Below are positions 1-64,000 of a stretch of 64,000 bases of DNA, one piece after another. Every line of letters starts with the position of its first letter. Position 1 is the stretch's first letter. The notes below the pieces were generated by a model, which saw only the letters and a list, made by a program, of their open reading frames with translations, was not told the origin of the DNA and did no database searches. The position numbers and the translations under genes were made by a program. The stretch covers positions 1 through 64,000 of the forward strand of contig NZ_BMXI01000020.1 in assembly GCF_014651675.1 (NCBI RefSeq), given 5' to 3'. The DNA comes from Roseibacillus persicicus. Its GTDB lineage: Bacteria; Verrucomicrobiota; Verrucomicrobiia; Verrucomicrobiales; Akkermansiaceae.

Positions 1-129
1 TGGCGCTTCACACGCAACAATGGAATCACGGAAGGATTTCACCGAAAAATGAAGCTCATCCAGCGACGGGCCTATGGCTTCAAAAACTTCAACAATTACC
101 GACTTCGCGTCATAGCCCAGTGCGGTTAA
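1..129 (+). CDS. ISL3-family transposase, C-terminal fragment (cut by window edge)
   Basis: The open frame running in from the left edge ends at TAA 127-129 and encodes 42 residues. They include ITEGFHRKMKLIQRRAYGF, followed by a NFNNYRLRV segment and a CG end. This is the hallmark C-terminus of ISL3-family (DDE_Tnp_ISL3) transposases, containing the region around the final catalytic Glu (TEG). The rest of the gene lies outside the window, so whether it is intact cannot be judged. The likely IS end follows at 156-184, then a tRNA-Ser gene. Confidence 0.85.
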   Translation, partial: WRFTRNNGITEGFHRKMKLIQRRAYGFKNFNNYRLRVIAQCG

Positions 130-155
130 ACAACCCCTGAAACCTCAAAAAAACG

Positions 156-184
156 GCTCGTCCCCAAACTTTGGTGTAGACCCC
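156..184. mobile_element. probable right end (terminal inverted repeat) of the ISL3-type element
   Basis: Just downstream of the transposase stop is a GC-rich stretch ending in TTTGGTGTAGACCCC. ISL3-family elements commonly finish shortly after the transposase with an inverted repeat whose outer end is rich in G or C triplets, and the position and GACCCC end fit. The left end is outside the window, so the match between ends and the target duplication cannot be tested here. Confidence 0.45.
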
Positions 185-206
185 ATAATCCCACATGAAC
201 GGTGAG

Positions 207-298
207 TGGCGGAGGGAGAGGGATTCGAACCCTCGGAGAGTTTAACCCCTCGCACGATTTCGAATCGTGTGCCTTAAACCAAGCTCAGCCATCCCTCC
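207..298 (-). tRNA. tRNA-Ser (anticodon CGA)
   Basis: Read on the minus strand this 92-nt gene has a 7-bp acceptor stem (GGAGGGA with TCCCTCC), discriminator G and an encoded CCA. The D arm starts TGGCTGAG. The anticodon stem is CACGA/TCGTG with loop TTCGAAA, giving anticodon CGA. There is a long variable arm and a TTCGAAT T-loop. The long variable arm and anticodon identify a serine tRNA reading UCG. Its 3' end lies 22 nt from the probable IS end. Confidence 0.95.
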
Positions 299-353
299 TC
301 GCGGAGGCGGACGGTAACTTGGTGAGCTTGGATTTGACAAGCCTGCTTTTTGC

Positions 354-1685
354 TCAAATTGCGGCGTGGGCGGTCTTGCGCCAGGTCCGCCAGCAGAGGG
401 TGCAGCAGGCGATGGTGAGACCTAGGGCCAGTCCCCACCACACCCCGACTGCTCGCCACTGCAAAAAGCTGGAGAGAATGACCGCGATGGGGATGCCGAA
501 GAGCCAGTAGGAGACAAAGCCGATGAGGGCGGGAACCCGGGTGTCGTGCAGTCCCCGCAGCATGGAGCTGGCTGCGATTTGCAGACTATCAACCAATTGA
601 AAAACCCCGACCACGACAAGTATTTTGGCCGCGAGCGAGACCACGTAATTGTTGTCATTGAACGAGGCCGCCAGCTGGCTGCCCATCGTGAAAAAGGTGA
701 CCGCAGAAATCAGTGCCCAAGTCGCAGCAATGGACCAGCCCGAGAGCGCAATGGGACGAAGCCGCTCGTGCTCTCCCCTGCCCGCCGCTTCTCCGATGCG
801 CACACTGAGCGCCATGGCGATGCCCAAGGGAACCATGAAGGCGGTGGCGGCACACATGAGGGCAATCTGGTGCGCGGCCATCGAGGCCTCGCCAAAGCGG
901 CCAATCAAAAGCGCGGCGCCGGAGAAGGCCGCCACCTCGCAGGTCATCTGAATACTGGAGGGAAAGCCAATGCCGAGAAAGCGCTTCACGTCCGAACGAA
1001 CCGGTGCACGCAACCAGCGATTGGGCACCCACTCGGCGAGCACGCGGGAACGATTGAGCCAGGCCAACATCCCCACCACGATGAGAATCCGCGAGGTCAA
1101 GGTCGCCCAACCTGCGCCCTCCAGTCCCATGCGCGGAGCGCCCAGATTGCCGTAGATGAGGACCCAGTTGAGAAAGACGTTCAGCACCACTCCCCCGAGA
1201 AAGATCCAGAAAGCAGGCCAAGGCCGGTCCATGGCGTCGGCATGATTCTTGAGAGCAATGGACATCAGCGCCGGCATCATGGAAACCATGATGATGAGGT
1301 AAAAGGTCGGGGTGCGCGCCACCACCTCCGGCGGTTGGTCGAAGTAGCCGAGTAGCGGGGTCAGCGCGCAAAAGAGTAACGAGAGGACAAAGCCCAACAC
1401 CGTCGCGATCTGGAATCCATGGCGGCAGCTGGCGCGCCCGGCAGAAGCATCGTTCGCTCCCCGCGCATTGGAGGTGAAGACCGAGATGGCGGTGAGAACC
1501 CCGATACCAAAGACAAAGGGCAGGTAAAAGAGCGAGTTGGCAAAGGTCAGGACTGCCAGTTCAGTGACCCCCACCTTGCCCAGCATCACGGTATCGGCCA
1601 CCCCCAACAGCATCTGGCTGACCTGCCCGATGACGAGCGGGAAAGCGAGCTTCAGAGTGGTGCGGGCTTCAGTGTGAAAAGACAT
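354..1685 (-). CDS. MATE family efflux transporter
   Basis: A 443-residue polytopic membrane protein with about 12 hydrophobic segments and the two-fold pseudo-symmetric layout of MATE (NorM/DinF-like) exporters. The N-terminus LKLAFPLVIGQVSQMLLGVADTVMLGKVG matches the usual MATE start, where TM1 is followed by D-T-VMLG. Family members export cationic drugs or metabolites in exchange for Na+ or H+; the substrate cannot be read from sequence. The gene is the last of a leftward group (DUF2868, GTPase, MATE) and starts 68 bp after the GTPase stop, so co-transcription is possible but not certain. Confidence 0.92.
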   Translation of the reverse strand: MSFHTEARTTLKLAFPLVIGQVSQMLLGVADTVMLGKVGVTELAVLTFANSLFYLPFVFGIGVLTAISVFTSNARGANDASAGRASCRHGFQIATVLGFVLSLLFCALTPLLGYFDQPPEVVARTPTFYLIIMVSMMPALMSIALKNHADAMDRPWPAFWIFLGGVVLNVFLNWVLIYGNLGAPRMGLEGAGWATLTSRILIVVGMLAWLNRSRVLAEWVPNRWLRAPVRSDVKRFLGIGFPSSIQMTCEVAAFSGAALLIGRFGEASMAAHQIALMCAATAFMVPLGIAMALSVRIGEAAGRGEHERLRPIALSGWSIAATWALISAVTFFTMGSQLAASFNDNNYVVSLAAKILVVVGVFQLVDSLQIAASSMLRGLHDTRVPALIGFVSYWLFGIPIAVILSSFLQWRAVGVWWGLALGLTIACCTLCWRTWRKTAHAAI

Positions 1686-1753
1686 GAAAGGTCAGGGGTG
1701 CGTAAAAACAGCTTGGCGAATCAGGAACAGGAACCTCCCTGCTCCCGGGGACC

Positions 1754-3259
1754 TTAGCTGCGATTGAGGTCGGCGAGAACTTTGCTCACCACGGTGAAGA
1801 CCTCGGGCTCGAGACTACGGTCCACCTTGCTCTTGGCGCAACTCGTGAACCACTTCTGCAAGACGCGGCGATCTTCGCCCTTGATGGACTGGACGATGCC
1901 GCCCTTCATGGAGTCGTGACCGAGGACCAGTTCCTCGCGCTTGCCGTGGGCCCGGCTGACAATCTCGCGATAATGGCCGAGCACGCTGTCTAACAGAATC
2001 CAGGCAAAGTTCTCATTCTTGGGCGGTCCCAGCCGCAGGGCCGTTCCTTCGCCATGGGCCAGCTTGACGCCCTTTTGCAAATCAAGCGCCAGATCGGGGA
2101 GCTCGCTACCTTTCCAAAAGGCTGCCGCCGCACCACCCACTGCACCTAAAATCGTTCCGAGGCCATGAGTCAAACCGCCGGTGCCGATATCAATCGTCGC
2201 CCCGCCGGCTCCACCTGTTAGACCGCCTGCGATGGCGAGCTGGCTCCGGGAGAGTCCCCACTTTTGCCAAGTCTCCTGCTGCTCCAGGTCAATCCCAGTG
2301 AAGTCCGTGGCAGTGACCTCGACGCGCCCAAGGTGATGGCGATAGAGGTGGAGAACCTTTTCCACTGTCTCTTTCTCCATCTTGGCAATCTGATCGTAGT
2401 AGCGTTTGGTGAGCTCCTGCCCCAGCTTCTCGCGCCGGTGCGGCATCTCCATATCGCGCTCCTCCACCCGCTTTTCCACCCGGTAACCCAGACCCTTTTC
2501 CAAGAAAGAAATGATCGCTTCCGCACTCTCCTCGCGGCGCTGGGTCCACTCTTCTTCGAGGAAGACGATGGTCTCTTCGATGAGGTCGCGATGGTCTTCG
2601 TCGATTTCCAGAAGAGACTTCAGCAAGCGCCGCCTTTCGTCGAAACGCGCTTCGTGGGCATCAAAGGTGCGCACAAGATTGAAGTAGCTGCCGAGCCGGT
2701 TTTTCCACTCGTCGCGATATTCCGGTTCCTCGCCCTTTTCATTGAGCAAGGCCATGCGCTGGCGTCCGGTCCAGCGGAGGATTTCCATCTCGGCGATGAA
2801 GGTATCGCGCAGGGGTTTGCTGGGATCGATGATGTAGAGCAGGCCCGCGCCATCGACCAGCGGCCCTAGAAGCTGGCACTCATCCTCGAACTCGCCCGTG
2901 CCCCCGTATTCCTCAACGAAAGCCTGGATGGCAGCCAAGCCGGGTGAACCGCTCGCCCCGCTATCGGCATGCATCTGCTCGATGGCGCGCATCGCCTCCA
3001 GCGGACGGGCAAAACCGGGGGTGTCGATGAAGCGAATCATCTCCCGCCCATCGAACTCGACGGGGAGAATCTGGCACCGGGTGGTCTCGCCGGGAGTGGA
3101 GGAAATCCGAATGACCTGATCATCATCCACCTCCAGCAAGGTCGCGAGGACGGATGATTTCCCCATGTTCACTTTGCCCACTACGGCAAAGGTCGGGATG
3201 TCTTTGGGAACCAGGTCGCTCATTTCATTCGGGCTGGGAGGAAGCTGCCACTTCGCCAA
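1754..3259 (-). CDS. GTPase with DUF3482 C-terminal domain
   Basis: A 501-residue protein with an N-terminal Era/YihA-like small GTPase domain. Visible motifs are the P-loop GKVNMGKSS near residue 28, a switch I/G2 region around STPGETTRC and the G3 motif DTPG (FIDTPGFARP). The C-terminal part is the DUF3482 domain, which has Gly-rich hydrophobic segments (GGLTGGAGGATIDIGTGGLTHG) that may contact membrane. It lies 22 bp downstream of a DUF2868 membrane protein, the constant neighbour of this family. Biochemical function is unknown. The start used is TTG at 3259; an ATG 12 codons later (3223) is an alternative, and no strong ribosome site decides between them. Confidence 0.88.
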   Translation of the reverse strand: MAKWQLPPSPNEMSDLVPKDIPTFAVVGKVNMGKSSVLATLLEVDDDQVIRISSTPGETTRCQILPVEFDGREMIRFIDTPGFARPLEAMRAIEQMHADSGASGSPGLAAIQAFVEEYGGTGEFEDECQLLGPLVDGAGLLYIIDPSKPLRDTFIAEMEILRWTGRQRMALLNEKGEEPEYRDEWKNRLGSYFNLVRTFDAHEARFDERRRLLKSLLEIDEDHRDLIEETIVFLEEEWTQRREESAEAIISFLEKGLGYRVEKRVEERDMEMPHRREKLGQELTKRYYDQIAKMEKETVEKVLHLYRHHLGRVEVTATDFTGIDLEQQETWQKWGLSRSQLAIAGGLTGGAGGATIDIGTGGLTHGLGTILGAVGGAAAAFWKGSELPDLALDLQKGVKLAHGEGTALRLGPPKNENFAWILLDSVLGHYREIVSRAHGKREELVLGHDSMKGGIVQSIKGEDRRVLQKWFTSCAKSKVDRSLEPEVFTVVSKVLADLNRS

Positions 3260-3281
3260 GTAAGTGGCAAACCTTTGCTCG

Positions 3282-4715
3282 TCAACTCTCCCACTTCACT
3301 ACTTCCACCGCAGGGTCGCGCAGACCATCGACGAATTTGACCCACTCGGCCATTTCGGTCTCGTCCACTTCGGTCACTTGGTCCCCCTTCACAGTTCCCA
3401 CTACGAGGAAGCGGATGGGTTTCTTTTCACCAATGACGCCCCGCACCATTTCGTAATTTCTCTTCATCTGCGGACCGGAGAGACTCCACCCCTCCACTGC
3501 CATCACCACGCCCAGGGCGGCTTGCTTCATCGCCTCTACCGCGGCCTCCTCCTTGCTGGCATCGAGAACCCCGGTCTGGTGCACGGACTCCGGATTGACG
3601 CGGAGTTGTTGCAGGAGAAAGGGTCGCACCGATTCCACGCTGAGCCCCGAGCCTCCGACATCGAGCAGGACCACCCCGTCGGCCTGGCTGGTTTTAACCA
3701 CCGTGCGCTCTACTTTGGCCATCTCGCGCCACAAGTTGCGGTGGCGGCTTTCCTGAAAGTCCAGGCTCGCCAGCGCCCGCTTTTCGCGAGCAACGCAATA
3801 GAAATAAAGGACGAGACGCGGCAAAATGCCCCAGACCAGAATCGCCAGCACCAGAAAGCGCATCCAAACGCGATTGACCTCTTCCTCAGGTCCGGGATCG
3901 GGAGCCCGCAGGGGATCGCGCAGCACCTCCAGGCTCGCCTGCTCCACCCCGTAGGAGCCCGGACGCCATTGCTCCCCCGCCCAAGACCACGGCAGGGACA
4001 GTCCATCGGTGACCCGCACCAATTGCGTCTCGCTGAAGCTCTGCAAGGTCGACTCCCAGTAGAAATTCACTTTCAAGAACCACAAACAGCCGATGAAACT
4101 GGCCACGATGCCGAAGCCCAGCCAGACCGCGCCCAGCTGACTGATACTGGCCAGGCGCCAGCCCAGCACCGAACCATAGCCCTCGCTGCGCATCTGGATG
4201 AGCCGCGACCAGGTCGGCCCCAAGCGACTCCCTGCAAACTTGCGCCCGAGAAAGCTCAGCAACTCCTGGCTCCAGGTCAGTCGTCCGCTTTTGCGAAAGA
4301 GTAGCCAAGCAACGCCGCCTCCCAACAGGAACAGCCACTGCAGTCCCAGAGTCACCCCGAGGAAAAGCCAGATATTGTATCCCCGGCCCCCGCCCATGGG
4401 CAGCTCTTGCAAAAGACCGCGCGCGATCCCCAGACCGGCGAGGAGAGCCAGCACCTTGACCACCAGCCCAGCCAGGCGTAGGCCCGACTCCAGCTTTTGC
4501 CCCGCCAAATTATCATCCCCCCGCTTCGCCTCCAGCCACAGGCGCAAGCCCTGCCGCCGACGGGTGGCTTCATCGAGGTCGCTCGACAACTGCGGAGAAA
4601 CCGTCTCCCGATAGATCCGACGCGCTCCACGGCTGGCGTCATCACTGGTCAAGACCGACTCGAAGTCCGCCAAATCCGCCAGGGTCCACTTGTCCTCTTT
4701 TACTGCTCGCGCCAT
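3282..4715 (-). CDS. DUF2868 domain-containing membrane protein
   Basis: A 477-residue protein with about four membrane segments: LAGLVVKVLALLAGLGIARG, a Trp/Leu-rich segment near residue 125, AVWLGFGIVASFIGCLWFL and FLVLAILVWGILPRLVLYFY. A soluble C-terminal domain follows (VVLLDVGGSGLSVESVRPFL and beyond). This is the DUF2868 architecture, which occurs next to GTPase/DUF3482 genes. I infer that the two form a membrane-GTPase complex of unknown role. It is the first gene of the leftward group and is divergent from the sigma factor gene at 4860, with 144 bp between them. Confidence 0.85.
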   Translation of the reverse strand: MARAVKEDKWTLADLADFESVLTSDDASRGARRIYRETVSPQLSSDLDEATRRRQGLRLWLEAKRGDDNLAGQKLESGLRLAGLVVKVLALLAGLGIARGLLQELPMGGGRGYNIWLFLGVTLGLQWLFLLGGGVAWLLFRKSGRLTWSQELLSFLGRKFAGSRLGPTWSRLIQMRSEGYGSVLGWRLASISQLGAVWLGFGIVASFIGCLWFLKVNFYWESTLQSFSETQLVRVTDGLSLPWSWAGEQWRPGSYGVEQASLEVLRDPLRAPDPGPEEEVNRVWMRFLVLAILVWGILPRLVLYFYCVAREKRALASLDFQESRHRNLWREMAKVERTVVKTSQADGVVLLDVGGSGLSVESVRPFLLQQLRVNPESVHQTGVLDASKEEAAVEAMKQAALGVVMAVEGWSLSGPQMKRNYEMVRGVIGEKKPIRFLVVGTVKGDQVTEVDETEMAEWVKFVDGLRDPAVEVVKWES

Positions 4716-4859
4716 TTCTTTGAAAACAGTCCTCTAAATTCCGGTGGGTTAAAATGGTAAAGCAGGAAAATCGCGGCTGCATGGCACAGCCTTTGCAGCG
4801 GAAAAAGACCTGTCCCGAACATTGCCCCTCTTTCGAAAATCCTTTATCTTAAATCACTA

Positions 4860-5507
4860 ATGGCCGATGAAATCAGAACTCGCCAAACTCTTCTGCTACG
4901 ACTGCGTAGCCCGGAAGACCGCGATTCTTGGGCGGAATTCACCGAAATCTACACCCCTTTGCTCTATGGCTACTGCCAAAAGCGAAGCATCAGCCACGCC
5001 GATACCGCCGACATCGTGCAGGACGTGATGCGCTCGGTCTCGCTGGCGATGGCGAACTTCGAATACGATCCGGCGCGGGGAAAGTTCAAGGGCTGGCTCT
5101 TCACCGCCGTTCGCCATGCGGTGGGAAAGCATTTCCGCAAATCCTCGCGCCGCCCCCTGTCCATTGCCGAAATCTCCGTGCTGCAGGCCATGGACGAGCG
5201 AGTCGACACCTCCCACGAGGAGGAATGGGAGACCGATTATCAGCGCCAGCTGCTGGCCTGGGCCTTGGAAAAGATTCAACCCGAGTTCAACCCGCGCATT
5301 TGGCAGGTCTTTGAGGCCACCGCTTTGCTAGACAAACCACCTGAAGAAGTGGCTAGCGAATTCGGCATGTCGAAAAACGCGGTTGCCGTGGCCAAATCCC
5401 GTGTCCTGCAACGCTTGCGCGAAAAGGTGACCTCCGTCGATGCGGAGCAGTGGGAACAGGATCTGACAAATAATCGAAATCTTTCGAAATCGAAAGCCGC
5501 GGACTGA
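4860..5507 (+). CDS. ECF-type RNA polymerase sigma-70 factor
   Basis: A 215-residue protein with a region 2 (YTPLLYGYCQKRSISHADTADIVQDVM, then FKGWLFTAVRHAVGKHFRK) and a helix-turn-helix region 4 (PPEEVASEFGMSKNAVAVAKSRVLQRLRE). It belongs to the planctomycete/verrucomicrobial ECF groups that sit beside Ser/Thr kinase genes. The next gene, 22 bp downstream, is such a kinase. This suggests that phosphorylation rather than a classical anti-sigma factor controls the pair. The ATG at 4860 has no evident Shine-Dalgarno sequence. Confidence 0.92.
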   Translation: MADEIRTRQTLLLRLRSPEDRDSWAEFTEIYTPLLYGYCQKRSISHADTADIVQDVMRSVSLAMANFEYDPARGKFKGWLFTAVRHAVGKHFRKSSRRPLSIAEISVLQAMDERVDTSHEEEWETDYQRQLLAWALEKIQPEFNPRIWQVFEATALLDKPPEEVASEFGMSKNAVAVAKSRVLQRLREKVTSVDAEQWEQDLTNNRNLSKSKAAD

Positions 5508-5529
5508 CTAGAGGAAGTTGACCCGCCCC

Positions 5530-7758
5530 ATGCCTGACCCCGCCCGCCCCCCTGACGACGCCACAATTGATGCCTGGCTGGCGGGAAACCTATCCCACGA
5601 GGAGTCGGAGGGGCTGGAGAAATACTTTGCCGAAAATCCTCCCCCGGAGGAAAAGGTTCCGGCCGCGCTGAGCGAGATAGCGGCGACCACCACCCCGCCC
5701 GAAGAGGTCTCCCAGTTGATGAAGCTGCTGCGCACCATCGGCCCCTCCCCGCTGCCACCGGTCAGGCCCGGGATCTGGAAAGAAATCCTCACCCCCAGCG
5801 AGGTCGAAGGCGTGCTGGGCACCCTCGGTCCCTACGAAGTGACCGATGTCATTGCCACCGGAGGCATGGGCATCGTCTTTCGCGCCCGCGACCCGGTTCT
5901 GAAGCGCATTGCCGCCCTCAAGGCCCTCTCCCCCGACCTGGCCGGCAACGCCACCGCCCGCGAGCGGTTCTTGCGGGAAGCCCGCGCGGCAGCGGCACTG
6001 GAGCACGACAACATTCTCCCCCTCTACAGCGTCCACAATGATCCCAGCCCGTGGTTTGCGATGCGCTATGTGAGCGGCGGGAACCTGCAGGATGCCTTGG
6101 ATCGCAAGGAAGACTTTCCGCTCCCCCGCCTGAAAAGCATCGCCCTGCAAGCAGCCTCAGCCTTGGCCGCCGCCCATCAGGCCGGCATTGTCCACCGCGA
6201 CATCAAGCCGGCTAACATCATGCTGGAGGAAAACAGCGAACGCATCTGGGTCTGTGACTTTGGCATCGCCCGCAGCATCACCGATCCCTCTCTGACCTAT
6301 CAGGGCAGCGTGGCGGGCACCCCTCTCTACATGTCGCCAGAGCAGGCCGTGGGCGAACTGCTGGATGGCCGCAGCGATCTCTTTTCGCTGGGTTCAGTCC
6401 TCTATCACTGTGCCACCGGTCGCTTTCCTTTCGCTGGCGAAACCAGTGCTGCAGTGCTGAAAAATGTCGCCAAGAGCGAGCCACCCCATCCCCGGGTGCT
6501 CAATTCGAGGCTCCCCACCTGGTTTGCGCGACTTTTGGAAAAGCTTTTGGAAAAAGACCCCGCAGAGCGTTTCCCCAATGCCGAAACCCTCATCGCGGCC
6601 TTGGAATCCGAGCGCGCCCCGATTGGAAAAAAGAAGGCGAGACGACGACGTATCCTACTCTCCCTTGCTACTATCACTCTAGTAGCTTTCGGCCTGCTCC
6701 AGGTCCCGCAGGTCCGCGACCAAACCAACCGCGCTCTGGTGATTCTCTCCGGAGAAAGCTTCACCATCAGAGGGCAACTGGGAACCCACAAAACGCTTTC
6801 GGGCGCGATCCAAGCCGCCGCCCCGAACGCCACGGTCGAACTCCACCGCAGCGAGGTGATTCCCGTCAACATCATCACCATTCCAGCAGGAAAGCCTCTC
6901 GCCATCCGCGCGGTCCACGGAGCCCGTCCCGTGCTGGCCAACACGGGGCCGAATGCCCACCTCAAGTCCTTTTCCCCACTTTTTCTGGAAGGGCTGACTT
7001 TTCAACCAAAAAAAATGGAGCGCACCTCGCCCGGTTGCCTCTCTCTGGTGGGCGAACGTCACCTCATCCGCAACTGCACCTTCATTGCGTCCACCGCGCC
7101 CATGAACGTCAATTCCGCCGCTCGTCCAGCAGTCATCCAATCGTCCAATGGGTCGCTGGTGCGGGTGAAGGACTGCCGCTTCCAATTATCCGAGGCCTCG
7201 GTCGCCTCGGTATGGGATCGCCGCCCCCATGACACCAACCCCGAACCCAGCCGCATCCTCTTCACCGACTCCCTGCTCACCGGCTCGCGCGCTCTCACCA
7301 TAACCCGGGTGGACTCGAACTGTGGGGTCGACCTCGGATTCGAGCGCTGCCTCGTTTCGACCGATGCGGTCATCATGGACCACTGGAACGCTCACCTGAA
7401 ACGCGTTCGCATCCGTTCAAAAGCCACCACCTTCGCACCCCAGCACGCCTTCATCTGGGCGGCCCGAGAATCACCAACCGCCGCAGCTGAATTGATCCAG
7501 TGGAACAGCGAGAACGACATCTTTCGGCTCGGTGCAGCTTTCTATTCCAAGGCAATCGTTCTACCTAAACCAACCAAAGGGACTCTGGTGACTCTGCGTT
7601 CGATGTGGACGCGCAAGGCCAAAGGAAGCTTTCGCAAGAGTCGCGACCTCGAGTTTGCCTTTCCTGGCAACGAACCTGATTTCGCCGCTCTGACCACCGC
7701 GCTGAATGAGGAGGCGCCTCCCGCGGCCCTCAAGGCCATTGAAGAGCTGGCACCCTGA
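5530..7758 (+). CDS. transmembrane Ser/Thr protein kinase with extracytoplasmic beta-helix domain
   Basis: The protein is 742 residues from the ATG at 5530 (a TTG at 5518 would add four). An N-terminal acidic segment (DAWLAGNLSHEESEGLEKYF) resembles the zf-HC2-like leader of planctomycete kinases but lacks its cysteines. The Hanks-type kinase domain spans about 100-365: Gly loop GGMGIVFRA (111-119), Lys131, HRD 222-224, DFG 243-245 and GTPLYMSPEQ. One membrane span follows a basic RRRR stretch at about 374-392. The remaining 350 residues look like a right-handed parallel beta-helix outside the membrane, plausibly a ligand- or wall-sensing part. The catalytic residues are intact. It is paired with the upstream sigma factor. 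Confidence 0.9.
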   Translation: MPDPARPPDDATIDAWLAGNLSHEESEGLEKYFAENPPPEEKVPAALSEIAATTTPPEEVSQLMKLLRTIGPSPLPPVRPGIWKEILTPSEVEGVLGTLGPYEVTDVIATGGMGIVFRARDPVLKRIAALKALSPDLAGNATARERFLREARAAAALEHDNILPLYSVHNDPSPWFAMRYVSGGNLQDALDRKEDFPLPRLKSIALQAASALAAAHQAGIVHRDIKPANIMLEENSERIWVCDFGIARSITDPSLTYQGSVAGTPLYMSPEQAVGELLDGRSDLFSLGSVLYHCATGRFPFAGETSAAVLKNVAKSEPPHPRVLNSRLPTWFARLLEKLLEKDPAERFPNAETLIAALESERAPIGKKKARRRRILLSLATITLVAFGLLQVPQVRDQTNRALVILSGESFTIRGQLGTHKTLSGAIQAAAPNATVELHRSEVIPVNIITIPAGKPLAIRAVHGARPVLANTGPNAHLKSFSPLFLEGLTFQPKKMERTSPGCLSLVGERHLIRNCTFIASTAPMNVNSAARPAVIQSSNGSLVRVKDCRFQLSEASVASVWDRRPHDTNPEPSRILFTDSLLTGSRALTITRVDSNCGVDLGFERCLVSTDAVIMDHWNAHLKRVRIRSKATTFAPQHAFIWAARESPTAAAELIQWNSENDIFRLGAAFYSKAIVLPKPTKGTLVTLRSMWTRKAKGSFRKSRDLEFAFPGNEPDFAALTTALNEEAPPAALKAIEELAP

Positions 7759-7898
7759 TTTTTGGGCAAGGGCTGAGATTTTTCATAAAAAGGAAGAAAT
7801 CCTGAAATCGGGGGAGGACTGCGGGCTAGAGGAGGACAACACCTTCTTTCATTTCGCCGCATTCCGAAAGTGAGAGGGCCAACAACCTCACAACGACC

Positions 7899-10800
7899 AT
7901 GAAAAAGCTCCTCCAGTTCCTCACCAGCCTGTTCGTCGCCTTGCTGACGCAGCAGGCCCACGCGGTCCCCAATATCATCATCGAAGGTAGTGATGGTATT
8001 GGTTGGCCAAACATCAGTGACAATGACCTCAACCCCAATCAGGTCGTCACTGACTTCGATAGAGAGTTCTGCAACGAGTCCAAGGACCGAACCTATCGCA
8101 TCCGCAATACCGGAAACCAAACCCTCACGGTTTTCGTAAACGGCAATAGCCCGAGCAGCACCTCTTCCCAGTTTAGTTTCCCGGGTTTTCCTTCCAGCAA
8201 CTTCACGATTGCTGCCGGTTCACAACGGGTATTCACCATCCGCTACACCCCCCTCACCCACGGAACGCGCCAGACAACAATCCGCATCGATAGCAATGAT
8301 CCCGATGCGGAGAGTGTCTACACCTTCGCGGTGGAGGGCGAGGGCCGCTGTGGAGAGGCTTCGGTCTATTACAACCCCACCTCAGGTGGCGACTTGCTCA
8401 CTCTCGACGGTGACAGCACCCCATCGACATCAGCGGGCACGAATTTCGGCTCGGTATCGGTGGGCTCGGATATTGAGCGGGACTTCTACATCCGGAACTC
8501 CAGCGCCGCGCCCGATGTGCTGCGCATCCGCAATCCTCGGCTCACCGGTAGCGGGGCCGCTCACTTCCAAATCGTCAGCCTGGGAACTTCCAACCTGGGA
8601 GTGGGCAACAACCGGAACTTTCAGATTCGTTTCGCCCCGACAAGCGCGGGAACCAAGACGGCCTCCTTTGTCTTCGACAATAACGACGTGGGCGAAAGTC
8701 CTTACAATTTCACCATCACCGGAGTCGGCACCGCCTTTCCCGAAATTTCCCTGGAGGGAAAGCGCGACCAATTTGGCACCACCTTCGACCCCATCACCGA
8801 TGGCCAGAGCGTTCCCAACAGCGCGGACGGAACCCTCTTTGACAACACTGCGGTAGGCAGCTCCCGCGACTCCGTGATCCGCATCCACAACACCGGCAAC
8901 GCGACCCTGACTTTGCAGAACCGCTCCATCACGGGAACCGGCGCAGCCCACTTCGGCACGGTCGGATTTTCCACGGCAAGCATTCCGGCGGGAGGCTCTC
9001 GCGATTTCGATATCCGCTTCACCCCACTGGAGGCCGGGACCCACTCCGCGACCTTTTCCTTTGGCAACAATGACTCCAACGAGAACCCCTTCAACTTCAC
9101 CATTCGCGGCGTGGGAGAAGCTCCCGAAATCCGCATCTCGGGCCGTCCGAACGTGGGCACCGGAGGCTATGACAACATCGCCGATGGCGAGACTACGGTT
9201 CGAACTTCGGAAGGAACAGACTTCGGCAGCGTCCGGGTGAGCAGTGGCTCCAACACCAATGAATTCAAAATCACCAACGACGGAAACGATGGCCTCAACC
9301 TCTCCAATCCCCGCATCACAGGCAGCGGCGCGTCGCACTTCTCCTTCACCGGAGTCAACTCGGCCTTCAACATCGCCGCCGGCAACGACCGCGAGTTCAC
9401 CATCACCTTCAATCCCTCCTCGTTGGGAACCAAGAACGCGACCTTCCTCGTGGACAGCAACGATCCCGATGAACAAACCTACAGCTTCGCCCTGCGGGGA
9501 ATCGGCTTTGGCATTCCTGAAATCCGGGTGCAGGGGCGCCGCGATGTCACCGGAACTTTCCTAACAGAAATCTTCGACAACGACACCTCCCCCCGCAGCA
9601 CGGACGGCACCCTCTTTGCCAATACCGACGTGGGCAGCACCTACAACATGCTGGTTCGGGTTCACAACGATGGCGACGACACCCTCTCGATTGGCAGTCG
9701 CGGCTTCTCCGGCACCGACGCCAATCAGTTCAATACGGCGGGCTTTCCCACCAATGGTTCCATCGCGCCTGGTGGGAGTGTGGACTTCCAGATTCGCTTT
9801 ACCCCGACTTCTTTCGGCACGAAGAACGCCACCTTCACCTTCGCCAATGGCGACTCCAATGAGAACCCTTTCAACTTTGCCATTCAAGCAACGGCGGAAG
9901 CTCCCGAGATTCAAGTCGCCGGTCACCTGCCGGGTGAGGCTTTCCTCGATATCGCGGATGGCGACACCACCCCTCGCGAAGCGGATGGAACGGACTTCGG
10001 CGAAGCCAATGTCACCGGCGTGGGCAATGAAGCCCAGCGCGAGTTCCGGGTCTCCAACCTGGGGAACGTCAATCTGAATATTGAAAGCGGAACGACCATC
10101 ACCGGTCCCGCCGCAGGCGACTACAGCATCTCCGGCCTCTTCGCCGGCAACCCCTTTGTCAATATTGGCGAGGGCAAGACCCAGAACTTCGTCATCACCT
10201 TCGACCCCTCTACCACGGGAGTGCGCAATGCCACGGTCTCTATCGCTAACAACGACCCGGACGAAGATCCCTACACCTTTGCCCTCACTGGGGTTGGAAT
10301 CGGTTCCCCCGAAATCCGGGTGCAGGGCCGCCGCGATGTAATTGGCACCACCCTGACCGAGATCAATGACGGCGATACCACTCCCCGCTCGAACGACGGC
10401 ACTCTCTTTGCGGATACCGAAGTGGGCGACACCTACGAAATGCTGGTGCGCCTTCACAATGATGGTGATGGCGTCCTGAATCTGGGAAACCGCAGCTTCT
10501 CGGGCTCGGGTGCCTCCCAGTTCAATACCGTGGGCTTTCCCGCCAACGGGACCTTGGCGCCCGGGGACAGAATCGACTTCAATATCCGCTTCACCCCCAC
10601 CTCATTCGGGACCAAGACCGCTGTCTTCTCCTTCGGAAATGATGACTCCGATGAGAACCCCTTCAACTTCACCATCGAGGGTAATGCCGAGGCTTCCGAG
10701 ATCGAGGTCCTGGGCCGCGGAGTGGCGAGTCAGTTCGGGCCCATCCTCGACGGCGACAATACGCCTCGGGTTGCCGATGGCACCGACTTTGACACCACCC

Positions 10801-12461
10801 GGGTCGGCTTCGATGAGACCTATCAGTTCCGCATCGACAACTCCGGCAACAAGGTGCTGCGCATCACCAGTCGCCAATTCATTGGCGATACCGAGAACGA
10901 ATTCTCGGTCAGCGGCCTGCTCCCCATCACTGGAGTTCGCACCATTCAGCCCGGTGAGTCCCACTTCTTCAACATCACCTTCGAGCCGAACAATGTGGGG
11001 GTGGAAAACGTGATCTTCGAGCTCCGCAACGATGACCCCGACGAGGATCCCTACACCTTCTCCATGCGAGGCGAAGGCATCGGCGACCCCGAGATTCGCG
11101 TTCGCGGACTCACCTCCACCGGACTCCCCTTTGACATCAGCGACAATGACCTCGACCCCAATCAGGATGTCACCCAATTCGGCACCGTGACCCTCGGCCA
11201 AACCAAGACCCGCAACTACCGGGTCGTCAACGACGGCACTGACACCCTCAGCATCAGCTCCATAGTCAGCAGCGAGCCCGAGTTTACGATCAGCGGCTTG
11301 TCCGCCAATATCCCGGTGGGTGGTAGCGATGACTTCACCATCACCTTCACCCCCACCAGCACGGACGAAGTCGAAACCATCATCACCATTCGCTCAAACG
11401 ACCCCACCGGACGCGACCCCTACACCTTTGCCCTCGTGGGCACGGGTGAAGGGCCCGAGATGGAAGTTCGTGGCGGAGGCTCGACCTTCAGCGAGCTCAT
11501 TAGCGACGGCGACAGCACTCCCCGGAGCGCGGATGGAACCCTCTTCGGCGAAGTGAACCCCAATGGCGGCTCCCTCATCGTCCCCTTCCAAATCCGCAAC
11601 ACCGGCACCACCAACCTGGTCATCAACGACAAGAGCGTGCTTGGCGACCATGCCAGCGACTTCACCATCCGCAGCCTGTCGACCAGTCCGCTGAATGTCA
11701 CCATCGCGCCAGGGGGAACCCGCGAGTTCGAAGTCGAGTTCGACCCTACCGACACAGGAACCCGCAATGCCGTCATCGTGCTGGAAAGCAATGATGCGGA
11801 TGAAGATCCCTATTCCTTCGCGGTGAGAGGTATCGGACAAGACCCTGGTCTTCTGCCCGAAATCCGGGTGGTCTCCAATGCCGGCGGTCTGCTCATTGCC
11901 AACGGCGACAGCTCGCCCCGTCTTTCCGACGGCACCGACTTCGGCACCTTGACCGTGGGAGAGGCCAGCGCGACCCAGAGCTTTGTGATTCACAATGACG
12001 GTGATGCGGACTTGGAAATCTACGGTCTCACCGTGAACAATGCAGTGTATACAAACACCACTCCGGCGACCATTCCTCCCGGCCAGCAGCGTCCCTTCAA
12101 CGTGACCTTGAGCACCGACCTGAGCGGAGTGCAGGATGGCGTAGTCTCCATCTTTAGCAACGACACCACCGCCTCATCCTACACCTTCTCCATCACGGCA
12201 GAGATTGAGGAAGCAACTGGCGCGCTCGCGATTACCGGGTTCGATATCAACGGGAACGACGCCAGTGTGACCTTTACCTCAATTCCGGGCGAAACCTATA
12301 GCATCAAGAAAAGCACAACGCTGGAGGCAAACAGCTGGGTCACTGTTCCTGGCTTCGGAAACATCACCGGCTCCAATTCCCCGCAGACGATCAATTTGCC
12401 CAATATTATCAACCTCCCCACCGACCCCAAAGCGTTCTTCCGCCTCGAGAAGAACCTTTAA
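7899..12461 (+). CDS. giant secreted choice-of-anchor D (ASH) repeat protein
   Basis: A 1520-residue protein with a clear signal peptide (MKKLLQFLTSLFVALLTQQAHA). It carries 11 tandem modules of about 110-130 residues, each opening with a PEIxVxG-like strand, then a D-D-G-D-x-T/S-P segment, F-G-x-V, and a F-x-I-x-F-x-P...G...A-x-F-x-F-x-N-D strand pair. This is the choice-of-anchor D/ASH immunoglobulin-like fold. The Asp-rich turns may bind calcium. The last 80 residues are a different small domain (ALAITGFDINGNDASVTFTS to FFRLEKNL) shared with two other secreted proteins here. Likely a surface or extracellular adhesive or scaffold protein. A strong terminator follows at 12495. Confidence 0.88.
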   Translation: MKKLLQFLTSLFVALLTQQAHAVPNIIIEGSDGIGWPNISDNDLNPNQVVTDFDREFCNESKDRTYRIRNTGNQTLTVFVNGNSPSSTSSQFSFPGFPSSNFTIAAGSQRVFTIRYTPLTHGTRQTTIRIDSNDPDAESVYTFAVEGEGRCGEASVYYNPTSGGDLLTLDGDSTPSTSAGTNFGSVSVGSDIERDFYIRNSSAAPDVLRIRNPRLTGSGAAHFQIVSLGTSNLGVGNNRNFQIRFAPTSAGTKTASFVFDNNDVGESPYNFTITGVGTAFPEISLEGKRDQFGTTFDPITDGQSVPNSADGTLFDNTAVGSSRDSVIRIHNTGNATLTLQNRSITGTGAAHFGTVGFSTASIPAGGSRDFDIRFTPLEAGTHSATFSFGNNDSNENPFNFTIRGVGEAPEIRISGRPNVGTGGYDNIADGETTVRTSEGTDFGSVRVSSGSNTNEFKITNDGNDGLNLSNPRITGSGASHFSFTGVNSAFNIAAGNDREFTITFNPSSLGTKNATFLVDSNDPDEQTYSFALRGIGFGIPEIRVQGRRDVTGTFLTEIFDNDTSPRSTDGTLFANTDVGSTYNMLVRVHNDGDDTLSIGSRGFSGTDANQFNTAGFPTNGSIAPGGSVDFQIRFTPTSFGTKNATFTFANGDSNENPFNFAIQATAEAPEIQVAGHLPGEAFLDIADGDTTPREADGTDFGEANVTGVGNEAQREFRVSNLGNVNLNIESGTTITGPAAGDYSISGLFAGNPFVNIGEGKTQNFVITFDPSTTGVRNATVSIANNDPDEDPYTFALTGVGIGSPEIRVQGRRDVIGTTLTEINDGDTTPRSNDGTLFADTEVGDTYEMLVRLHNDGDGVLNLGNRSFSGSGASQFNTVGFPANGTLAPGDRIDFNIRFTPTSFGTKTAVFSFGNDDSDENPFNFTIEGNAEASEIEVLGRGVASQFGPILDGDNTPRVADGTDFDTTRVGFDETYQFRIDNSGNKVLRITSRQFIGDTENEFSVSGLLPITGVRTIQPGESHFFNITFEPNNVGVENVIFELRNDDPDEDPYTFSMRGEGIGDPEIRVRGLTSTGLPFDISDNDLDPNQDVTQFGTVTLGQTKTRNYRVVNDGTDTLSISSIVSSEPEFTISGLSANIPVGGSDDFTITFTPTSTDEVETIITIRSNDPTGRDPYTFALVGTGEGPEMEVRGGGSTFSELISDGDSTPRSADGTLFGEVNPNGGSLIVPFQIRNTGTTNLVINDKSVLGDHASDFTIRSLSTSPLNVTIAPGGTREFEVEFDPTDTGTRNAVIVLESNDADEDPYSFAVRGIGQDPGLLPEIRVVSNAGGLLIANGDSSPRLSDGTDFGTLTVGEASATQSFVIHNDGDADLEIYGLTVNNAVYTNTTPATIPPGQQRPFNVTLSTDLSGVQDGVVSIFSNDTTASSYTFSITAEIEEATGALAITGFDINGNDASVTFTSIPGETYSIKKSTTLEANSWVTVPGFGNITGSNSPQTINLPNIINLPTDPKAFFRLEKNL

Positions 12462-12494
12462 AACGCACGTCCCCCTTTCGAAGGCAATCCAAAT

Positions 12495-12526
12495 GCCGTC
12501 TCCGGGAAACCGGAGGCGGCTTTTTT
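12495..12526 (+). terminator. Rho-independent terminator after the ASH-repeat gene
   Basis: An 11-bp GC-rich stem (GCCGTCTCCGG with CCGGAGGCGGC, one mismatch) closes a GAAA tetraloop and is followed by TTTTTT. It sits 33 bp after the stop codon of the ASH-repeat gene and before the convergent alcohol dehydrogenase. Confidence 0.9.
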
Positions 12527-12543
12527 CTTTCGAAGCAGCAGCC

Positions 12544-13554
12544 TCAGTTGAAGTCCGCCTTCAGCACGATGCGATGGGCGGGCTTGTCTTTCTCCAATTT
12601 GTCGAAAGCCTCGTTGATCTCGGACATCGGCATGACCTCCACCTTGGGCGCGATATGGTGACGAGCGGAAAACTCGACCATGCGGGCGGTGATTCCGGGA
12701 CTGCCCACTGGCGAGGCGCTGATGGATTTCTGACCTTGAATGAGGGCAAAGACACTCGACTCCACCTTGGGAGCGGCACCCACCAAATGTAGGGTTCCCT
12801 GCGGACGCAGCGCGGCAACGTATTTTTCCCAATCCAACTCCACGTTCACGGTGGAAAGAATCAGGTCATAGCTCCCCGCCACCTTATCGAGTTGAGAATC
12901 GTCGCGCGAGTTGACGAAGTGATGAGCCCCCAGTTCGCGGGCCTGATCTTCCTTGTCCGGACTGGTTGAAAAAGCGGTCACCTCGCAACCCCACTTATTG
13001 AGAAACTGCAAGGCCATGTGGCCAAGTCCCCCAATCCCCACCACCGCCACGCGGTCCATGGGAGAAATATTGTTCTGCACGATGGGGTTAAAGACCGTGA
13101 TGCCCCCGCAGAAGAGCGGACCTGCAGCCTCCGAATCGACACCATCCGGCAATGGAATCGCCCACAGGGCCTCCGCGCGCACGGATTCGGCAAAGCCTCC
13201 CGCACGGCCGACGATGGTGCCTTTGGAATCGGCGCACAGATTCTGATGACCACCCAAGCACGGCTGACAAGTCCCACAGGATCCCGCGAGCCAGCCCAAG
13301 CCCACCCGTTGGCCCACCTCCAGGTGAGCGACAGACTCTCCCTTCGCGCTCACTCGCCCCACCACCTCATGCCCGGGAACGATCGGGTAACCCGTCATCT
13401 CCCAGTGATTCTTAAGCATACTCACGTCACTATGGCAGAGGCCGCAGTAGTCCACGTCGATGTCGACCTCATTCGGCCCCAGTTCTCCCAGTTCCCAGTC
13501 TCGGATGGACAGTTTTCCTTCGGCTGAATCGGCGGCGTATGCTTGGTATTTCAT
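12544..13554 (-). CDS. zinc-dependent NAD(P) alcohol dehydrogenase (YahK/cinnamyl-alcohol type)
   Basis: A 336-residue medium-chain dehydrogenase. The catalytic zinc site is in CGLCHSD near residue 37 and GHEVVG near 62. The structural zinc is held by four Cys in CGTCQPCLGGHQNLC near 94-108. The nucleotide fold has VGIGGLGHMALQF near 168. The pattern matches the YahK/AdhC/CAD branch, which reduces aldehydes to alcohols, usually with NADPH; the substrate is not predictable. It stands alone between two secreted-protein genes, divergent from the one at 13659. Confidence 0.92.
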   Translation of the reverse strand: MKYQAYAADSAEGKLSIRDWELGELGPNEVDIDVDYCGLCHSDVSMLKNHWEMTGYPIVPGHEVVGRVSAKGESVAHLEVGQRVGLGWLAGSCGTCQPCLGGHQNLCADSKGTIVGRAGGFAESVRAEALWAIPLPDGVDSEAAGPLFCGGITVFNPIVQNNISPMDRVAVVGIGGLGHMALQFLNKWGCEVTAFSTSPDKEDQARELGAHHFVNSRDDSQLDKVAGSYDLILSTVNVELDWEKYVAALRPQGTLHLVGAAPKVESSVFALIQGQKSISASPVGSPGITARMVEFSARHHIAPKVEVMPMSEINEAFDKLEKDKPAHRIVLKADFN

Positions 13555-13658
13555 ATCCCCACCCCTCGACCTGCTTTTTCACCCCGTCAAGCAGAAGGAA
13601 ACGCTTTCGCTACAGCTTCCCCATTGACGAGCGTCTTCCCTTACCCTTGCATCTCGCA

Positions 13659-14636
13659 ATGAAAGCGTCCCTAGCCTTACTTTCTTTTCTCGCATTGAGT
13701 GCCTCGCTGCCCGCGATTACGAACGGTCCAGATAGCTTTGGGTATTCCGTGACTGATTCCAGCGAACCCGACGGTCCCGCCTTCCATTTCATCGACATTT
13801 CCACCACCGGAAGCCGAATCTTTTTTCAAGGCACTGGTGACGAAGGCGCGCAAACCGTGCAAATCCCCGCTGGCTTCCCCTTCTATGGCGAGACTCTTTC
13901 TGCGATTCGAGTTTCCACAAATGGCTATCTTTCCAGCGACCTGAGTGACACCGGAGGAGACTACAACAACCGCCCCTCAGTCCCCTTTCGAGTCTTTAGC
14001 GGAGGTGGATCTCGCATCTATGCTCTACACGATGATCTGGTAGTCGATGAGTTCGGAGATTTCCCTGGCCCTGCGGGAGGAGTCTTCTCGCAGAGTTTTG
14101 CCAATCTCCCCGAACACCCCTTCAAAAGCGACACCGCAGTCACCATTATTCAGTGGCAAAACGCGTTTCACTTCACGGGACTAGGGTCAGGTAAGTTCAC
14201 CTTTCAAGCCTTACTATTCGCTGATGGAAGCATCTATCTTTCTTACCCCGAATCTGATGGAACTTTGCAGTCGAGCCGAGTCACAGTGGGCATCCAAAAT
14301 GCAGCCGCGACGGTGGGCGTGCTTCATTCAGCCAATGCCACTGGCGCAATCATCGCTCCGCAGGCCATCGCCTTCACCTATGAAGAACCCGTCCCGCCCT
14401 TGGTGATCACTGACTTTGCAGTAATCGATGCGGCGAGTGGTGAAGCTTCTCTCACATTCGAGTCCACAATCGGAAGCGCCTATGTGATCGAAAGCTCCCC
14501 GACTTTGGATTTCGAAAATCCCACCACCACAGTCAACATCCCAGCCAGCGAGGTCACGACCGAACTCACCACGAAGACCTTCATCGCAACGGAAAACAGA
14601 GACTTCATCAGAGTTCGCGAAGTCCCCACTTCTTAA
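13659..14636 (+). CDS. secreted protein with shared verrucomicrobial C-terminal domain
   Basis: A 325-residue protein from the ATG at 13659, chosen because it begins a signal peptide (MKASLALLSFLALSASLPA); an upstream in-frame extension would overlap the dehydrogenase promoter region. The central part (FPFYGETLSAIRVSTNGYLS and beyond) resembles the nidogen/PKD-adjacent NHL-free beta domains that begin with an ISxTGTxI-like strand in many secreted proteins. The last 80 residues (LVITDFAVIDAASGEASLTF to RDFIRVREV) match the tail domain of the ASH-repeat protein upstream. No enzyme motif is visible. Function unknown, presumably extracellular. Confidence 0.75.
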   Translation: MKASLALLSFLALSASLPAITNGPDSFGYSVTDSSEPDGPAFHFIDISTTGSRIFFQGTGDEGAQTVQIPAGFPFYGETLSAIRVSTNGYLSSDLSDTGGDYNNRPSVPFRVFSGGGSRIYALHDDLVVDEFGDFPGPAGGVFSQSFANLPEHPFKSDTAVTIIQWQNAFHFTGLGSGKFTFQALLFADGSIYLSYPESDGTLQSSRVTVGIQNAAATVGVLHSANATGAIIAPQAIAFTYEEPVPPLVITDFAVIDAASGEASLTFESTIGSAYVIESSPTLDFENPTTTVNIPASEVTTELTTKTFIATENRDFIRVREVPTS

Positions 14637-15063
14637 AGGTCTAAAATTTTTGGTCTAAGGATACCAGTTCGCAGCCAAGGTTGAATTGCTTCAGCTTCGA
14701 CGACTTCCATGCCCAAGCGACTTGTCGAAAACTGATTTCACGAATGCGCAGCAAGGATTCCAAGCCAATCCTTACACATACTGTCTTTTCCAATAAAGCT
14801 CTTCATCAAATGCGCTGAACTCTTCTTAAGGAGTAGATTAGATCGAACTTGATTGCCAGCTCCCTATCGACCGTAACTAGTTCGAATAGAGAATCCTCCG
14901 AATTGACGCCTTCCATGCAGGCCCGCTCTCCTTTCTGAGTGAACAAACCAAGGGATCTTGTAACTCATTAATTTGAAGCAAGCTAAAAGAAAACAGTCAA
15001 TTGAAAGCTTTGCCTAAATAAGCTAAGGAGCTTCTTGAAATACATTAGCATATCTATCGGAAA
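14637..15063. other. AT-rich intergenic region before the CRISPR-Cas locus
   Basis: These 427 bases have no convincing open frame on either strand and are clearly richer in A and T than the flanking genes. The ordinary chromosome ends here and the CRISPR locus begins. Apart from the tracrRNA terminator immediately to the right I see no repeat, tRNA or IS end. It may be the remnant of older DNA exchanged with the cas genes. Confidence 0.6.
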
Positions 15064-15150
15064 CAAAAAAAAGGCGGGATACTCCGTAGAGCATTGCCCG
15101 CTAAATCTGATTATTGCTACGAAAAGAACAACAAGCAGTGATCAATTACC
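15064..15150 (-). ncRNA. tracrRNA of the type II-C system
   Basis: On the minus strand, bases 15150-15135 read GGTAATTGATCACTGC. This is a perfect 16-nt complement of the inner part of the CRISPR repeat in leftward orientation. Bases 15121-15116 (CGTAGC) pair with the first six repeat bases (GCTGCG, one G-U), and the 13 bases between can form a loose, wobble-rich bulged duplex. After AATAATCAGATTTA comes the hairpin 15101-15074 (GCGGG...CCCGC with an inner stem around loop TACG) and eight U. The RNA is therefore about 87 nt, with only one hairpin after the anti-repeat, much shorter than the Neisseria tracrRNA. A good promoter lies immediately upstream. Confidence 0.88.
15065..15102 (-). terminator. 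Rho-independent terminator of tracrRNA
   Basis: On the minus strand the sequence AGCGGGCAATGCTC-TACG-GAGTATCCCGCC forms a stem with a small internal bulge. It is followed directly by TTTTTTTT, the complement of A15065-15072. In type II systems this hairpin usually doubles as a Cas9-binding element. Confidence 0.88.
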
Positions 15151-15156
15151 TCGTTC

Positions 15157-15185
15157 AGTTAAGGCTTTATTCTTTCCCTTGTCAA
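15157..15185 (-). promoter_or_regulatory. tracrRNA promoter
   Basis: Minus strand: perfect -35 TTGACA (15185-15180), a 17-bp spacer, and -10 TTAACT (15162-15157, weak). This puts the transcription start at about 15150, exactly the first base of the anti-repeat. It occupies the 52-bp gap to cas9, so tracrRNA and cas9 are divergently transcribed from almost the same segment. Confidence 0.7.
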
Positions 15186-15202
15186 GTTAGAGTCCCTGTT
15201 AG

Positions 15203-18200
15203 ATGAAAAATTATACCCTCGGACTCGACATGGGCGTCGCCTCCCTTGGTTGGGCATGCCTCTCCATAGAAGAAAAGACAATCGACTCTGGTGTTCGTAT
15301 CTTCCCTGCTGGCATGGAAAAAGAACGAGATGCTTACACCTCCAAGAATCTCAAGCGCCGGAGCAAACGTACAGCTCGCCGCCGAGGTTCCCGCAAGGCG
15401 AAGCGCAAGCAACTGATTCGACAGATTCTCATAGAGTTGCAGTGGATCCCCAGTGAAGAATGCGCTCTTCAAGACTGGGAAAATCTCGATCCCTATGAGC
15501 TTCGTCACCGCGCCATCAACGAAAAAATCACTCTCCCCGAATTTGCTCGCGTCATCCTCCATCTCAACCAACGTCGCGGCTTCCTCTCACTTCGCAAAGC
15601 TGAACTCGATGCCGCCGAGGGCGACGACAAGAAAGAACTCGAAGGACTATTGGGCAATATCTCCCGCTTACAAACGCAAATAGACGAAGCCAAACACGAG
15701 ACCCTCGGCAACCACCTCTATCAACTCCGAAAGAAAGAAGGCGGCGAGCACGGCAATACCATTCGACTCCGAGCGCGGCACATCCATCGCCACATGCTCC
15801 ATCATGAGTTTTCCCTCATATGGAGGGAGCAAGCCAAGCACCATCCCGAACTCACCGATACCCTCCGCTACGGAAGCCACGGCCCACAAGATGACCCCAC
15901 CGCCGTCACCAAACCCATTCCCCGCAATAAAACCGAATCTCTCCTACAACAATTCGGCCTCGAAAACCTCACCTTTTTTCAGCGTCGCGTCTATTGGCCC
16001 CTGTCCTCCATCGGCCATTGCGAACTCGAACCAGACGAACTCCGCGCCCCAGTCGCTGATCGCCGCTTTCAAGAGTTTCGCATGCTTCAAGAACTCAACA
16101 ACCTTCGCTACCTTGACCAATCCAGCCCCGGCAAACCCCAAGAGCGCAAACTCAATGATGGAGAGCGGCAAGTTGCCATCACCTATCTCTCGACCACCCA
16201 AAAGCCCACCCTCAAAGCTCTCAAAAAGAAAATCACCAAGCTCCCAGATAGCCCCGAGGAAGCCCACATCACCTTCAACCTCGAAGCCAACAACCGCGAA
16301 AACATCTCCGGCCTCCCCACCGAAAACAAACTCGCCAACACCCTCAAATCCACTTGGCCCAAACTCGACGAAGCGGGCAAGAACCGCATCGTCGAAATTC
16401 TCACCCTACCCGACGACTCCAATTCAGGCAAAGTCATCCAACGCACTGATGACGAGACTCGCGAACTCCTCGAACAAGTCCCCACGCTTTCCCACGACGA
16501 CATTGACAAACTCCTCAAGACCTCCCTCCCCACCGGCTACGGCCACCTCTCTGTCGTCGCGCTAGAAAAGATGCTTCCCCACATGCGCGAAGGAAAACTC
16601 TATCAGGGAAAGAAGGACGAAGACCATCTCTCTGCCCGCCACCTCGCTGGCTATCCCCGACGTGACGAGACCTCTAGTAAATCCTTCGATATCCTTCCTC
16701 ACCTGACCCAGCTCACAAATCCCAGTGACACCTCACACTACGAACCCCATTTTCCACATCTCAACAACCCTCTCGTCCTCCGCGCCCTGCACGAGCTCCG
16801 CAAAGTCGTCAACGCCATCATTCGCAAGCACGGCAAACCAACCGCCATTCACCTTGAAATGGCCCGCGACCTCAAGATGTCTGCCAAGAAACGTGAGGAA
16901 CACGCCAAGAAAACCAAGCAGCACGAAAAAGAACGCACCCGAGCCAAAAACGAACTCGCCAAATACAATGTCGCCCCTACACGTGACGCCATCCTCCTCT
17001 TCCGCCTTTGGGAAGAACAAAACAAAACCTGCATCTACTCGGGCGAGCCCATCAGCGTGCAAGACCTTTTGGGCGGAAATGTTGACATCGACCACATCTA
17101 CCCCCGCCGCGCCAATGACGACTCTTACCTCAACAAGGTCGTCTGCTTTACCGAGCAAAACAGGCTCAAGGGAGACCGCCTCCCTAGCGAGTGGCTGGGC
17201 GAAGGTTCCACCGAATTCGAAGCCCTTGCCCAGCGCGCCCAAGACCTTCCCTACCCCAAACGCAAACGTCTACTTGCGGACAAACTCCCCGATGGATTCG
17301 CCGAGCGCGACGCCGTCGATACTGCCTACATGACCCGTGTCGCCCGACACTACCTCTCCACCCTTTTTCCTAAGAAAGAGGAACACCGAATCTTCTGCAC
17401 CAAGGGCAGACATACAGCTCTCCTCTGCCGTCATTGGCAGCTCAACGATCTCCTCCGCCATGACCTCCTCGATCTCAAGAACCGCGACGACCACCGCCAC
17501 CACGCCCTCGACGCAATCGTCATCGCCGCTTGCGATCGCTCTCTTTTGCAGAAAGTGACCAAGGAACTTAAATACGAAAACCACTGGAAAGACAAACAAG
17601 ACGAAGAATCCAAAGAAAAAATTCGTATCTACCGACTCAAACCCCAGCTCGAAAACCTAGTCTCCCCCTGGCCCGAGTTCCGAGTCGCAGCCGCCGCCTC
17701 ACTCGACGCAATCTGGGTCTCTCATCGGCCCAACCGAAAAGTCTCCGGCCCTCTTCACGAAGAGACAAATTACGGTTCTACGAGTGAACCGGGTATTCTT
17801 GTTAGACGCAAGAGACTCGCCACCCTCTCCGACGGCGAAATCGCAAAAATCCGTGATGTGTCAGTAGCTCATGTCGTTCAGCAATATCTCGAACAAGAGA
17901 AAATTCTCTACCCCGAAGACTTCGGTAAAAAGATGGATGACGATGTGCGGGCTCATTTTGAGAAACACCAAACCCTTACCGAGAGCGACATTCACGCCCT
18001 CGAAACTGACAACCGCAGATTGAAAGGAGACCTCCTCAATAAACTCAAAAAGAAAAATCCTCTCCAAGATGCCGAACTGGGAAAAATCACCCTCCCCAAC
18101 AATAAAGGAGGCGAAGCCATTCCCATCAAGAAAGTCCGCCTGCTTATCCCCAACAAAGCTGCCGTCCCCCTCCGGCCCGACGGCAACGCCAAAGAACTCA

Positions 18201-18625
18201 TCATCCCCGGCAACACCCACCACGTTGCTATCTTCTCCCTTGGCGACGGCAAAAGCCACTTCGAACCCGTTACCCTCCTAGAAGCCAGCCGCCGGAAGCG
18301 AAACGGAGAGGACATCGTCCAAAAGCACTATCCCAATATGCCCCCGGAAGCCGAGTTCCGCTTCCACCTAACTTATAATGATTCAATCACATCGGAAACA
18401 AACAACGAAACTCGACTGTTCATTTTCAAGGGTATTCATTCCATCCAGCTAACTGTGAAGTTTGTCCATCACTGCGATGCGAGACAAAATAATCAAAAGG
18501 ACCCAATAACAGGAAGAGCAGTAAGTATTCAAAAGACCAGCTCACCGAACAGATTTGAAGATAATTTTCCCAATGCCCGCAAAGTAATAGTCCTCCCTTC
18601 TGGAGAAATTCGAGACGTCAACTGA
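15203..18625 (+). CDS. cas9: Cas9 endonuclease, type II-C
   Basis: RNA-guided double-strand DNA nuclease of 1140 residues, within the compact II-C size range. RuvC-I: LGLDMGVASLGW with Asp9. Arg-rich bridge helix at about 49-78. RuvC-II: IHLEMARD with Glu552. HNH: CIYSGEPI, then VDIDHIYPRR with His631 and a downstream LNKVV. RuvC-III: HHALDAIVIAAC with His767 and Asp770. All catalytic residues are present, so it should cut DNA. The C-terminal 250 residues form the wedge and PAM-interacting part; the last 90 codons are much more AT-rich than the rest. cas1 starts 9 bp after the stop. No csn2 or cas4 follows, which fits II-C. The ATG has no obvious ribosome site. Confidence 0.97.
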   Translation: MKNYTLGLDMGVASLGWACLSIEEKTIDSGVRIFPAGMEKERDAYTSKNLKRRSKRTARRRGSRKAKRKQLIRQILIELQWIPSEECALQDWENLDPYELRHRAINEKITLPEFARVILHLNQRRGFLSLRKAELDAAEGDDKKELEGLLGNISRLQTQIDEAKHETLGNHLYQLRKKEGGEHGNTIRLRARHIHRHMLHHEFSLIWREQAKHHPELTDTLRYGSHGPQDDPTAVTKPIPRNKTESLLQQFGLENLTFFQRRVYWPLSSIGHCELEPDELRAPVADRRFQEFRMLQELNNLRYLDQSSPGKPQERKLNDGERQVAITYLSTTQKPTLKALKKKITKLPDSPEEAHITFNLEANNRENISGLPTENKLANTLKSTWPKLDEAGKNRIVEILTLPDDSNSGKVIQRTDDETRELLEQVPTLSHDDIDKLLKTSLPTGYGHLSVVALEKMLPHMREGKLYQGKKDEDHLSARHLAGYPRRDETSSKSFDILPHLTQLTNPSDTSHYEPHFPHLNNPLVLRALHELRKVVNAIIRKHGKPTAIHLEMARDLKMSAKKREEHAKKTKQHEKERTRAKNELAKYNVAPTRDAILLFRLWEEQNKTCIYSGEPISVQDLLGGNVDIDHIYPRRANDDSYLNKVVCFTEQNRLKGDRLPSEWLGEGSTEFEALAQRAQDLPYPKRKRLLADKLPDGFAERDAVDTAYMTRVARHYLSTLFPKKEEHRIFCTKGRHTALLCRHWQLNDLLRHDLLDLKNRDDHRHHALDAIVIAACDRSLLQKVTKELKYENHWKDKQDEESKEKIRIYRLKPQLENLVSPWPEFRVAAAASLDAIWVSHRPNRKVSGPLHEETNYGSTSEPGILVRRKRLATLSDGEIAKIRDVSVAHVVQQYLEQEKILYPEDFGKKMDDDVRAHFEKHQTLTESDIHALETDNRRLKGDLLNKLKKKNPLQDAELGKITLPNNKGGEAIPIKKVRLLIPNKAAVPLRPDGNAKELIIPGNTHHVAIFSLGDGKSHFEPVTLLEASRRKRNGEDIVQKHYPNMPPEAEFRFHLTYNDSITSETNNETRLFIFKGIHSIQLTVKFVHHCDARQNNQKDPITGRAVSIQKTSSPNRFEDNFPNARKVIVLPSGEIRDVN

Positions 18626-18634
18626 GCGCTAGAA

Positions 18635-19564
18635 ATGGTCAAACACACCCTTGAAATCTCCCAGCGGCCTGTTCGTCTCTCCCTTCGTCACCAGCAACTC
18701 GTCATCAAGCTTCCTAACGATGAAGGCGAACGCACCTTCGCCTGCGAAGATATCGGGGTTCTCATTCTCCAGCACCCCGCCATCTCGCTCTCTTCCGCTA
18801 TTCTCCATGCCCTCCTTGAATCCGGGGCCGTTGTCGTTATCTGCAACGACAAACATCTCCCCGCCGGACTCCTCCTCCCCACCCTAACCCACACCGAGCT
18901 GGTCCCCCGCATGATGGCTCAACTCCAAGCCGACCTCCCCGCCCGCAAACAAGCGTGGAAAGCCATCGTCCGCGCTAAAATCACCGCCCAAGCCAGCCTC
19001 CTAGAGGACCCCTTCCGCAAAAAACTCCACACCCTCACTCAAGCTGTCAAATCCGGCGACTCCGAAAACCACGAAGCCCAAGCCGCCCGCATCTACTGGC
19101 CTGCCCTTTTCCCCGACCGATATCAAGAAGGCGACAAACGCGACCCCGCCAGCGAATCCCGCTTCAACGCCCTCCTTAACTACGGCTACGCCATTATGCG
19201 CGCTGCCACAGCCCGCGCCCTCGTATCAGCTGGGCTCCAACCCGCTCTCGGCGTCTTCCACCACAAACGCGACAACCCCTTCTGCCTCGCCGACGACCTC
19301 ATGGAACCCCTGCGTCCCCTCGTCGATTACACTGTTAAACAAATCCTCGCCAGTGAAGAGGACATTCCATCCGCCCTAACCCCTGGAAATCGAAAAGCCC
19401 TTCTCAGCCTCCTTACCCACACCGTCACCCTCAACGGGCAAACCGGCCCCCTCATGGCCGCCCTTCCCCGCTACATCAACAGCTTCCACCGCTTACTCAC
19501 CCGCGAAAGCCAAACCCTCCACTCTCCAGTATTCGAGCCCCAATGGCCTGACGACCCCTTCTAA
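18635..19564 (+). CDS. cas1: Cas1 integrase, type II
   Basis: A 309-residue CRISPR spacer integrase. It begins MVKHTLEISQRPVRLSLRHQ, typical of type II Cas1. The active-site metal ligands are expected at Glu in the AARIYWPALF region near residue 149, His in LGVFHHKRDNPFCLADDLME near 207, and Asp/Glu in the same stretch. With Cas2 it forms the complex that inserts 30-bp spacers into the array downstream. It lies 9 bp after cas9 and 2 bp before cas2, one operon. Codons are strongly C-ending, unlike the last part of cas9. Confidence 0.97.
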   Translation: MVKHTLEISQRPVRLSLRHQQLVIKLPNDEGERTFACEDIGVLILQHPAISLSSAILHALLESGAVVVICNDKHLPAGLLLPTLTHTELVPRMMAQLQADLPARKQAWKAIVRAKITAQASLLEDPFRKKLHTLTQAVKSGDSENHEAQAARIYWPALFPDRYQEGDKRDPASESRFNALLNYGYAIMRAATARALVSAGLQPALGVFHHKRDNPFCLADDLMEPLRPLVDYTVKQILASEEDIPSALTPGNRKALLSLLTHTVTLNGQTGPLMAALPRYINSFHRLLTRESQTLHSPVFEPQWPDDPF

Positions 19565-19566
19565 TT

Positions 19567-19896
19567 ATGGAACTCTCAGCCTACCGAACCATGTGGATCA
19601 TTGTCCTCTTCGACCTCCCTACCGACACAGCGAAAGCGAAAAAACAATATCAGCGCTTCCGCAAGGACCTTCTCGAAGACGGTTTCTCCATGATGCAATA
19701 CTCCGTCTATTATCGCCACTGCGCCAGCAAGGAAAACACCGAAGTCCACCTCGAACGCATCCGCTCTTGTGTGCCACCCGACGGCGAAGTCCGCGTCTGT
19801 CAATTCACCGACAAACAATTCTCCCGCATGGAAGTCTATTTCGGAAAACGCAGAATTAGGACCGAAGACGAGCCAGCACAGCTCGAAATGTTCTAG
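19567..19896 (+). CDS. cas2: Cas2, type II
   Basis: A 109-residue ferredoxin-fold protein starting MELSAYRTMWIIVLFDLPTDTA. It has the conserved Asp after the first strand (VLFDLPT) and the SVYYRHCASKENTEVHLERI segment usual in type II Cas2. It is the structural core of the Cas1-Cas2 spacer-acquisition complex. Its stop lies 47 bp before the first CRISPR repeat, and a hairpin fills most of that gap. Confidence 0.96.
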   Translation: MELSAYRTMWIIVLFDLPTDTAKAKKQYQRFRKDLLEDGFSMMQYSVYYRHCASKENTEVHLERIRSCVPPDGEVRVCQFTDKQFSRMEVYFGKRRIRTEDEPAQLEMF

Positions 19897-19901
19897 CGAA
19901 A

Positions 19902-19940
19902 AATCTCGGAACCGACTCAATATAAGTTAATTCCGAGATT
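19902..19940 (-). terminator. hairpin between cas2 and the array; terminator for leftward array transcripts
   Basis: A perfect 10-bp inverted repeat, AATCTCGGAA (19902-19911) and TTCCGAGATT (19931-19940), has a 19-nt loop. On the minus strand the right arm runs into TTTTT and C, a U-run suited to termination of RNA coming from the array. On the plus strand no U-run follows. It may also serve as a leader element for Cas1-Cas2. Confidence 0.6.
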
Positions 19941-19943
19941 AAG

Positions 19944-20969
19944 ATGGTAATTGATCACTGCCTGCAGTCAATCCGCAGCGGTTTTAAAGTCCTTAATAAT
20001 CTGCCGCGCATGGTAATTGATCACTGCCTGCAGTCAATCCGCAGCATAACTCCCCACTTGCTCCAATCGATAGGTATGGTAATTGATCACTGCCTGCAGT
20101 CAATCCGCAGCGCGCTCGTCTTCCGACTTGTGGGCGTGGGTATGGTAATTGATCACTGCCTGCAGTCAATCCGCAGCGAGCGAGCGGTAAGGGTTCACCG
20201 TCTCGTCATGGTAATTGATCACTGCCTGCAGTCAATCCGCAGCGCAGGGGTTTGAGGAGAGTCACTTTCGAGCATGGTAATTGATCACTGCCTGCAGTCA
20301 ATCCGCAGCAGCTCTTCGATGATCACCGAAATATTATGCATGGTAATTGATCACTGCCTGCAGTCAATCCGCAGCAAGATAGGCTAGAACATGGTCCCAC
20401 CGATAATGGTAATTGATCACTGCCTGCAGTCAATCCGCAGCCCTAATTGGTGTTCGGTTAAAGTAATCGCTATGGTAATTGATCACTGCCTGCAGTCAAT
20501 CCGCAGCGGGCCCTGCTAGATCAAGACTGCATTAGTTATGGTAATTGATCACTGCCTGCAGTCAATCCGCAGCAGCGGTCGGATTGCGTCTCTATGCGCG
20601 GGAATGGTAATTGATCACTGCCTGCAGTCAATCCGCAGCACGGCGGCCTTGTCGAGGGTTTCGGTGACCATGGTAATTGATCACTGCCTGCAGTCAATCC
20701 GCAGCGACGACGCTGTGTCCTCCCATCACCCAGGCATGGTAATTGATCACTGCCTGCAGTCAATCCGCAGCGCTCGCGGTCTTCACGCTTTCGGCGCTGT
20801 TATGGTAATTGATCACTGCCTGCAGTCAATCCGCAGCTCGTCGTCCAGGATGACGGGAAGGCCGTAAATGGTAATTGATCACTGCCTGCAGTCAATCCGC
20901 AGCCAGGTTTGAATAACGAATCAATTCCGTCCAATGGTAATTGATCACTGCCTGCAGTCAATCCCGCGG
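19944..20969 (-). CRISPR. type II-C CRISPR array, 16 repeats and 15 spacers
   Basis: Repeats of 36 bp (plus strand starts ATGGTAATTGATCACTGC and ends CTGCAGTCAATCCGCAGC) recur exactly every 66 bp from 19944. All 15 spacers are exactly 30 nt. Fifteen repeats look identical; the sixteenth (20934-20969) is degenerate in its last six bases (CCGCGG instead of CGCAGC). Strand is assigned from tracrRNA pairing: the functional repeat reads leftward, starting GCTGCGGATTGACTGCAG and ending GATCAATTACCAT. In that direction each repeat holds TTGACT-N16-TACCAT, a promoter-like pair ending at the repeat boundary. The 66-bp period creates long stop-free frames that are not genes. Confidence 0.98.
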
Positions 20970-21060
20970 ACCTCGTGAACTCGATAGAAAAATTGCCATT
21001 CGCAGTTTTTAGGCCCCCACTAAGGGAATAATCACCTCTTCTAATCCTCCTTCCGAGAAA

Positions 21061-22119
21061 CTAACAATCCTGCTCGCCATCGATCCCCAGCACGTCAAAA
21101 AAGGCGGGCCAGATTTTGCGGAAGAGGGAGTTTTTCCCGCCGCGGGAAAGCTGTTCGGCGACGAGCTCCACCTTTCCGTCAGGGTCTGCAGGAGCGACTT
21201 GGCTCAGGGAGTGATGCGGTGCGTGGAGCTCCAGGCTGAGATGGCTATCGGCGGCCTTGCGGCTCACTTCCACGGTAGTCTTGCCATCAGTTAGCGAGAC
21301 TAGAGAAAGCGGCGCATACGACTCTTCGGTCTCCCACTCGACGACGATTTCGCGGCCATCTTTGGCGGCAAACACAAATCGAGTTTCATCCCGCGATACG
21401 AATGCCCAACCGGCCTGGGTTGCCAGCCACGCAAGGGTCAACCAAGCGCTCGTCCAGTGACCAGGCTGCCCTGCAATTTTCACTGAGTTGACTTTCTCGA
21501 GCATCTCCTGAGCCAAAGGATCGTCGAACAAACCGGCAATCCCCAAACGGAAATGATAGGTCCGGGTCCAGGCCAAGTCCTGCACCGCCATCTGGCAGCG
21601 CGAGTCCTCCACCGCATCGCGCAGACGAGCAAAGCCCGCTGGCACATCCGACCACTCGGCGGAGTCGACGATGAAGCGGCTAGTGAGACGATAGAGCCTT
21701 TCCTCAAACAAGTCCGAGAGCTCACCCTGCCACCAGAAGACCAATGGCAAATCACTATTCAGATTGGAGAAGAGCGTGTTGCGCATCCGGCCGATGGCCT
21801 TTCCCTTCAAGCGGAAAGAAAGCTGTTCGCAGCAGACGGTCTTGCGCCCGTGCGCGAGGTGACAATGGGCCGTCACCCAGGCCTCGATCTGTGACTTGGG
21901 AGCGTCCCGTTGCATCTCCACGAGAATAGCCCGACAGGCATGCTCGCGAGTGAGCGCGAAGATCGCTTCCGAGTTCTCTTCCAGAGCACCGGCCTGCTCG
22001 GAATAGATCGCAAAGTTCATCAAAGAGGCATTGGTGGCGGCTTCATCCGCCTCCCAAATCTTCTTCAGCTCCTTACCGATGGAGCCGACTTCCACTGGCT
22101 GTCCAAGGTTAGCACTCAT
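21061..22119 (-). CDS. opcA: OpcA-like glucose-6-phosphate dehydrogenase assembly protein
   Basis: A 352-residue protein of the OpcA/G6PD-assembly family. It has the N-terminal segment ASLMNFAIYSEQ with the following helical region, and a central QLSFRLKGKAIGRMRNTLFSNLNSDLPLVFWWQGEL segment typical of the family. OpcA proteins, best known in cyanobacteria, activate G6PD allosterically. The gene starts 3 bp after the stop of zwf, so the two form an operon and the assignment is supported by context. It is the last gene before the CRISPR array. Confidence 0.88.
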   Translation of the reverse strand: MSANLGQPVEVGSIGKELKKIWEADEAATNASLMNFAIYSEQAGALEENSEAIFALTREHACRAILVEMQRDAPKSQIEAWVTAHCHLAHGRKTVCCEQLSFRLKGKAIGRMRNTLFSNLNSDLPLVFWWQGELSDLFEERLYRLTSRFIVDSAEWSDVPAGFARLRDAVEDSRCQMAVQDLAWTRTYHFRLGIAGLFDDPLAQEMLEKVNSVKIAGQPGHWTSAWLTLAWLATQAGWAFVSRDETRFVFAAKDGREIVVEWETEESYAPLSLVSLTDGKTTVEVSRKAADSHLSLELHAPHHSLSQVAPADPDGKVELVAEQLSRGGKNSLFRKIWPAFFDVLGIDGEQDC

Positions 22120-22122
22120 GGT

Positions 22123-23655
22123 CTACAGTCTCCTCCATTCTCTTCCCTCGCGACCCAGCATCTCGTCGGCCTCCTTCGGCCCCCAGCTGCCTGCGGTGAA
22201 CTCGGTCATGGGCGGCTTGTTGTCGCTCTCGTGCCAAGCACGCTCGATGTGGTCGACGAAGCGCCAGGCCTCCTCCACCTCATCCCGACGGGCAAACAAG
22301 GTAGCATCGCCAGCCATGGCGTCTAACAGAAGACGCTCGTAAGCCTCGGGGCTGCTTTTTCCAAAGCTGGAAGAGTAGTGGAAATCCATCTTCACCGGCT
22401 CCATGCGCACCGCCGCGCCGGGCAGCTTGGAATTCATGCGCAGGGAAATTCCCTCATCCGGTTGAATCCGAATCACGAGAACATTCGCTCCCGGCACACC
22501 GCCAGGCACGGCATTGAAGAGGACACCGGGGACGTCTTTGAAGTGGATGGAAATTTCAGTAGCCTTCTTGGGCAAACGCTTGCCCATGCGCACATAGAAC
22601 GGCACCCCGCTCCATCGCCAGGTGTCGAGCATGACCTTCACCGCCACGTAGGCCTCGGTCTCGCTCTCGGGATTGACCCGGTCTTCCTCGCGATAACCGG
22701 GAACCTCTTCCCCGTTGATGTAGCCTTTCACATACTGCCCGCGCACCACGTTCTCCGCTACCTTCTCGGGAGTGTCCCACTGACGCATCGAGCGGAAAAC
22801 CTTCACTTTCTCATCACGAACTCCGTCCGCGCTCAGGTCGGTCGGAGGCTCCATCGCGACCAGGCTCAGCAATTGCAAGAGGTGGTTCTGCACCATATCG
22901 CGGAGAGCGCCGGACTTGTCATAATAGCCTCCACGCCCCCCCTCCATGCCGAAGTGCTCGGCGCAAGTGATCTGGACGTGGTCCACGTAGCTGGAGTTCC
23001 AAAGCGGCTCGAAAATGGCATTGGCGAAGCGCAGCACCATAATGTTCTGGGCCGTTTCTTTGCCAAGGTAGTGGTCGATGCGATAGGTGTCCTTTTCCTG
23101 AAAAGTCGCGTTGACCACTTCGTTGAGGTGTTGGGCTGTCGCGAGGTCGGTGCCAAAGGGCTTCTCCACGATCACCCGTGACCAGCCGCCCTCCTTGGCT
23201 TCATTGAGACCAGCCCCTTTCAGGCTTTCCAAAATATCATCGAAGAACTCCGGGGCACTCGCGACGTAGAAGAGCCGGTTGCCCTTGCCTCCCCTCTCGC
23301 TATCGATGGCGTCAAGCCGCTCCGCCAATCCCTTGTAACCTTCCTGGTCGGTGAACTCGCTGCAGTGATACTCGATGGATTCCGCGAACTTAGCCCAGAC
23401 TTCCGGGTCATGCCCGCTGCGCGAGACCTCCTTGTTGATCTTCTCCAGGCTTTCACGGAAAAACTCATTCGACCAATCGCGACGGGCAAAACCGACGATG
23501 CGAACTCCCGGCGGCAACTCGCCATCGACTGCCAAATTATAAAGCGCTGGAATCAACTTACGGTGGTTCAGATCGCCGGTCGCGCCAAAGATCACAACCG
23601 TGCAGGCGTCCGCACGCAACCGTGCCACCAAATCATCTCGAAAAGGATTACTCAC
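22123..23655 (-). CDS. zwf: glucose-6-phosphate 1-dehydrogenase
   Basis: A 510-residue enzyme that oxidises glucose 6-phosphate to 6-phosphogluconolactone with NADP+, the entry to the oxidative pentose phosphate pathway. The nucleotide motif GATGDLNHRKLIPALYNL is at residues 24-41, and the active-site signature RIDHYLGKE is near residue 195, with the catalytic His expected further on in a TCAEHFGMEGRGGYYD-like region. Length is normal. It is the first gene of the zwf-opcA operon. Confidence 0.97.
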   Translation of the reverse strand: MSNPFRDDLVARLRADACTVVIFGATGDLNHRKLIPALYNLAVDGELPPGVRIVGFARRDWSNEFFRESLEKINKEVSRSGHDPEVWAKFAESIEYHCSEFTDQEGYKGLAERLDAIDSERGGKGNRLFYVASAPEFFDDILESLKGAGLNEAKEGGWSRVIVEKPFGTDLATAQHLNEVVNATFQEKDTYRIDHYLGKETAQNIMVLRFANAIFEPLWNSSYVDHVQITCAEHFGMEGGRGGYYDKSGALRDMVQNHLLQLLSLVAMEPPTDLSADGVRDEKVKVFRSMRQWDTPEKVAENVVRGQYVKGYINGEEVPGYREEDRVNPESETEAYVAVKVMLDTWRWSGVPFYVRMGKRLPKKATEISIHFKDVPGVLFNAVPGGVPGANVLVIRIQPDEGISLRMNSKLPGAAVRMEPVKMDFHYSSSFGKSSPEAYERLLLDAMAGDATLFARRDEVEEAWRFVDHIERAWHESDNKPPMTEFTAGSWGPKEADEMLGREGREWRRL

Positions 23656-23799
23656 AGCCCTCTTCTTTCAATAAATCACCGCCCGATCAAAACCCAAATG
23701 AACCAATCGAGCCCACATTGACCATTAATTTCATTCATCCTTGAAAAATAGTCCCATGAACCGGCTATTCCGCAGGTAGTTTTCGCCGTGGCCGCAGCT

Positions 23800-24195
23800 C
23801 TACAACTTGGCGGCCCCCCAGAGCTTGGAATACTTTTCGCAGTGAATGATTACGCTCTTGTATTTGGAGAGGTCGACATTCGCCGGCAAGGCGTAGCTCT
23901 GGTCACCCTTGGTGGTTTTCAACTTGGCAACCAGGAGAGAACCTTGGGTCGCGTTTCGGGAGCTCAGGTCTGCAACCGTGCGCTTCGAGAGAAAAATCTT
24001 CAGGTCTGGCGCAGTCGCGGTCTTGAAGTCCTTGAGCACAAGGACTTTCTTCCCACCCTGTTCTTTGATCGACCAGGTTCCGTTGATGGTGTTCGCCTTC
24101 TTGGTCCAAACGCCTGACTGGCCGAAGGCAATGCCGATGGAAAAAGCGAGTGCGAGAAGCGAGAGAGCGAAAGTCCTGAGTGGTGAAGTTGTCAT
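23800..24195 (-). CDS. secreted DM13 domain protein
   Basis: A 131-residue protein with a signal peptide (LRTFALSLLALAFSIGIAFG) and one DM13 domain: WSIKEQGGKKVLVLKDFKTA, then APDLKIFLSK and a C-terminal VIIHCEKYSKLWGAAKL. DM13 domains are proposed to be redox-active around a conserved Cys; here a single Cys is in IIHCEKYS. Periplasmic or extracellular. No neighbour points to a specific role. Confidence 0.82.
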   Translation of the reverse strand: MTTSPLRTFALSLLALAFSIGIAFGQSGVWTKKANTINGTWSIKEQGGKKVLVLKDFKTATAPDLKIFLSKRTVADLSSRNATQGSLLVAKLKTTKGDQSYALPANVDLSKYKSVIIHCEKYSKLWGAAKL

Positions 24196-24258
24196 TGGGT
24201 GTTCCTTGTTTCAGTGGGACGTGCCTACCCTTGATACTATTCCCTCTTTCTCGAATAT

Positions 24259-26265
24259 TCAACGAATCCCGCGTAAGACAGCCCGCAAAGGCCCCGGATA
24301 TCCCTCGATAGTCTTGCTATGATCCGTGGGGTCCAGGAATTCGGGGAGAGACTGGAACTTCATCCACTCCGTCCCCCGCTGCTCCTCAACAGTCGTCACC
24401 GAGACGTCGAGCACTTCGACTTCCCGGAATCCCACCCGCTTCATCATGCGGGCCAAGAGCTCCACACTGGGGAGAAACCAGACATTGCGCATCTGGGCAT
24501 AGCGCCCCTCGGGCAGCAGCACAGTATTCTCGTCGCCCTCTACAACCAGGGTCTCCAACACCAGTTCACCGCCCTTCACGAGCGTGTCACGCAGGGCTTC
24601 GAGATGCTCCACGGGCGACTTGCGATGATAGAGAACTCCCATGGAAAAAGTGCTGTCAAAGCACCCGAGCTTGGCAGGCAGGTCTTCAATCCCCAGCGGC
24701 AGCACCCCAAGGGGCAAATCCTCTCCGCCAAAATGGCGTGCGGCCAGGAACTGGCAGCCAAAGAGCATGGAGGGGTCAATTCCCAGTGCCAGCGATGCTC
24801 CCTCGTCCAGCATTCGCCAGAGATGATATCCATTGCCGCATCCGACATCCAAAATCCGTCGCTCATTTACGGGAGAAATTTTCTCCCGCAAACGCTCCCA
24901 CTTCCAATCCGAGCGCCACTCGGTATCAACGAACAAGTCACCGAACTCAAACGGCCCTTTGCGCCAGGGCGAGAGCTTCATTAAAACCTCCTTGAGTTCA
25001 CCGGCATCAGCCTGGGTCAAGAAATGGAGCCGTCCATCCCGCAGCTCGTAGCCGAGGCCTTCGAAGCGCTGCAATTCTTTCAAAACCGCTCGCCACCTCG
25101 GCAGGTCCCCATGACCTTCACCAGAGTATTGCCGCGAAACCTGGACGCGTAGAGACGAGAGCCAGTTCTGCTGCCCCATTCGTGCCAACTCCTTCCAAAC
25201 ACCCGGAAACTCAATGCTCTCCCCACTCTCAGCTCCAGCAGTCGCCGCTTTATCCCCCGTGATGACCTCACACACCAAGGCCGGACTTTCCCCCAAGCGA
25301 TAGTGGAATCTCAACGACTCACCGGCAGACAAATCCCCCTTTTCAATCTCAAGCTCCCGCGGACTCGTGAGACCAGACGCATAATCTGAAAGCACATGCT
25401 TTCCGAAAGTCTGAATCCGCGTAAAGAGCTTTGGCTGCTTGTTGCCCAGCTCGCAGGTCGGCAACTGGACTTCCGCAGCGGGCAAAGTCCCGCCCTCCAA
25501 GGAACGCCAACTGGCCAATGAGTCGCGATTGAGCTTAAAGACGGCGCCAACCTCGACACGGTCCCGCGACTCATTCTCCCCCGCGAATGCAATCTCACGC
25601 ACAAGGTCTACAAACTTCAACTCGATCGAAATCTCTTCTGGAACAAAGAGTGCCCGGGGCGCCTGTCGAAAGAGATGGCGAAAGATGGCCACCTGCGGTT
25701 CAGCCTTCAGGCAAGCCTGCATGGTCTCGGACACGATCACGTCAGGGACCCAACTACTAGAAACCTCGTAGTTCAAGACATCCCCCAACACGTAGTCCAC
25801 TACCGACTCATCAAACCCCAGCCCCTCCACGGTCTGTCGGGCCGATTCCAAAGCTTCTTCGCTGATATCAGCAAACACAAACTGACAAACCTCTGCACCA
25901 AAAACCGAGAGCAAGGGCACGACCAAAGTTCCAAAGGGACCACACCCGGCGTAAAGCACCTTCACCGGCCTCCCACCCGCCGTGTCGCCAGCCGCGATAA
26001 CAGCCTCGTGAACCCCTCGAATGAAGACGACCGTGCGGGCATAATCCTCCACACACATCGCAGCCATGACCGGAGAAACAGCCAGGCCCTCGGAAGTCCA
26101 GTTCTCCCCTTCAACGATATCATCCCGCTGCGTGAATTGACCTCCAGCCACCAGCCTGAAGACCTCCAAAACCTCGAGAATCAGCGGCCGCAAGGTGTAA
26201 ACCGGAACGTCTTCATCCAAGATTGTGGAAGTCAGCGCGCGAAGCTTCTGAGAGAGTTCAGTCAT
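24259..26265 (-). CDS. cmoB: fusion of a Rossmann methyltransferase with CmoB (tRNA U34 carboxymethyltransferase)
   Basis: The protein is 668 residues from the ATG at 26265, chosen because GAGGA lies 7 bp upstream. The C-terminal part (about 390-668) is a full CmoB: SPWRKGPFEF, DTEWRSDWKW, ILDVGCGNGYHLWRM, FSMGVLYHR, GELVLETLV and YAQMRNVWFLPS are near-identical to E. coli CmoB. CmoB transfers a carboxymethyl group from carboxy-SAM to 5-hydroxyuridine-34 of tRNA, giving cmo5U. The N-terminal half (1-340) has a second SAM site (VLYAGCGPFGT, 103-113; FADISEEAL) and a SETMQACLKAEP segment reminiscent of arginine-methyltransferase-like enzymes. It is not CmoA-like by eye. E. coli CmoB is about 323 residues, so this is twice the normal size. 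Confidence 0.85.
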   Translation of the reverse strand: MTELSQKLRALTSTILDEDVPVYTLRPLILEVLEVFRLVAGGQFTQRDDIVEGENWTSEGLAVSPVMAAMCVEDYARTVVFIRGVHEAVIAAGDTAGGRPVKVLYAGCGPFGTLVVPLLSVFGAEVCQFVFADISEEALESARQTVEGLGFDESVVDYVLGDVLNYEVSSSWVPDVIVSETMQACLKAEPQVAIFRHLFRQAPRALFVPEEISIELKFVDLVREIAFAGENESRDRVEVGAVFKLNRDSLASWRSLEGGTLPAAEVQLPTCELGNKQPKLFTRIQTFGKHVLSDYASGLTSPRELEIEKGDLSAGESLRFHYRLGESPALVCEVITGDKAATAGAESGESIEFPGVWKELARMGQQNWLSSLRVQVSRQYSGEGHGDLPRWRAVLKELQRFEGLGYELRDGRLHFLTQADAGELKEVLMKLSPWRKGPFEFGDLFVDTEWRSDWKWERLREKISPVNERRILDVGCGNGYHLWRMLDEGASLALGIDPSMLFGCQFLAARHFGGEDLPLGVLPLGIEDLPAKLGCFDSTFSMGVLYHRKSPVEHLEALRDTLVKGGELVLETLVVEGDENTVLLPEGRYAQMRNVWFLPSVELLARMMKRVGFREVEVLDVSVTTVEEQRGTEWMKFQSLPEFLDPTDHSKTIEGYPGPLRAVLRGIR

Positions 26266-26361
26266 CTGCTTTCCTCGGTAAAAGAAAAGAGGGCTTTCAA
26301 CAAGAACACAATGACCACCCTCAAAAGCGGCGAGCTCTTTCACCGCCAACATCTGCGACTA

Positions 26362-28254
26362 CTAGGAATCCAGTAGTTCGGAGATCGTTTCGGCCGGGAG
26401 CAGGTAGGTAATGACCCGTCCCGCACGCGCGAGCACGATGCCCAACATGCGACCGTTCTGGTCGACGACAGGCAGCCCCGTTTCCGAGGGAGAGATGGTC
26501 ATATCGGTCTGCAGGACGCTCGGAAAGCGGTCGCGAATCCTGCTCAGCCCCCGCTCATCCATCGTATTCATCATCCGTTCGCGCTGACTGGTGAAGTCAG
26601 GCATGAACTGGCGCGGCTTCAAAGTCGCCACCAATTCGAGAGGACCGGTGCGACGGCGCACGTCCAGACGCACCTCCTGATTGGCCCCAATTCGGCTGAG
26701 AACCGTTTGCAGCTCCTTAACCCCGCCGATCTGACGTCCATTGACCGCCACGATGACATCTTCCACTTGCACACCGGCTTCCTCGGCAGCGCTGCCTCTT
26801 TCCACGCTCTGCACCAAAGTTCCTCCGCTGTTATAGGCGGGGTCCAGGCCCACACCGAGAAATCCTCGAGCACTTTCCAGAAGGCTCCTCTTCGCCACTG
26901 AGACTACTCCAATCCCCTCCGGAATCCCATCGGGCCGCACCGCCGCAATCAAAGTCCCCGCCACTGCCGGAGCACCAAGCAAACCGATGGGCCGCAAATT
27001 GATATCCGCAGGCAGCTTGAACACGACCAAGTCATGGGCGGCAAAAATCTCGAGCACCTCGAGCGAGAACTCACGGCCATCGGAGTCGACCCCCGCCAGC
27101 CCCTTGGCCCTCTTCACTTCACTCCATTTCGCCAAGACCCGGTTCCCTTCCCATACAGTGCCGAAGCCCACTTGCCGCCCGTTCGCGAAAATTCTCACCA
27201 CCCCATTTCCCAGCTCGTCGGTCACCTCCTCGAACGCCCCAAAAAGTTCCGCAGCCTGCCTATTTAAATTCGCCTGTCCCTGCTCCGTTACAAAGGGCAG
27301 AGCGCTGACCCGCCCCAGCTTGACTCGCGTGATGAGCTCTTCCTGCCCCCGCAGAAATTCCAAGACCACTTCATCCCCCGCGTCGAGGTTGCGGAGATAC
27401 TCCTTCAGACTTGCTCCACTGACAGGAACGCCATTGACACTCCGAATGATGTCTCCAGCCCGCAGACCTCCCTTTTCCGCCGCCGAATCCGCCAGCACCG
27501 CATCCAACACAACATTGCGTCCATGCGAATCGCTATTGAACATCACGCCCAGCACGGGAGTTCCTTCATCGAGGCTGGGCGGTGGCAATAACGTGCCCCA
27601 CCTGTCTCCGGATTTCAGCCGCTCCCAATCGGCCAGGAATCCGCTGATCCCCGCGTGGGTATTAGTCTGCACATCCTCCCCAATCCACGAGTGAATGCCC
27701 ACGACCTTTCCTTCCAAATCAAATAAGGGTCCCCCGGAATCTCCCCCGAAGAGCACGCAATCGCTGCCGATGAAGTAGTCGATACTTTTTGAGATGATTC
27801 TCCCAAATCGAACCGGAGCCGCGCGCAAGGCATCATAGCCGGAAGGGTGGCCCACCGCCACAACCCATTCCCCGGGGCGAATGGTCGCGGAACTACCCAA
27901 GGGCGAAAACGTCCAGGGACCAGGCCCTAACAGCTGGAGCATTGCCGCATCCTGCTTGCGGTGGATTCCCAAGACTTTGGCGCGAGCTTCCTCGCCATCG
28001 TCAAAAAGGATAGAGACCTCTTTGGCCACTTCGCCAGTATCCAGATTGGTCACCACGTGACCTGCGGTGAGGACCAATCCGTCCGCCGAAACCACTACCC
28101 CGCTGCCCGTGGACCCCATCGCTCCGACCTCCACCGTGGATTGTCGGGCACGCTCGACCACAGGCAAAATGGCAGCCTGCAAGTCGCGCAAAACCACCTC
28201 GCCGAGAGCAACGCTGCAGCTCAGGAAAAGGGTCAGCAGGGAAAGAATTCTCAT
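26362..28254 (-). CDS. HtrA/DegP-like serine protease with two PDZ domains and a degenerate second protease domain
   Basis: A 630-residue exported protein with signal peptide MRILSLLTLFLSCSVALG. The first trypsin-like domain has the full triad: His66 (TAGHVV), Asp102 (KQDAAML) and Ser173 (GGDSGGP). PDZ1 is about 232-312. A second protease-like region follows: GFGTVW at 363-368, with Asp408 kept in HDLVVFKL but the His position lost. It is interrupted by PDZ2 (about 463-545) and resumes with SETGLPVVDQNGRMLGI near 590, where Thr replaces the catalytic Ser. Probably a periplasmic quality-control protease whose second domain is regulatory. Confidence 0.88.
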   Translation of the reverse strand: MRILSLLTLFLSCSVALGEVVLRDLQAAILPVVERARQSTVEVGAMGSTGSGVVVSADGLVLTAGHVVTNLDTGEVAKEVSILFDDGEEARAKVLGIHRKQDAAMLQLLGPGPWTFSPLGSSATIRPGEWVVAVGHPSGYDALRAAPVRFGRIISKSIDYFIGSDCVLFGGDSGGPLFDLEGKVVGIHSWIGEDVQTNTHAGISGFLADWERLKSGDRWGTLLPPPSLDEGTPVLGVMFNSDSHGRNVVLDAVLADSAAEKGGLRAGDIIRSVNGVPVSGASLKEYLRNLDAGDEVVLEFLRGQEELITRVKLGRVSALPFVTEQGQANLNRQAAELFGAFEEVTDELGNGVVRIFANGRQVGFGTVWEGNRVLAKWSEVKRAKGLAGVDSDGREFSLEVLEIFAAHDLVVFKLPADINLRPIGLLGAPAVAGTLIAAVRPDGIPEGIGVVSVAKRSLLESARGFLGVGLDPAYNSGGTLVQSVERGSAAEEAGVQVEDVIVAVNGRQIGGVKELQTVLSRIGANQEVRLDVRRRTGPLELVATLKPRQFMPDFTSQRERMMNTMDERGLSRIRDRFPSVLQTDMTISPSETGLPVVDQNGRMLGIVLARAGRVITYLLPAETISELLDS

Positions 28255-28296
28255 TGCTTAATTTCGCTTCGGTTTTGCAACCGTCAACCCCGCCCG

Positions 28297-29187
28297 CTAT
28301 CGCAATTTGGCAGCCAAGGCAGGATTCAGCACGAAGCTCCCCTTACCACTGCTTTTCACCGCACCGCCTTCGGGAACGGTGTATTCGAATACAGCGGGAA
28401 TCTTCACGCCAGGCTTCTCCGACATCAGATAGACACGAATGGTCAATGGCTCCTTCCCCGTCGAACCAGGAAGGCTCTTCACCACATATTCAACTTCGTT
28501 GTTTCCGGGACTAGCCCCTCCGATAACGACCTCGGCCTGCTGGGTATTGGCCAGCACGTGTCGACTCCGGCGATTGACCTGCACCGTGACTTCGCGTCCC
28601 GGGCAGTAGGCATACACCTTGGCGATATATGGCACGGGGCCCTTGAGCTGAATCGGTGGATTAACCGGAGGAGCCCCCGAGGGAGCGAACTCGGGCTTAT
28701 CCAGGACACTATAATCGCCCTTCGCCAGGGAGGCCCGAACATCAGGCAGAGCCATCAGGTTGATAAACTCGGCGCCATCGTATTTCCAACCGGCTTCTTG
28801 CACGAATGAAAGCACGAGAATGTTCTCGGTTGGAGCTCCGCCCACGCCAAAGTCGATTTTTCCAAAGTAGATCGCTTTCGCAGTCGGCCCCCGCACCTTC
28901 AGCCGGGCAGGAGTCAGCCCCCGCAAATCGGGGGGAGCAGCCGGCAGATCAAACAAGCTGGCGGGGAACGGGCGACGCTCGGAAAAGATGCGGTTGCGAA
29001 TCTCCACCTGCCGGCGCAAAGAGGTCGTCTGGCTCCAGCGGTTCGGGCTCTTGGAAATCATTGACTGCCTCCACTGGTTGTAAACCCCTTCCAGAACCGG
29101 TTGCATGGGATTCTGGGCCGCCAAAAGCGGGGCAAAAGCAACCAAAACAAGGGAGATAACAGCCGTCGGCCGTAAAAGCGTCTTCAT
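28297..29187 (-). CDS. secreted protein of unknown function
   Basis: The protein is 296 residues from the ATG at 29187, which begins a signal peptide (LRPTAVISLVLVAFAPLLAA); further upstream the frame runs into the divergent esterase gene. Mature protein: an N-terminal helical stretch rich in Arg/Ser/Trp (VYNQWRQSMISKSPNRW), then a mixed region with Pro-rich linkers (FAPSGAPPVNPPIQLKGPVP) and beta-rich C-terminus. I recognise no family. It ends 42 bp upstream of the HtrA-like gene start, so co-transcription is possible. Confidence 0.7.
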   Translation of the reverse strand: MKTLLRPTAVISLVLVAFAPLLAAQNPMQPVLEGVYNQWRQSMISKSPNRWSQTTSLRRQVEIRNRIFSERRPFPASLFDLPAAPPDLRGLTPARLKVRGPTAKAIYFGKIDFGVGGAPTENILVLSFVQEAGWKYDGAEFINLMALPDVRASLAKGDYSVLDKPEFAPSGAPPVNPPIQLKGPVPYIAKVYAYCPGREVTVQVNRRSRHVLANTQQAEVVIGGASPGNNEVEYVVKSLPGSTGKEPLTIRVYLMSEKPGVKIPAVFEYTVPEGGAVKSSGKGSFVLNPALAAKLR

Positions 29188-29241
29188 GATGCGAGAAACT
29201 ATGGACAAACACCCTAGCCTTCGACCACCTTTTTTCTTCTT

Positions 29242-30096
29242 ATGTCGTCTTTGTCCCGTTTGAAAGAGGCCCCGGCCTTTGGGGAAGCCCGTGATCGCGA
29301 GCTTCTCAAAGACGCTCACTCCTACGTCTACTTCGAGTCACCGCAAGGTCAGCTCATCGCCCACTTTTTCCTCCCTCCCGATCACAATCCGGAAGCCGCG
29401 CACCTCACCTGCGTTCTCTTCTTCCACGGTGGCCTATGGGACACCTCGATGCCGACCCAGTTCGTCCCCCACTGCCATCACTTTGCCTCCAGAGGCACGG
29501 TTGCGGTGACAGTCGAGTATCGCGTCTTCAACAAACATCGCACCAATCCGGTCGAAGCCATGGAGGACGCCCGGCTGGCCATCGGCTTCCTCAAGCAAAA
29601 TGCGGGAATCATCGGCGTCGACCCCGAACGCATTGTCGTCGTGGGCGCGGGTTCGGGCGGCCATCTCGCCCTTTCATCCGCCCTGCAAAGCGCCTCCGCC
29701 ACCCCGGATCAACCGGATTGCAGACCTGCGGCAGTCGCGGCCTATTCGGCCATCGTGGACACTTCCCCCAAGGGGGTTGGCCACGAGCGATTCCCGTCAC
29801 CCAAGGAAGCCAAAGAGCTGAGCCCTCAGAGCCAACTCCCCTGCAAGAATCTCCCCCCCTGTCTACTGATGCACGGCCGCAATGACCGGGTGGCACCGTT
29901 CGATCAGATCGCCAAGTTCGCCAAGAGCTATCGCCGCAAAGGCAATCGCTGCGAATTAGTCGATTACGAGGGCGCGGGGCACACCTTCTTCAATTACAAT
30001 ACCAACGAGCAGCTCTATCAGCTTTCCCTCAATGCTCTCGACGGCTTCCTGGTTGACCTTGGATTCCTCTCTCCCGAAGAACCGCTCGTCTTCTAA
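29242..30096 (+). CDS. alpha/beta hydrolase, BD-FAE/HSL-type esterase
   Basis: A 284-residue cytoplasmic protein (no signal peptide). The oxyanion motif HGG is in CVLFFHGGLWD. The nucleophile is in VVGAGSGGHLAL (GxSxG with Ser as central residue). An acid is expected in LLMHGRNDRVAPFD, and a catalytic His in EGAGHTFFNY. The full triad is present. This arrangement is seen in acetyl and feruloyl esterases acting on plant polysaccharides and in general carboxylesterases; the substrate is not predictable. Convergent with the beta-helix gene downstream. Confidence 0.88.
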   Translation: MSSLSRLKEAPAFGEARDRELLKDAHSYVYFESPQGQLIAHFFLPPDHNPEAAHLTCVLFFHGGLWDTSMPTQFVPHCHHFASRGTVAVTVEYRVFNKHRTNPVEAMEDARLAIGFLKQNAGIIGVDPERIVVVGAGSGGHLALSSALQSASATPDQPDCRPAAVAAYSAIVDTSPKGVGHERFPSPKEAKELSPQSQLPCKNLPPCLLMHGRNDRVAPFDQIAKFAKSYRRKGNRCELVDYEGAGHTFFNYNTNEQLYQLSLNALDGFLVDLGFLSPEEPLVF

Positions 30097-30104
30097 AGGG
30101 GTCA

Positions 30105-32405
30105 TTATTCTTCATCTAACAGACCCAGAACCAGCTTGCCGGTATTAAAGTAGCTCCTCTGGTTCACCTCCTTCACGACATATTCGCGGGGTGGAGCGGA
30201 AGTCTCTTTTTCCCAAAACTCGGCCACGGCCTCCCGATACCGATCCTTGTCCGGCACCTCGGGGCGATACGGATCCTGATAGATCCCGATTTCGGCGAAC
30301 GGAATATCGGGAGCCCAGCTGGGACGTTTTCTCTTGTAAGCAAAGTTCAGCTTGTCGGGATCCTTGAAGATGGAAAGCGATCTCCGGGAGGTATTCCCGC
30401 TCTGTTTGGTAAACTCGGGGATCGCGTGCGGGTTTCGATCTCCGAAGCCAAATGCATGGTTGTTGCGAACCTCATTGAGGACGCGAATCCGCTTTTCTTT
30501 TTGCCACGTTGCAAAAAGAGATTTCATTCGCGGATAGCGCTCCTGCCAAAAGGGCGAAACGTAGTGATGCCAGTTCTCAGTCTTGGCCCCTTCCTCCCAT
30601 CCCTCGGTCCCAATGACCTTGAGCATTTTCCCGATGAGGTTTTCTTTCTCGCTGGAGGTAGGATTATCCTCCAGGAAACCCGTGTAACGCTGATAGCGGG
30701 ACTCGGAGCGACCGCTCAAAAACTGGAAAGCGTGAATCCCCTTGATGGTGATGTTGTCCTCCGCGAGATGCCCTGAGCCCGTATTCGTTTTGAAACCTTC
30801 GCCTGCCTTGTAAAAGACATTGCCAATAACATGGTCCCCGCAATCGCCATCATCGGAGAAGATGGCAGCCCGAGTATACATCTTCGGAACACACATGATG
30901 TGGTGAAAGAAATTGTGGCGAAAAGTATTTCCCCAACTCGACATCATTGCCCCCTGATAAAAGGCCCCTCCATCGCCTTCCTCTATCCCGGTATTGAAAA
31001 CCTCATTCTTCTCCACGAGATGCTCGACACCCGCAATCGTCACAATCTGGCCATTGTGATTGTGAACCAAATTATTGCGAAACACATTGCCCGCGCCCCC
31101 CATACCGCAGACCTTGCCGTAGAAGTCCGTCGAGTAAATTTGGGTAAAGTGACAATTCTCGATCGTATTTTCTCCCGCCGTAAAGCCCTCCGCGTTGTAG
31201 CTCCCCCCGTTCAGACGCGAAGCATTCGCGACATCGAAAATATCGCATCCTAGAATGCGATTGCGCACCCCACCGGTGATGTTGAACGCCGTCATTGGAG
31301 CTGCCACGTTTTGAATTCGGCACCCGGCGACGAGGTTGTCGGTTCCGCTTCGAATATTGAGCACCCCGGAGCCATTGGGACGGCCGCCGAAATTCTCGAA
31401 GGCGATGTTCTCGATCTTCACATGACTCGCACCATTGATGGTAAAGGCATCGGTTCCAGCCCACACCCCGATGACTTCATCCTGCGCCAGATCGGTCGGT
31501 GGCCAGAGAAAGAGCTTCCTTGCGGCGACATCGTAGAACCACTCCCCCGGGCGGTCCAAGGCTGGCAGCACATTTTCCAGAAAGGCCCGACTACCGTGAG
31601 GCCGTGGCAAGCCGTAGCCGGTGGCATCCCGCATGGTGATCGCTCCATTCGAGCCGTCCATGTCCGCGATCACAAAGGATCCTTTGGCCCAGGTCTCGGT
31701 TATGTATCCACTTAACCGCGCTTTTTCCGAAGTTTTCACCTCCGCCGCCCACTCCTTGGGAACCGCCGGATTCAGCGTCACCGTTGCCCCTTTGGGCTCC
31801 TCCCGCGTTCCGACTTCATTGGCGATGCGAGAGTCTTTCTTCAGAACCTTGGCAAAGGTGGCAAATCCCAGATCGGGATAACGGGCGATCTGCAGCATCC
31901 GGGAACCGAAGCTGACCTGAGACTCGGGCAAAGCCAATAGCCGATGCAAGTCCCCCTCTGGAATCTCAGCCACCAGCACTTCGCCGCGTGCCGTTTCTGC
32001 CAATCGCTCAAGGGTGGCGGAATCCTCAACCGGCGCGAAAAGGCTGCGCTCGATCGGCTCACGACCATCGAACACCACTTTCTCATTTGGCCACGCGGCA
32101 ATCCGGAAAGGCTTTTCCGCGGTCCCACTGTCGCCAGCTCTTAGAGTGACCGTTTCCTCCACTCGATAGCGCCCCGAACGAAGCCAAACATTCACTTGGA
32201 ACTCCTCGGTCAACTCCCCCTCCTGCCTCAGCGCTCGCAATGTCCGCAGCGCGCCGTTGACGCTTGCTTTGGGCGCACTCTCCAAACCTGAATTCTCATC
32301 GTTGCCATCCGGGGAAACGAAAATGTTGGCGACTTGAGGTTCGGCTTGTTGGGAAAAAACAGGAAAAATCGAGAGGCTGAGAGCAAGGCAGATAGAGAGC
32401 TTCAT
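30105..32405 (-). CDS. secreted right-handed parallel beta-helix protein
   Basis: A 766-residue protein with a signal peptide (MKLSICLALSLSIFPVFS). It starts with the motif ANIFVSPDGNDENSGLESAP, common in pectate-lyase-like and alginate-lyase-like beta-helix proteins (the D-G-x-D-x-x-S-G-x-x-x-x-P pattern). Rungs follow at about 320-600, with VKIENIAFENFGGRPNGSGV, RILGCDIFDV and VFRNNLVHNHNGQIVTIAG as examples. The C-terminal 160 residues are not beta-helical. Probably a polysaccharide-binding or -degrading enzyme outside the cell. The catalytic residues of a specific lyase family cannot be assigned by eye. Confidence 0.85.
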   Translation of the reverse strand: MKLSICLALSLSIFPVFSQQAEPQVANIFVSPDGNDENSGLESAPKASVNGALRTLRALRQEGELTEEFQVNVWLRSGRYRVEETVTLRAGDSGTAEKPFRIAAWPNEKVVFDGREPIERSLFAPVEDSATLERLAETARGEVLVAEIPEGDLHRLLALPESQVSFGSRMLQIARYPDLGFATFAKVLKKDSRIANEVGTREEPKGATVTLNPAVPKEWAAEVKTSEKARLSGYITETWAKGSFVIADMDGSNGAITMRDATGYGLPRPHGSRAFLENVLPALDRPGEWFYDVAARKLFLWPPTDLAQDEVIGVWAGTDAFTINGASHVKIENIAFENFGGRPNGSGVLNIRSGTDNLVAGCRIQNVAAPMTAFNITGGVRNRILGCDIFDVANASRLNGGSYNAEGFTAGENTIENCHFTQIYSTDFYGKVCGMGGAGNVFRNNLVHNHNGQIVTIAGVEHLVEKNEVFNTGIEEGDGGAFYQGAMMSSWGNTFRHNFFHHIMCVPKMYTRAAIFSDDGDCGDHVIGNVFYKAGEGFKTNTGSGHLAEDNITIKGIHAFQFLSGRSESRYQRYTGFLEDNPTSSEKENLIGKMLKVIGTEGWEEGAKTENWHHYVSPFWQERYPRMKSLFATWQKEKRIRVLNEVRNNHAFGFGDRNPHAIPEFTKQSGNTSRRSLSIFKDPDKLNFAYKRKRPSWAPDIPFAEIGIYQDPYRPEVPDKDRYREAVAEFWEKETSAPPREYVVKEVNQRSYFNTGKLVLGLLDEE

Positions 32406-32530
32406 GAATCGTTGCAGCGGACGAGCTGCTGACTATTTACGACCTCTCAAATCGTTTTTTCCCGCCTAATTCCAGAGTCACCCTCGCTCAAAGGAGCCTC
32501 TTTTCTCCCTCCGCCTGACTAGCGGCCATT

Positions 32531-32992
32531 CTACCGACCGCGATTGAAGCGCGCCATCTCTCTCTGCGCCTCGCGGAGCTCCACCTTCTTTTTCAAGTCG
32601 TGGCGCTGATCGCCATGAGTCTTACCCTTGGCCAATCCGAGCTCCACCTTCACGCGACGCCCTTTGAAATACATCCGCAGAGCCACCAGAGTTTCCCCCT
32701 TCACCTGAGTCGACTCTTGAAGCTTGAGAATCTCACTCTTGTGCAACAGCAGGCGCCGGGGGCGCTTGCTCTCATGCTGAAACCAGGTGCCCGCAGTCTG
32801 CCATGGCTGGATATCACAGCCGTAGAGAAAGACCTGCCCTCTCTCGACCCTTGCAAAGGCATCACGGATATTCGCCTTTCCATCGCGAATCGACTTCACC
32901 TCGGTGCCGCGCAACTCGATGCCACATTCGATCTTACTCAGAATATGGAAGTCGCGCAGGGCCTTCTTGTTTGTGGCGATGTCAGTGTTCAT
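32531..32992 (-). CDS. smpB: SsrA-binding protein SmpB
   Basis: The 153-residue protein from the ATG at 32992 matches the normal SmpB length; the frame continues upstream but without family similarity. It shows KKALRDFHILSKIECGIELRGTEVKSIRDGKANIRDAF and the C-terminal YFKGRRVKVELGLAKGKTHGDQRHDLKKK segment with the KxxHDKR-like end. SmpB binds tmRNA and brings it to stalled ribosomes for trans-translation. No tmRNA gene is visible in this window. Confidence 0.96.
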   Translation of the reverse strand: MNTDIATNKKALRDFHILSKIECGIELRGTEVKSIRDGKANIRDAFARVERGQVFLYGCDIQPWQTAGTWFQHESKRPRRLLLHKSEILKLQESTQVKGETLVALRMYFKGRRVKVELGLAKGKTHGDQRHDLKKKVELREAQREMARFNRGR

Positions 32993-33147
32993 CGGATAGT
33001 TGGGAAGTTGCGGGGGCGCCACCTTTGCGGCGGCCACTAGAGATGACAAAGCCCGCAGACGACCTGCAGGCTTGAGAGCCAATGGGATTGGCCAGAATAT
33101 TTAGCAGGGATTGGGCAAAGCGCAAATCCTTGCCATTGGGGCGATGA

Positions 33148-33351
33148 CTAAGGCGCAGGCGTCTCGGCCAATTTGATTTTGCCCTCAATGATTTCAGTCA
33201 AGGCAATATCAGCAGCGCCCATGCTGGGGACAGTCTCGACCAAGGGAGCGCGTCCATCGTTGAGCTGCTTGACCCGGCAAGACACCATGTTGATCAGGAT
33301 TTGGGGGTCGGGCATGACCTCGGACGCTTTCTCGACAAGCTCGCTTTTCAT
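33148..33351 (-). CDS. rpoZ: DNA-directed RNA polymerase omega subunit
   Basis: The protein begins MKSELVEKASEVMPDPQILI and continues MVSCRVKQLNDGRAPLVE, then ADIALTEIIEGKIKL, the conserved omega pattern. Length from 33351 is 67 residues. Longer starts up to 33423 would add a Pro-rich tail of 24 residues that omega proteins usually lack. The 33351 start has GGA 6 bp upstream; neither option has a strong ribosome site. Omega helps assemble RNA polymerase. smpB follows 155 bp downstream on the same strand. Confidence 0.85.
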   Translation of the reverse strand: MKSELVEKASEVMPDPQILINMVSCRVKQLNDGRAPLVETVPSMGAADIALTEIIEGKIKLAETPAP

Positions 33352-33435
33352 AGGTGTTCCAGAAAACCGTGACGCTGGCTTCGGTGGGTTGAATTGGACA
33401 ATCTTATCCTCTTCCATCATCACGTAATCAAAAAT

Positions 33436-33462
33436 TTAGTCCCCCCAATCAACGGGGGGCGA
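33436..33462 (-). promoter_or_regulatory. GC hairpin in the rpoZ leader
   Basis: Six C (33441-33446) and six G (33454-33459) form a perfect stem with a 7-nt loop. On the minus strand it is followed by ACTAAATTTTTG, just upstream of the longest possible rpoZ start. It may be a weak terminator or attenuator, or simply 5' UTR structure. Confidence 0.4.
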
Positions 33463-33626
33463 AGGGCTTTACATGGAATGCGGGCATTGACAAGACATTT
33501 CCGAACCACGGCTTCCCGATGACGAAGCCCGTGCCACAGAACCCGTCAAACGGTCCCTCCTCCTTTTCCCTTGTGTCCCCCTGAGGCCGAATGCACAGAC
33601 TTCGCCGCAATCTCGCAAGATTGGCC

Positions 33627-35930
33627 ATGGATTCTCGTAAATTCTTTATCGTGCTACGCTCTCTCTTTCTCACTCTCTGCCCCCTGCTTCCGCTTTCGGC
33701 GGCTCAGTTACCCGACGCCATTGACGAGGTGATGGAATTCTACTGCTACGATTGCCACGGCTACGGAAAGAAAGAAGGAGGAATCAAACTGGACGACCTC
33801 TCGCTCGACGAAGATCATGGAGACCTCTGGGAGCGAGTCTGGCGCAACGTCCGTACGGGGATGATGCCACCCGCCGACGGGGATCCTCTCGATGCCGAAG
33901 AGCGCAAGGACCTGCTCGATTGGCTCGAGCGAAATCCGCTGGGCATCGACCGGACCAACCCTGACCCGGGACGGGTGACCGCCCGCCGCCACAATCGCGT
34001 GGAGTATCAGGCGACAGTGAAAGACCTGCTCGGCCTCGACTTCAATACTGCGGAGAACTTCCCCCCTGACGACACCGGCTACGGCTTCGACACCATCGGG
34101 GACGTTCTCACCATATCCCCCCTGCTCGCCGAACGTTACTTTGAGGCCGCCAAATCTCTCATGGCGCGCGCGGTGCAGGACCATGCCGCCAAGATGCCCG
34201 AAACCACCATCTACGCCCCGGGCTTCGTCGACCCCAGCAACAAGGAGGATACCGGGCGCTTTATCGAGTTTGCCCGCCCCCAGACCGTCGCCGCCAAGCG
34301 CTGGCTCGCCGACGAGGGTGAATACGAGGTCATCCTCAGCTACAAGGTCGAAGGCAGCGCCGCAGCCACTGACCACAGCGCCACTCTGGTGATGGCCGTA
34401 GACGGGAAAGAGTTGGCCCGCAAGGAACTGGGCTGGGATTTCCAGGACGGGCTGGTTCTGCGGGCGAAAGTCCCCCTCGAGGCAAAAGAGCATCAGTTCT
34501 CCCTCCAAATTCTGGCAGGACAAGCTCCCAAGCCCGGCCAGGGAGAGCTAGGAGTTGCCGTGCAGAACATGAGAATTGTGGGGCCGCTCGGCACCACGAA
34601 ACTCAGCTTTCCCGAAAGCTACCGCAAAGTCATCTCCGAGGAAAATCAACCCGCACACCGCTCCGAGTGGCCGGCCAAAACGAAAGCGGTCTTGCGTGAC
34701 CTGGCCTCCAAAGCCTGGCGCCGTCCAGTGCCCGATCACACCCTCGACCGCTTGACCGAAATCGCTCTGGAAGCAGCCGAGATCAGCGGAACCTTCGAGG
34801 CAGGGATCCGCCAGAGCGGCACTGCCATCCTGGCTTCTCCCCGCTTCTTGCTCCGCACCGAGATGGCCGCTACCGACGCGACCGGCGATTACCCGCTCAT
34901 TGACGAGTGGTCACTCGCGTCCCGCTTATCGTATTTTTTATGGTCATCTCTCCCCGACGACGAACTCCGCGAACAAGCCCGGGCGGGAACTCTGCGGGCA
35001 AACTTGGAGCAGCAGGTCGAGCGCATGCTGGAGGACCCCAAAAGCAATCGCTTCATCACCAACTTCGTAGGCCAATGGCTGCAGGCCCGGGATGTTGAGG
35101 AACTGGGCATGCGGCCCGAGGTCATTCTCCGCGTCCGCTTCAACGAGGGCCAACGGATGTTCAACAACAACCTGCGCAGGGATATGCGGGAAGAAACCGA
35201 GTCTCTTTTCCGCCACATTTTGCGAGAAAAACGCCCCGCCACCGAACTCATCTCCGCAGACTACACCTTCCTGAACAAACGGCTGGCCGACTTCTACGGC
35301 ATTGAAGGCGTAGAGAGCGAGAAGCTTGAGAAAGTCAAAGTCCCGGGCAATCGGGGCGGCATCCTGACCCAAGGGACCTTTCTCGTGGTCACCTCCAACC
35401 CCACCCGCACCTCGCCGGTCAAGCGGGGACTCTTTGTCTTGGACAACTTGTTGGGAACCCCTCCTCCACCCGCTCCTCCAAACGTGCCGGAGCTGGAAGA
35501 GTCGTCCCACGGAGGCAAAAAACTGACTATGAAGGAGCGTATGGTTGAACATCGCAAGAACCCCGACTGCCGCTCCTGCCACCAACGCATGGACCCCATC
35601 GGACTGGCATTTGAAAAATTCACCGCGGTCGGAACTTTCCGTGAGAAAGAAAACAACCTCCCCATCGAAACTGCTGGAGAGCTGGTGACCGGAGAGGAAT
35701 TCCAAGGAGTGGAAGAATTGAAGCAGGTGCTGGCCATCGACAAGAAAGACGACTTTCACCGCTGCCTGGCCGAGAAACTCCTCACCTACGCTCTCGGCCG
35801 CGGGGTGGAATACTACGACGCCCCTGCCATTGACGAAATCGTCGCCCGCATGGAGCAAAAGAACGGCACCCTCCATGAAGCCATCCTGGCTGTCATCGAT
35901 TCCGTTCCTTTCCAAAAACGCCGCCCCTAG
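33627..35930 (+). CDS. planctomycete-type cytochrome, DUF1587/1592/1588/1585 protein
   Basis: The protein is 767 residues from the ATG at 33627 (chosen for the signal peptide FFIVLRSLFLTLCPLLPLSAA; an in-frame ATG lies 36 bp upstream). An N-terminal c-type heme motif CYDCH begins the mature protein. DUF1587 has RRHNRVEYQATVKDLLGLD. DUF1595/1592 follows, including SYFLWSSLPDDELREQARAG. DUF1588 has NPTRTSPVKRG and the second CxxCH, CRSCHQRMDPIG. DUF1585 is C-terminal (LTYALGRGVEYYD). This family is abundant in Planctomycetes and Verrucomicrobia and usually lies beside a DUF1552 gene; none is present here. Probably periplasmic electron transfer or polysaccharide-associated; exact role unknown. 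Confidence 0.9.
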   Translation: MDSRKFFIVLRSLFLTLCPLLPLSAAQLPDAIDEVMEFYCYDCHGYGKKEGGIKLDDLSLDEDHGDLWERVWRNVRTGMMPPADGDPLDAEERKDLLDWLERNPLGIDRTNPDPGRVTARRHNRVEYQATVKDLLGLDFNTAENFPPDDTGYGFDTIGDVLTISPLLAERYFEAAKSLMARAVQDHAAKMPETTIYAPGFVDPSNKEDTGRFIEFARPQTVAAKRWLADEGEYEVILSYKVEGSAAATDHSATLVMAVDGKELARKELGWDFQDGLVLRAKVPLEAKEHQFSLQILAGQAPKPGQGELGVAVQNMRIVGPLGTTKLSFPESYRKVISEENQPAHRSEWPAKTKAVLRDLASKAWRRPVPDHTLDRLTEIALEAAEISGTFEAGIRQSGTAILASPRFLLRTEMAATDATGDYPLIDEWSLASRLSYFLWSSLPDDELREQARAGTLRANLEQQVERMLEDPKSNRFITNFVGQWLQARDVEELGMRPEVILRVRFNEGQRMFNNNLRRDMREETESLFRHILREKRPATELISADYTFLNKRLADFYGIEGVESEKLEKVKVPGNRGGILTQGTFLVVTSNPTRTSPVKRGLFVLDNLLGTPPPPAPPNVPELEESSHGGKKLTMKERMVEHRKNPDCRSCHQRMDPIGLAFEKFTAVGTFREKENNLPIETAGELVTGEEFQGVEELKQVLAIDKKDDFHRCLAEKLLTYALGRGVEYYDAPAIDEIVARMEQKNGTLHEAILAVIDSVPFQKRRP

Positions 35931-35951
35931 GACGCGGCGACCGAAACGGAA

Positions 35952-37838
35952 TCAGTCCACAGGAAGAGCCTTCAGAATCTCTTCCGTTTTGGGCTTTGCC
36001 TCGACTTGGGTGAGGTCCGCGTTCAACCACTTCTGGCGACCGTCGTTTTCCTGCGCGGAATTATCTTCCTCTTTCTCCAGCAAGACATCCTTGGTCACGA
36101 CCAGACCGACCTCTCCATTTTTTTCAATAGTATTGGAGGTCACCGTCAGCTTGGTGCCTTTATCCTGAGCAAAAACTCCACCCAACATATTGCCGGAAAT
36201 GAGATTGCCATTCACCAAGGCGTGGACTCCGGAGGAAGCGACGATGCCGACCTCGCGGTTGCGCTCGATGCTGGAACTCTCAACCCGGCACTCTTTCCCT
36301 GAAGAAGTCAGAAAAATCCCCGTGAGTCCATTGTCCTGAAAGCGGGAACGCTGCACCCACACCCGGGCCCCATCCCAAGCATCCAGCCCATGGTGCAAAT
36401 TGGCAGTGCAGCGCGACTCCTGAAGAATCGCCTCACTCCCCTCGCCTGTGACCGCGACTCCGTCCCAACCACAGCCCTTGATCTCAGTCGAAGTGATTTC
36501 GCACCGAGCGCCATCGATCACCGCGACCCCATGACCAGCCCCGTAGCTCACCTCACAATTTTCCAGAACAGCCTGTGCCCCTTGGATCAAAACAACAGGA
36601 AAGCGCTCATCGGCATTGGACACGCCCGAATGACGGATGGTCAGCCCGACAAGACGAGCAGGTGCGCCCTTGCCGGAAACCACCAGAACACTGCCCTCGT
36701 CCGAACTTGTTTCCAAAATTGTTTTGCCTTTCACCCCTTCGATGGAGACCCCGGCAGGCACCAGCAGGGACTCGGAATACTTTCCTTCGGACAAAATCAC
36801 TTTGTCGCCCGAGCGAGCTTGTTCGAGAGCTTCGGCCAAAGTCGGAACATCATCCGGAACCGCGAGGGTCTGGACATACGAAGACATCTTTTCATAGAGA
36901 GCCGCAGCCTTCTCGGAAGGCGCCAGACGCTGGGCTTCCCGCAGAAGATTCAACGCCTCCAAAGAGAACTCCCCATTGTCCAGAGCGAGAGCCTTCTCGT
37001 AAATCTCGTCGGCCTCCTGCCGATATCCCAATAAAATCAGCTTGGCCTCCGCGACTTCCTTCTCAAATTCTGGCAAGCGAGGGTTCTCGGGATCGACTTT
37101 GGCAAGTTCTTCCGTCTTCGCGACCAAGACCTCCCACTGCTCTTCAATGCGCGCTTGCTCGATCCCCTCGGAAAGGCTCGCGATCTCATCGAGGCGCCGG
37201 TTCTCTTTCATGGACTCGGCAAAAGCCTTCAGCTGCTCATCGTCAGGCTCCATCGCGAGGACTTTTTTCATCTGCTCCTCAGCCTCATCCCACTCGCGCT
37301 TGTCGATGTGTGACTGCACATTGCCGAGAGCGAAGCGCACCTGCATGCGGCGCTCCACCTCCTGCTCGATCTCCACCGTCTTCAGACCTTCCAACGCCTC
37401 CTGCGACTTGGGCTTCAGCTTCAGAATGTCTTCGTAGATTTTTTCAGCCACTCCCCAGTTCCGCAAGTCGACCGCCTCGGCCGCTTCCGGCAAACGCGCC
37501 TCCGCAGCCCGCAACTTGTCCTGTCTTTCTAAAAATTTCGGACCGAGAACCACTCCTCCTCCAACCAATCCCACCAGCAACAGCCCCACGAATAGACCGG
37601 CAACGATCTTCTTCTTTTTAGGCTGATGACGCTCCGCCACGACGAGGGCTTCTTCGAAGCGAGCCAATTCCAGCTCGTAATTCGCCCTCTTCTCCGCCGT
37701 ATCCGCCTCATCGCGAAGGCGTTGCATATGCTTACGGACTTCCTCGAAGGCACGCTGATAGTTATCGACTGTTTCGCCGCGTTTGAGGCCGAGCACTTTG
37801 ACTGCCTCCTCGTAGGACATTCCGCTTTCTGATTTCAT
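35952..37838 (-). CDS. membrane-anchored TPR and right-handed beta-helix protein
   Basis: The protein is 628 residues from the ATG at 37838, just after the nadE stop (upstream in-frame codons overlap nadE). N-terminal cytoplasmic helical region (MSYEEAVKVLGLKRGETVDNYQRAF and beyond) resembling J-domain-like helices. Membrane span at about 77-97 (KKIVAGLFVGLLLVGLVGGGVVLG). Then Glu-rich TPR-like helices (about 110-310), and a C-terminal beta-helix (about 330-600) with short rungs such as DGVAVTGEGSEAILQESRC and GIFLTSSGKECRVESSSIER. Domain order parallels the kinase at 5530, lacking the kinase. Function unknown. Confidence 0.82.
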   Translation of the reverse strand: MKSESGMSYEEAVKVLGLKRGETVDNYQRAFEEVRKHMQRLRDEADTAEKRANYELELARFEEALVVAERHQPKKKKIVAGLFVGLLLVGLVGGGVVLGPKFLERQDKLRAAEARLPEAAEAVDLRNWGVAEKIYEDILKLKPKSQEALEGLKTVEIEQEVERRMQVRFALGNVQSHIDKREWDEAEEQMKKVLAMEPDDEQLKAFAESMKENRRLDEIASLSEGIEQARIEEQWEVLVAKTEELAKVDPENPRLPEFEKEVAEAKLILLGYRQEADEIYEKALALDNGEFSLEALNLLREAQRLAPSEKAAALYEKMSSYVQTLAVPDDVPTLAEALEQARSGDKVILSEGKYSESLLVPAGVSIEGVKGKTILETSSDEGSVLVVSGKGAPARLVGLTIRHSGVSNADERFPVVLIQGAQAVLENCEVSYGAGHGVAVIDGARCEITSTEIKGCGWDGVAVTGEGSEAILQESRCTANLHHGLDAWDGARVWVQRSRFQDNGLTGIFLTSSGKECRVESSSIERNREVGIVASSGVHALVNGNLISGNMLGGVFAQDKGTKLTVTSNTIEKNGEVGLVVTKDVLLEKEEDNSAQENDGRQKWLNADLTQVEAKPKTEEILKALPVD

Positions 37839-37848
37839 GGGGGTGAAG

Positions 37849-39486
37849 TTAACCTTGGAAGTTCTGCACGATTGGCATGCGACGTCCAATCCCGAAAGCC
37901 TTTGATGTCACTCGTAAGCCGGGGGCAGCTTGATGCCTTTTCCACTCGTTGAGGTCAACTCTCCTTTGCACCCACCGGACGATAGACTCCTCAAATTCAT
38001 GGTGTTCGATGATATCAGAAGCACTCATGTGCTGCTCCACGTAGAGCTCCAGGATTCCATCCAACACCTCGTAGGGAGGCAGGGTATCCTGGTCTTTTTG
38101 GTCTGGGGCCAACTCCGCGCTGGGCGGCTTTTCAATAGTAGACCACGGGATGACTTCACGCTCGCGATTCATCCACCGGGCCAACTCGTAGACCCGCGTC
38201 TTGGGCAAGTCCGAGATCACAGCCAACCCACCGCACATGTCTCCATACATCGTGCAATACCCCACGGCCAATTCGCTCTTATTCCCTGTGGTGAGGAGCA
38301 TTCCGCCTGTTTTGTTGGAAAGCGACATCAGGAAGAGCCCCCGCACCCTCGCCTGCATGTTTTCCTCGGTGACATCTTCTTCCGCTCCATCGAAAACGGG
38401 CTTCAAGGCCCCCTTGGCAGCCTCAAAGACTTCGCCAATTGGGACCTCTTCACACCGAATGCCCAAGTTGCGCGCCAATGCCATTGAATCACTGATACTG
38501 CCCTCCGAACTGAAGCGGCTCGGCATTGTCAGGCCTCTCACATTTTCAGAACCCAGAGCGTCTGCCGCCAGCGCAGCCACCATTGCGGAGTCGATGCCCC
38601 CACTGAGCCCCAGACAAGCCTCGCGAAAGCCGCATTTGGTCGCATAGTCCCGCAACCCCAGCACCAGAGCCTCATACAGCTGGGCATTCTCATTCAATTC
38701 GGGCCAGATCACGCCCTCCTTCCTGGTGCCCACATCGACCACTTCCACTTCTTCCCGAAAGCCCGCCAAACTCGCCATCACCTCCCCCTGGCCATCGACC
38801 ACCGCCGAATGACCGTCAAAAATCAGCTGATCCTGCCCCCCGACGGCATTGCAATAGACCAGAGGAATACCAGCCTTCTTCGCCACGGATGCAAAGAGGT
38901 CCCGTCGCGCAACGGGCTTGTTGAGAGCGAAAGGAGAAGCACTCAGATTGACAACCACATCCGCGCCCAAGGCAGTCAGCTCCGCCACCGGATCGCGCTC
39001 GTAAAGAGGCCGATAGAGAAAATCCTCGGTCCAGATATCCTCGCAGACCGTCACCCCTACCTTTCGGCCTTTGAATTCAATGACCCGACACTCTTCACCT
39101 GGCTCAAAGTAGCGCCACTCGTCAAAAACATCATAGGTCGGTAAAAGGGTCTTCCAAATCCGCTCGCGAATCTCCCCCTCCTCCAACCAGGCAACCGCAT
39201 TGCGAAACGGTCGCGCCGGCCGCTTGCCGCATCGATCCACAAAGCCAACCAACAACGGCACCTCACCCACCTCGCCAGCGAGATAGTCGAGCGCTTGCAG
39301 GCAACGGGGCACAAATTGGCTTTTAAAAACCAAGTCCCGGGGCGGATAACCCACGAGTGAAAGCTCCGGCGTCACCACCAGCTCCGCGCCCTTTTCCAGC
39401 GCTTCGCGGTAGCCAGCCAGAATTCGTTTTGCATTACCGGGGAAGTCCCCCACTACCGCATTGATTTGAACAAGCGCAATCTTCAT
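37849..39486 (-). CDS. nadE: glutamine-dependent NAD+ synthetase
   Basis: A 545-residue two-domain enzyme. The N-terminal nitrilase-type amidase (1-255) has the Glu-Lys-Cys triad: Glu in VVTPELSLVGYPP, Lys in RIWKTLLPTYDVFDE and Cys in VTVCEDIWTEDF. The C-terminal NAD synthase domain has the P-loop LGLSGGIDSAMVA near 290. It makes NAD+ from deamido-NAD with ATP and ammonia released from glutamine. Length is normal for the long form. A 15-bp palindrome lies 70 bp upstream. Confidence 0.97.
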   Translation of the reverse strand: MKIALVQINAVVGDFPGNAKRILAGYREALEKGAELVVTPELSLVGYPPRDLVFKSQFVPRCLQALDYLAGEVGEVPLLVGFVDRCGKRPARPFRNAVAWLEEGEIRERIWKTLLPTYDVFDEWRYFEPGEECRVIEFKGRKVGVTVCEDIWTEDFLYRPLYERDPVAELTALGADVVVNLSASPFALNKPVARRDLFASVAKKAGIPLVYCNAVGGQDQLIFDGHSAVVDGQGEVMASLAGFREEVEVVDVGTRKEGVIWPELNENAQLYEALVLGLRDYATKCGFREACLGLSGGIDSAMVAALAADALGSENVRGLTMPSRFSSEGSISDSMALARNLGIRCEEVPIGEVFEAAKGALKPVFDGAEEDVTEENMQARVRGLFLMSLSNKTGGMLLTTGNKSELAVGYCTMYGDMCGGLAVISDLPKTRVYELARWMNREREVIPWSTIEKPPSAELAPDQKDQDTLPPYEVLDGILELYVEQHMSASDIIEHHEFEESIVRWVQRRVDLNEWKRHQAAPGLRVTSKAFGIGRRMPIVQNFQG

Positions 39487-39555
39487 AGCAATTTATCACA
39501 CCCCCGAACCAAGAGCGGCGGCCCGCGCACAATAGCGGCGATCGGCGACAGATAA

Positions 39556-39570
39556 ACCCTGATTCAGGGT
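39556..39570. promoter_or_regulatory. palindrome upstream of nadE
   Basis: ACCCTGA-T-TCAGGGT, a perfect 7-1-7 inverted repeat, lies 70 bp upstream of the nadE start in a 205-bp gap without genes. It looks like a dimeric repressor site; I do not recognise the regulator. Confidence 0.35.
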
Positions 39571-39691
39571 CATTGCGAACTTTCGAAAAAACAAGCGGCC
39601 ACCAGCCCTTCACCTCCGCTCCCTTTCGTTGAAAGAGAAGCCGTCCTTTTCATTTTCTCTCTCGAGCAGCTCAGTGTGATTCACTGCGACA

Positions 39692-40087
39692 TCAATCAAA
39701 GCCAGCAAGCGATCCTGATCTGATCGTCGCGGTAAAGAGACCTGACACCCCCATGCAGAGGTGCCACAGGCCATAAATCGACGGGAGCGCTGGCAAAATG
39801 ATGATTCGATTCGTCCACACCGTGAAGCCTCCGCTCACTAGCCAGCCGACAAAAAGGGCGCCACCAGCCAGCGACAGATAACCAACTCCTTTCCATATTC
39901 GCCCGCAACTCTCGTGACGGATGAAGCGGACTCGCTCCCGGAACAATTGGCGATAAAGAGATTCAGCCTGAGCTCGCGTGGCCCCATTCACCACAAGGCG
40001 CTTCGTAACGGTCTCCCGGGATTCACCCCAAAAGACCTGACGGCGAACGAGATCTTCATATTTGGCTACCAGCTCCGAATCGGTCAT
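39692..40087 (-). CDS. small membrane protein of unknown function
   Basis: A 131-residue protein. The N-terminal 65 residues are charged and helical (MTDSELVAKYEDLVRRQVFW, ending RFIRHESCGR). Two membrane segments follow: VGYLSLAGGALFVGWLVSGG and IIILPALPSIYGLWHLCMGVSGLF. It starts 9 bp after the truB stop and is the last gene of the nrnA-truB group. I recognise no family. Confidence 0.65.
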   Translation of the reverse strand: MTDSELVAKYEDLVRRQVFWGESRETVTKRLVVNGATRAQAESLYRQLFRERVRFIRHESCGRIWKGVGYLSLAGGALFVGWLVSGGFTVWTNRIIILPALPSIYGLWHLCMGVSGLFTATIRSGSLAGFD

Positions 40088-40096
40088 GGCTCGGCC

Positions 40097-40822
40097 TCAG
40101 GCTCCGCGCATCAGCGAAATCTCGGCCAAGCTGATGAAGGAATTGACGAGGTCGGCGCGATCTTCGTTCTTCAACTGATCGACTGTAATCGCCCGCTCGA
40201 GCGTGAATTTGCCAGACCGCGTGCGGCGCAAGGCACTGAGGTGAGCTCCGCATCCCAAATCCGCTCCGATATCATGAGCATAAGTCCGAACATAGAACCC
40301 CTTCGAGCACTGCACCACGAAGTCCACTTCAGGTAACTCGATGCGGGAAATCTCATAGCCCGTGACGTAGATCGGCCGCGGTTCACGCACCACTTCCTGC
40401 CCCTTTCGAGCCAGTTTGTAGAGCGGGACGCCATCCTTCTTGATCGCCGACACCATCGGGGGAATCTGCTCAAAGTGACCGGTGTATTTGGCGAATGTTT
40501 CCCGGACACCCTCCTCACTCACCTCATCATAGGGGCGCTCTTCTACAATTTCCCCCTTGGCATCCTGAGTATTGGTCGTGGCTCCCAGCGTGAGCGAGCC
40601 CACGTATTCCTTGTCTTCGCTCATCAGCAAATCCTGGATTTTAGTGGCTTTACCAATCACCAGCATCAGCAAGCCTGTCGCCATCGGGTCAAGAGTCCCG
40701 CAATGCCCGATTTTCTTAATACCCAGGGAGCGACGCGCAATGGCGACCACATCATGGGAAGTCATGTCCTGAGCCTTGTCGACTAAGAGAACACCGCTTG
40801 GAATTTGTTCGTTCTGATCCAT
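40097..40822 (-). CDS. truB: tRNA pseudouridine-55 synthase TruB
   Basis: A 241-residue enzyme that makes pseudouridine at position 55 of the T loop. The N-terminal signature SGVLLVDKAQDMTSHDVV and the catalytic HCGTLDPMATGLLML (catalytic Asp in GTLDP) are clear, as is ATNTQDAKGEIVEE. It is in the compact size range for truB, with little of a C-terminal PUA domain. It lies 16 bp after nrnA. The usual infB-rbfA neighbours are not in the window. Confidence 0.96.
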   Translation of the reverse strand: MDQNEQIPSGVLLVDKAQDMTSHDVVAIARRSLGIKKIGHCGTLDPMATGLLMLVIGKATKIQDLLMSEDKEYVGSLTLGATTNTQDAKGEIVEERPYDEVSEEGVRETFAKYTGHFEQIPPMVSAIKKDGVPLYKLARKGQEVVREPRPIYVTGYEISRIELPEVDFVVQCSKGFYVRTYAHDIGADLGCGAHLSALRRTRSGKFTLERAITVDQLKNEDRADLVNSFISLAEISLMRGA

Positions 40823-40838
40823 CTATTTGTAAAATTGT

Positions 40839-41828
40839 TTAGCGACTCGCCGCTTCTTTCAAAGCCGTCACCACTTTCTCGCGGGCTTCCTCAATTGGGC
40901 CGTCCAAGCGCGCCCCTGCGGCCAGAATATGCCCCCCGCCGCCAAACAGCCCGCACAACTCGCTGACGTTAACCTCAGTGGTCTTTGACCGAGTGGAAAC
41001 CCGGATGGTCCCATCGCTGATTTCTTCGAAAAAGACACAAGCGACCACCTCATCAATCCCGCGCATCACATCGACCAAGCCTTCGCTGTCTCCCGGCCGA
41101 TATCCAACCTCCTGCTTCATCGCCATCGTCAGCGACCACCAGGCAAGGCGCCCATCCTCACTACGCTCCAGGGTCTCCAGAAGCAGGCGCAACAGCTCGA
41201 CCCGACGGCAGGGAAAATTCTGATAAGTCATGCGATTGACCTCCGCCACGTCCAATCCCGCCTTCAACAAATCAGCCACCATCTCATGGGTCCGGGCGGT
41301 CGTATTGGCATATTGAAAAGACCCGGTATCGGTCGAAGCACCCACATACAGCGCCACTCGGGCACTTGCGGGCAACTCCCAACCTGCAGACTTTGCCAAC
41401 TCCCAAACCATTTGCGCGGTCGCAGGCGATTCCGCATCAACCCACACATGGTCGCCATAACACTCATTGGTGATGTGGTGATCGATCGTCACCTGAACCG
41501 CGTCTTTCGGAATCAATGCCAAAACATCTTCGCCCAGACGTTCACGATTCGCAGTATCCAGCGCCACGAAGACCTCCGCCTCGCAGTCATCAAGCTCGCC
41601 TGCCCGACCAATCGGATTGACGGATTCCTTTTCGAGAAAAGCCAAGTTCTCCGGCACCCCATCCTGATGAAGGTAGCGCACCGTTTTCCCCAAGCCCTCC
41701 AGGATCAACCCCAGCCCCAACATGGAGCCGATCGCATCGCCATCAGGTCGCAGATGACTGCTGATTGCGAAGGTTTGATGCCCCTCGAAAAGAGAGACCA
41801 GAGCATCCTTGGAAGTAGCTTGAGACAT
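40839..41828 (-). CDS. nrnA: DHH/DHHA1 oligoribonuclease/pAp phosphatase (NrnA-like)
   Basis: A 329-residue DHH-family phosphoesterase. Metal-binding motifs: HLRPDGDAIGSMLGL near 21 and VTIDHHITNECYGD near 115. The C-terminal DHHA1 domain has the LFGGGGHILAAGARL glycine stretch. NrnA degrades short oligoribonucleotides and dephosphorylates 3'-phosphoadenosine 5'-phosphate. It is the first gene of a leftward operon with truB, a pairing common in bacteria. Confidence 0.93.
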   Translation of the reverse strand: MSQATSKDALVSLFEGHQTFAISSHLRPDGDAIGSMLGLGLILEGLGKTVRYLHQDGVPENLAFLEKESVNPIGRAGELDDCEAEVFVALDTANRERLGEDVLALIPKDAVQVTIDHHITNECYGDHVWVDAESPATAQMVWELAKSAGWELPASARVALYVGASTDTGSFQYANTTARTHEMVADLLKAGLDVAEVNRMTYQNFPCRRVELLRLLLETLERSEDGRLAWWSLTMAMKQEVGYRPGDSEGLVDVMRGIDEVVACVFFEEISDGTIRVSTRSKTTEVNVSELCGLFGGGGHILAAGARLDGPIEEAREKVVTALKEAASR

Positions 41829-42233
41829 AAGGGGCCCGAATCCTCAACACAGCAAAGCCTGCCAAGCAAGACCGGAAAAACATTATCCAGCGAAAGCCCT
41901 CTCCCGAACATCCGCGCTCTCGCTAAAAAAACGAAAAAAATGCCAAGCGCCGCAGCAGCAGAAACGACCCAATCTTTTTTAAAAAACGCCGCCTCAGCTT
42001 TTAGAAAAACATCTTGAAAGATTCTACAAAGACTTCAAAGCAAACCTGAGCGTCAAACATTTACAATCGTAACAACATGCAACAAATCAGATGTCATAAA
42101 ATGAAAGAAGAGGAACACCGAAAAACATGAAACCAAACTCAGGAAATTTCATCTAACAGGTTAGCGAAAATTTATCTAACAATTAATTCATGTTGACCAT
42201 TTGCAAAACTATAAACTAAAACACTTATGTTCC
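41829..42233. other. AT-rich intergenic region upstream of the PEP-CTERM gene
   Basis: A 405-base gap with no credible gene. Its right half is strongly AT-rich, with A-tracts and two copies of ATCTAACA about 23 bp apart (near 42150 and 42173). TTGACC at 42193-42198 followed by TATAAA/CTAAAA could be the promoter of the PEP-CTERM gene, but spacing is ambiguous. Confidence 0.5.
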
Positions 42234-43076
42234 ATGAAGACTAAACTGATCATAAAAACATTTGCATTCACATCTCTAGCAGCACTCTCGACGCTTTCAG
42301 CGCAGGGAGCTGTTCTTTCGGGACCCGGCATACTAGACTTCAATCACAAAGCTCGTCAGCCGGGCTCCAATGCTCTTGCAGTTGTCAACATCGCAGACCT
42401 GACTCCTCACCAGGAAGTATTCACATCAGGCACAACGACTTGGACCCATTCCCTCAGCGGCTTCTCTCAGGTGAGAACATCTCTGGGGATCGCTACGTTG
42501 GTTGACGTCCAGCTTGCCCCCTATACCCAGATGGATGGCAACAGCTTGAGCTTTGGACGGGAAATAACAACCGAGGTCCTGGTGGCAGGGTCGAGCTTAA
42601 CCGACCCGCTCAACACTTTGGCTGGGTCTAGCGTCCTCCAGAGTTGGAACTCGACCGCAGCGGTAGCCGCAGACATTACAGCCGGCCAGACGTATCGAAT
42701 TTCCTTTGATGTCGATACACTCAGCGGCATTCCAGTCGATCTCTTCTCGACTTCCACAGCACAGTTCACTGGCAACGGGCTTCAGAATAGCGCCGGCGGA
42801 CTGCTAAGCGCAATTGACCTGCTCGGCCTCATTACTGTGGGCGGAGCTTCTACCGATACCATCACCTTTGAAACGGTAGCGACCCAGGACCTCACTTCAG
42901 TGGGGTTTAACTTCGCAGCTTCAGCAGTTGCCGACGTCTCCGCCTTGGGAGGGACAGCTGCAAACCAGAACCTGATCTCATTCAGCAATTTCACCGTCAC
43001 CCCGGTCCCCGAACCCTCGGCGGCCTTTCTCTCTCTCGCGGCTTCGCTACTTCTTGTCAGCAAGAGGCGCAGATAG
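42234..43076 (+). CDS. PEP-CTERM sorting domain protein
   Basis: The protein is 280 residues from the ATG at 42234 (starts a signal peptide, ending about AQGA). The mature part is a beta-rich secreted domain with Ser/Thr. The C-terminus is the sorting tripartite signal: VPEPSAAFLSLAAS, a short hydrophobic span, and KRRR. Such proteins are processed by exosortase and exported to the surface or matrix. The TIGR04073 protein at 63731 belongs to the same exosortase world. A terminator follows. Confidence 0.92.
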   Translation: MKTKLIIKTFAFTSLAALSTLSAQGAVLSGPGILDFNHKARQPGSNALAVVNIADLTPHQEVFTSGTTTWTHSLSGFSQVRTSLGIATLVDVQLAPYTQMDGNSLSFGREITTEVLVAGSSLTDPLNTLAGSSVLQSWNSTAAVAADITAGQTYRISFDVDTLSGIPVDLFSTSTAQFTGNGLQNSAGGLLSAIDLLGLITVGGASTDTITFETVATQDLTSVGFNFAASAVADVSALGGTAANQNLISFSNFTVTPVPEPSAAFLSLAASLLLVSKRRR

Positions 43077-43121
43077 ACTCTGCAACAAAGGGAAACCTCA
43101 TTTACATACTTCATAAAAGAT

Positions 43122-43155
43122 AAAGAGAAGCGGAGTCATTTCGCTTCTCTTTTTT
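43122..43155 (+). terminator. Rho-independent terminator after the PEP-CTERM gene
   Basis: A 9-bp stem (AGAGAAGCG with CGCTTCTCT, extendable by A-T pairs) with a 9-nt loop, followed by TTTTT, 46 bp after the stop codon. Confidence 0.9.
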
Positions 43156-43313
43156 CTGTAGGGGACTCCCACCCAACAACTCCAACAGTGGAGAACCCCC
43201 TAAACATTTAACCATAAGGCCACTATCCTCTGTGAAATTTGACAGACTCCCCTCTTTCACTTCCATCCCTCCCAGCCGCAAGATAGTGCCTCCAATCCGA
43301 CCTTACTCATCCA

Positions 43314-43658
43314 ATGCCCTACCTCCATGTCCAAACGAACGCGACTCCAACGCAACCCGAGCGCTCTGCATTCTTGGAGGCTGCAACTGAAGTAGTCGCG
43401 CAAGTTCTCGGGAAGAACCCCGCCTACGTCATGGCCTGTATCGAAACTGGCCTATCGCTTAATTTTGCGAGTTCCGAGCTACCGGCCGCTTTTCTGGAGC
43501 TCAAAGTCCTCGGGCTTGATCCAAGCAAGAACAAGGAACTGGCGACCCTTCTCTCCGACATGGCCCGCGTCCACCTCCACGTCAGCGAAGACCGGTGTTT
43601 CAGTCGCTTCGTCGACACACCACGAGGCCACTGGGGTCTCGGAAATGATGTTTTTTAA
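43314..43658 (+). CDS. MIF-like tautomerase
   Basis: A 114-residue protein starting MPYLHVQTNA, so Pro2 becomes the N-terminal catalytic base after Met removal. LGKNPAYVMACIETGLSLNFA and DRCFSRFVDTPRGHWGLGNDVF match the macrophage-migration-inhibitory-factor fold, including the usual trimer interface. Likely phenylpyruvate tautomerase-like activity; the biological role is unknown. Alone in its transcription unit. Confidence 0.82.
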   Translation: MPYLHVQTNATPTQPERSAFLEAATEVVAQVLGKNPAYVMACIETGLSLNFASSELPAAFLELKVLGLDPSKNKELATLLSDMARVHLHVSEDRCFSRFVDTPRGHWGLGNDVF

Positions 43659-43721
43659 AAAAGCATTCAAACAATCGTTTGAATAACCTTTCGCCGGCCG
43701 GCGTTCAATCCGACAGCAAAT

Positions 43722-44525
43722 ATGAAGCTGATGAACCTGAAGACCCCCCTTCTCGCCCTATTCCTCCTCGCCCCCTTGTCCCACGCCAAGCCTCAGTGGA
43801 TGTCCGAGGTCAACCTGACCGCACCCGGCCCGAACTTGAAGGTTCGCCCGATTGAGCTCACATACGACCTGAGCTGGAACGGCAGCGTGACCGCCGGACA
43901 GGCGACCATTCGCTTCGGCCATCCCGATCCCCGCTATCCCAAGAGCTTCATCGCTCAATCCTATGGTGAGACCGTTGGCTTTGCCCGGGGACTTTTTCCT
44001 TTTGATTTTAACTACACTTCATTTCTCCGGCCCGCGAACTACCGCCCACAAGTTTTTGTAGCCGACGAGAAGACCAAGAAGGAACAAAAGCTAACCGAAA
44101 CCCGATTCACTTCCAAAAGCGTCACCTCGACCGAGAAAAAGGTGAAAAACGGGAAAACCAGCTCCTCCGTTTCCACCTTTTCCTACCCGAACGCCCTCGG
44201 GGTCCATTCGGCGGTGCTCTGGGTGCGCTCCTTGGACATGAAGCCAGGGCAGGAAGCGGTCTTCGTGGTTATGCCCTTCAAATCCCCCTACCTCTGCCGT
44301 GTCAAACACCTCGGCAACGAAGTGATGTCTTCCCGCCGAACGATCAAATACGACCTCAGTCTCCAGAAAATCGACAAGACCACCTTGGAACTCAAGGCCT
44401 ACGACAAAGTCAAAAGCCTGGTTCTCTGGATTTCCGATGATGCCGAGCGCCTGCCTTTGGAATTTCGCTCCAAGGTCTTTATCGGAGACGTGCGGGCAGT
44501 GCTGACCTCGCGGAGCTACCAGTAA
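43722..44525 (+). CDS. secreted DUF3108 domain protein
   Basis: A 267-residue protein with a signal peptide (LLALFLLAPLSHA). The mature part is a beta-barrel-like DUF3108 domain (IELTYDLSWNGSVTAGQATI, ALGVHSAVLWVRSLDMKPG, then TIKYDLSLQKIDK). Proteins of this family are periplasmic and of unknown function. It ends 7 bp from the convergent metalloprotease gene. Confidence 0.78.
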   Translation: MKLMNLKTPLLALFLLAPLSHAKPQWMSEVNLTAPGPNLKVRPIELTYDLSWNGSVTAGQATIRFGHPDPRYPKSFIAQSYGETVGFARGLFPFDFNYTSFLRPANYRPQVFVADEKTKKEQKLTETRFTSKSVTSTEKKVKNGKTSSSVSTFSYPNALGVHSAVLWVRSLDMKPGQEAVFVVMPFKSPYLCRVKHLGNEVMSSRRTIKYDLSLQKIDKTTLELKAYDKVKSLVLWISDDAERLPLEFRSKVFIGDVRAVLTSRSYQ

Positions 44526-44532
44526 AAGTCGC

Positions 44533-46392
44533 CTAGTTGCCGAACTCTCCCCGAAAGAAAGCACGCTGTGCAGTGGGAGCCACCAGATAGATTCGATTAG
44601 TCCCCTCTTCGGCCTCCAGCATGGAGAGGCTCTGCCAACTTTCCAGATCGGAGCCCAACTCGAACTTCAGCAAGCTCCCAGCCACTGCATTCTGCAGCTC
44701 GAACCACGAGTAGTCTTCGGCAAGCTCTACCACCACCGGACCTGAGGAAGCATCGGCAGCATCGGAGCCCATCTGGAACTCCACTAGATTACTAACCCCG
44801 TCACCATCGAAATCTCCATCCGCTTGAAACAGAGGGTTGGTGGGATTTGCGGCCAGAGCAGCTGCTCCAAAGACCTCTTCCAACCAAGCCTCGGGCAAAG
44901 GGTTGTTCGCCCCAATGTCAGGATTACTTCCATTGTTATCCTGCCGAAGAGCGACAATTCTCACCACCCCTGTCGCTGAATTAGACCCATCGGTCACCTC
45001 GTATTCCAAAGAACTGAAGAAAGACCCCTCCGTCGCCACACTATCACTGAAATAAGTGGCAGGGGTGAACTCAAGAGTCCGGGTCGAGGGCTCAAATGAC
45101 CAGCTTCCGACCCCGGAACCAAGACCGTTGGGAAAACTGTAACTGAGCGCCGCACCGGTGTTCGAGTATCCCTCCAATACAATTCGATTGGCAGGAGAAT
45201 TCGGTTGGGAAGAGGGTCGGGTGCACACCCGCATCTTTCGTGTAAAGGCAATCGGAGGCAAAACCTCGGGATAGGCGAACAGGATCCGATCCTCGTCATA
45301 GCAATTCGTGACCGCGCCACGCCCATCTTTGTGAGCTTGGAAATACATCGTCGCATCTTCCAGAATGGCGTCGGTTTCATTAGAATCCTCGGAAGAATGC
45401 TCCAACCCTAGCGCATGACCAATCTCGTGAGTTAAGACCTCAGCGAGAGTATTCTGATCTTCTAGACTGGAAGAAAGATGATTAAGAACCACATATCGAT
45501 CCAAGGCCTTTCGAAAAGCCACCCCTCCAACCGTTCCTCCGGAAGCTGAACTCGTCGACCCTCCCCCAACCCCCAAAGTGGAGGTAGAAGAAATTTCGCC
45601 ATAGCTGTTGTGTAGCTGTATATGCAGGACGGTCTCTCCCCCATTCATGTTCTTGACCGTTTGTCCGAAGTCATAATTTGCCGTGATGATGAAGGACAAG
45701 CCAGAAACCGCCTCCCAAGCGTCAAGAGCGTTTCTCACTGCCGCGATAGCGATGCTTTGACTAATTCCAGAAGGCAACACCTCGCTATCAATCTCGACCA
45801 GAATAGGCTGACCGGTATCACAACGCCTCCAACGACCGGGCATACCGCTGCTTTCAAAGTACCCCGTCGAAGTGGTTTGAGAAGCAGGGACAGAAACTCC
45901 GCTACAATCAGACTTCGTCCCAGAGGACTTCTTCGCTGATTTGACACTGCCTCCCTCGAGAAAAGCGCTCTTTTGCTCAGCCAACATCACGACATCAACT
46001 TTCGTCGCGGAGGCCTGATAGGGAATCCATTGCTCACCATTTTTTTGCAAGTGCATCAGATAGCTGCCCCCCTTCTGAAGCTCGACATGACGGGAGTCAA
46101 AATGTGTGATTTCGCCCAATTCTCCCCCCGGAAAGGAAACCTCCAGCTGGGCTGGAATCTGACGTCCCTGCAATTCCTCCGAAATGGTGAGTGTCGCTAC
46201 GGTCTGCAAGCGATGCCCTCCCTTCGGAAGGACTTCGATATTGGTCACCGTTGCCAGGACCATGGCATCTGCCGCCTCCGCGCGATGCGTGGGGCAACAC
46301 TCGTCATAACAACCAGCGTGAGCCCAGGGGGTTAGAAGGAACGAGAGCTGAGCGCAACATACCACCTGGCGAAAGATAGGAGAACGAGACAT
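44533..46392 (-). CDS. secreted matrixin-like zinc metalloprotease
   Basis: A 619-residue exported protein (signal peptide to about WAHA). The zinc motif HEIGHALGLEH (322-332, HExxHxxGxxH) identifies a metzincin; a Met turn is probably in the DATMYFQAH segment. After the catalytic region come a beta domain and a calcium-type DGDFDGDGVSNLVEFQMGSD repeat, and the last 70 residues (SWFELQNAVAGSLLKFELGS to RAFFRGEFGN) are the same small tail domain as at 12461 and 14636. Possibly degrades extracellular or matrix proteins. Confidence 0.87.
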   Translation of the reverse strand: MSRSPIFRQVVCCAQLSFLLTPWAHAGCYDECCPTHRAEAADAMVLATVTNIEVLPKGGHRLQTVATLTISEELQGRQIPAQLEVSFPGGELGEITHFDSRHVELQKGGSYLMHLQKNGEQWIPYQASATKVDVVMLAEQKSAFLEGGSVKSAKKSSGTKSDCSGVSVPASQTTSTGYFESSGMPGRWRRCDTGQPILVEIDSEVLPSGISQSIAIAAVRNALDAWEAVSGLSFIITANYDFGQTVKNMNGGETVLHIQLHNSYGEISSTSTLGVGGGSTSSASGGTVGGVAFRKALDRYVVLNHLSSSLEDQNTLAEVLTHEIGHALGLEHSSEDSNETDAILEDATMYFQAHKDGRGAVTNCYDEDRILFAYPEVLPPIAFTRKMRVCTRPSSQPNSPANRIVLEGYSNTGAALSYSFPNGLGSGVGSWSFEPSTRTLEFTPATYFSDSVATEGSFFSSLEYEVTDGSNSATGVVRIVALRQDNNGSNPDIGANNPLPEAWLEEVFGAAALAANPTNPLFQADGDFDGDGVSNLVEFQMGSDAADASSGPVVVELAEDYSWFELQNAVAGSLLKFELGSDLESWQSLSMLEAEEGTNRIYLVAPTAQRAFFRGEFGN

Positions 46393-46502
46393 CCCCCAAA
46401 TTTTAACAAAAACCTAGATATTCCACAAACCTTAATCAAAGGGCCGACGGTCCTCTCAAGTAGAACAGACCAACTCCCCTTTCTCCTCGCAGCTCAGAAG
46501 CC

Positions 46503-47510
46503 CTACACTCCGCCCTCTTTCGCGGTAGCTTCAGAGGTCGGCGCAACGGCAGGCACCAGCTCGGGCACCACCACCAATTCGAGTTCCTCCGTGCCCCTCA
46601 AAAAGCGCACATTGGCTGGCTCGTCCTCCCGAAGATAGAAAAAGGCATCAATCGCATCGGAATACCGCTTCACTTGACGAGGTCCAATCTGCAGCAGGAT
46701 ATCCCCTTTCATCAACCCCGCTTTCGCCGCGGGGGAAGCCTGCCGGACCCCCTGCACGACCGCAAAGGGGTCGCTCGCCAATAGCTCCACGCCAAACCAG
46801 CTCCTTTGGACGACTCCATCCACAACCGTAGCCCCTTGAACCCGTTGCAAGGCCTCCACCGGGAAGGCGAAACTCCCATTTCCAAATTCAGGAGCCTTGC
46901 GATAATTGATTGCGACCAACCGCCCCGCCGAATCGAAGATCGGATGGCCGAGAAAAGGTTTTTGCTCCGGTTGATGATGAAGGCGAATCAACTCGAGGGG
47001 CAGAGGATTGTCCTTGTACTGACTCTCTCGGCTCACCAGTCGGGACAGCGAGGTGTCTCCTTCAATGCCAAGGTAAAGCGCACTCCCGTTGGGTAGCCCC
47101 AGAGAACTGCCCAGCTCCACCGGCTTGGTCTGGCTTCCAGGAGCCAGAGGGACCCGAATCAAAGTGAGCCGGCTCACCGGATCGTGCGCAATCAGCGTGA
47201 CTGGCTTGCCATCATATCGGCCAGAGCGGAAATTGACCGTTGCCTCAGTGACGACCACGGCCAGACCATTCTCATCCAAGAAAATAAGCTCCGAGCGCGA
47301 TTGTCCCGGAGCATCTTTTTTACTGAAAAACACCGAAAAGTTTTTTTCGGCGGCATTCAGCCCTTGCCCTAGACAGGCAAAAACCAACAGACCCGCAAAA
47401 AACAGGCCTGCTCCTGAGGCAGGACTAAAATTCCTGCGGAAGCACCTCCAGAGAACGCTCGCTAGGCTCCTCGCCCGGCTTCGTCTCGGTCTCCGTACCC
47501 AATTCAACAT
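46503..47510 (-). CDS. PDZ protein with an inactive trypsin-like domain
   Basis: A 335-residue protein. The basic N-terminus overlaps the preceding anti-sigma gene by 86 bp and is followed by a membrane segment (GLFFAGLLVFACLGQGLNAA). The middle is a trypsin-like fold without an active site: GHPIFDSAGRLVAIN stands where GNSGGP should be. A PDZ domain follows (WFGVELLASDPFAVVQGVRQ to VRFLRGTEELELVV). With the sigma and anti-sigma genes it forms a RseA/DegS-like arrangement, but it cannot itself cut peptides. The true start may lie nearer the membrane segment; no ribosome site decides. Confidence 0.78.
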   Translation of the reverse strand: MLNWVRRPRRSRARSLASVLWRCFRRNFSPASGAGLFFAGLLVFACLGQGLNAAEKNFSVFFSKKDAPGQSRSELIFLDENGLAVVVTEATVNFRSGRYDGKPVTLIAHDPVSRLTLIRVPLAPGSQTKPVELGSSLGLPNGSALYLGIEGDTSLSRLVSRESQYKDNPLPLELIRLHHQPEQKPFLGHPIFDSAGRLVAINYRKAPEFGNGSFAFPVEALQRVQGATVVDGVVQRSWFGVELLASDPFAVVQGVRQASPAAKAGLMKGDILLQIGPRQVKRYSDAIDAFFYLREDEPANVRFLRGTEELELVVVPELVPAVAPTSEATAKEGGV

Positions 47511-47850
47511 GTTGTAGTTTACTACCTTCGGGGAGAAAGTCTTCAGTTTCTTTTGCTACACCAGGAGAATCCTTGGTGCCTATCGTCCCGAAAAAAGCCA
47601 GAAACAGGACCGCATAAGCCACTCCGGCTCCAATAGCCCATTTGGCGGCACCCAAGTCATTGAACCAATCAGCGATCCGGGTCCAAAGGGAGGCTCCCTT
47701 GCCACTCACCGCTTCCGCGCGCTGGCGACGATGAAACTCATCGAGAAAATCTTCAAAATACCCATCAACCGGTTGCTCGTAATTCTTGAGACGAAGCAGC
47801 CGCTGGAGGTCTTCCAACTCGTCAGCTGGGATATCTTGAGTGTCGGTCAT
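47425..47850 (-). CDS. membrane anti-sigma factor
   Basis: A 141-residue protein with an acidic N-terminal helical region (MTDTQDIPADELEDLQRLLR) and one membrane span (GAGVAYAVLFLAFFGTIG, about 75-93), then a Glu/Lys-rich periplasmic tail. This RseA-like layout, directly after an ECF sigma gene (46 bp), supports an anti-sigma role. Family not certain. Confidence 0.72.
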   Translation of the reverse strand: MTDTQDIPADELEDLQRLLRLKNYEQPVDGYFEDFLDEFHRRQRAEAVSGKGASLWTRIADWFNDLGAAKWAIGAGVAYAVLFLAFFGTIGTKDSPGVAKETEDFLPEGSKLQHVELGTETETKPGEEPSERSLEVLPQEF

Positions 47851-47896
47851 GGTTAAAACTTAGCTTGTTTTATCAAATTTTTTTAGTTCAGCAATC

Positions 47897-48499
47897 TTAA
47901 ACTTCAGCTGGTCTCAGCCTGAACTCTTCGAGATGCCCTTGGAGCTGGCGATGTGCATAGAAGAGACGCGAGCGCACTGTCCCCTCCGAAACGCCTAGAA
48001 TCCGGCTAATTTCGGCGTGGGGAATGCCCTGAATATCAAACATGGTTACCACTGCTCTATGGTCCTTCGACAAGGCTTGCAGCGCATCGTTCAATTTTTC
48101 TTGCAAAGAATGAACATCACTTTGTTTTCGCGGGTTCGCCCGGTTCGTATAATCGATGAATGCGGGGTCATTCTGGATGCCCGAATCCACTTCATCCAAG
48201 CTACTGGCCATGCGCCGCTTCCTTTTCTTTAAAAAATTGAGCGTCATGTTCGTCCCAATGGCGTAGATCCAGGTGTAGAAAGTCGATTTTCCCTGAAAGC
48301 GCCCCAGGGAGCGAAAGGCCTTCGCGAAGACGTCCTGCATCAGGTCGTTGGTGTCGTCCTTGTTGGACGTCATGTTGTAGATCAGTCCGTATAGCTTGGG
48401 ACTGTATTTCATAATCAGCTCGTCAAAGGCACGGGTATCCCCGGCCTGGGCTCTCTCGACCAATTCCTGATCGGGATCTATTCTGGAGATTTCACTCAT
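47897..48499 (-). CDS. ECF sigma factor (RpoE-like)
   Basis: A 200-residue sigma factor. Region 2 shows KLYGLIYNMTSNKDDTNDLMQDVFAKAF and STFYTWIYAIGTNMTLNFLKK. Region 4 has VVTMFDIQGIPHAEISRILGVSEGTVRSRLFYAHRQL. This is the SigW/RpoE type, responding to envelope stress in many bacteria. It heads a leftward operon with the anti-sigma and PDZ genes. Confidence 0.93.
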   Translation of the reverse strand: MSEISRIDPDQELVERAQAGDTRAFDELIMKYSPKLYGLIYNMTSNKDDTNDLMQDVFAKAFRSLGRFQGKSTFYTWIYAIGTNMTLNFLKKRKRRMASSLDEVDSGIQNDPAFIDYTNRANPRKQSDVHSLQEKLNDALQALSKDHRAVVTMFDIQGIPHAEISRILGVSEGTVRSRLFYAHRQLQGHLEEFRLRPAEV

Positions 48500-48585
48500 C
48501 CACTATCTACAAAGGGGTGTGCAAACAATAGACGTCGCTCCTTTACTGTCAAAATCAGAGCTCAGGTTCCGTGGCATCGCCCGAA

Positions 48586-49569
48586 TCAGCGTCTGCCTTC
48601 GTAGCTCACCACCACTCCCTCGCAATTTGTAAGAATTGGCTTCTCAACCTCCACCTTCACCCCCGCGGCCCCAAAGTCCCGCAGAACCATTTGCGCGACT
48701 TCTTCCGCAAAGGTCTCGATGAGCTTGCGGGGACGCTCGCTGGCCAGGGCCTTGACAGCCTCCGAGACCGCGAAGTAATCAATCGTTCTCTCCAAATCGT
48801 CGGATAACTCGGCCAGACCTTCCAAGGTCTCGATGACCAAACTCACCTTGAGCTCCTGTGGCTTGGCCCTCTCCTCCGGTGGCACTCCAATGCAGATGGG
48901 CAGCCGCAATTTGCGCACTACGATGTCCGGCCGAATCGGAGCCACGGCAGCCGGACTGCAGAGCCCGACCAGCTCCCCCACATGCGGAAGAATAATCTGG
49001 GGTTTAGCGGCAGCCAAACGCTCCACTGGATCATATCCGGAAAGCAATGCGACCGAATGCAGCCCTCCCGCTTGGGCGGCATGAACATCGTGCACCATGT
49101 CCCCCACATAGGCGGTATGGAAAGGGACGAGACCATGCAAGCGCGTGATCTCACCGATCTTCTCCCGCTTGTCGAGAACCCCAGCGTAGATCTCTTCGAA
49201 GAACTTAGAGAGCCCAAAGTCTTCCGCCTGTCGCATCAGGGCTTCTTCATTCATGCTAGAGAGGACAAAGAGCCGAAGCCCCTTCTCTCTCGCCGACTCC
49301 AGGAAGCCAAGCGTCTGTTCCAATGGCTGCACCAGGGATTCAGCTTCGCGAAAAGCCTCTTTGAACAAGACCTCGAGGTCTTCCAAAGGCTTTCCAGGCA
49401 GAAACTCTTGATAGAATTCCGGATAAGGTAGCCGAAAATCGCGCCGGAAGTCGTCCGCGCTGAAGGGCGGCATGCCATGGACCTTGAAGACCTCATTGGT
49501 CGCTATCAGGGTCGCGCTAAAGTCATCCACCAACGTGCCGGACCAATCGAGAATCAGATTTTTAATCAT
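48586..49569 (-). CDS. folB: HAD phosphatase fused to dihydroneopterin aldolase (FolB)
   Basis: A 327-residue fusion. Residues 1-205: HAD domain with LDWSGTLVDD, in which the usual DxD second Asp is Ser, a hydrophobic second motif (FVLSSMNEE), and VGDMVHDVHAA. Residues 213-327: FolB aldolase, with VRKLRLPICIGVPPEERAKP, IDYFAVSEAVKAL, RKLIETFAEEVAQMVL and GVKVEVEKPI. FolB converts dihydroneopterin to 6-hydroxymethyl-dihydropterin plus glycolaldehyde for folate synthesis. The HAD half may dephosphorylate dihydroneopterin phosphate, a step with no universal enzyme. It starts 8 bp after dciA. Confidence 0.9.
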   Translation of the reverse strand: MIKNLILDWSGTLVDDFSATLIATNEVFKVHGMPPFSADDFRRDFRLPYPEFYQEFLPGKPLEDLEVLFKEAFREAESLVQPLEQTLGFLESAREKGLRLFVLSSMNEEALMRQAEDFGLSKFFEEIYAGVLDKREKIGEITRLHGLVPFHTAYVGDMVHDVHAAQAGGLHSVALLSGYDPVERLAAAKPQIILPHVGELVGLCSPAAVAPIRPDIVVRKLRLPICIGVPPEERAKPQELKVSLVIETLEGLAELSDDLERTIDYFAVSEAVKALASERPRKLIETFAEEVAQMVLRDFGAAGVKVEVEKPILTNCEGVVVSYEGRR

Positions 49570-49577
49570 GAGAAATT

Positions 49578-49955
49578 CTAACCACTAATCAACCGAACCT
49601 CACGCACGGCCTTCTTTCCCAACTCCGCCTGCACCTTCCGAAGCAGATCCCCGCGGGATTGATCCAAATGGAATCGCATCGCAGGCTGCAGAACCCGTAA
49701 AACAAGGACCCCGCGCTTGAGCGAAATCACCTCGGTCTGGGCGGCAACGAAGTCACCCGCCACTTTTTTCCAGCTTTGCCGAATACGCCCCTCTTCGAGC
49801 CCATCCGAAATTTTCAAGCTCCCAAGGATGGACTCCACCCAGTCACCGGCTTTGGAGCAATTTTCTTCGGTCGGCATAGGAGTGTCGCCCCCCTGCCAAT
49901 CCCGCACCACCCTCTTCGTGAAGTGGGCCTTGCGCTTACCGAAGGACTTTTTCAT
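49578..49955 (-). CDS. dciA: DciA-like DUF721 protein
   Basis: A 125-residue basic protein (KKSFGKRKAHFTKRVVRDWQ) with a DUF721 core (VESILGSLKISDGLEEGRIR, then KKVAGDFVAAQTEVISLKRG, VLVLRVLQPAMRFHLDQSRGD). DciA proteins load the replicative helicase DnaB in bacteria lacking DnaC/DnaI. Start and ferredoxin stop overlap (ATGA), so translation is likely coupled. Confidence 0.83.
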   Translation of the reverse strand: MKKSFGKRKAHFTKRVVRDWQGGDTPMPTEENCSKAGDWVESILGSLKISDGLEEGRIRQSWKKVAGDFVAAQTEVISLKRGVLVLRVLQPAMRFHLDQSRGDLLRKVQAELGKKAVREVRLISG

Positions 49956-50185
49956 TCACCGTCGTCGCCAATGGCTTCGACAGGACAGCCTTCCATCGCC
50001 TCTTCACACTGCTCGCGCTCCTCATCGTTCTCAGGCTGCTTGTAGACGTAGGAGTAACCCTCGTCTTCTTGTCGGGTGAAATTTGCAGGGGCCGTTTCGC
50101 GGCAAAGATCGCAATCGATGCACTGGGTATCCACATAGAAAGTACCCTTGATGTTTTCCTCATGCTTATCGTCTTTGTCAGCCAT
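49952..50185 (-). CDS. 4Fe-4S ferredoxin
   Basis: A 77-residue acidic protein from the ATG at 50185. Ligands: CIDCDLC near residues 22-28, and a final Cys in EAMEGCPVEAI near 68. A Cys between these (EQCEEAM) may form a disulfide as in related single-cluster ferredoxins. It is the first gene of a ferredoxin-dciA-folB operon. Confidence 0.9.
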   Translation of the reverse strand: MADKDDKHEENIKGTFYVDTQCIDCDLCRETAPANFTRQEDEGYSYVYKQPENDEEREQCEEAMEGCPVEAIGDDGE

Positions 50186-50338
50186 TTGTCTTGTTGAGTT
50201 GTTGTGGAAGGTGTCCGCCAAGACTGCTTCTGTTGCAACAGTTTTTTTAGTCTTGCCGGGATTCCATTGTTTAATCCTTCTTTCCGGATATCCAGACTCG
50301 CCAAGCCCTTTCGGCCTTTCTAATATCACCCCAAGTTT

Positions 50339-51580
50339 ATGAGTCGTCGCCGCAAGCGGAAAAAAGAGAGAGCTGCTGAAGGAGAATCTGAGCTAGAAAA
50401 GGAACCCCTCCTGGACCGCGAGATCCCATCCCCCGAACCCGCCTCTCCCCCTGCTTCCCAGTCCGCGGATTTGATTTCAGAATCCGCTCCAGAGCCCTCA
50501 ACCCCGGCTCCCGCGTCGACCTCCGAAGTCAATGAATTGGATTTGGAGCTCAGCGACGACTTCGACGACGCTCCTGCCGAAGAGACTGAGGTGAAATCCA
50601 CCCTGCCAACCTCGGCGAGCAAGACCAACCTGCGGGAAATCCGGAGAGCAGAACTTCCTCCAAGCGACGAACCCAATCCGCCCCACCAGGCAGGAGCTTC
50701 AGCTCAAGAAGAGAAGGCCCCAGCCAAAATAGGCCGCATGCGACGCTCAGTCGACATGGCTATCCAGAAACCCGATCGGCTTGGGGAACTCGATGAGGAC
50801 GACCTGACGCTGGAACCCGAGCCCAGCCCGACCACCGAACCTGAACCCGCACGATCGGACGAACCCTCGTTGGAGCCGGTCGCGGACCAGTCCACTCCCG
50901 AAAAACCTTCCCCAAGCGAGCCGACTCTCCCGGAGACCTCTCCTCCAAGGGGTTCCAACCAGAAGGACTACTCAAGCCTCATCACAATGGGCAAAGATGC
51001 ATTGGGTTCGCTATCGATCCTGGAGCAGGCTTCTCTCGGTCTCCTGTTCGTCACTCTCTTGGCCGGGGCCATCTGGTCCTCCAGCGTCGTGGCGGCCCGG
51101 ATCCCCAATACTGTGATCGTCTCCAAGCTCAAGTATCCTCTCAAAGGAGAGTCGGTGGTCATAGCGGAACTCGATAGCTATTGGCGGAGCCCGATTCGAG
51201 AAGGCGACGATACTGATGAAGGTGTCTCGGAAAGCATCGAGATTATCCCAGAGATTCAAATCACCATCGCTCCCGAATCGACAGCCAAGGCCCTCCGCTT
51301 CCTCTTTCGTGATGAGGAAGGAAACTATGTCGGCGATTCTTCAACCGTTGAGCTCTCGGGCGGTAATTTTTTGCCGGCCTCCGACGTAACCACCTCAACT
51401 CAGGGCAACGTGGCCACCATTCACTCCACCACCGGATTTCAGCACGAAGGAGAACTGATCTCCTACCTCGCGGACGAAAAATTCCAGTGGGAATTCGTCA
51501 TCCTCGAGTCCAAGGACGGCCGAGAATACAACGAGTTCATGGCCATTCCCATTTCAGCTAGACGAAAAGATTCCCAATGA
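50339..51580 (+). CDS. membrane protein with long disordered cytoplasmic tail
   Basis: A 413-residue protein. Residues 1-220 are low-complexity (Glu, Pro, Ser, Asp, with many EPEPSP-like runs), presumably unfolded. One membrane span follows at about 228-248 (ASLGLLFVTLLAGAIWSSSV). The C-terminal 160 residues form a predicted beta-rich external domain (IEIIPEIQITIAPESTAKAL and onward). It overlaps the hemQ start by 4 bp (ATGA), so the two are translationally coupled. No family recognised. Confidence 0.75.
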   Translation: MSRRRKRKKERAAEGESELEKEPLLDREIPSPEPASPPASQSADLISESAPEPSTPAPASTSEVNELDLELSDDFDDAPAEETEVKSTLPTSASKTNLREIRRAELPPSDEPNPPHQAGASAQEEKAPAKIGRMRRSVDMAIQKPDRLGELDEDDLTLEPEPSPTTEPEPARSDEPSLEPVADQSTPEKPSPSEPTLPETSPPRGSNQKDYSSLITMGKDALGSLSILEQASLGLLFVTLLAGAIWSSSVVAARIPNTVIVSKLKYPLKGESVVIAELDSYWRSPIREGDDTDEGVSESIEIIPEIQITIAPESTAKALRFLFRDEEGNYVGDSSTVELSGGNFLPASDVTTSTQGNVATIHSTTGFQHEGELISYLADEKFQWEFVILESKDGREYNEFMAIPISARRKDSQ

Positions 51581-52413
51581 CAGAAGCATCACAAGCACCA
51601 AGCGTCCGTCCCGAAGAAGGATGGCATGTCCTCCATCTCTACTATCAAATCGACCATGCCCAATGGTCCACCCTCTCCCGCGAGGAACAGCGGGACGCCA
51701 AAACCAACCTCACCGAGCTGATTCAGGAGATCCGCTCTTTTCCCGACACCCAGCTTCTCGCCTTTGCGGTGACGACTCCGAAGGCCGACATCGGGTTCAT
51801 GTTGCTCACTCCGGACTTGGTGGCAGCCACTCATTTCGAAAAGAGACTTACCCTCTCCCTCGGACCTGAGGTTTTGGCGCCAGCTTACTCCTACCTTTCG
51901 CAGACCGAACGCTCGGAATACACCACTACCCGCGATCAATACGCGGAGGAGACGCTGAAAGCGGAGAAAGGCCTCACCGAAGGCAGCGAGGAGTTCGAAG
52001 CCGCGCTTAAGGAGTTCGACGAACGGATGGAAAAGTATAGCCAGCATCGGCTCTATCCCGTTCTTCCTCCCTGGCCCGTGGTTTGCTTTTACCCCATGTC
52101 CAAGCGGCGCGGCAACAATCCCAACTACAACTGGTATAGCACGGAATACGATGAGCGGCGCGAACTCATGAAAGGCCACGCTGCAACCGGGCGCCGTTAC
52201 TCGGGGAAAATTCTCCAGCTCATCAGTGGTTCCACCGGCCTCGACGAGCACGAATGGGGAGTCACTCTACTCGCGCACGACACTTTCCAGATCAAATCGA
52301 TCGTCTACGAAATGCGCTTCGACGATGTCTCCGCCCGCTACGGCGAATTCGGTGACTTTTACATCGGACTGCAATTGCCCCTGGACGAGTTGTTCCGTCG
52401 GATCTGTTTGTAG
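51577..52413 (+). CDS. hemQ: coproheme decarboxylase HemQ (chlorite-dismutase family)
   Basis: A 278-residue protein of the Cld/HemQ family. Catalytic Tyr172 is in FYPMSKRR, followed by NYNWYSTEYDERRELMKGH with the proximal heme His201, then GRRYSGKILQLISGSTGLD and EWGVTLLAHDTFQIKSIVYE. HemQ oxidatively decarboxylates coproheme to heme b, the last step of the coproporphyrin-dependent pathway. Length and motifs match Gram-positive HemQ. It is translationally coupled with the upstream membrane protein. A terminator follows. Confidence 0.92.
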   Translation: MTEASQAPSVRPEEGWHVLHLYYQIDHAQWSTLSREEQRDAKTNLTELIQEIRSFPDTQLLAFAVTTPKADIGFMLLTPDLVAATHFEKRLTLSLGPEVLAPAYSYLSQTERSEYTTTRDQYAEETLKAEKGLTEGSEEFEAALKEFDERMEKYSQHRLYPVLPPWPVVCFYPMSKRRGNNPNYNWYSTEYDERRELMKGHAATGRRYSGKILQLISGSTGLDEHEWGVTLLAHDTFQIKSIVYEMRFDDVSARYGEFGDFYIGLQLPLDELFRRICL

Positions 52414-52432
52414 CGCGATCCTTTGAAATTTT

Positions 52433-52469
52433 AGGTTCATCGTCCTCCCTGGGCGGTGAGCCTTTTTTT
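52433..52469 (+). terminator. Rho-independent terminator after hemQ
   Basis: A 10-bp stem with two G-T pairs, AGGTTCATCG (52433-52442) and CGGTGAGCCT (52454-52463), encloses an 11-nt loop and runs into TTTTTTT. It lies 20 bp after the stop codon. Confidence 0.75.
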
Positions 52470-52550
52470 GTGCTCGCAAAAGCGGAATCGCGCCTCTTTT
52501 GAGCGACGCCTCGACCTAACAAATCAAAGATACCAAAACACGCTTCTCTC

Positions 52551-53597
52551 CTATCGGTAATAGTCTACTGGACGAGGGCGGACTCCAAACTCTTCATATT
52601 TGAATCCGTCTTGCAGGGGCGTGTAGTCGCCAACGATAGACACATCGCTGTCCGGCTGAATTTGCTCCGCCAGACCAAGCCCCCAATAAAGAGCGTTGAC
52701 CGTGATGCGACGAACTCCTTCATTTTCGAAGTCCTTGGCCGATCCCATCGTGAAATGAAAAACGGGAGAGGAAAGCCCCTTGTTCCCGACCCATGACTTC
52801 GTCCAAGCAATAGGTAGGGCCTCTCTCTCAAGATTCGGCAGAGCCTCCCGGTCCAAAGACTGCATGGGCTGGCCCAGCAGAATCGGCGTGCAGTCCTCAG
52901 GCACCTTGCCATCGACATGACATCGGTAAACATCGGTCGTCCCCCAAACATCCTGAACCCCTCGTAGAATAGGATGCTCCCTCGCCTCCGGCACGATCAC
53001 TCCGGAGGTAGCCTCCCGCTTCCATCCCCCATGGTGACCACGGAACTTGCCGCCTAACAGCCTATCGAGACTCACGTCTTCGCCATCCTTCTGATAGGGT
53101 TTTGCATCACGCCACAACCCGTGATTGGCGGTCCGCAAAGCGATAATCGGTCTCCCTGAATCAAAGTAAGAGTATAGATGGCCCAAGTCCGAATCCTCCA
53201 GCTGCAAGAAACGCGACATCCAGATGAAGGCATCTGCCTTCTCCAAATGTTCCAAGCCCGGCACGATACTTTTGCGCCCCTCTTCCTTAAACGGTGATGG
53301 TAAAGTGGGGTCGACCAGCCCTTCTTCATTCATGAGAAAGAGAACGGTGCAATGAAATCCGTGATGCTTGGCCAGCATTCGCGCCAACATGGGGAGCGCC
53401 TGCTCGGCACGATATTCTTGCTCGGCGGCTAGCAAGACCACGTGCTTCCCCGCTCCCGGTCCTTCTCCCCCCTCAAACTTCAACCACTGGTCCGAATCTG
53501 GCAGCGGATGAGACGAAGCACCATTCGCAAGAGAAGTAAGAGCAATGGAACAAGAGGCAAGCAATCGAAGCACTGCGGCGGGAGTAGGAATTTTCAT
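52551..53597 (-). CDS. ThuA-like domain protein, secreted
   Basis: A 348-residue protein with signal peptide (LRLLASCSIALTSLANGA). The ThuA/glutamine-amidotransferase-like fold shows KHVVLLAAEQEYRAEQALPM, DAFIWMSRFLQLEDSDLGHL, GRPIIALRTANHGL and a GHHGGW motif. ThuA was named in trehalose use; in Planctomycetes and Verrucomicrobia these genes are frequent in carbohydrate regions. No carbohydrate cluster is visible here, so the role is unassigned. Confidence 0.85.
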   Translation of the reverse strand: MKIPTPAAVLRLLASCSIALTSLANGASSHPLPDSDQWLKFEGGEGPGAGKHVVLLAAEQEYRAEQALPMLARMLAKHHGFHCTVLFLMNEEGLVDPTLPSPFKEEGRKSIVPGLEHLEKADAFIWMSRFLQLEDSDLGHLYSYFDSGRPIIALRTANHGLWRDAKPYQKDGEDVSLDRLLGGKFRGHHGGWKREATSGVIVPEAREHPILRGVQDVWGTTDVYRCHVDGKVPEDCTPILLGQPMQSLDREALPNLEREALPIAWTKSWVGNKGLSSPVFHFTMGSAKDFENEGVRRITVNALYWGLGLAEQIQPDSDVSIVGDYTPLQDGFKYEEFGVRPRPVDYYR

Positions 53598-53716
53598 AGA
53601 AATGATTGCCCCTTCTACCTTCCCAGAAAGAAAAAGACGAAATCGAAATGAACAAATATCTCACTGAAAATAAAATCTGACTCCGGATAAAGAATCCGGC
53701 TTCGGGTATGCCCTCC

Positions 53717-53748
53717 AAAAAAAACGGCGGGAACCAAGTCCCGCCGTT
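53717..53748 (-). terminator. Rho-independent terminator after gapA
   Basis: On the minus strand the arms AACGGCGGGA and TCCCGCCGTT (10 bp, 6-nt loop) are followed by a T-rich tract of eight T. It lies 32 bp after the gapA stop codon. Confidence 0.92.
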
Positions 53749-53780
53749 CTTTGAAAAAGAATTTGATGTTCCGCTCTCTC

Positions 53781-54869
<1,089 letters not shown>

Positions 54870-54918
54870 TCAACATCCGCTTGGGTCTTTGCTCGAGGCA
54901 TTTTGGAACGCAAACTGA

Positions 54919-54934
54919 AAAGAATCGATTCTTT
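54919..54934. promoter_or_regulatory. 16-bp perfect palindrome between gapA and the divergent gene
   Basis: AAAGAATCGATTCTTT, a perfect 8-8 inverted repeat, lies 54 bp before the gene at 54988 and 134 bp upstream of gapA. Likely a dimeric regulator site; the regulator is not recognised. Confidence 0.5.
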
Positions 54935-54987
54935 ATTGAGAGAATTTGACCTTTTCGCCGATACCTCCTCTACCGTAGTCTCTTTTC

Positions 54988-55782
54988 ATGAAAAACATTG
55001 AACTGTGGAGTCGACTGGAGGCATTCCAGCTCGACCTCCCGGAAGCCGCTCTACCATTCTCCCAACGTTTGGCGCGCGAGAATCAGTGGTCGCAAGGCTT
55101 TGCCGAGCGGGTGATGGAGGAATACAAGAAATTCCTCTATCTCTGCCTCGAGGCGGGGCATCCGGTGACTCCTTCCGACCAGGTGGACCAGGCCTGGCAT
55201 CTCCACATCATCTACACCCGCTCCTACTGGCACGATCTTTGCCGCGACACCTTGGGTCAGGAGATTCATCACGGCCCGACGAAAGGGGGTAGAAAGGAAG
55301 GTGAAAAATTCAAGGATTGGTATCTCCTGACCATGCAAAGTTATGAGCGCGAATTCGGACAATGCCCACCTTCGGACATTTGGCCGAACGCCCGCGAACG
55401 ATTTCAGAGCGACTTTCGCCGGATTGACGTCCGCGACAAATTGATTCTTTCTCGAAAAAAAGCTCTCGCAGTCAGCGGATGCCTCGTCGGGTCACTCGCC
55501 CTCGCGGGATGCGTCAACGACATGAGCGGCGAAACGATCGGAGTTCTCGTCATCCTCGGCCTGCCCCTTCTGGCGGTTCTTTCTCTCATTGCATCCATCG
55601 CCAAGGGAGGCTCCAAGCCAAAACGAAGAGGCGGCGCTGGCAGAAAGGGTGGCAGCGGGGTCGGAGGCTGGTGGTTCTTCGGAGGAGGCTGCAGCCACGA
55701 CGACCATAATGACAGCGGCTGCAGTTCAGGCTGCAGTTCAGGCTGCAGTTCAGGTTGCGGTGGAGGAGGATGCGGCAGCTGA
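54988..55782 (+). CDS. GRDP-like protein with membrane span and Cys/Gly-rich tail
   Basis: A 264-residue protein. Residues 1-130 resemble the glycine-rich-domain protein (GRDP) family: YKKFLYLCLEAGHPVTPSDQVDQAWHLHIIYTRSYWHDLC and a WPNARERF segment. Membrane segments at about 155-170 (VSGCLVGSLALAGCV) and 178-203 (IGVLVILGLPLLAVLSLIAS). The tail has Gly/Ser/Cys repeats (GCSSGCSSGCSSGCGGGGCG) encoded by a 12-bp DNA repeat, plus His/Asp. It may bind metal or form disulfides. Function unknown. Confidence 0.75.
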   Translation: MKNIELWSRLEAFQLDLPEAALPFSQRLARENQWSQGFAERVMEEYKKFLYLCLEAGHPVTPSDQVDQAWHLHIIYTRSYWHDLCRDTLGQEIHHGPTKGGRKEGEKFKDWYLLTMQSYEREFGQCPPSDIWPNARERFQSDFRRIDVRDKLILSRKKALAVSGCLVGSLALAGCVNDMSGETIGVLVILGLPLLAVLSLIASIAKGGSKPKRRGGAGRKGGSGVGGWWFFGGGCSHDDHNDSGCSSGCSSGCSSGCGGGGCGS

Positions 55783-55792
55783 GCGCGCCCCA

Positions 55793-57874
55793 CTACCCTT
55801 TTCCAAAGCCAGCCCGCAGATCTTTCACGTTGGTCGCCCGGAGGAACAAGGCTAGCGCTCCGAAAGCAGAGATTCCGGAGCCCACCAAAAGAATCATGGC
55901 GACCACTCGCTGAAGTCCGGTGCCCTCGAACCACGGCCCCAACCCTTTGGCGGCAAAGTAAAGAACGACCCCCATCAGCAGACTGGCCAAGACCATTCTA
56001 CCCAACTTGAAGACCGTGGCCTCGGTCAGCGTCACGAAGCCCTTTAACCCACGCCAAAGCATGAAGACATTCACCCAAGCGGCAACCGAGGTCGCAACCG
56101 CCAGTCCCACATGCCCAATCCACGGGAATAGTAACAGACTGACGACGATATTGACCGCGACCATGATCACGGCCATCCGCATCGGATTCTTGGTATCTCC
56201 CTTGGCGAAATAACCCGGCTGAAGAACTTTAATCAAAACATAGCCCGGCAACCCCACACCAAAGGCAGCAAGCGCGTATCCTGTCTGGACGGCATCAGCG
56301 CGCACGAATTCTCCCCGCTGAAAGAGCCCCGCAATCAATTCTGTCGGCACCACGATCATCGCCATTGCGGCAGGTAAAGTCAGAAGCATTCCAAGCTCGA
56401 TCCCGCGCGTAATGGTCTTGCCCGCTTGTCTCTCCATTCCACCCCGCAGCTGCCTGGTGACCTCTGGCAAGAGAACCACCCCCAGCGCGATCCCAATCAT
56501 CCCCAGAGGCAATTGATAGACCCGGTCCGAGTAGTAGAGATAAGACACCGCCCCCGGCTGGAAGGAAGCAATGACACCGCCGATCAAGAGATTGATTTGC
56601 TGCACGCTGGCAGATGCGACCCCGGGGCCCATCAGCCCGAAAAGCTTCTTCATCTCAGGATCCATTTTAGGACGAACCACCTTGATGGGCGCTCCCTTTC
56701 GATAGCAGGTCCACCACAGTGCTGCCAATTGCAAGAAGCCCGCTAGTGCAACCCCCCAGGCCAAGGTCTCTCCCGGCAACCAGCCGAACCAACCGACGAA
56801 CCCAAGCGAAACGAGGAACACCACGTTGAGAATAATCGGTGCCGCTGCGGGCATGCCAAAAATCCGGAAGGTATTGAGAACTCCACTGAGATGCGCGGCC
56901 AACGCCATGCATAACAAATAGATGAACATAATCCGCGTGAGCTTGACGGTCTTGTCAAAAGTGCCCGGATCATTGCGGTAGATCTTGAGCGTTCCATTTC
57001 CCGAAACCTGCACTGAAAACCAACCGAATCCCTTGCCGGCCTTACCCGAAGGCCTTCCAAACTTAAAAACATCTTCCCCACTTTCCCCTGCGAAGGTCCC
57101 GCCATCCCAAGAAATCCCCTGCAGGACGAAGTTGTCTTTCTTAATCTCGGCTTTGAATTCGTCACGGTATTCTTGAAGCCGCTCTTGGTAGTCTTTCTCG
57201 CTCTCCTCCGCTTTCCTCACCTCCACTTCAGCCGGAACCTTGAAGTCAATGGGCTCCAATACCGTGGCATAGCTGGAGCTATGAGCGACCTCCGGGGTCA
57301 CCGGCTCTCCGAGCACCGTCGCCTTACTTTGCCCCTTCTTTCCAAAAAGGCTCATGAAGGTCTTCTTCTCTGTTTCGAAGGCGATTGAGTGGATCTTCAC
57401 ATCACCCTTCTCGACCAGCTCCAAGTAAACCGCGCGCGCGCCTTTCGTCGCAATCTCGATCTCCTGTGGCTTCTCATTGAGGACAATCTCAGTCTTCTTG
57501 CCAAAGAAGCTGGGATCAACGTCGCGGGCCTTGAAGCCAGGCACCACCACATTCATCAACAACGGCATGGCCGGAATGGCGACGACGGTAAAGACCCCCA
57601 GCACCAGCAGCAGCATCGAGAAAGCCTTGCTCGCAAACTCAATCCCATCCTCACGGTCATCGATAACCTTTTTGCCGAACAACGGGACGAAGGCGGCATT
57701 GAACGCCCCTTCCCCGAAAATTCGCCGGAATAAGTTGGGGAAACGAAAAGCAGCGAAGAATGCATCCGCGACCAAACCGGTGCCCAAAAATCGAGCGATC
57801 AGAATATCGCGCAAGAAACCCAAAAGTCGGCTCACCAAAGTGAAGCCCGACACTGTCATCAAAGACCGTAACAT
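55793..57874 (-). CDS. murJ: lipid II flippase MurJ with large periplasmic insertion
   Basis: A 693-residue MviN/MurJ protein, about 180 longer than E. coli MurJ (511). TM1 region LVSRLLGFLRDILIARFLG, then DAFFAAFRFPNLFRRIFGEGAFNAAFVPLF. After TM3 and PGF comes an insertion of about 185 residues (119-305): charged and beta-rich (KKTEIVLNEKPQEIEIATKG, then a helical EKDYQERLQEYRDEFKAEIK, then WFSVQVSGNGTLKIYR). The normal transporter resumes at TRIMFIYLLCMALAAHLSGV. The insertion lies in the periplasmic loop between TM3 and TM4. Convergent with the GRDP-like gene. Confidence 0.93.
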   Translation of the reverse strand: MLRSLMTVSGFTLVSRLLGFLRDILIARFLGTGLVADAFFAAFRFPNLFRRIFGEGAFNAAFVPLFGKKVIDDREDGIEFASKAFSMLLLVLGVFTVVAIPAMPLLMNVVVPGFKARDVDPSFFGKKTEIVLNEKPQEIEIATKGARAVYLELVEKGDVKIHSIAFETEKKTFMSLFGKKGQSKATVLGEPVTPEVAHSSSYATVLEPIDFKVPAEVEVRKAEESEKDYQERLQEYRDEFKAEIKKDNFVLQGISWDGGTFAGESGEDVFKFGRPSGKAGKGFGWFSVQVSGNGTLKIYRNDPGTFDKTVKLTRIMFIYLLCMALAAHLSGVLNTFRIFGMPAAAPIILNVVFLVSLGFVGWFGWLPGETLAWGVALAGFLQLAALWWTCYRKGAPIKVVRPKMDPEMKKLFGLMGPGVASASVQQINLLIGGVIASFQPGAVSYLYYSDRVYQLPLGMIGIALGVVLLPEVTRQLRGGMERQAGKTITRGIELGMLLTLPAAMAMIVVPTELIAGLFQRGEFVRADAVQTGYALAAFGVGLPGYVLIKVLQPGYFAKGDTKNPMRMAVIMVAVNIVVSLLLFPWIGHVGLAVATSVAAWVNVFMLWRGLKGFVTLTEATVFKLGRMVLASLLMGVVLYFAAKGLGPWFEGTGLQRVVAMILLVGSGISAFGALALFLRATNVKDLRAGFGKG

Positions 57875-57968
57875 CTGGAAGAAAGCTGAGCCGCCCCGCC
57901 CACTTGTTCAATTTCAATCGCTGTCACGGGGAATCTGATTCGTCAGGACCTCTCCCGTCCTTCATCCC

Positions 57969-58631
57969 TCACTGGGACACGATGTTGAGCGCCTCCTCGA
58001 TCTCGGCGTCCCCGGGCTTGAGCTCTTGCGCTCTCAGAAAACAACTTCGGGCCTTCTCCGGCTCCTCCTGGAGATGATGGACCATCCCTTTCTCAAACCA
58101 AGCGAGACCCAGCTTCGGCTCGAGTTCGACCGCTTTTTCAAAGGCCTCCACCGCATCGGGATGACGCTCGGTCAGGCGAAGAATTCGCCCCCGCAGATAC
58201 CACACCTGCGCCTCGTCAGAGATCAGCTCAACCGCTTTGGCCGACGCTTCGAGCGCATCACTCTTGTAACCTCCCTCGATCAGATTGGCGGCATAGCTGG
58301 CCCATATCTCTCCTCGTTCTGGAGCAAGCTCGAGGGCCTTTTCGCAGGCAGTGACCGCCTTGTTCCACTTTTTGTCCGCCCCCGCCTCGGCCGCTTTCAT
58401 GAGGAGGGCATCCACTTCATCCAGACCGAACTCCTCCGCCTTCGCCTTCGCGCGCTGCGCATCCTCCAACCTACCGGCTTGCGCTAACAAGACGGAATAA
58501 AGCTGCCAGTATCCACTGTCCTTGGCATCAGACATCAGAGCCGACTCGGTGGCCTCGATGGCAGCATTCAAGTCTCCTGCCTCCAAGGCATCCAGGGCGC
58601 GATTGTAGTCTTGGTCTCCGGCATTGGGCAT
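57969..58631 (-). CDS. TPR-repeat protein
   Basis: A 220-residue protein made almost entirely of tetratricopeptide repeats (ALDALEAGDLNAAIEATESA, KWNKAVTACEKALELAPERG, RHPDAVEAFEKAVELEPKLG and others, about five). No signal peptide is visible; probably cytoplasmic scaffold. The stop lies 94 bp upstream of the murJ start on the same strand. Confidence 0.85.
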   Translation of the reverse strand: MPNAGDQDYNRALDALEAGDLNAAIEATESALMSDAKDSGYWQLYSVLLAQAGRLEDAQRAKAKAEEFGLDEVDALLMKAAEAGADKKWNKAVTACEKALELAPERGEIWASYAANLIEGGYKSDALEASAKAVELISDEAQVWYLRGRILRLTERHPDAVEAFEKAVELEPKLGLAWFEKGMVHHLQEEPEKARSCFLRAQELKPGDAEIEEALNIVSQ

Positions 58632-58697
58632 GCCTCATTCCTCGCTGGATTCAGGGCACGGACAAGAAAAAAGTCCGTCGCCCTCGAGCCGCCGCTA

Positions 58698-59150
58698 TCA
58701 ATGGGAAAAAATCTCCAGGACTGCCTCTTTGCTCTCCGCACTCGCCAGAGACTTGCGGGTTTCGCAACTCAGGAATCGCTTGCCTATATCAGCAAGGGTC
58801 AAGAGATGCTGTCCGCGCTTTTTCTCAGGAATCAGCAGCAGGACTACGAAATGAACCGGAGCATGATCGCAGGCGGAAAAATCGATTCCCCCTTCGGAAC
58901 GGCCGAAAATAGCCACCGGATCTTCCAGATCATCCAGATAAGCATGCGGAATGGCCACACCGCAGCCAACCCCGGTACTAATCTCGTCCTCCCGACACTG
59001 CAGGGCCGACAGGGCCCGAGCTCGCATTCCATTGAGAAGCACCCCCTGGTCCGCGAGGTGACCTACCAGCTCCTCCATCACTTCAGCGCAGGTCTTGGCA
59101 TTCAAATCCAGAAAGACCCGCTGCTCATTGAGAAGTTTCGCTAATTTCAT
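58698..59150 (-). CDS. ptsN: PTS EIIA-like nitrogen-type protein (PtsN)
   Basis: A 150-residue PTS_EIIA_2 domain with the phosphorylatable His in GVGCGVAIPHAYLDDLEDPV and the following VAIFGRSEGGIDF and PVHFVVLLLIPEKKRGQHLLTLADIGKRFL. Stand-alone EIIA of this type takes part in regulation rather than sugar transport. It lies 123 bp after bamA on the same strand. A 7-bp stem with 2-nt loop (GGTCCTC-GA-GAGGACC, 59167-59182) is upstream. Confidence 0.9.
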   Translation of the reverse strand: MKLAKLLNEQRVFLDLNAKTCAEVMEELVGHLADQGVLLNGMRARALSALQCREDEISTGVGCGVAIPHAYLDDLEDPVAIFGRSEGGIDFSACDHAPVHFVVLLLIPEKKRGQHLLTLADIGKRFLSCETRKSLASAESKEAVLEIFSH

Positions 59151-59273
59151 ACTACTGGGTTTTCGGTCCTCGAGAGGACCACCCGGCTGGCTGATGCAAC
59201 CTGCCGGTGCAATGGTCCATAACGGCGGCGGACCAGGCTATCAAGCCTAGACTCCCCGCCTCCCGGCCCACTG

Positions 59274-61625
59274 CTAGTATTGGTAATTGATGTAGAAGTT
59301 GAACTGACCGCCTTTATCAGCCTCATCATCAGTGCTGGGGACGAGAATGGGAATCGCGTAATCAAGCGCCAGAGGTCCCACCCCCGGGATATCCAAACGC
59401 AGACCCAGACCCGAACTTCCATAGAGATCTTCGGGAGCAAAGTCGAAAGAATCAGCATTCACGAATCCCACATCAAAGAAGCCAGCGCCCCGCACCCGCT
59501 CGAAGATGGGGAACGTGATCTCTCCGGAGATATAGCCGGAAGTCTTACCCCCAAGCGCTTCCTCGGTCGCATTCAGGCCGACATTGTCACGCTGACCCAA
59601 GTCCCGGTATTCGAATCCACGCAAGTCACGAGATCCACCAAGGAAGAGTCGGTCAAAGATGGGAACTTCGCCATCACCATACGAATCGACGGTGGCCAAG
59701 GAGCCCGTGAGGTTGAAGATGAGGTCCAGAGGCAAGCTCCAGTGCTTCGCAATGCTTGCTTCGAAGGAATAAGTCTCCACATCTCCTCCAACTCCCAGCG
59801 TCATCCCGACAGTCGCCTTGTGCCCTTTACGGGGAAGAACGATGTCATCGCGACTATCGTAAACATAGGAGACGCCCAGCGCGCTGCGCACATAGTCACC
59901 ATCTTCAGCCAAGAATGCTGGTGAACTGTCGCTGTCCACATCCAATCCAATCTGCTCGAGACGATACTCTCCGCGCACATAGGCACGACGACCAACCGCC
60001 TTACGCAGGAAAATGGCACCTCCGACGTTTTGCTGGTCGTATTCAGGGCTCAAGTAATAGCGGTTCTGGTAATAGAGCTCTCCCCCCAAGGAAAGACGAC
60101 GGCCCAAGAACCAAGGTTCGATGAGGGAAACCTTGAAGTCCTGCCGCTCACTACCCAGCTTCAGCTGAGCGGAAAAACGCTGCCCACCACCAGTGAACTT
60201 TCCAAAATTACGAATATCAAAGTTGCGCTGCTCCAAGTTGACATAACCCACGATGCTGTCGATGGAGCTGAATCCCGCACCGAAGTTCACCTCCCCGGTC
60301 TTGCCCTCCTGAACGTTGATATTGAGGTCGCGATAGCCCGCCCGCGAGCTGCTGTCGCCAGTAACCTGGACCCCCTCGAAGTAGCGAAGACCCTGCAAAC
60401 GCTTCTGGGTGGTCTCGACTTCCACCGAGTTGAAATACTCACCCGGCTTCATCGGCACTTCCTGACGAATCACCCGGTCCTTGGTCTTGGTGTTGCCGCT
60501 GATATTGACGCGACCAACCTTGAAGCGACTGCCTTCCTTCACGCGATAGGCAATATTGACCAATCCAGGCCCCGCATCCTTCACTTCAGCGGACACTTGG
60601 GCATCGGCGTATCCACGCGACCCGTAATAGCTCCGAATGGCGCGGCGGTCGTCGTTCACCTTTTTCGCGGAATAAGGAAGACCTGAAATCAAGCTCATCG
60701 CTGGCGTCAACTCTTCGGGTGTGAAAACAGTCATGGGACCAAACTGAATCTGGTTGACCATGTATTTGCTCCCCTCCTGCACTTTAATGATCAAGTCCAC
60801 CCGACCATCTCGGACAGGCACACGGTCCGCGCTGAGGACATTGGCGCGCAGGTAGCCGTTGTTCTGATAAAACTCACGAAGCTGCTCCAAGTCACGCTGC
60901 AGCTGCTGATTGTCGATGCGCCCGGACTTGGTCAAGAACGAGAAAATGCCTTTCTGTTTGGTCTCCATCTCGCGACGAAGCTCGACATCGGCGAAGGCCA
61001 CGTTCCCCTCGAAGAGAATCTTGCGAACTTCGCTCTTCACCCCTTCGTTGATGATAAAAATGATACTGGTTACCCCGTCGCCCTCATCCTGCAGACGGTG
61101 GGTTACCGTCACATCCGGGTAACCATAGCCACGATAGTAATCTTGAATACTGCGACGCGCTTCCAGAATCTTGGCATCACTCAGGATTTCGCCCGCAGTC
61201 ATCTTGACTTCCTTGGCCAGCTTGCCACTTGAGAACACTGTGTTTCCGTCGAAACCAACGACATCCACAGTTCCCCGGGTGGAAACCTCAAAGATGACCT
61301 TTACTCCCCCATTCACCTCTTCACCAAGCACCTGCACATCTTGAACAAGGCCACTTTCATAAAGACGCTTCACATCTTCATCGACGATGCCCGCATCGAA
61401 CGATTGCCCGACCTTGGTCTCCGTGAAGCTTCGCAAACGGGATTCCGCAACGGACTTGGCCCCATTGTAACGGAAGACCACTTCCTTCACTTTCACATCA
61501 GGCTCTTCTAGAAAATCCTGTCCCATGGCCCGCGGTGAGAATGCCAACACGAGTGCCGCCAGCGCGCACATCCAAGCTAATCCTAACCGGCTTTGGTTTT
61601 GTCCCAATGTCATCCCCGCCATCAC
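59274..61625 (-). CDS. bamA: outer membrane protein assembly factor BamA
   Basis: A 783-residue protein: signal peptide to about residue 35 (VLAFSPRAMG), five POTRA domains (about 40-420; examples VKVKEVVFRYNGAKSVAESR and GEYFNSVEVETTQKRLQGL) and a C-terminal barrel ending FNFYINYQY with a terminal aromatic. The barrel has the RGF-like motif in GGSRDLRGFEYRDLG. BamA folds and inserts outer-membrane proteins, so the organism has a diderm envelope. Confidence 0.96.
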   Translation of the reverse strand: MMAGMTLGQNQSRLGLAWMCALAALVLAFSPRAMGQDFLEEPDVKVKEVVFRYNGAKSVAESRLRSFTETKVGQSFDAGIVDEDVKRLYESGLVQDVQVLGEEVNGGVKVIFEVSTRGTVDVVGFDGNTVFSSGKLAKEVKMTAGEILSDAKILEARRSIQDYYRGYGYPDVTVTHRLQDEGDGVTSIIFIINEGVKSEVRKILFEGNVAFADVELRREMETKQKGIFSFLTKSGRIDNQQLQRDLEQLREFYQNNGYLRANVLSADRVPVRDGRVDLIIKVQEGSKYMVNQIQFGPMTVFTPEELTPAMSLISGLPYSAKKVNDDRRAIRSYYGSRGYADAQVSAEVKDAGPGLVNIAYRVKEGSRFKVGRVNISGNTKTKDRVIRQEVPMKPGEYFNSVEVETTQKRLQGLRYFEGVQVTGDSSSRAGYRDLNINVQEGKTGEVNFGAGFSSIDSIVGYVNLEQRNFDIRNFGKFTGGGQRFSAQLKLGSERQDFKVSLIEPWFLGRRLSLGGELYYQNRYYLSPEYDQQNVGGAIFLRKAVGRRAYVRGEYRLEQIGLDVDSDSSPAFLAEDGDYVRSALGVSYVYDSRDDIVLPRKGHKATVGMTLGVGGDVETYSFEASIAKHWSLPLDLIFNLTGSLATVDSYGDGEVPIFDRLFLGGSRDLRGFEYRDLGQRDNVGLNATEEALGGKTSGYISGEITFPIFERVRGAGFFDVGFVNADSFDFAPEDLYGSSGLGLRLDIPGVGPLALDYAIPILVPSTDDEADKGGQFNFYINYQY

Positions 61626-61715
61626 GCCTATCCCAGCTGTGTTTCGTCAAGTTTAATGACCGTCAAAGGACAATCTGAACTGGCATAATTCCCCTCAGTT
61701 TGCTTGAAACTCACT

Positions 61716-61940
61716 ATGGCTAAAAAACCGGATCGCGACCTCGAGAAAAGTTATCCCACTTCGGAATTCATCGCCAAGCTTCGTCGACTAGCGGACAGCC
61801 TCGAAACCGGCGAGCCTTTCGAAATCCAAATCGCCAACGAACGCATCTACGTTCCAGTGCGCGCAGTCTACAATATCGAACATGAGCGGGAAGAGGGCTC
61901 CGAGGAAATTGAATTTCAAATCAAGTGGGATCTCGAGTAG
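61716..61940 (+). CDS. amphi-Trp domain protein
   Basis: The protein is 74 residues from the ATG at 61716 (a TTG four codons upstream is possible). It shows the family pattern: KSYPTSEFIAKLRRLADSLETG, EPFEIQIANERIYVPVRA and a C-terminal EIEFQIKWDLE with the amphipathic Trp-containing strand. Function unknown; the family is widespread in archaea and diverse bacteria. Monocistronic. Confidence 0.8.
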   Translation: MAKKPDRDLEKSYPTSEFIAKLRRLADSLETGEPFEIQIANERIYVPVRAVYNIEHEREEGSEEIEFQIKWDLE

Positions 61941-62060
61941 GGCCGCCTCCACGATATCAAAGTTGAACAATTACCCCTGAAAAACAACTTCTGATATGAG
62001 TTTGTATAATCTCTCGATCTCACTCTTGCGCGAGAGTCGCTTGTGGATTAAGGCCACGTC

Positions 62061-63662
62061 ATGGCCCATCGCGTCCTTGTCTCAGACCCTATTTCCGAAA
62101 TTGGCGTAGCACTCCTCAACGACCATCCCGACATTGAAGCTGACTTCAATACCGGTCTCTCTCCCGAGGAACTGATTGCCATCATTGGCGACTATGAAGG
62201 CTTGGTCGTGCGCTCGCAGACCAAGGTGACTCCGGAGGTCCTTGCCGCTGCAAAAAGCCTCAAGGTCATTGGCCGAGCCGGGGTTGGGGTCGATAACATC
62301 GATAAGGAAGCAGCCAATCAGCATGGCGTGATCGTCATGAACACTCCGACCGGCAACACCATTTCCACTGCCGAGCACGCCTTTACCTTGATGCTCTCCG
62401 CAGCGCGCAACATCGCGCCCGGTCATGCGTCGGTTCTCGCGGGCGAATTCGCAGCTGGACGCAAAGCCAACCAAGGTATTGAGCTCAATGGAAAGCGCCT
62501 CGCGGTCATCGGCATGGGCCGAATCGGCACCGAGTTCGTCAAGCGGGCCCAAGCTTTCAACATGACGGTCGTGGCCTTTGATCCCTACCTGACCCAGAGC
62601 CGCGCCGACGAGCTCAAGGTCGAGCTGGCCGACACCCCCGATGCCGCCTTGACTGGCGCCGACGTGGTGACCCTCCATGTTCCCCTCACCGACGACACCA
62701 AGGGCATCATCAATGCAGAACGCCTGGCCTTGATGAACAAGGGAGCCTTGGTCGTCAACTGCGCCCGCGGAGGCTTGGTCGACGAGGCTGCTTTGAAAGC
62801 TGCCATCGACTCCGGCCACATCGCCGGATGCGGTCTCGATGTCTTCGAGAACGAACCTCCCGCCGCCGACCACCCGCTTCTCTCACTCAACAAGTTCGTC
62901 GCTTTCACCCCTCACTTGGGCGCCTCGACTGCGGAAGCACAGGAGAACGTCGGCATCCAGGTCGCGGAGCAAGTTCGTGATTTCCTCGCCACCGGCGAGA
63001 TCCGGAACGCCATCAACATGCCTTCCCTCGACGCCGCCGCCCGCGAGGCCATCGGGCCTTATCTGGACCTGTCCGCTTCGCTCGGCAAACTCTTGGCCAA
63101 GCTTGGCCTCAGCAACCCCGATGCCTTGCGAGTCTCCTATCACGGGCCTTTCGCCAAAAAAGATACGGCTCTCATTTCACGCACCGTGCTCACCAACTTC
63201 CTGGAATCCAGCCGTTGCGATGGACAAGTCAATATCGTCAACGCCCCGGGCATCGCCGCTCAAATGGGCCTCGAGCTGGTCGAATCCACCATCAATGCGC
63301 AGACCGAATACAACGAACTTCTCGTTGTCGAACTGCGTAAAGGAGAGGAGCGTTTCCGCTTGGCGGGCACCCTCATCGGCAGCTCACCAAGAATTGTGGA
63401 GATCGACCGACTGTATGTGGACACTAACATCCGCGGCCACTTCCTCATTGTCCGCAATGACGACCGCCCCGGCATTGTGGGAGCGGTTGGCACCACTCTC
63501 GGCAACGAAAAAGTCAACATCGCGAACCTTTCTCTCGCCCGTAACAAGACCCAGGGCAACGCCTTAACAGTCATTGAAGTCGACGAGCCTCTCTCCCCCG
63601 AAATCATGGCCCAGGTCCGCGCCATTCCCGGCGTGACTCTCGGCACGGGGGTCAGCCTCTAA
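62061..63662 (+). CDS. serA: D-3-phosphoglycerate dehydrogenase
   Basis: A 533-residue long-form SerA. Catalytic Arg is in VVNCARGGLVDEAAL, with Glu and His in the DVFENEPPA...TPHLGASTAEAQ region; Rossmann motif VIGMGRIGTEFVKRA near 150. The C-terminal 200 residues have the allosteric substrate-binding and ACT domains (FLIVRNDDRPGIVGAVGTTL). Oxidises 3-phosphoglycerate in the first step of serine synthesis and is likely inhibited by serine. Followed 68 bp later by the TIGR04073 gene. Confidence 0.97.
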   Translation: MAHRVLVSDPISEIGVALLNDHPDIEADFNTGLSPEELIAIIGDYEGLVVRSQTKVTPEVLAAAKSLKVIGRAGVGVDNIDKEAANQHGVIVMNTPTGNTISTAEHAFTLMLSAARNIAPGHASVLAGEFAAGRKANQGIELNGKRLAVIGMGRIGTEFVKRAQAFNMTVVAFDPYLTQSRADELKVELADTPDAALTGADVVTLHVPLTDDTKGIINAERLALMNKGALVVNCARGGLVDEAALKAAIDSGHIAGCGLDVFENEPPAADHPLLSLNKFVAFTPHLGASTAEAQENVGIQVAEQVRDFLATGEIRNAINMPSLDAAAREAIGPYLDLSASLGKLLAKLGLSNPDALRVSYHGPFAKKDTALISRTVLTNFLESSRCDGQVNIVNAPGIAAQMGLELVESTINAQTEYNELLVVELRKGEERFRLAGTLIGSSPRIVEIDRLYVDTNIRGHFLIVRNDDRPGIVGAVGTTLGNEKVNIANLSLARNKTQGNALTVIEVDEPLSPEIMAQVRAIPGVTLGTGVSL

Positions 63663-63730
63663 TTTATGAAGCAAAGAACGATAATTTTTCATTGTCACTC
63701 TCTGCACAGTCCTTCACTATCTCGCCAGCG

Positions 63731-64000
63731 ATGAAAAAATTGATCCTAGCAGCAGCATTCTTGTGCCTCGGCAGCGTGGCCTACGGAGACATTCAAGCCC
63801 CTCCTGGAGCGCAGTACACATCTTCCCGCAAGTTGGGTCGTGCCATCAGCAACATTCTCTACGGAGTAATGGAGATTCCTGAGCAGATCGTTCGCCAGTC
63901 CAACACCACCGGTCACAAGGCAGGTTGGTCTTACGGCGTGGTGAACGGAACTCAGCGTGCTTTCAAGCGCCTCGGTTACGGTTTCTACGAGCTCTTCACT
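63731..64000 (+). CDS. TIGR04073 exosortase-associated protein (cut by window edge)
   Basis: Ninety residues to the window edge, no stop. Signal peptide (MKKLILAAAFLCLGSVAYG), then GAQYTSSRKLGRAISNILYG, VMEIPEQIVRQSNT and RLGYGFYELFT. This matches the TIGR04073 family found in genomes with exosortase systems, mostly Verrucomicrobia and some Deltaproteobacteria. It is the second sign of exosortase biology in this window, after the PEP-CTERM protein. Confidence 0.85.
   Translation, partial: MKKLILAAAFLCLGSVAYGDIQAPPGAQYTSSRKLGRAISNILYGVMEIPEQIVRQSNTTGHKAGWSYGVVNGTQRAFKRLGYGFYELFT

Follow-up and report, generated by a model that had tools for sequence, protein, structure and literature searches.

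A conserved tracrRNA gene of ordinary length with a predicted one-hairpin tail, divergent from cas9, in the type II-C CRISPR-Cas system of Roseibacillus persicicus

Short tracrRNAs are reported from other CRISPR-Cas9 systems, those of type II-C among them. The Campylobacter jejuni tracrRNA occurs in forms of about 74 and 62 nt (Dugar et al., 2013, PMC3656092), the tracrRNA products of Defluviimonas (DfCas9) expressed in E. coli measure 72-83 nt (PMC7708072), and those of C. cellulolyticum (CcCas9), also expressed in E. coli, 70-107 nt (PMC7038990). The crRNAs of C. jejuni are reported to start from promoters in each repeat (PMC3656092), and a promoter in each repeat is likewise attributed to Neisseria meningitidis, by citation, in PMC7038990. 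Regarding structure, a mollicute survey predicted a nexus and a terminator for all of its systems (PMC6882279), the shortest sgRNAs of a 79-ortholog catalogue have two hairpins (PMC7606464), and many predicted tracrRNAs are described as non-canonical in fold (PMC10278012).

The locus analysed here lies in the window, by which we mean the whole 64,000-nucleotide stretch of DNA that was examined, and is an otherwise ordinary type II-C system with the gene order cas9-cas1-cas2-array and the make-up of this type (Table 1). Among the eight ORFs scanned between 12.5 and 26.4 kb (with Pfam, and three also with NCBIfam), cas9, cas1 and cas2 were the sole cas genes, csn2 and cas4 being absent. A protein search of the genome with the window Cas9 returned one match, itself, and its closest solved chains in a phmmer search were Cas9s of about 1055-1154 aa. 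The predicted layout resembles that of Defluviimonas sp. 20V17, in which the tracrRNA gene is upstream of cas9 and the array opposite to the cas genes (PMC7708072), and that of N. meningitidis, whose tracrRNA pairs with the repeat and whose array is also opposite to the cas genes (PMC3936727). The putative tracrRNA is comparably short to that of C. jejuni, which pairs with crRNAs from repeat promoters (PMC3656092), although it is predicted to be slightly longer and to have one tail hairpin. In a search of the literature on tracrRNA in Verrucomicrobi*/Akkermansia type II-C systems, at title level, no title on this system was found.

Computational searches placed on the minus strand, beside cas9, what is almost certainly the tracrRNA gene of this type II-C system, acting by the mechanism proposed below. 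The segment GGTAATTGATCACTGC, read from 15150 on the minus strand, is exactly identical over 16 nt to the plus-strand array repeat, so the tracrRNA would pair with minus-strand repeat transcripts, and it is followed on its 3' side by CGTAGC at 15121-15116. Screening the whole assembly (97% complete, 92 contigs) for the 15-nt core GGTAAYTGATCACTG with at most one mismatch gave 16 occurrences in the array and one in the 15150 region, and the backward control of GGTAAYTGATCACTG had no occurrence in the same assembly. A tracrRNA elsewhere in the genome was considered and rejected, the sole anti-repeat copy outside the array being the one beside cas9; the check for a better candidate elsewhere, suggested in an earlier note made from the letters of the window, found none in the assembly as far as the 15-nt core shows. 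Against Rfam, the whole window at gathering scores yielded only a tRNA, and positions 15000-15250 only a weak mir-315 match (E 7.9).

Table 1. Positions of the tracrRNA gene, its predicted parts and the neighbouring CRISPR-Cas features in the window
Feature	Position	Strand	Basis or description
tracrRNA gene (predicted)	15065..15150	-	86 nt, from predicted start to end of U run; divergent from cas9
-35 box TTGACA	15180..15185	-	sequence; TTGAC in 10/10 family genomes
Weak -10 box TTAACT	15157..15162	-	sequence; 3/6 match to TATAAT
Anti-repeat upper stem, tracrRNA nt 1-19	15132..15150	-	repeat pairing and both-side changes in 8 systems
Anti-repeat lower stem UUCGUAGC; partner is the spacer-proximal repeat end GCUGCGGA	15116..15123	-	co-folding
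14-nt linker AAUAAUCAGAUUUA	15102..15115	-	predicted unpaired in the dimer; site of the nexus hairpin of other tracrRNAs
Single 3' hairpin: 5 bp, 3x1 internal loop, 5 bp, UACG loop	15074..15101	-	shuffle test, covariation
U8 run, completing the intrinsic terminator	15065..15072	-	sequence
cas9	15203..18625	+	1140 aa; TIGR01865, 702 bits; RuvC_III, HNH_4, Cas9_a
cas1	18635..19564	+	309 aa; TIGR03639 type II Cas1, 252 bits
cas2	19567..19896	+	109 aa; TIGR01573
CRISPR array	19944..20969	- (transcription inferred)	16 repeats of 36 nt, 15 spacers of 30 nt

From these elements we infer how the gene would be transcribed, where its transcript would begin, and how it would be trimmed and bound. A sigma-70-type promoter at 15185-15157, with a strong -35 and a weak -10 box, would start minus-strand transcription away from cas9 at 15150 or within a few nt of it, and the hairpin and U8 run at 15101-15065 would end the transcript, for a total length of about 86 nt. 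The 5' half of this RNA would pair with nearly the whole repeat of minus-strand crRNAs, whose promoters probably lie within the individual repeats, as they do in Campylobacter and Neisseria. RNase III would presumably trim the upper duplex, and Cas9 would hold the lower stem, the unpaired linker AAUAAUCAGAUUUA and the one 3' hairpin.

This mechanism supposes that the array is transcribed opposite to the cas genes, a direction suggested by the complementarity of the minus-strand tracrRNA, by a TTGACT-N16-TACCAT motif in the minus-strand reading of the repeat, and by the rule that type II-C arrays generally run opposite to the cas genes (PMC6737040; PMC3936727). A stretch complementary to the repeat exists next to cas9 on the plus strand too, where a tracrRNA running in the cas9 direction might pair with plus-strand array transcripts; this arrangement is highly improbable, since no terminator was found on that strand within 170 nt 3' of the anti-repeat in the window or in the family genome G632, the promoter box and the terminator both suit the minus strand, and it would break with the rule just cited. 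The minus-strand tracrRNA is the reading followed below.

The gene has a promoter and an intrinsic terminator of its own, as judged by sequence. TTGACA-N17-TTAACT, the anti-repeat, a hairpin and eight T, all pointed out in the earlier note, can be read directly on the minus strand with the 17-nt spacing, but the -10 box matches TATAAT at only three of six positions. TTGAC stands 34-36 nt upstream of tracrRNA nt 1 in all ten family genomes that have the gene, a placement reached by 68 of 20000 shuffled upstream sequences, the ten genomes being related and hence not independent; its presence in ten of ten related genomes makes the -35 box credible. The best -10 box is weak in all of them (3-4 of 6 to TATAAT). 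A generic promoter and terminator scan of 14640-15260, whose rules require an uninterrupted short-loop stem for a terminator and a better -10 than is present here for a promoter, reported neither the tracrRNA promoter nor the terminator. The weak -10 and this negative scan weigh against a strong promoter, not against the gene. The computed fold of the terminator hairpin has an energy of -16.4 kcal/mol (z -4.2), and none of 200 shuffles was as stable.

The space between tracrRNA nt 1 and the cas9 start codon is only 37-62 nt in all ten genomes (15151-15202 in the window), so little room that the cas9 promoter probably extends into the tracrRNA gene or sits on its far side. A cas9 leader antisense to the tracrRNA would offer a possible route of autoregulation; a literature search for such antisense autoregulation of tracrRNA by the cas9 leader found no report.

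The computed co-variation of the anti-repeat with the repeat provides further evidence for the tracrRNA. Eight family systems have a readable repeat (six distinct repeats), and over their first 19 pairs 150 of 152 repeat:anti-repeat cells are standard pairs. Both partners have changed in at least one system at positions 6, 7, 8, 16, 18, 19 and 20, and for six of these seven positions the only such system is G841, the most distant one (40% Cas9 identity). The G841 anti-repeat pairs with its own repeat at 16 of 17 positions and with the repeats of the others at 13-14; within the other seven systems, foreign repeats too are paired at 16-17 of 17 positions, which means that this control sets only G841 clearly apart. 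In the co-fold of the window, 31 intermolecular pairs form an 8-bp spacer-proximal lower stem and a long upper duplex that is nearly continuous, broken by small interruptions, meaning that nearly the whole repeat is paired. The 16 bp plus 6 bp proposed in the earlier note understate this pairing; the co-fold contains the one 3' hairpin that had been expected and no large central bulge.

Close Cas9 sequences (E 1e-60 or better) were found in 10 of 260 family genomes, that of the window included, and the other nine are 40-71% identical to the window Cas9, two of them being cut by contig ends (G823, residues 3-637, 65% identity; G805, residues 3-1039, 48% identity). The contigs of these two also end before an array, so they have no repeat and were not co-folded with one. 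In all ten genomes the tracrRNA sits at the same place, upstream of the cas9 start codon and pointing away from cas9, and what the earlier note had proposed for the window, a divergent tracrRNA gene that has a promoter box of its own and one terminator hairpin, is thereby found in the genomes of ten species. From GG to the U run the ten tracrRNAs align with few gaps and a mean column identity of 91%; past the U run the alignment collapses, the 3' flanks being different, and by inspection the 60 nt upstream differ as well, save for TTGAC and the cas9 start. In G841 the start of the tracrRNA was set by hand from a partial match, its U run is interrupted, and its co-fold was cut before the U run. 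G798 has a second Cas9 piece with the start of its own array on another contig (L119), which is outside these counts.

The extent of this conservation bears on whether the segment is a gene or a degenerate repeat copy that the array left behind. Solitary repeats do exist, and G544 has three outside any visible array, but the whole 86 nt are kept in ten genomes, beyond the repeat-like part, and the anti-repeat changes along with the repeat, which leaves a stray copy next to no probability and the tracrRNA gene as our reading. The G544 locus itself (L123, G544:C2:278000-296000) keeps cas9, cas1, cas2 and the whole tracrRNA; no array was seen in it, only single repeats at C2:281100, 287095 and 287558, and the 1280 N in this stretch may conceal one.

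A covariance model of the ten tracrRNAs, built from these same sequences, gives that of the window 116 bits. Over 30 loci, all ten family tracrRNAs scored at least 95 bits, while every one of the 86 other matches with E no higher than 1 (27.7 bits at most) fell in clade loci, those that were placed being in repeats, and there was no match in any of the 20 non-clade loci searched. Run with stricter filters on 384 genomes of the class, the model found three tracrRNAs, none of them new to the set. A scan of genome contigs gave one distant locus, at 28% identity. In a Cas9 tree of 42 rows, with long branches elsewhere, L046, L067 and G823 left out, L047 yielding no protein and no named reference Cas9, the nine included clade members fell on one side of a branch with support of 100/100. 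Within this sample, one Cas9 lineage has the predicted one-hairpin tail as a stable trait.

At 86 nt from its predicted start, close to the 87 nt or so first estimated, the window RNA is of ordinary length for a II-C tracrRNA and not small. The description of it in the earlier note as very short, and much smaller than in Campylobacter, does not hold given the C. jejuni forms of about 74 and 62 nt (PMC3656092), and our comparison corrects the notion that 86 nt is small for this type. What the models describe is a conserved II-C tracrRNA of ordinary length, a known kind of RNA, whose predicted one-hairpin tail is specific to the lineage.

Regarding that tail, the minimum-energy co-folds have one hairpin in seven of the eight clade members, to which G841 adds a weak second, and the tail after the lower stem measures 49-52 nt in the clade (that of G841 without its interrupted U run). 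In 27 other Cas9 loci of the phylum the tail has no hairpin in one, one in four, two in seventeen and three in five, and its length is 55-113 nt, two doubtful cases aside: L045, whose fold has no tail hairpin and pairs the tail with the crRNA, and L060, one of the four with a single hairpin, which a T run had truncated, are probable artefacts, though counted. These loci are listed Cas9 matches rather than a random draw, and the 27 are those co-folded out of 36 non-clade loci fetched; among the rest, no array was recognised in L046, L047, L048 and L065, an N run was taken for an array in L067, no anti-repeat was chosen in L052, L066 and L069, and L072 was off the hand list despite a match. For the comparison tracrRNAs, the strand with a terminator was picked by hand in each case, and the crRNA direction by lower energy. 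By these predictions the window clade is at the short end of tail lengths, only just, and is not alone in its one-hairpin fold. The scaffold had been called unusually simple, which is borne out to the extent that one hairpin in seven of eight members stands against two or three in 22 of the 27 other loci, and qualified by the four of 27 that also have one.

Compared with described guides, the predicted sgRNAs of 26 Nme1Cas9 orthologs have more tail structure than the window RNA, with stem loops at both ends and, between these, one more in 20 orthologs and two more in 6 (PMC9433092). The tail is likewise simple beside the nexus plus terminator of the surveyed mollicute systems (PMC6882279). The clade V (S. 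aureus-like) sgRNAs resemble it in being the shortest of the 79-ortholog catalogue, but they have two post-duplex hairpins, one nexus-like and one larger fold, whereas one is predicted here (PMC7606464). The hairpin itself is conserved: 96 of 100 cells are paired, a share that drops to 42-59% when the pairing is slid. Two pairs have changed on both sides, a modest covariation that 12 of 500 shuffles also attain. A natural and conserved guide scaffold with so simple a predicted tail would serve to find out what parts of the tail are required by a Cas9 of this kind, and toward small orthogonal guides.

No nexus hairpin is predicted between the repeat duplex and the terminator in seven of the eight co-folds, in which the linker is unpaired. 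Since many predicted tracrRNAs depart from the canonical fold, we did not take the missing nexus to exclude membership among the tracrRNAs. The linker AAUAAUCAGAUUUA is nearly invariant across the ten family tracrRNAs. The nexus may have been lost in this lineage, with Cas9 reading the unpaired linker and one hairpin that serves as terminator and whole 3' scaffold, a suggestion that we hold tentatively and rate somewhat below an even chance; if true, the lineage would have a natural minimal tail, about 50 nt long and conserved at Cas9 identities as low as 40%.

The guide RNA of C. jejuni holds a triple helix. The guide of BlCas9 held one as well, which had not been predicted from sequence (PMC11222456), indicating that predicted secondary structure can miss tertiary structure. 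As a refinement of the tracrRNA reading, the chances are about equal for and against a linker that folds into a small nexus-like element (AAU-CAG-AUU, for instance) or makes a tertiary contact missed by folding programs, which would agree with the near invariance of AAUAAUCAGAUUUA, with the BlCas9 precedent and with the weak second hairpin predicted at this place in G841, but no secondary structure is predicted there in the other seven dimers.

In the free tracrRNA (15102-15150) an alternative consensus fold pairs the anti-repeat CUG-UUGUUG with the linker CAAUAA-UCAG, and UUGUUG is kept in nine of the ten tracrRNAs though the opposite repeat varies. A switch in the free tracrRNA is not claimed, the 5' segment having z values of -0.70 to -2.29 in eight sequences, not convincingly beyond shuffles.

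The last repeat copy of the array is altered at its cas-distal end. Searches of the spacers of the window array and of the G721 array against phages, for PAM and array direction, gave no match. Each repeat may carry a -35 plus a -10 box. In 29 of 33 distinct repeats (that of the window and 32 others), read in the crRNA direction, TTG occurs at position 8 or 9, and many of the 33 have, by eye, a -10-like hexamer at the end; kinship of the sequences and the conserved lower stem are other possible causes of this pattern. The consensus repeat of G632 (L039 5011-6829) is identical to that of the window, with Cas9s only about 71% identical. Elsewhere in the window, an ORF of 1520 aa (7899-12461) contains repeated units spaced about 370-390 and 780-790 nt and would, at a guess, encode a repeat-built, perhaps surface, protein.
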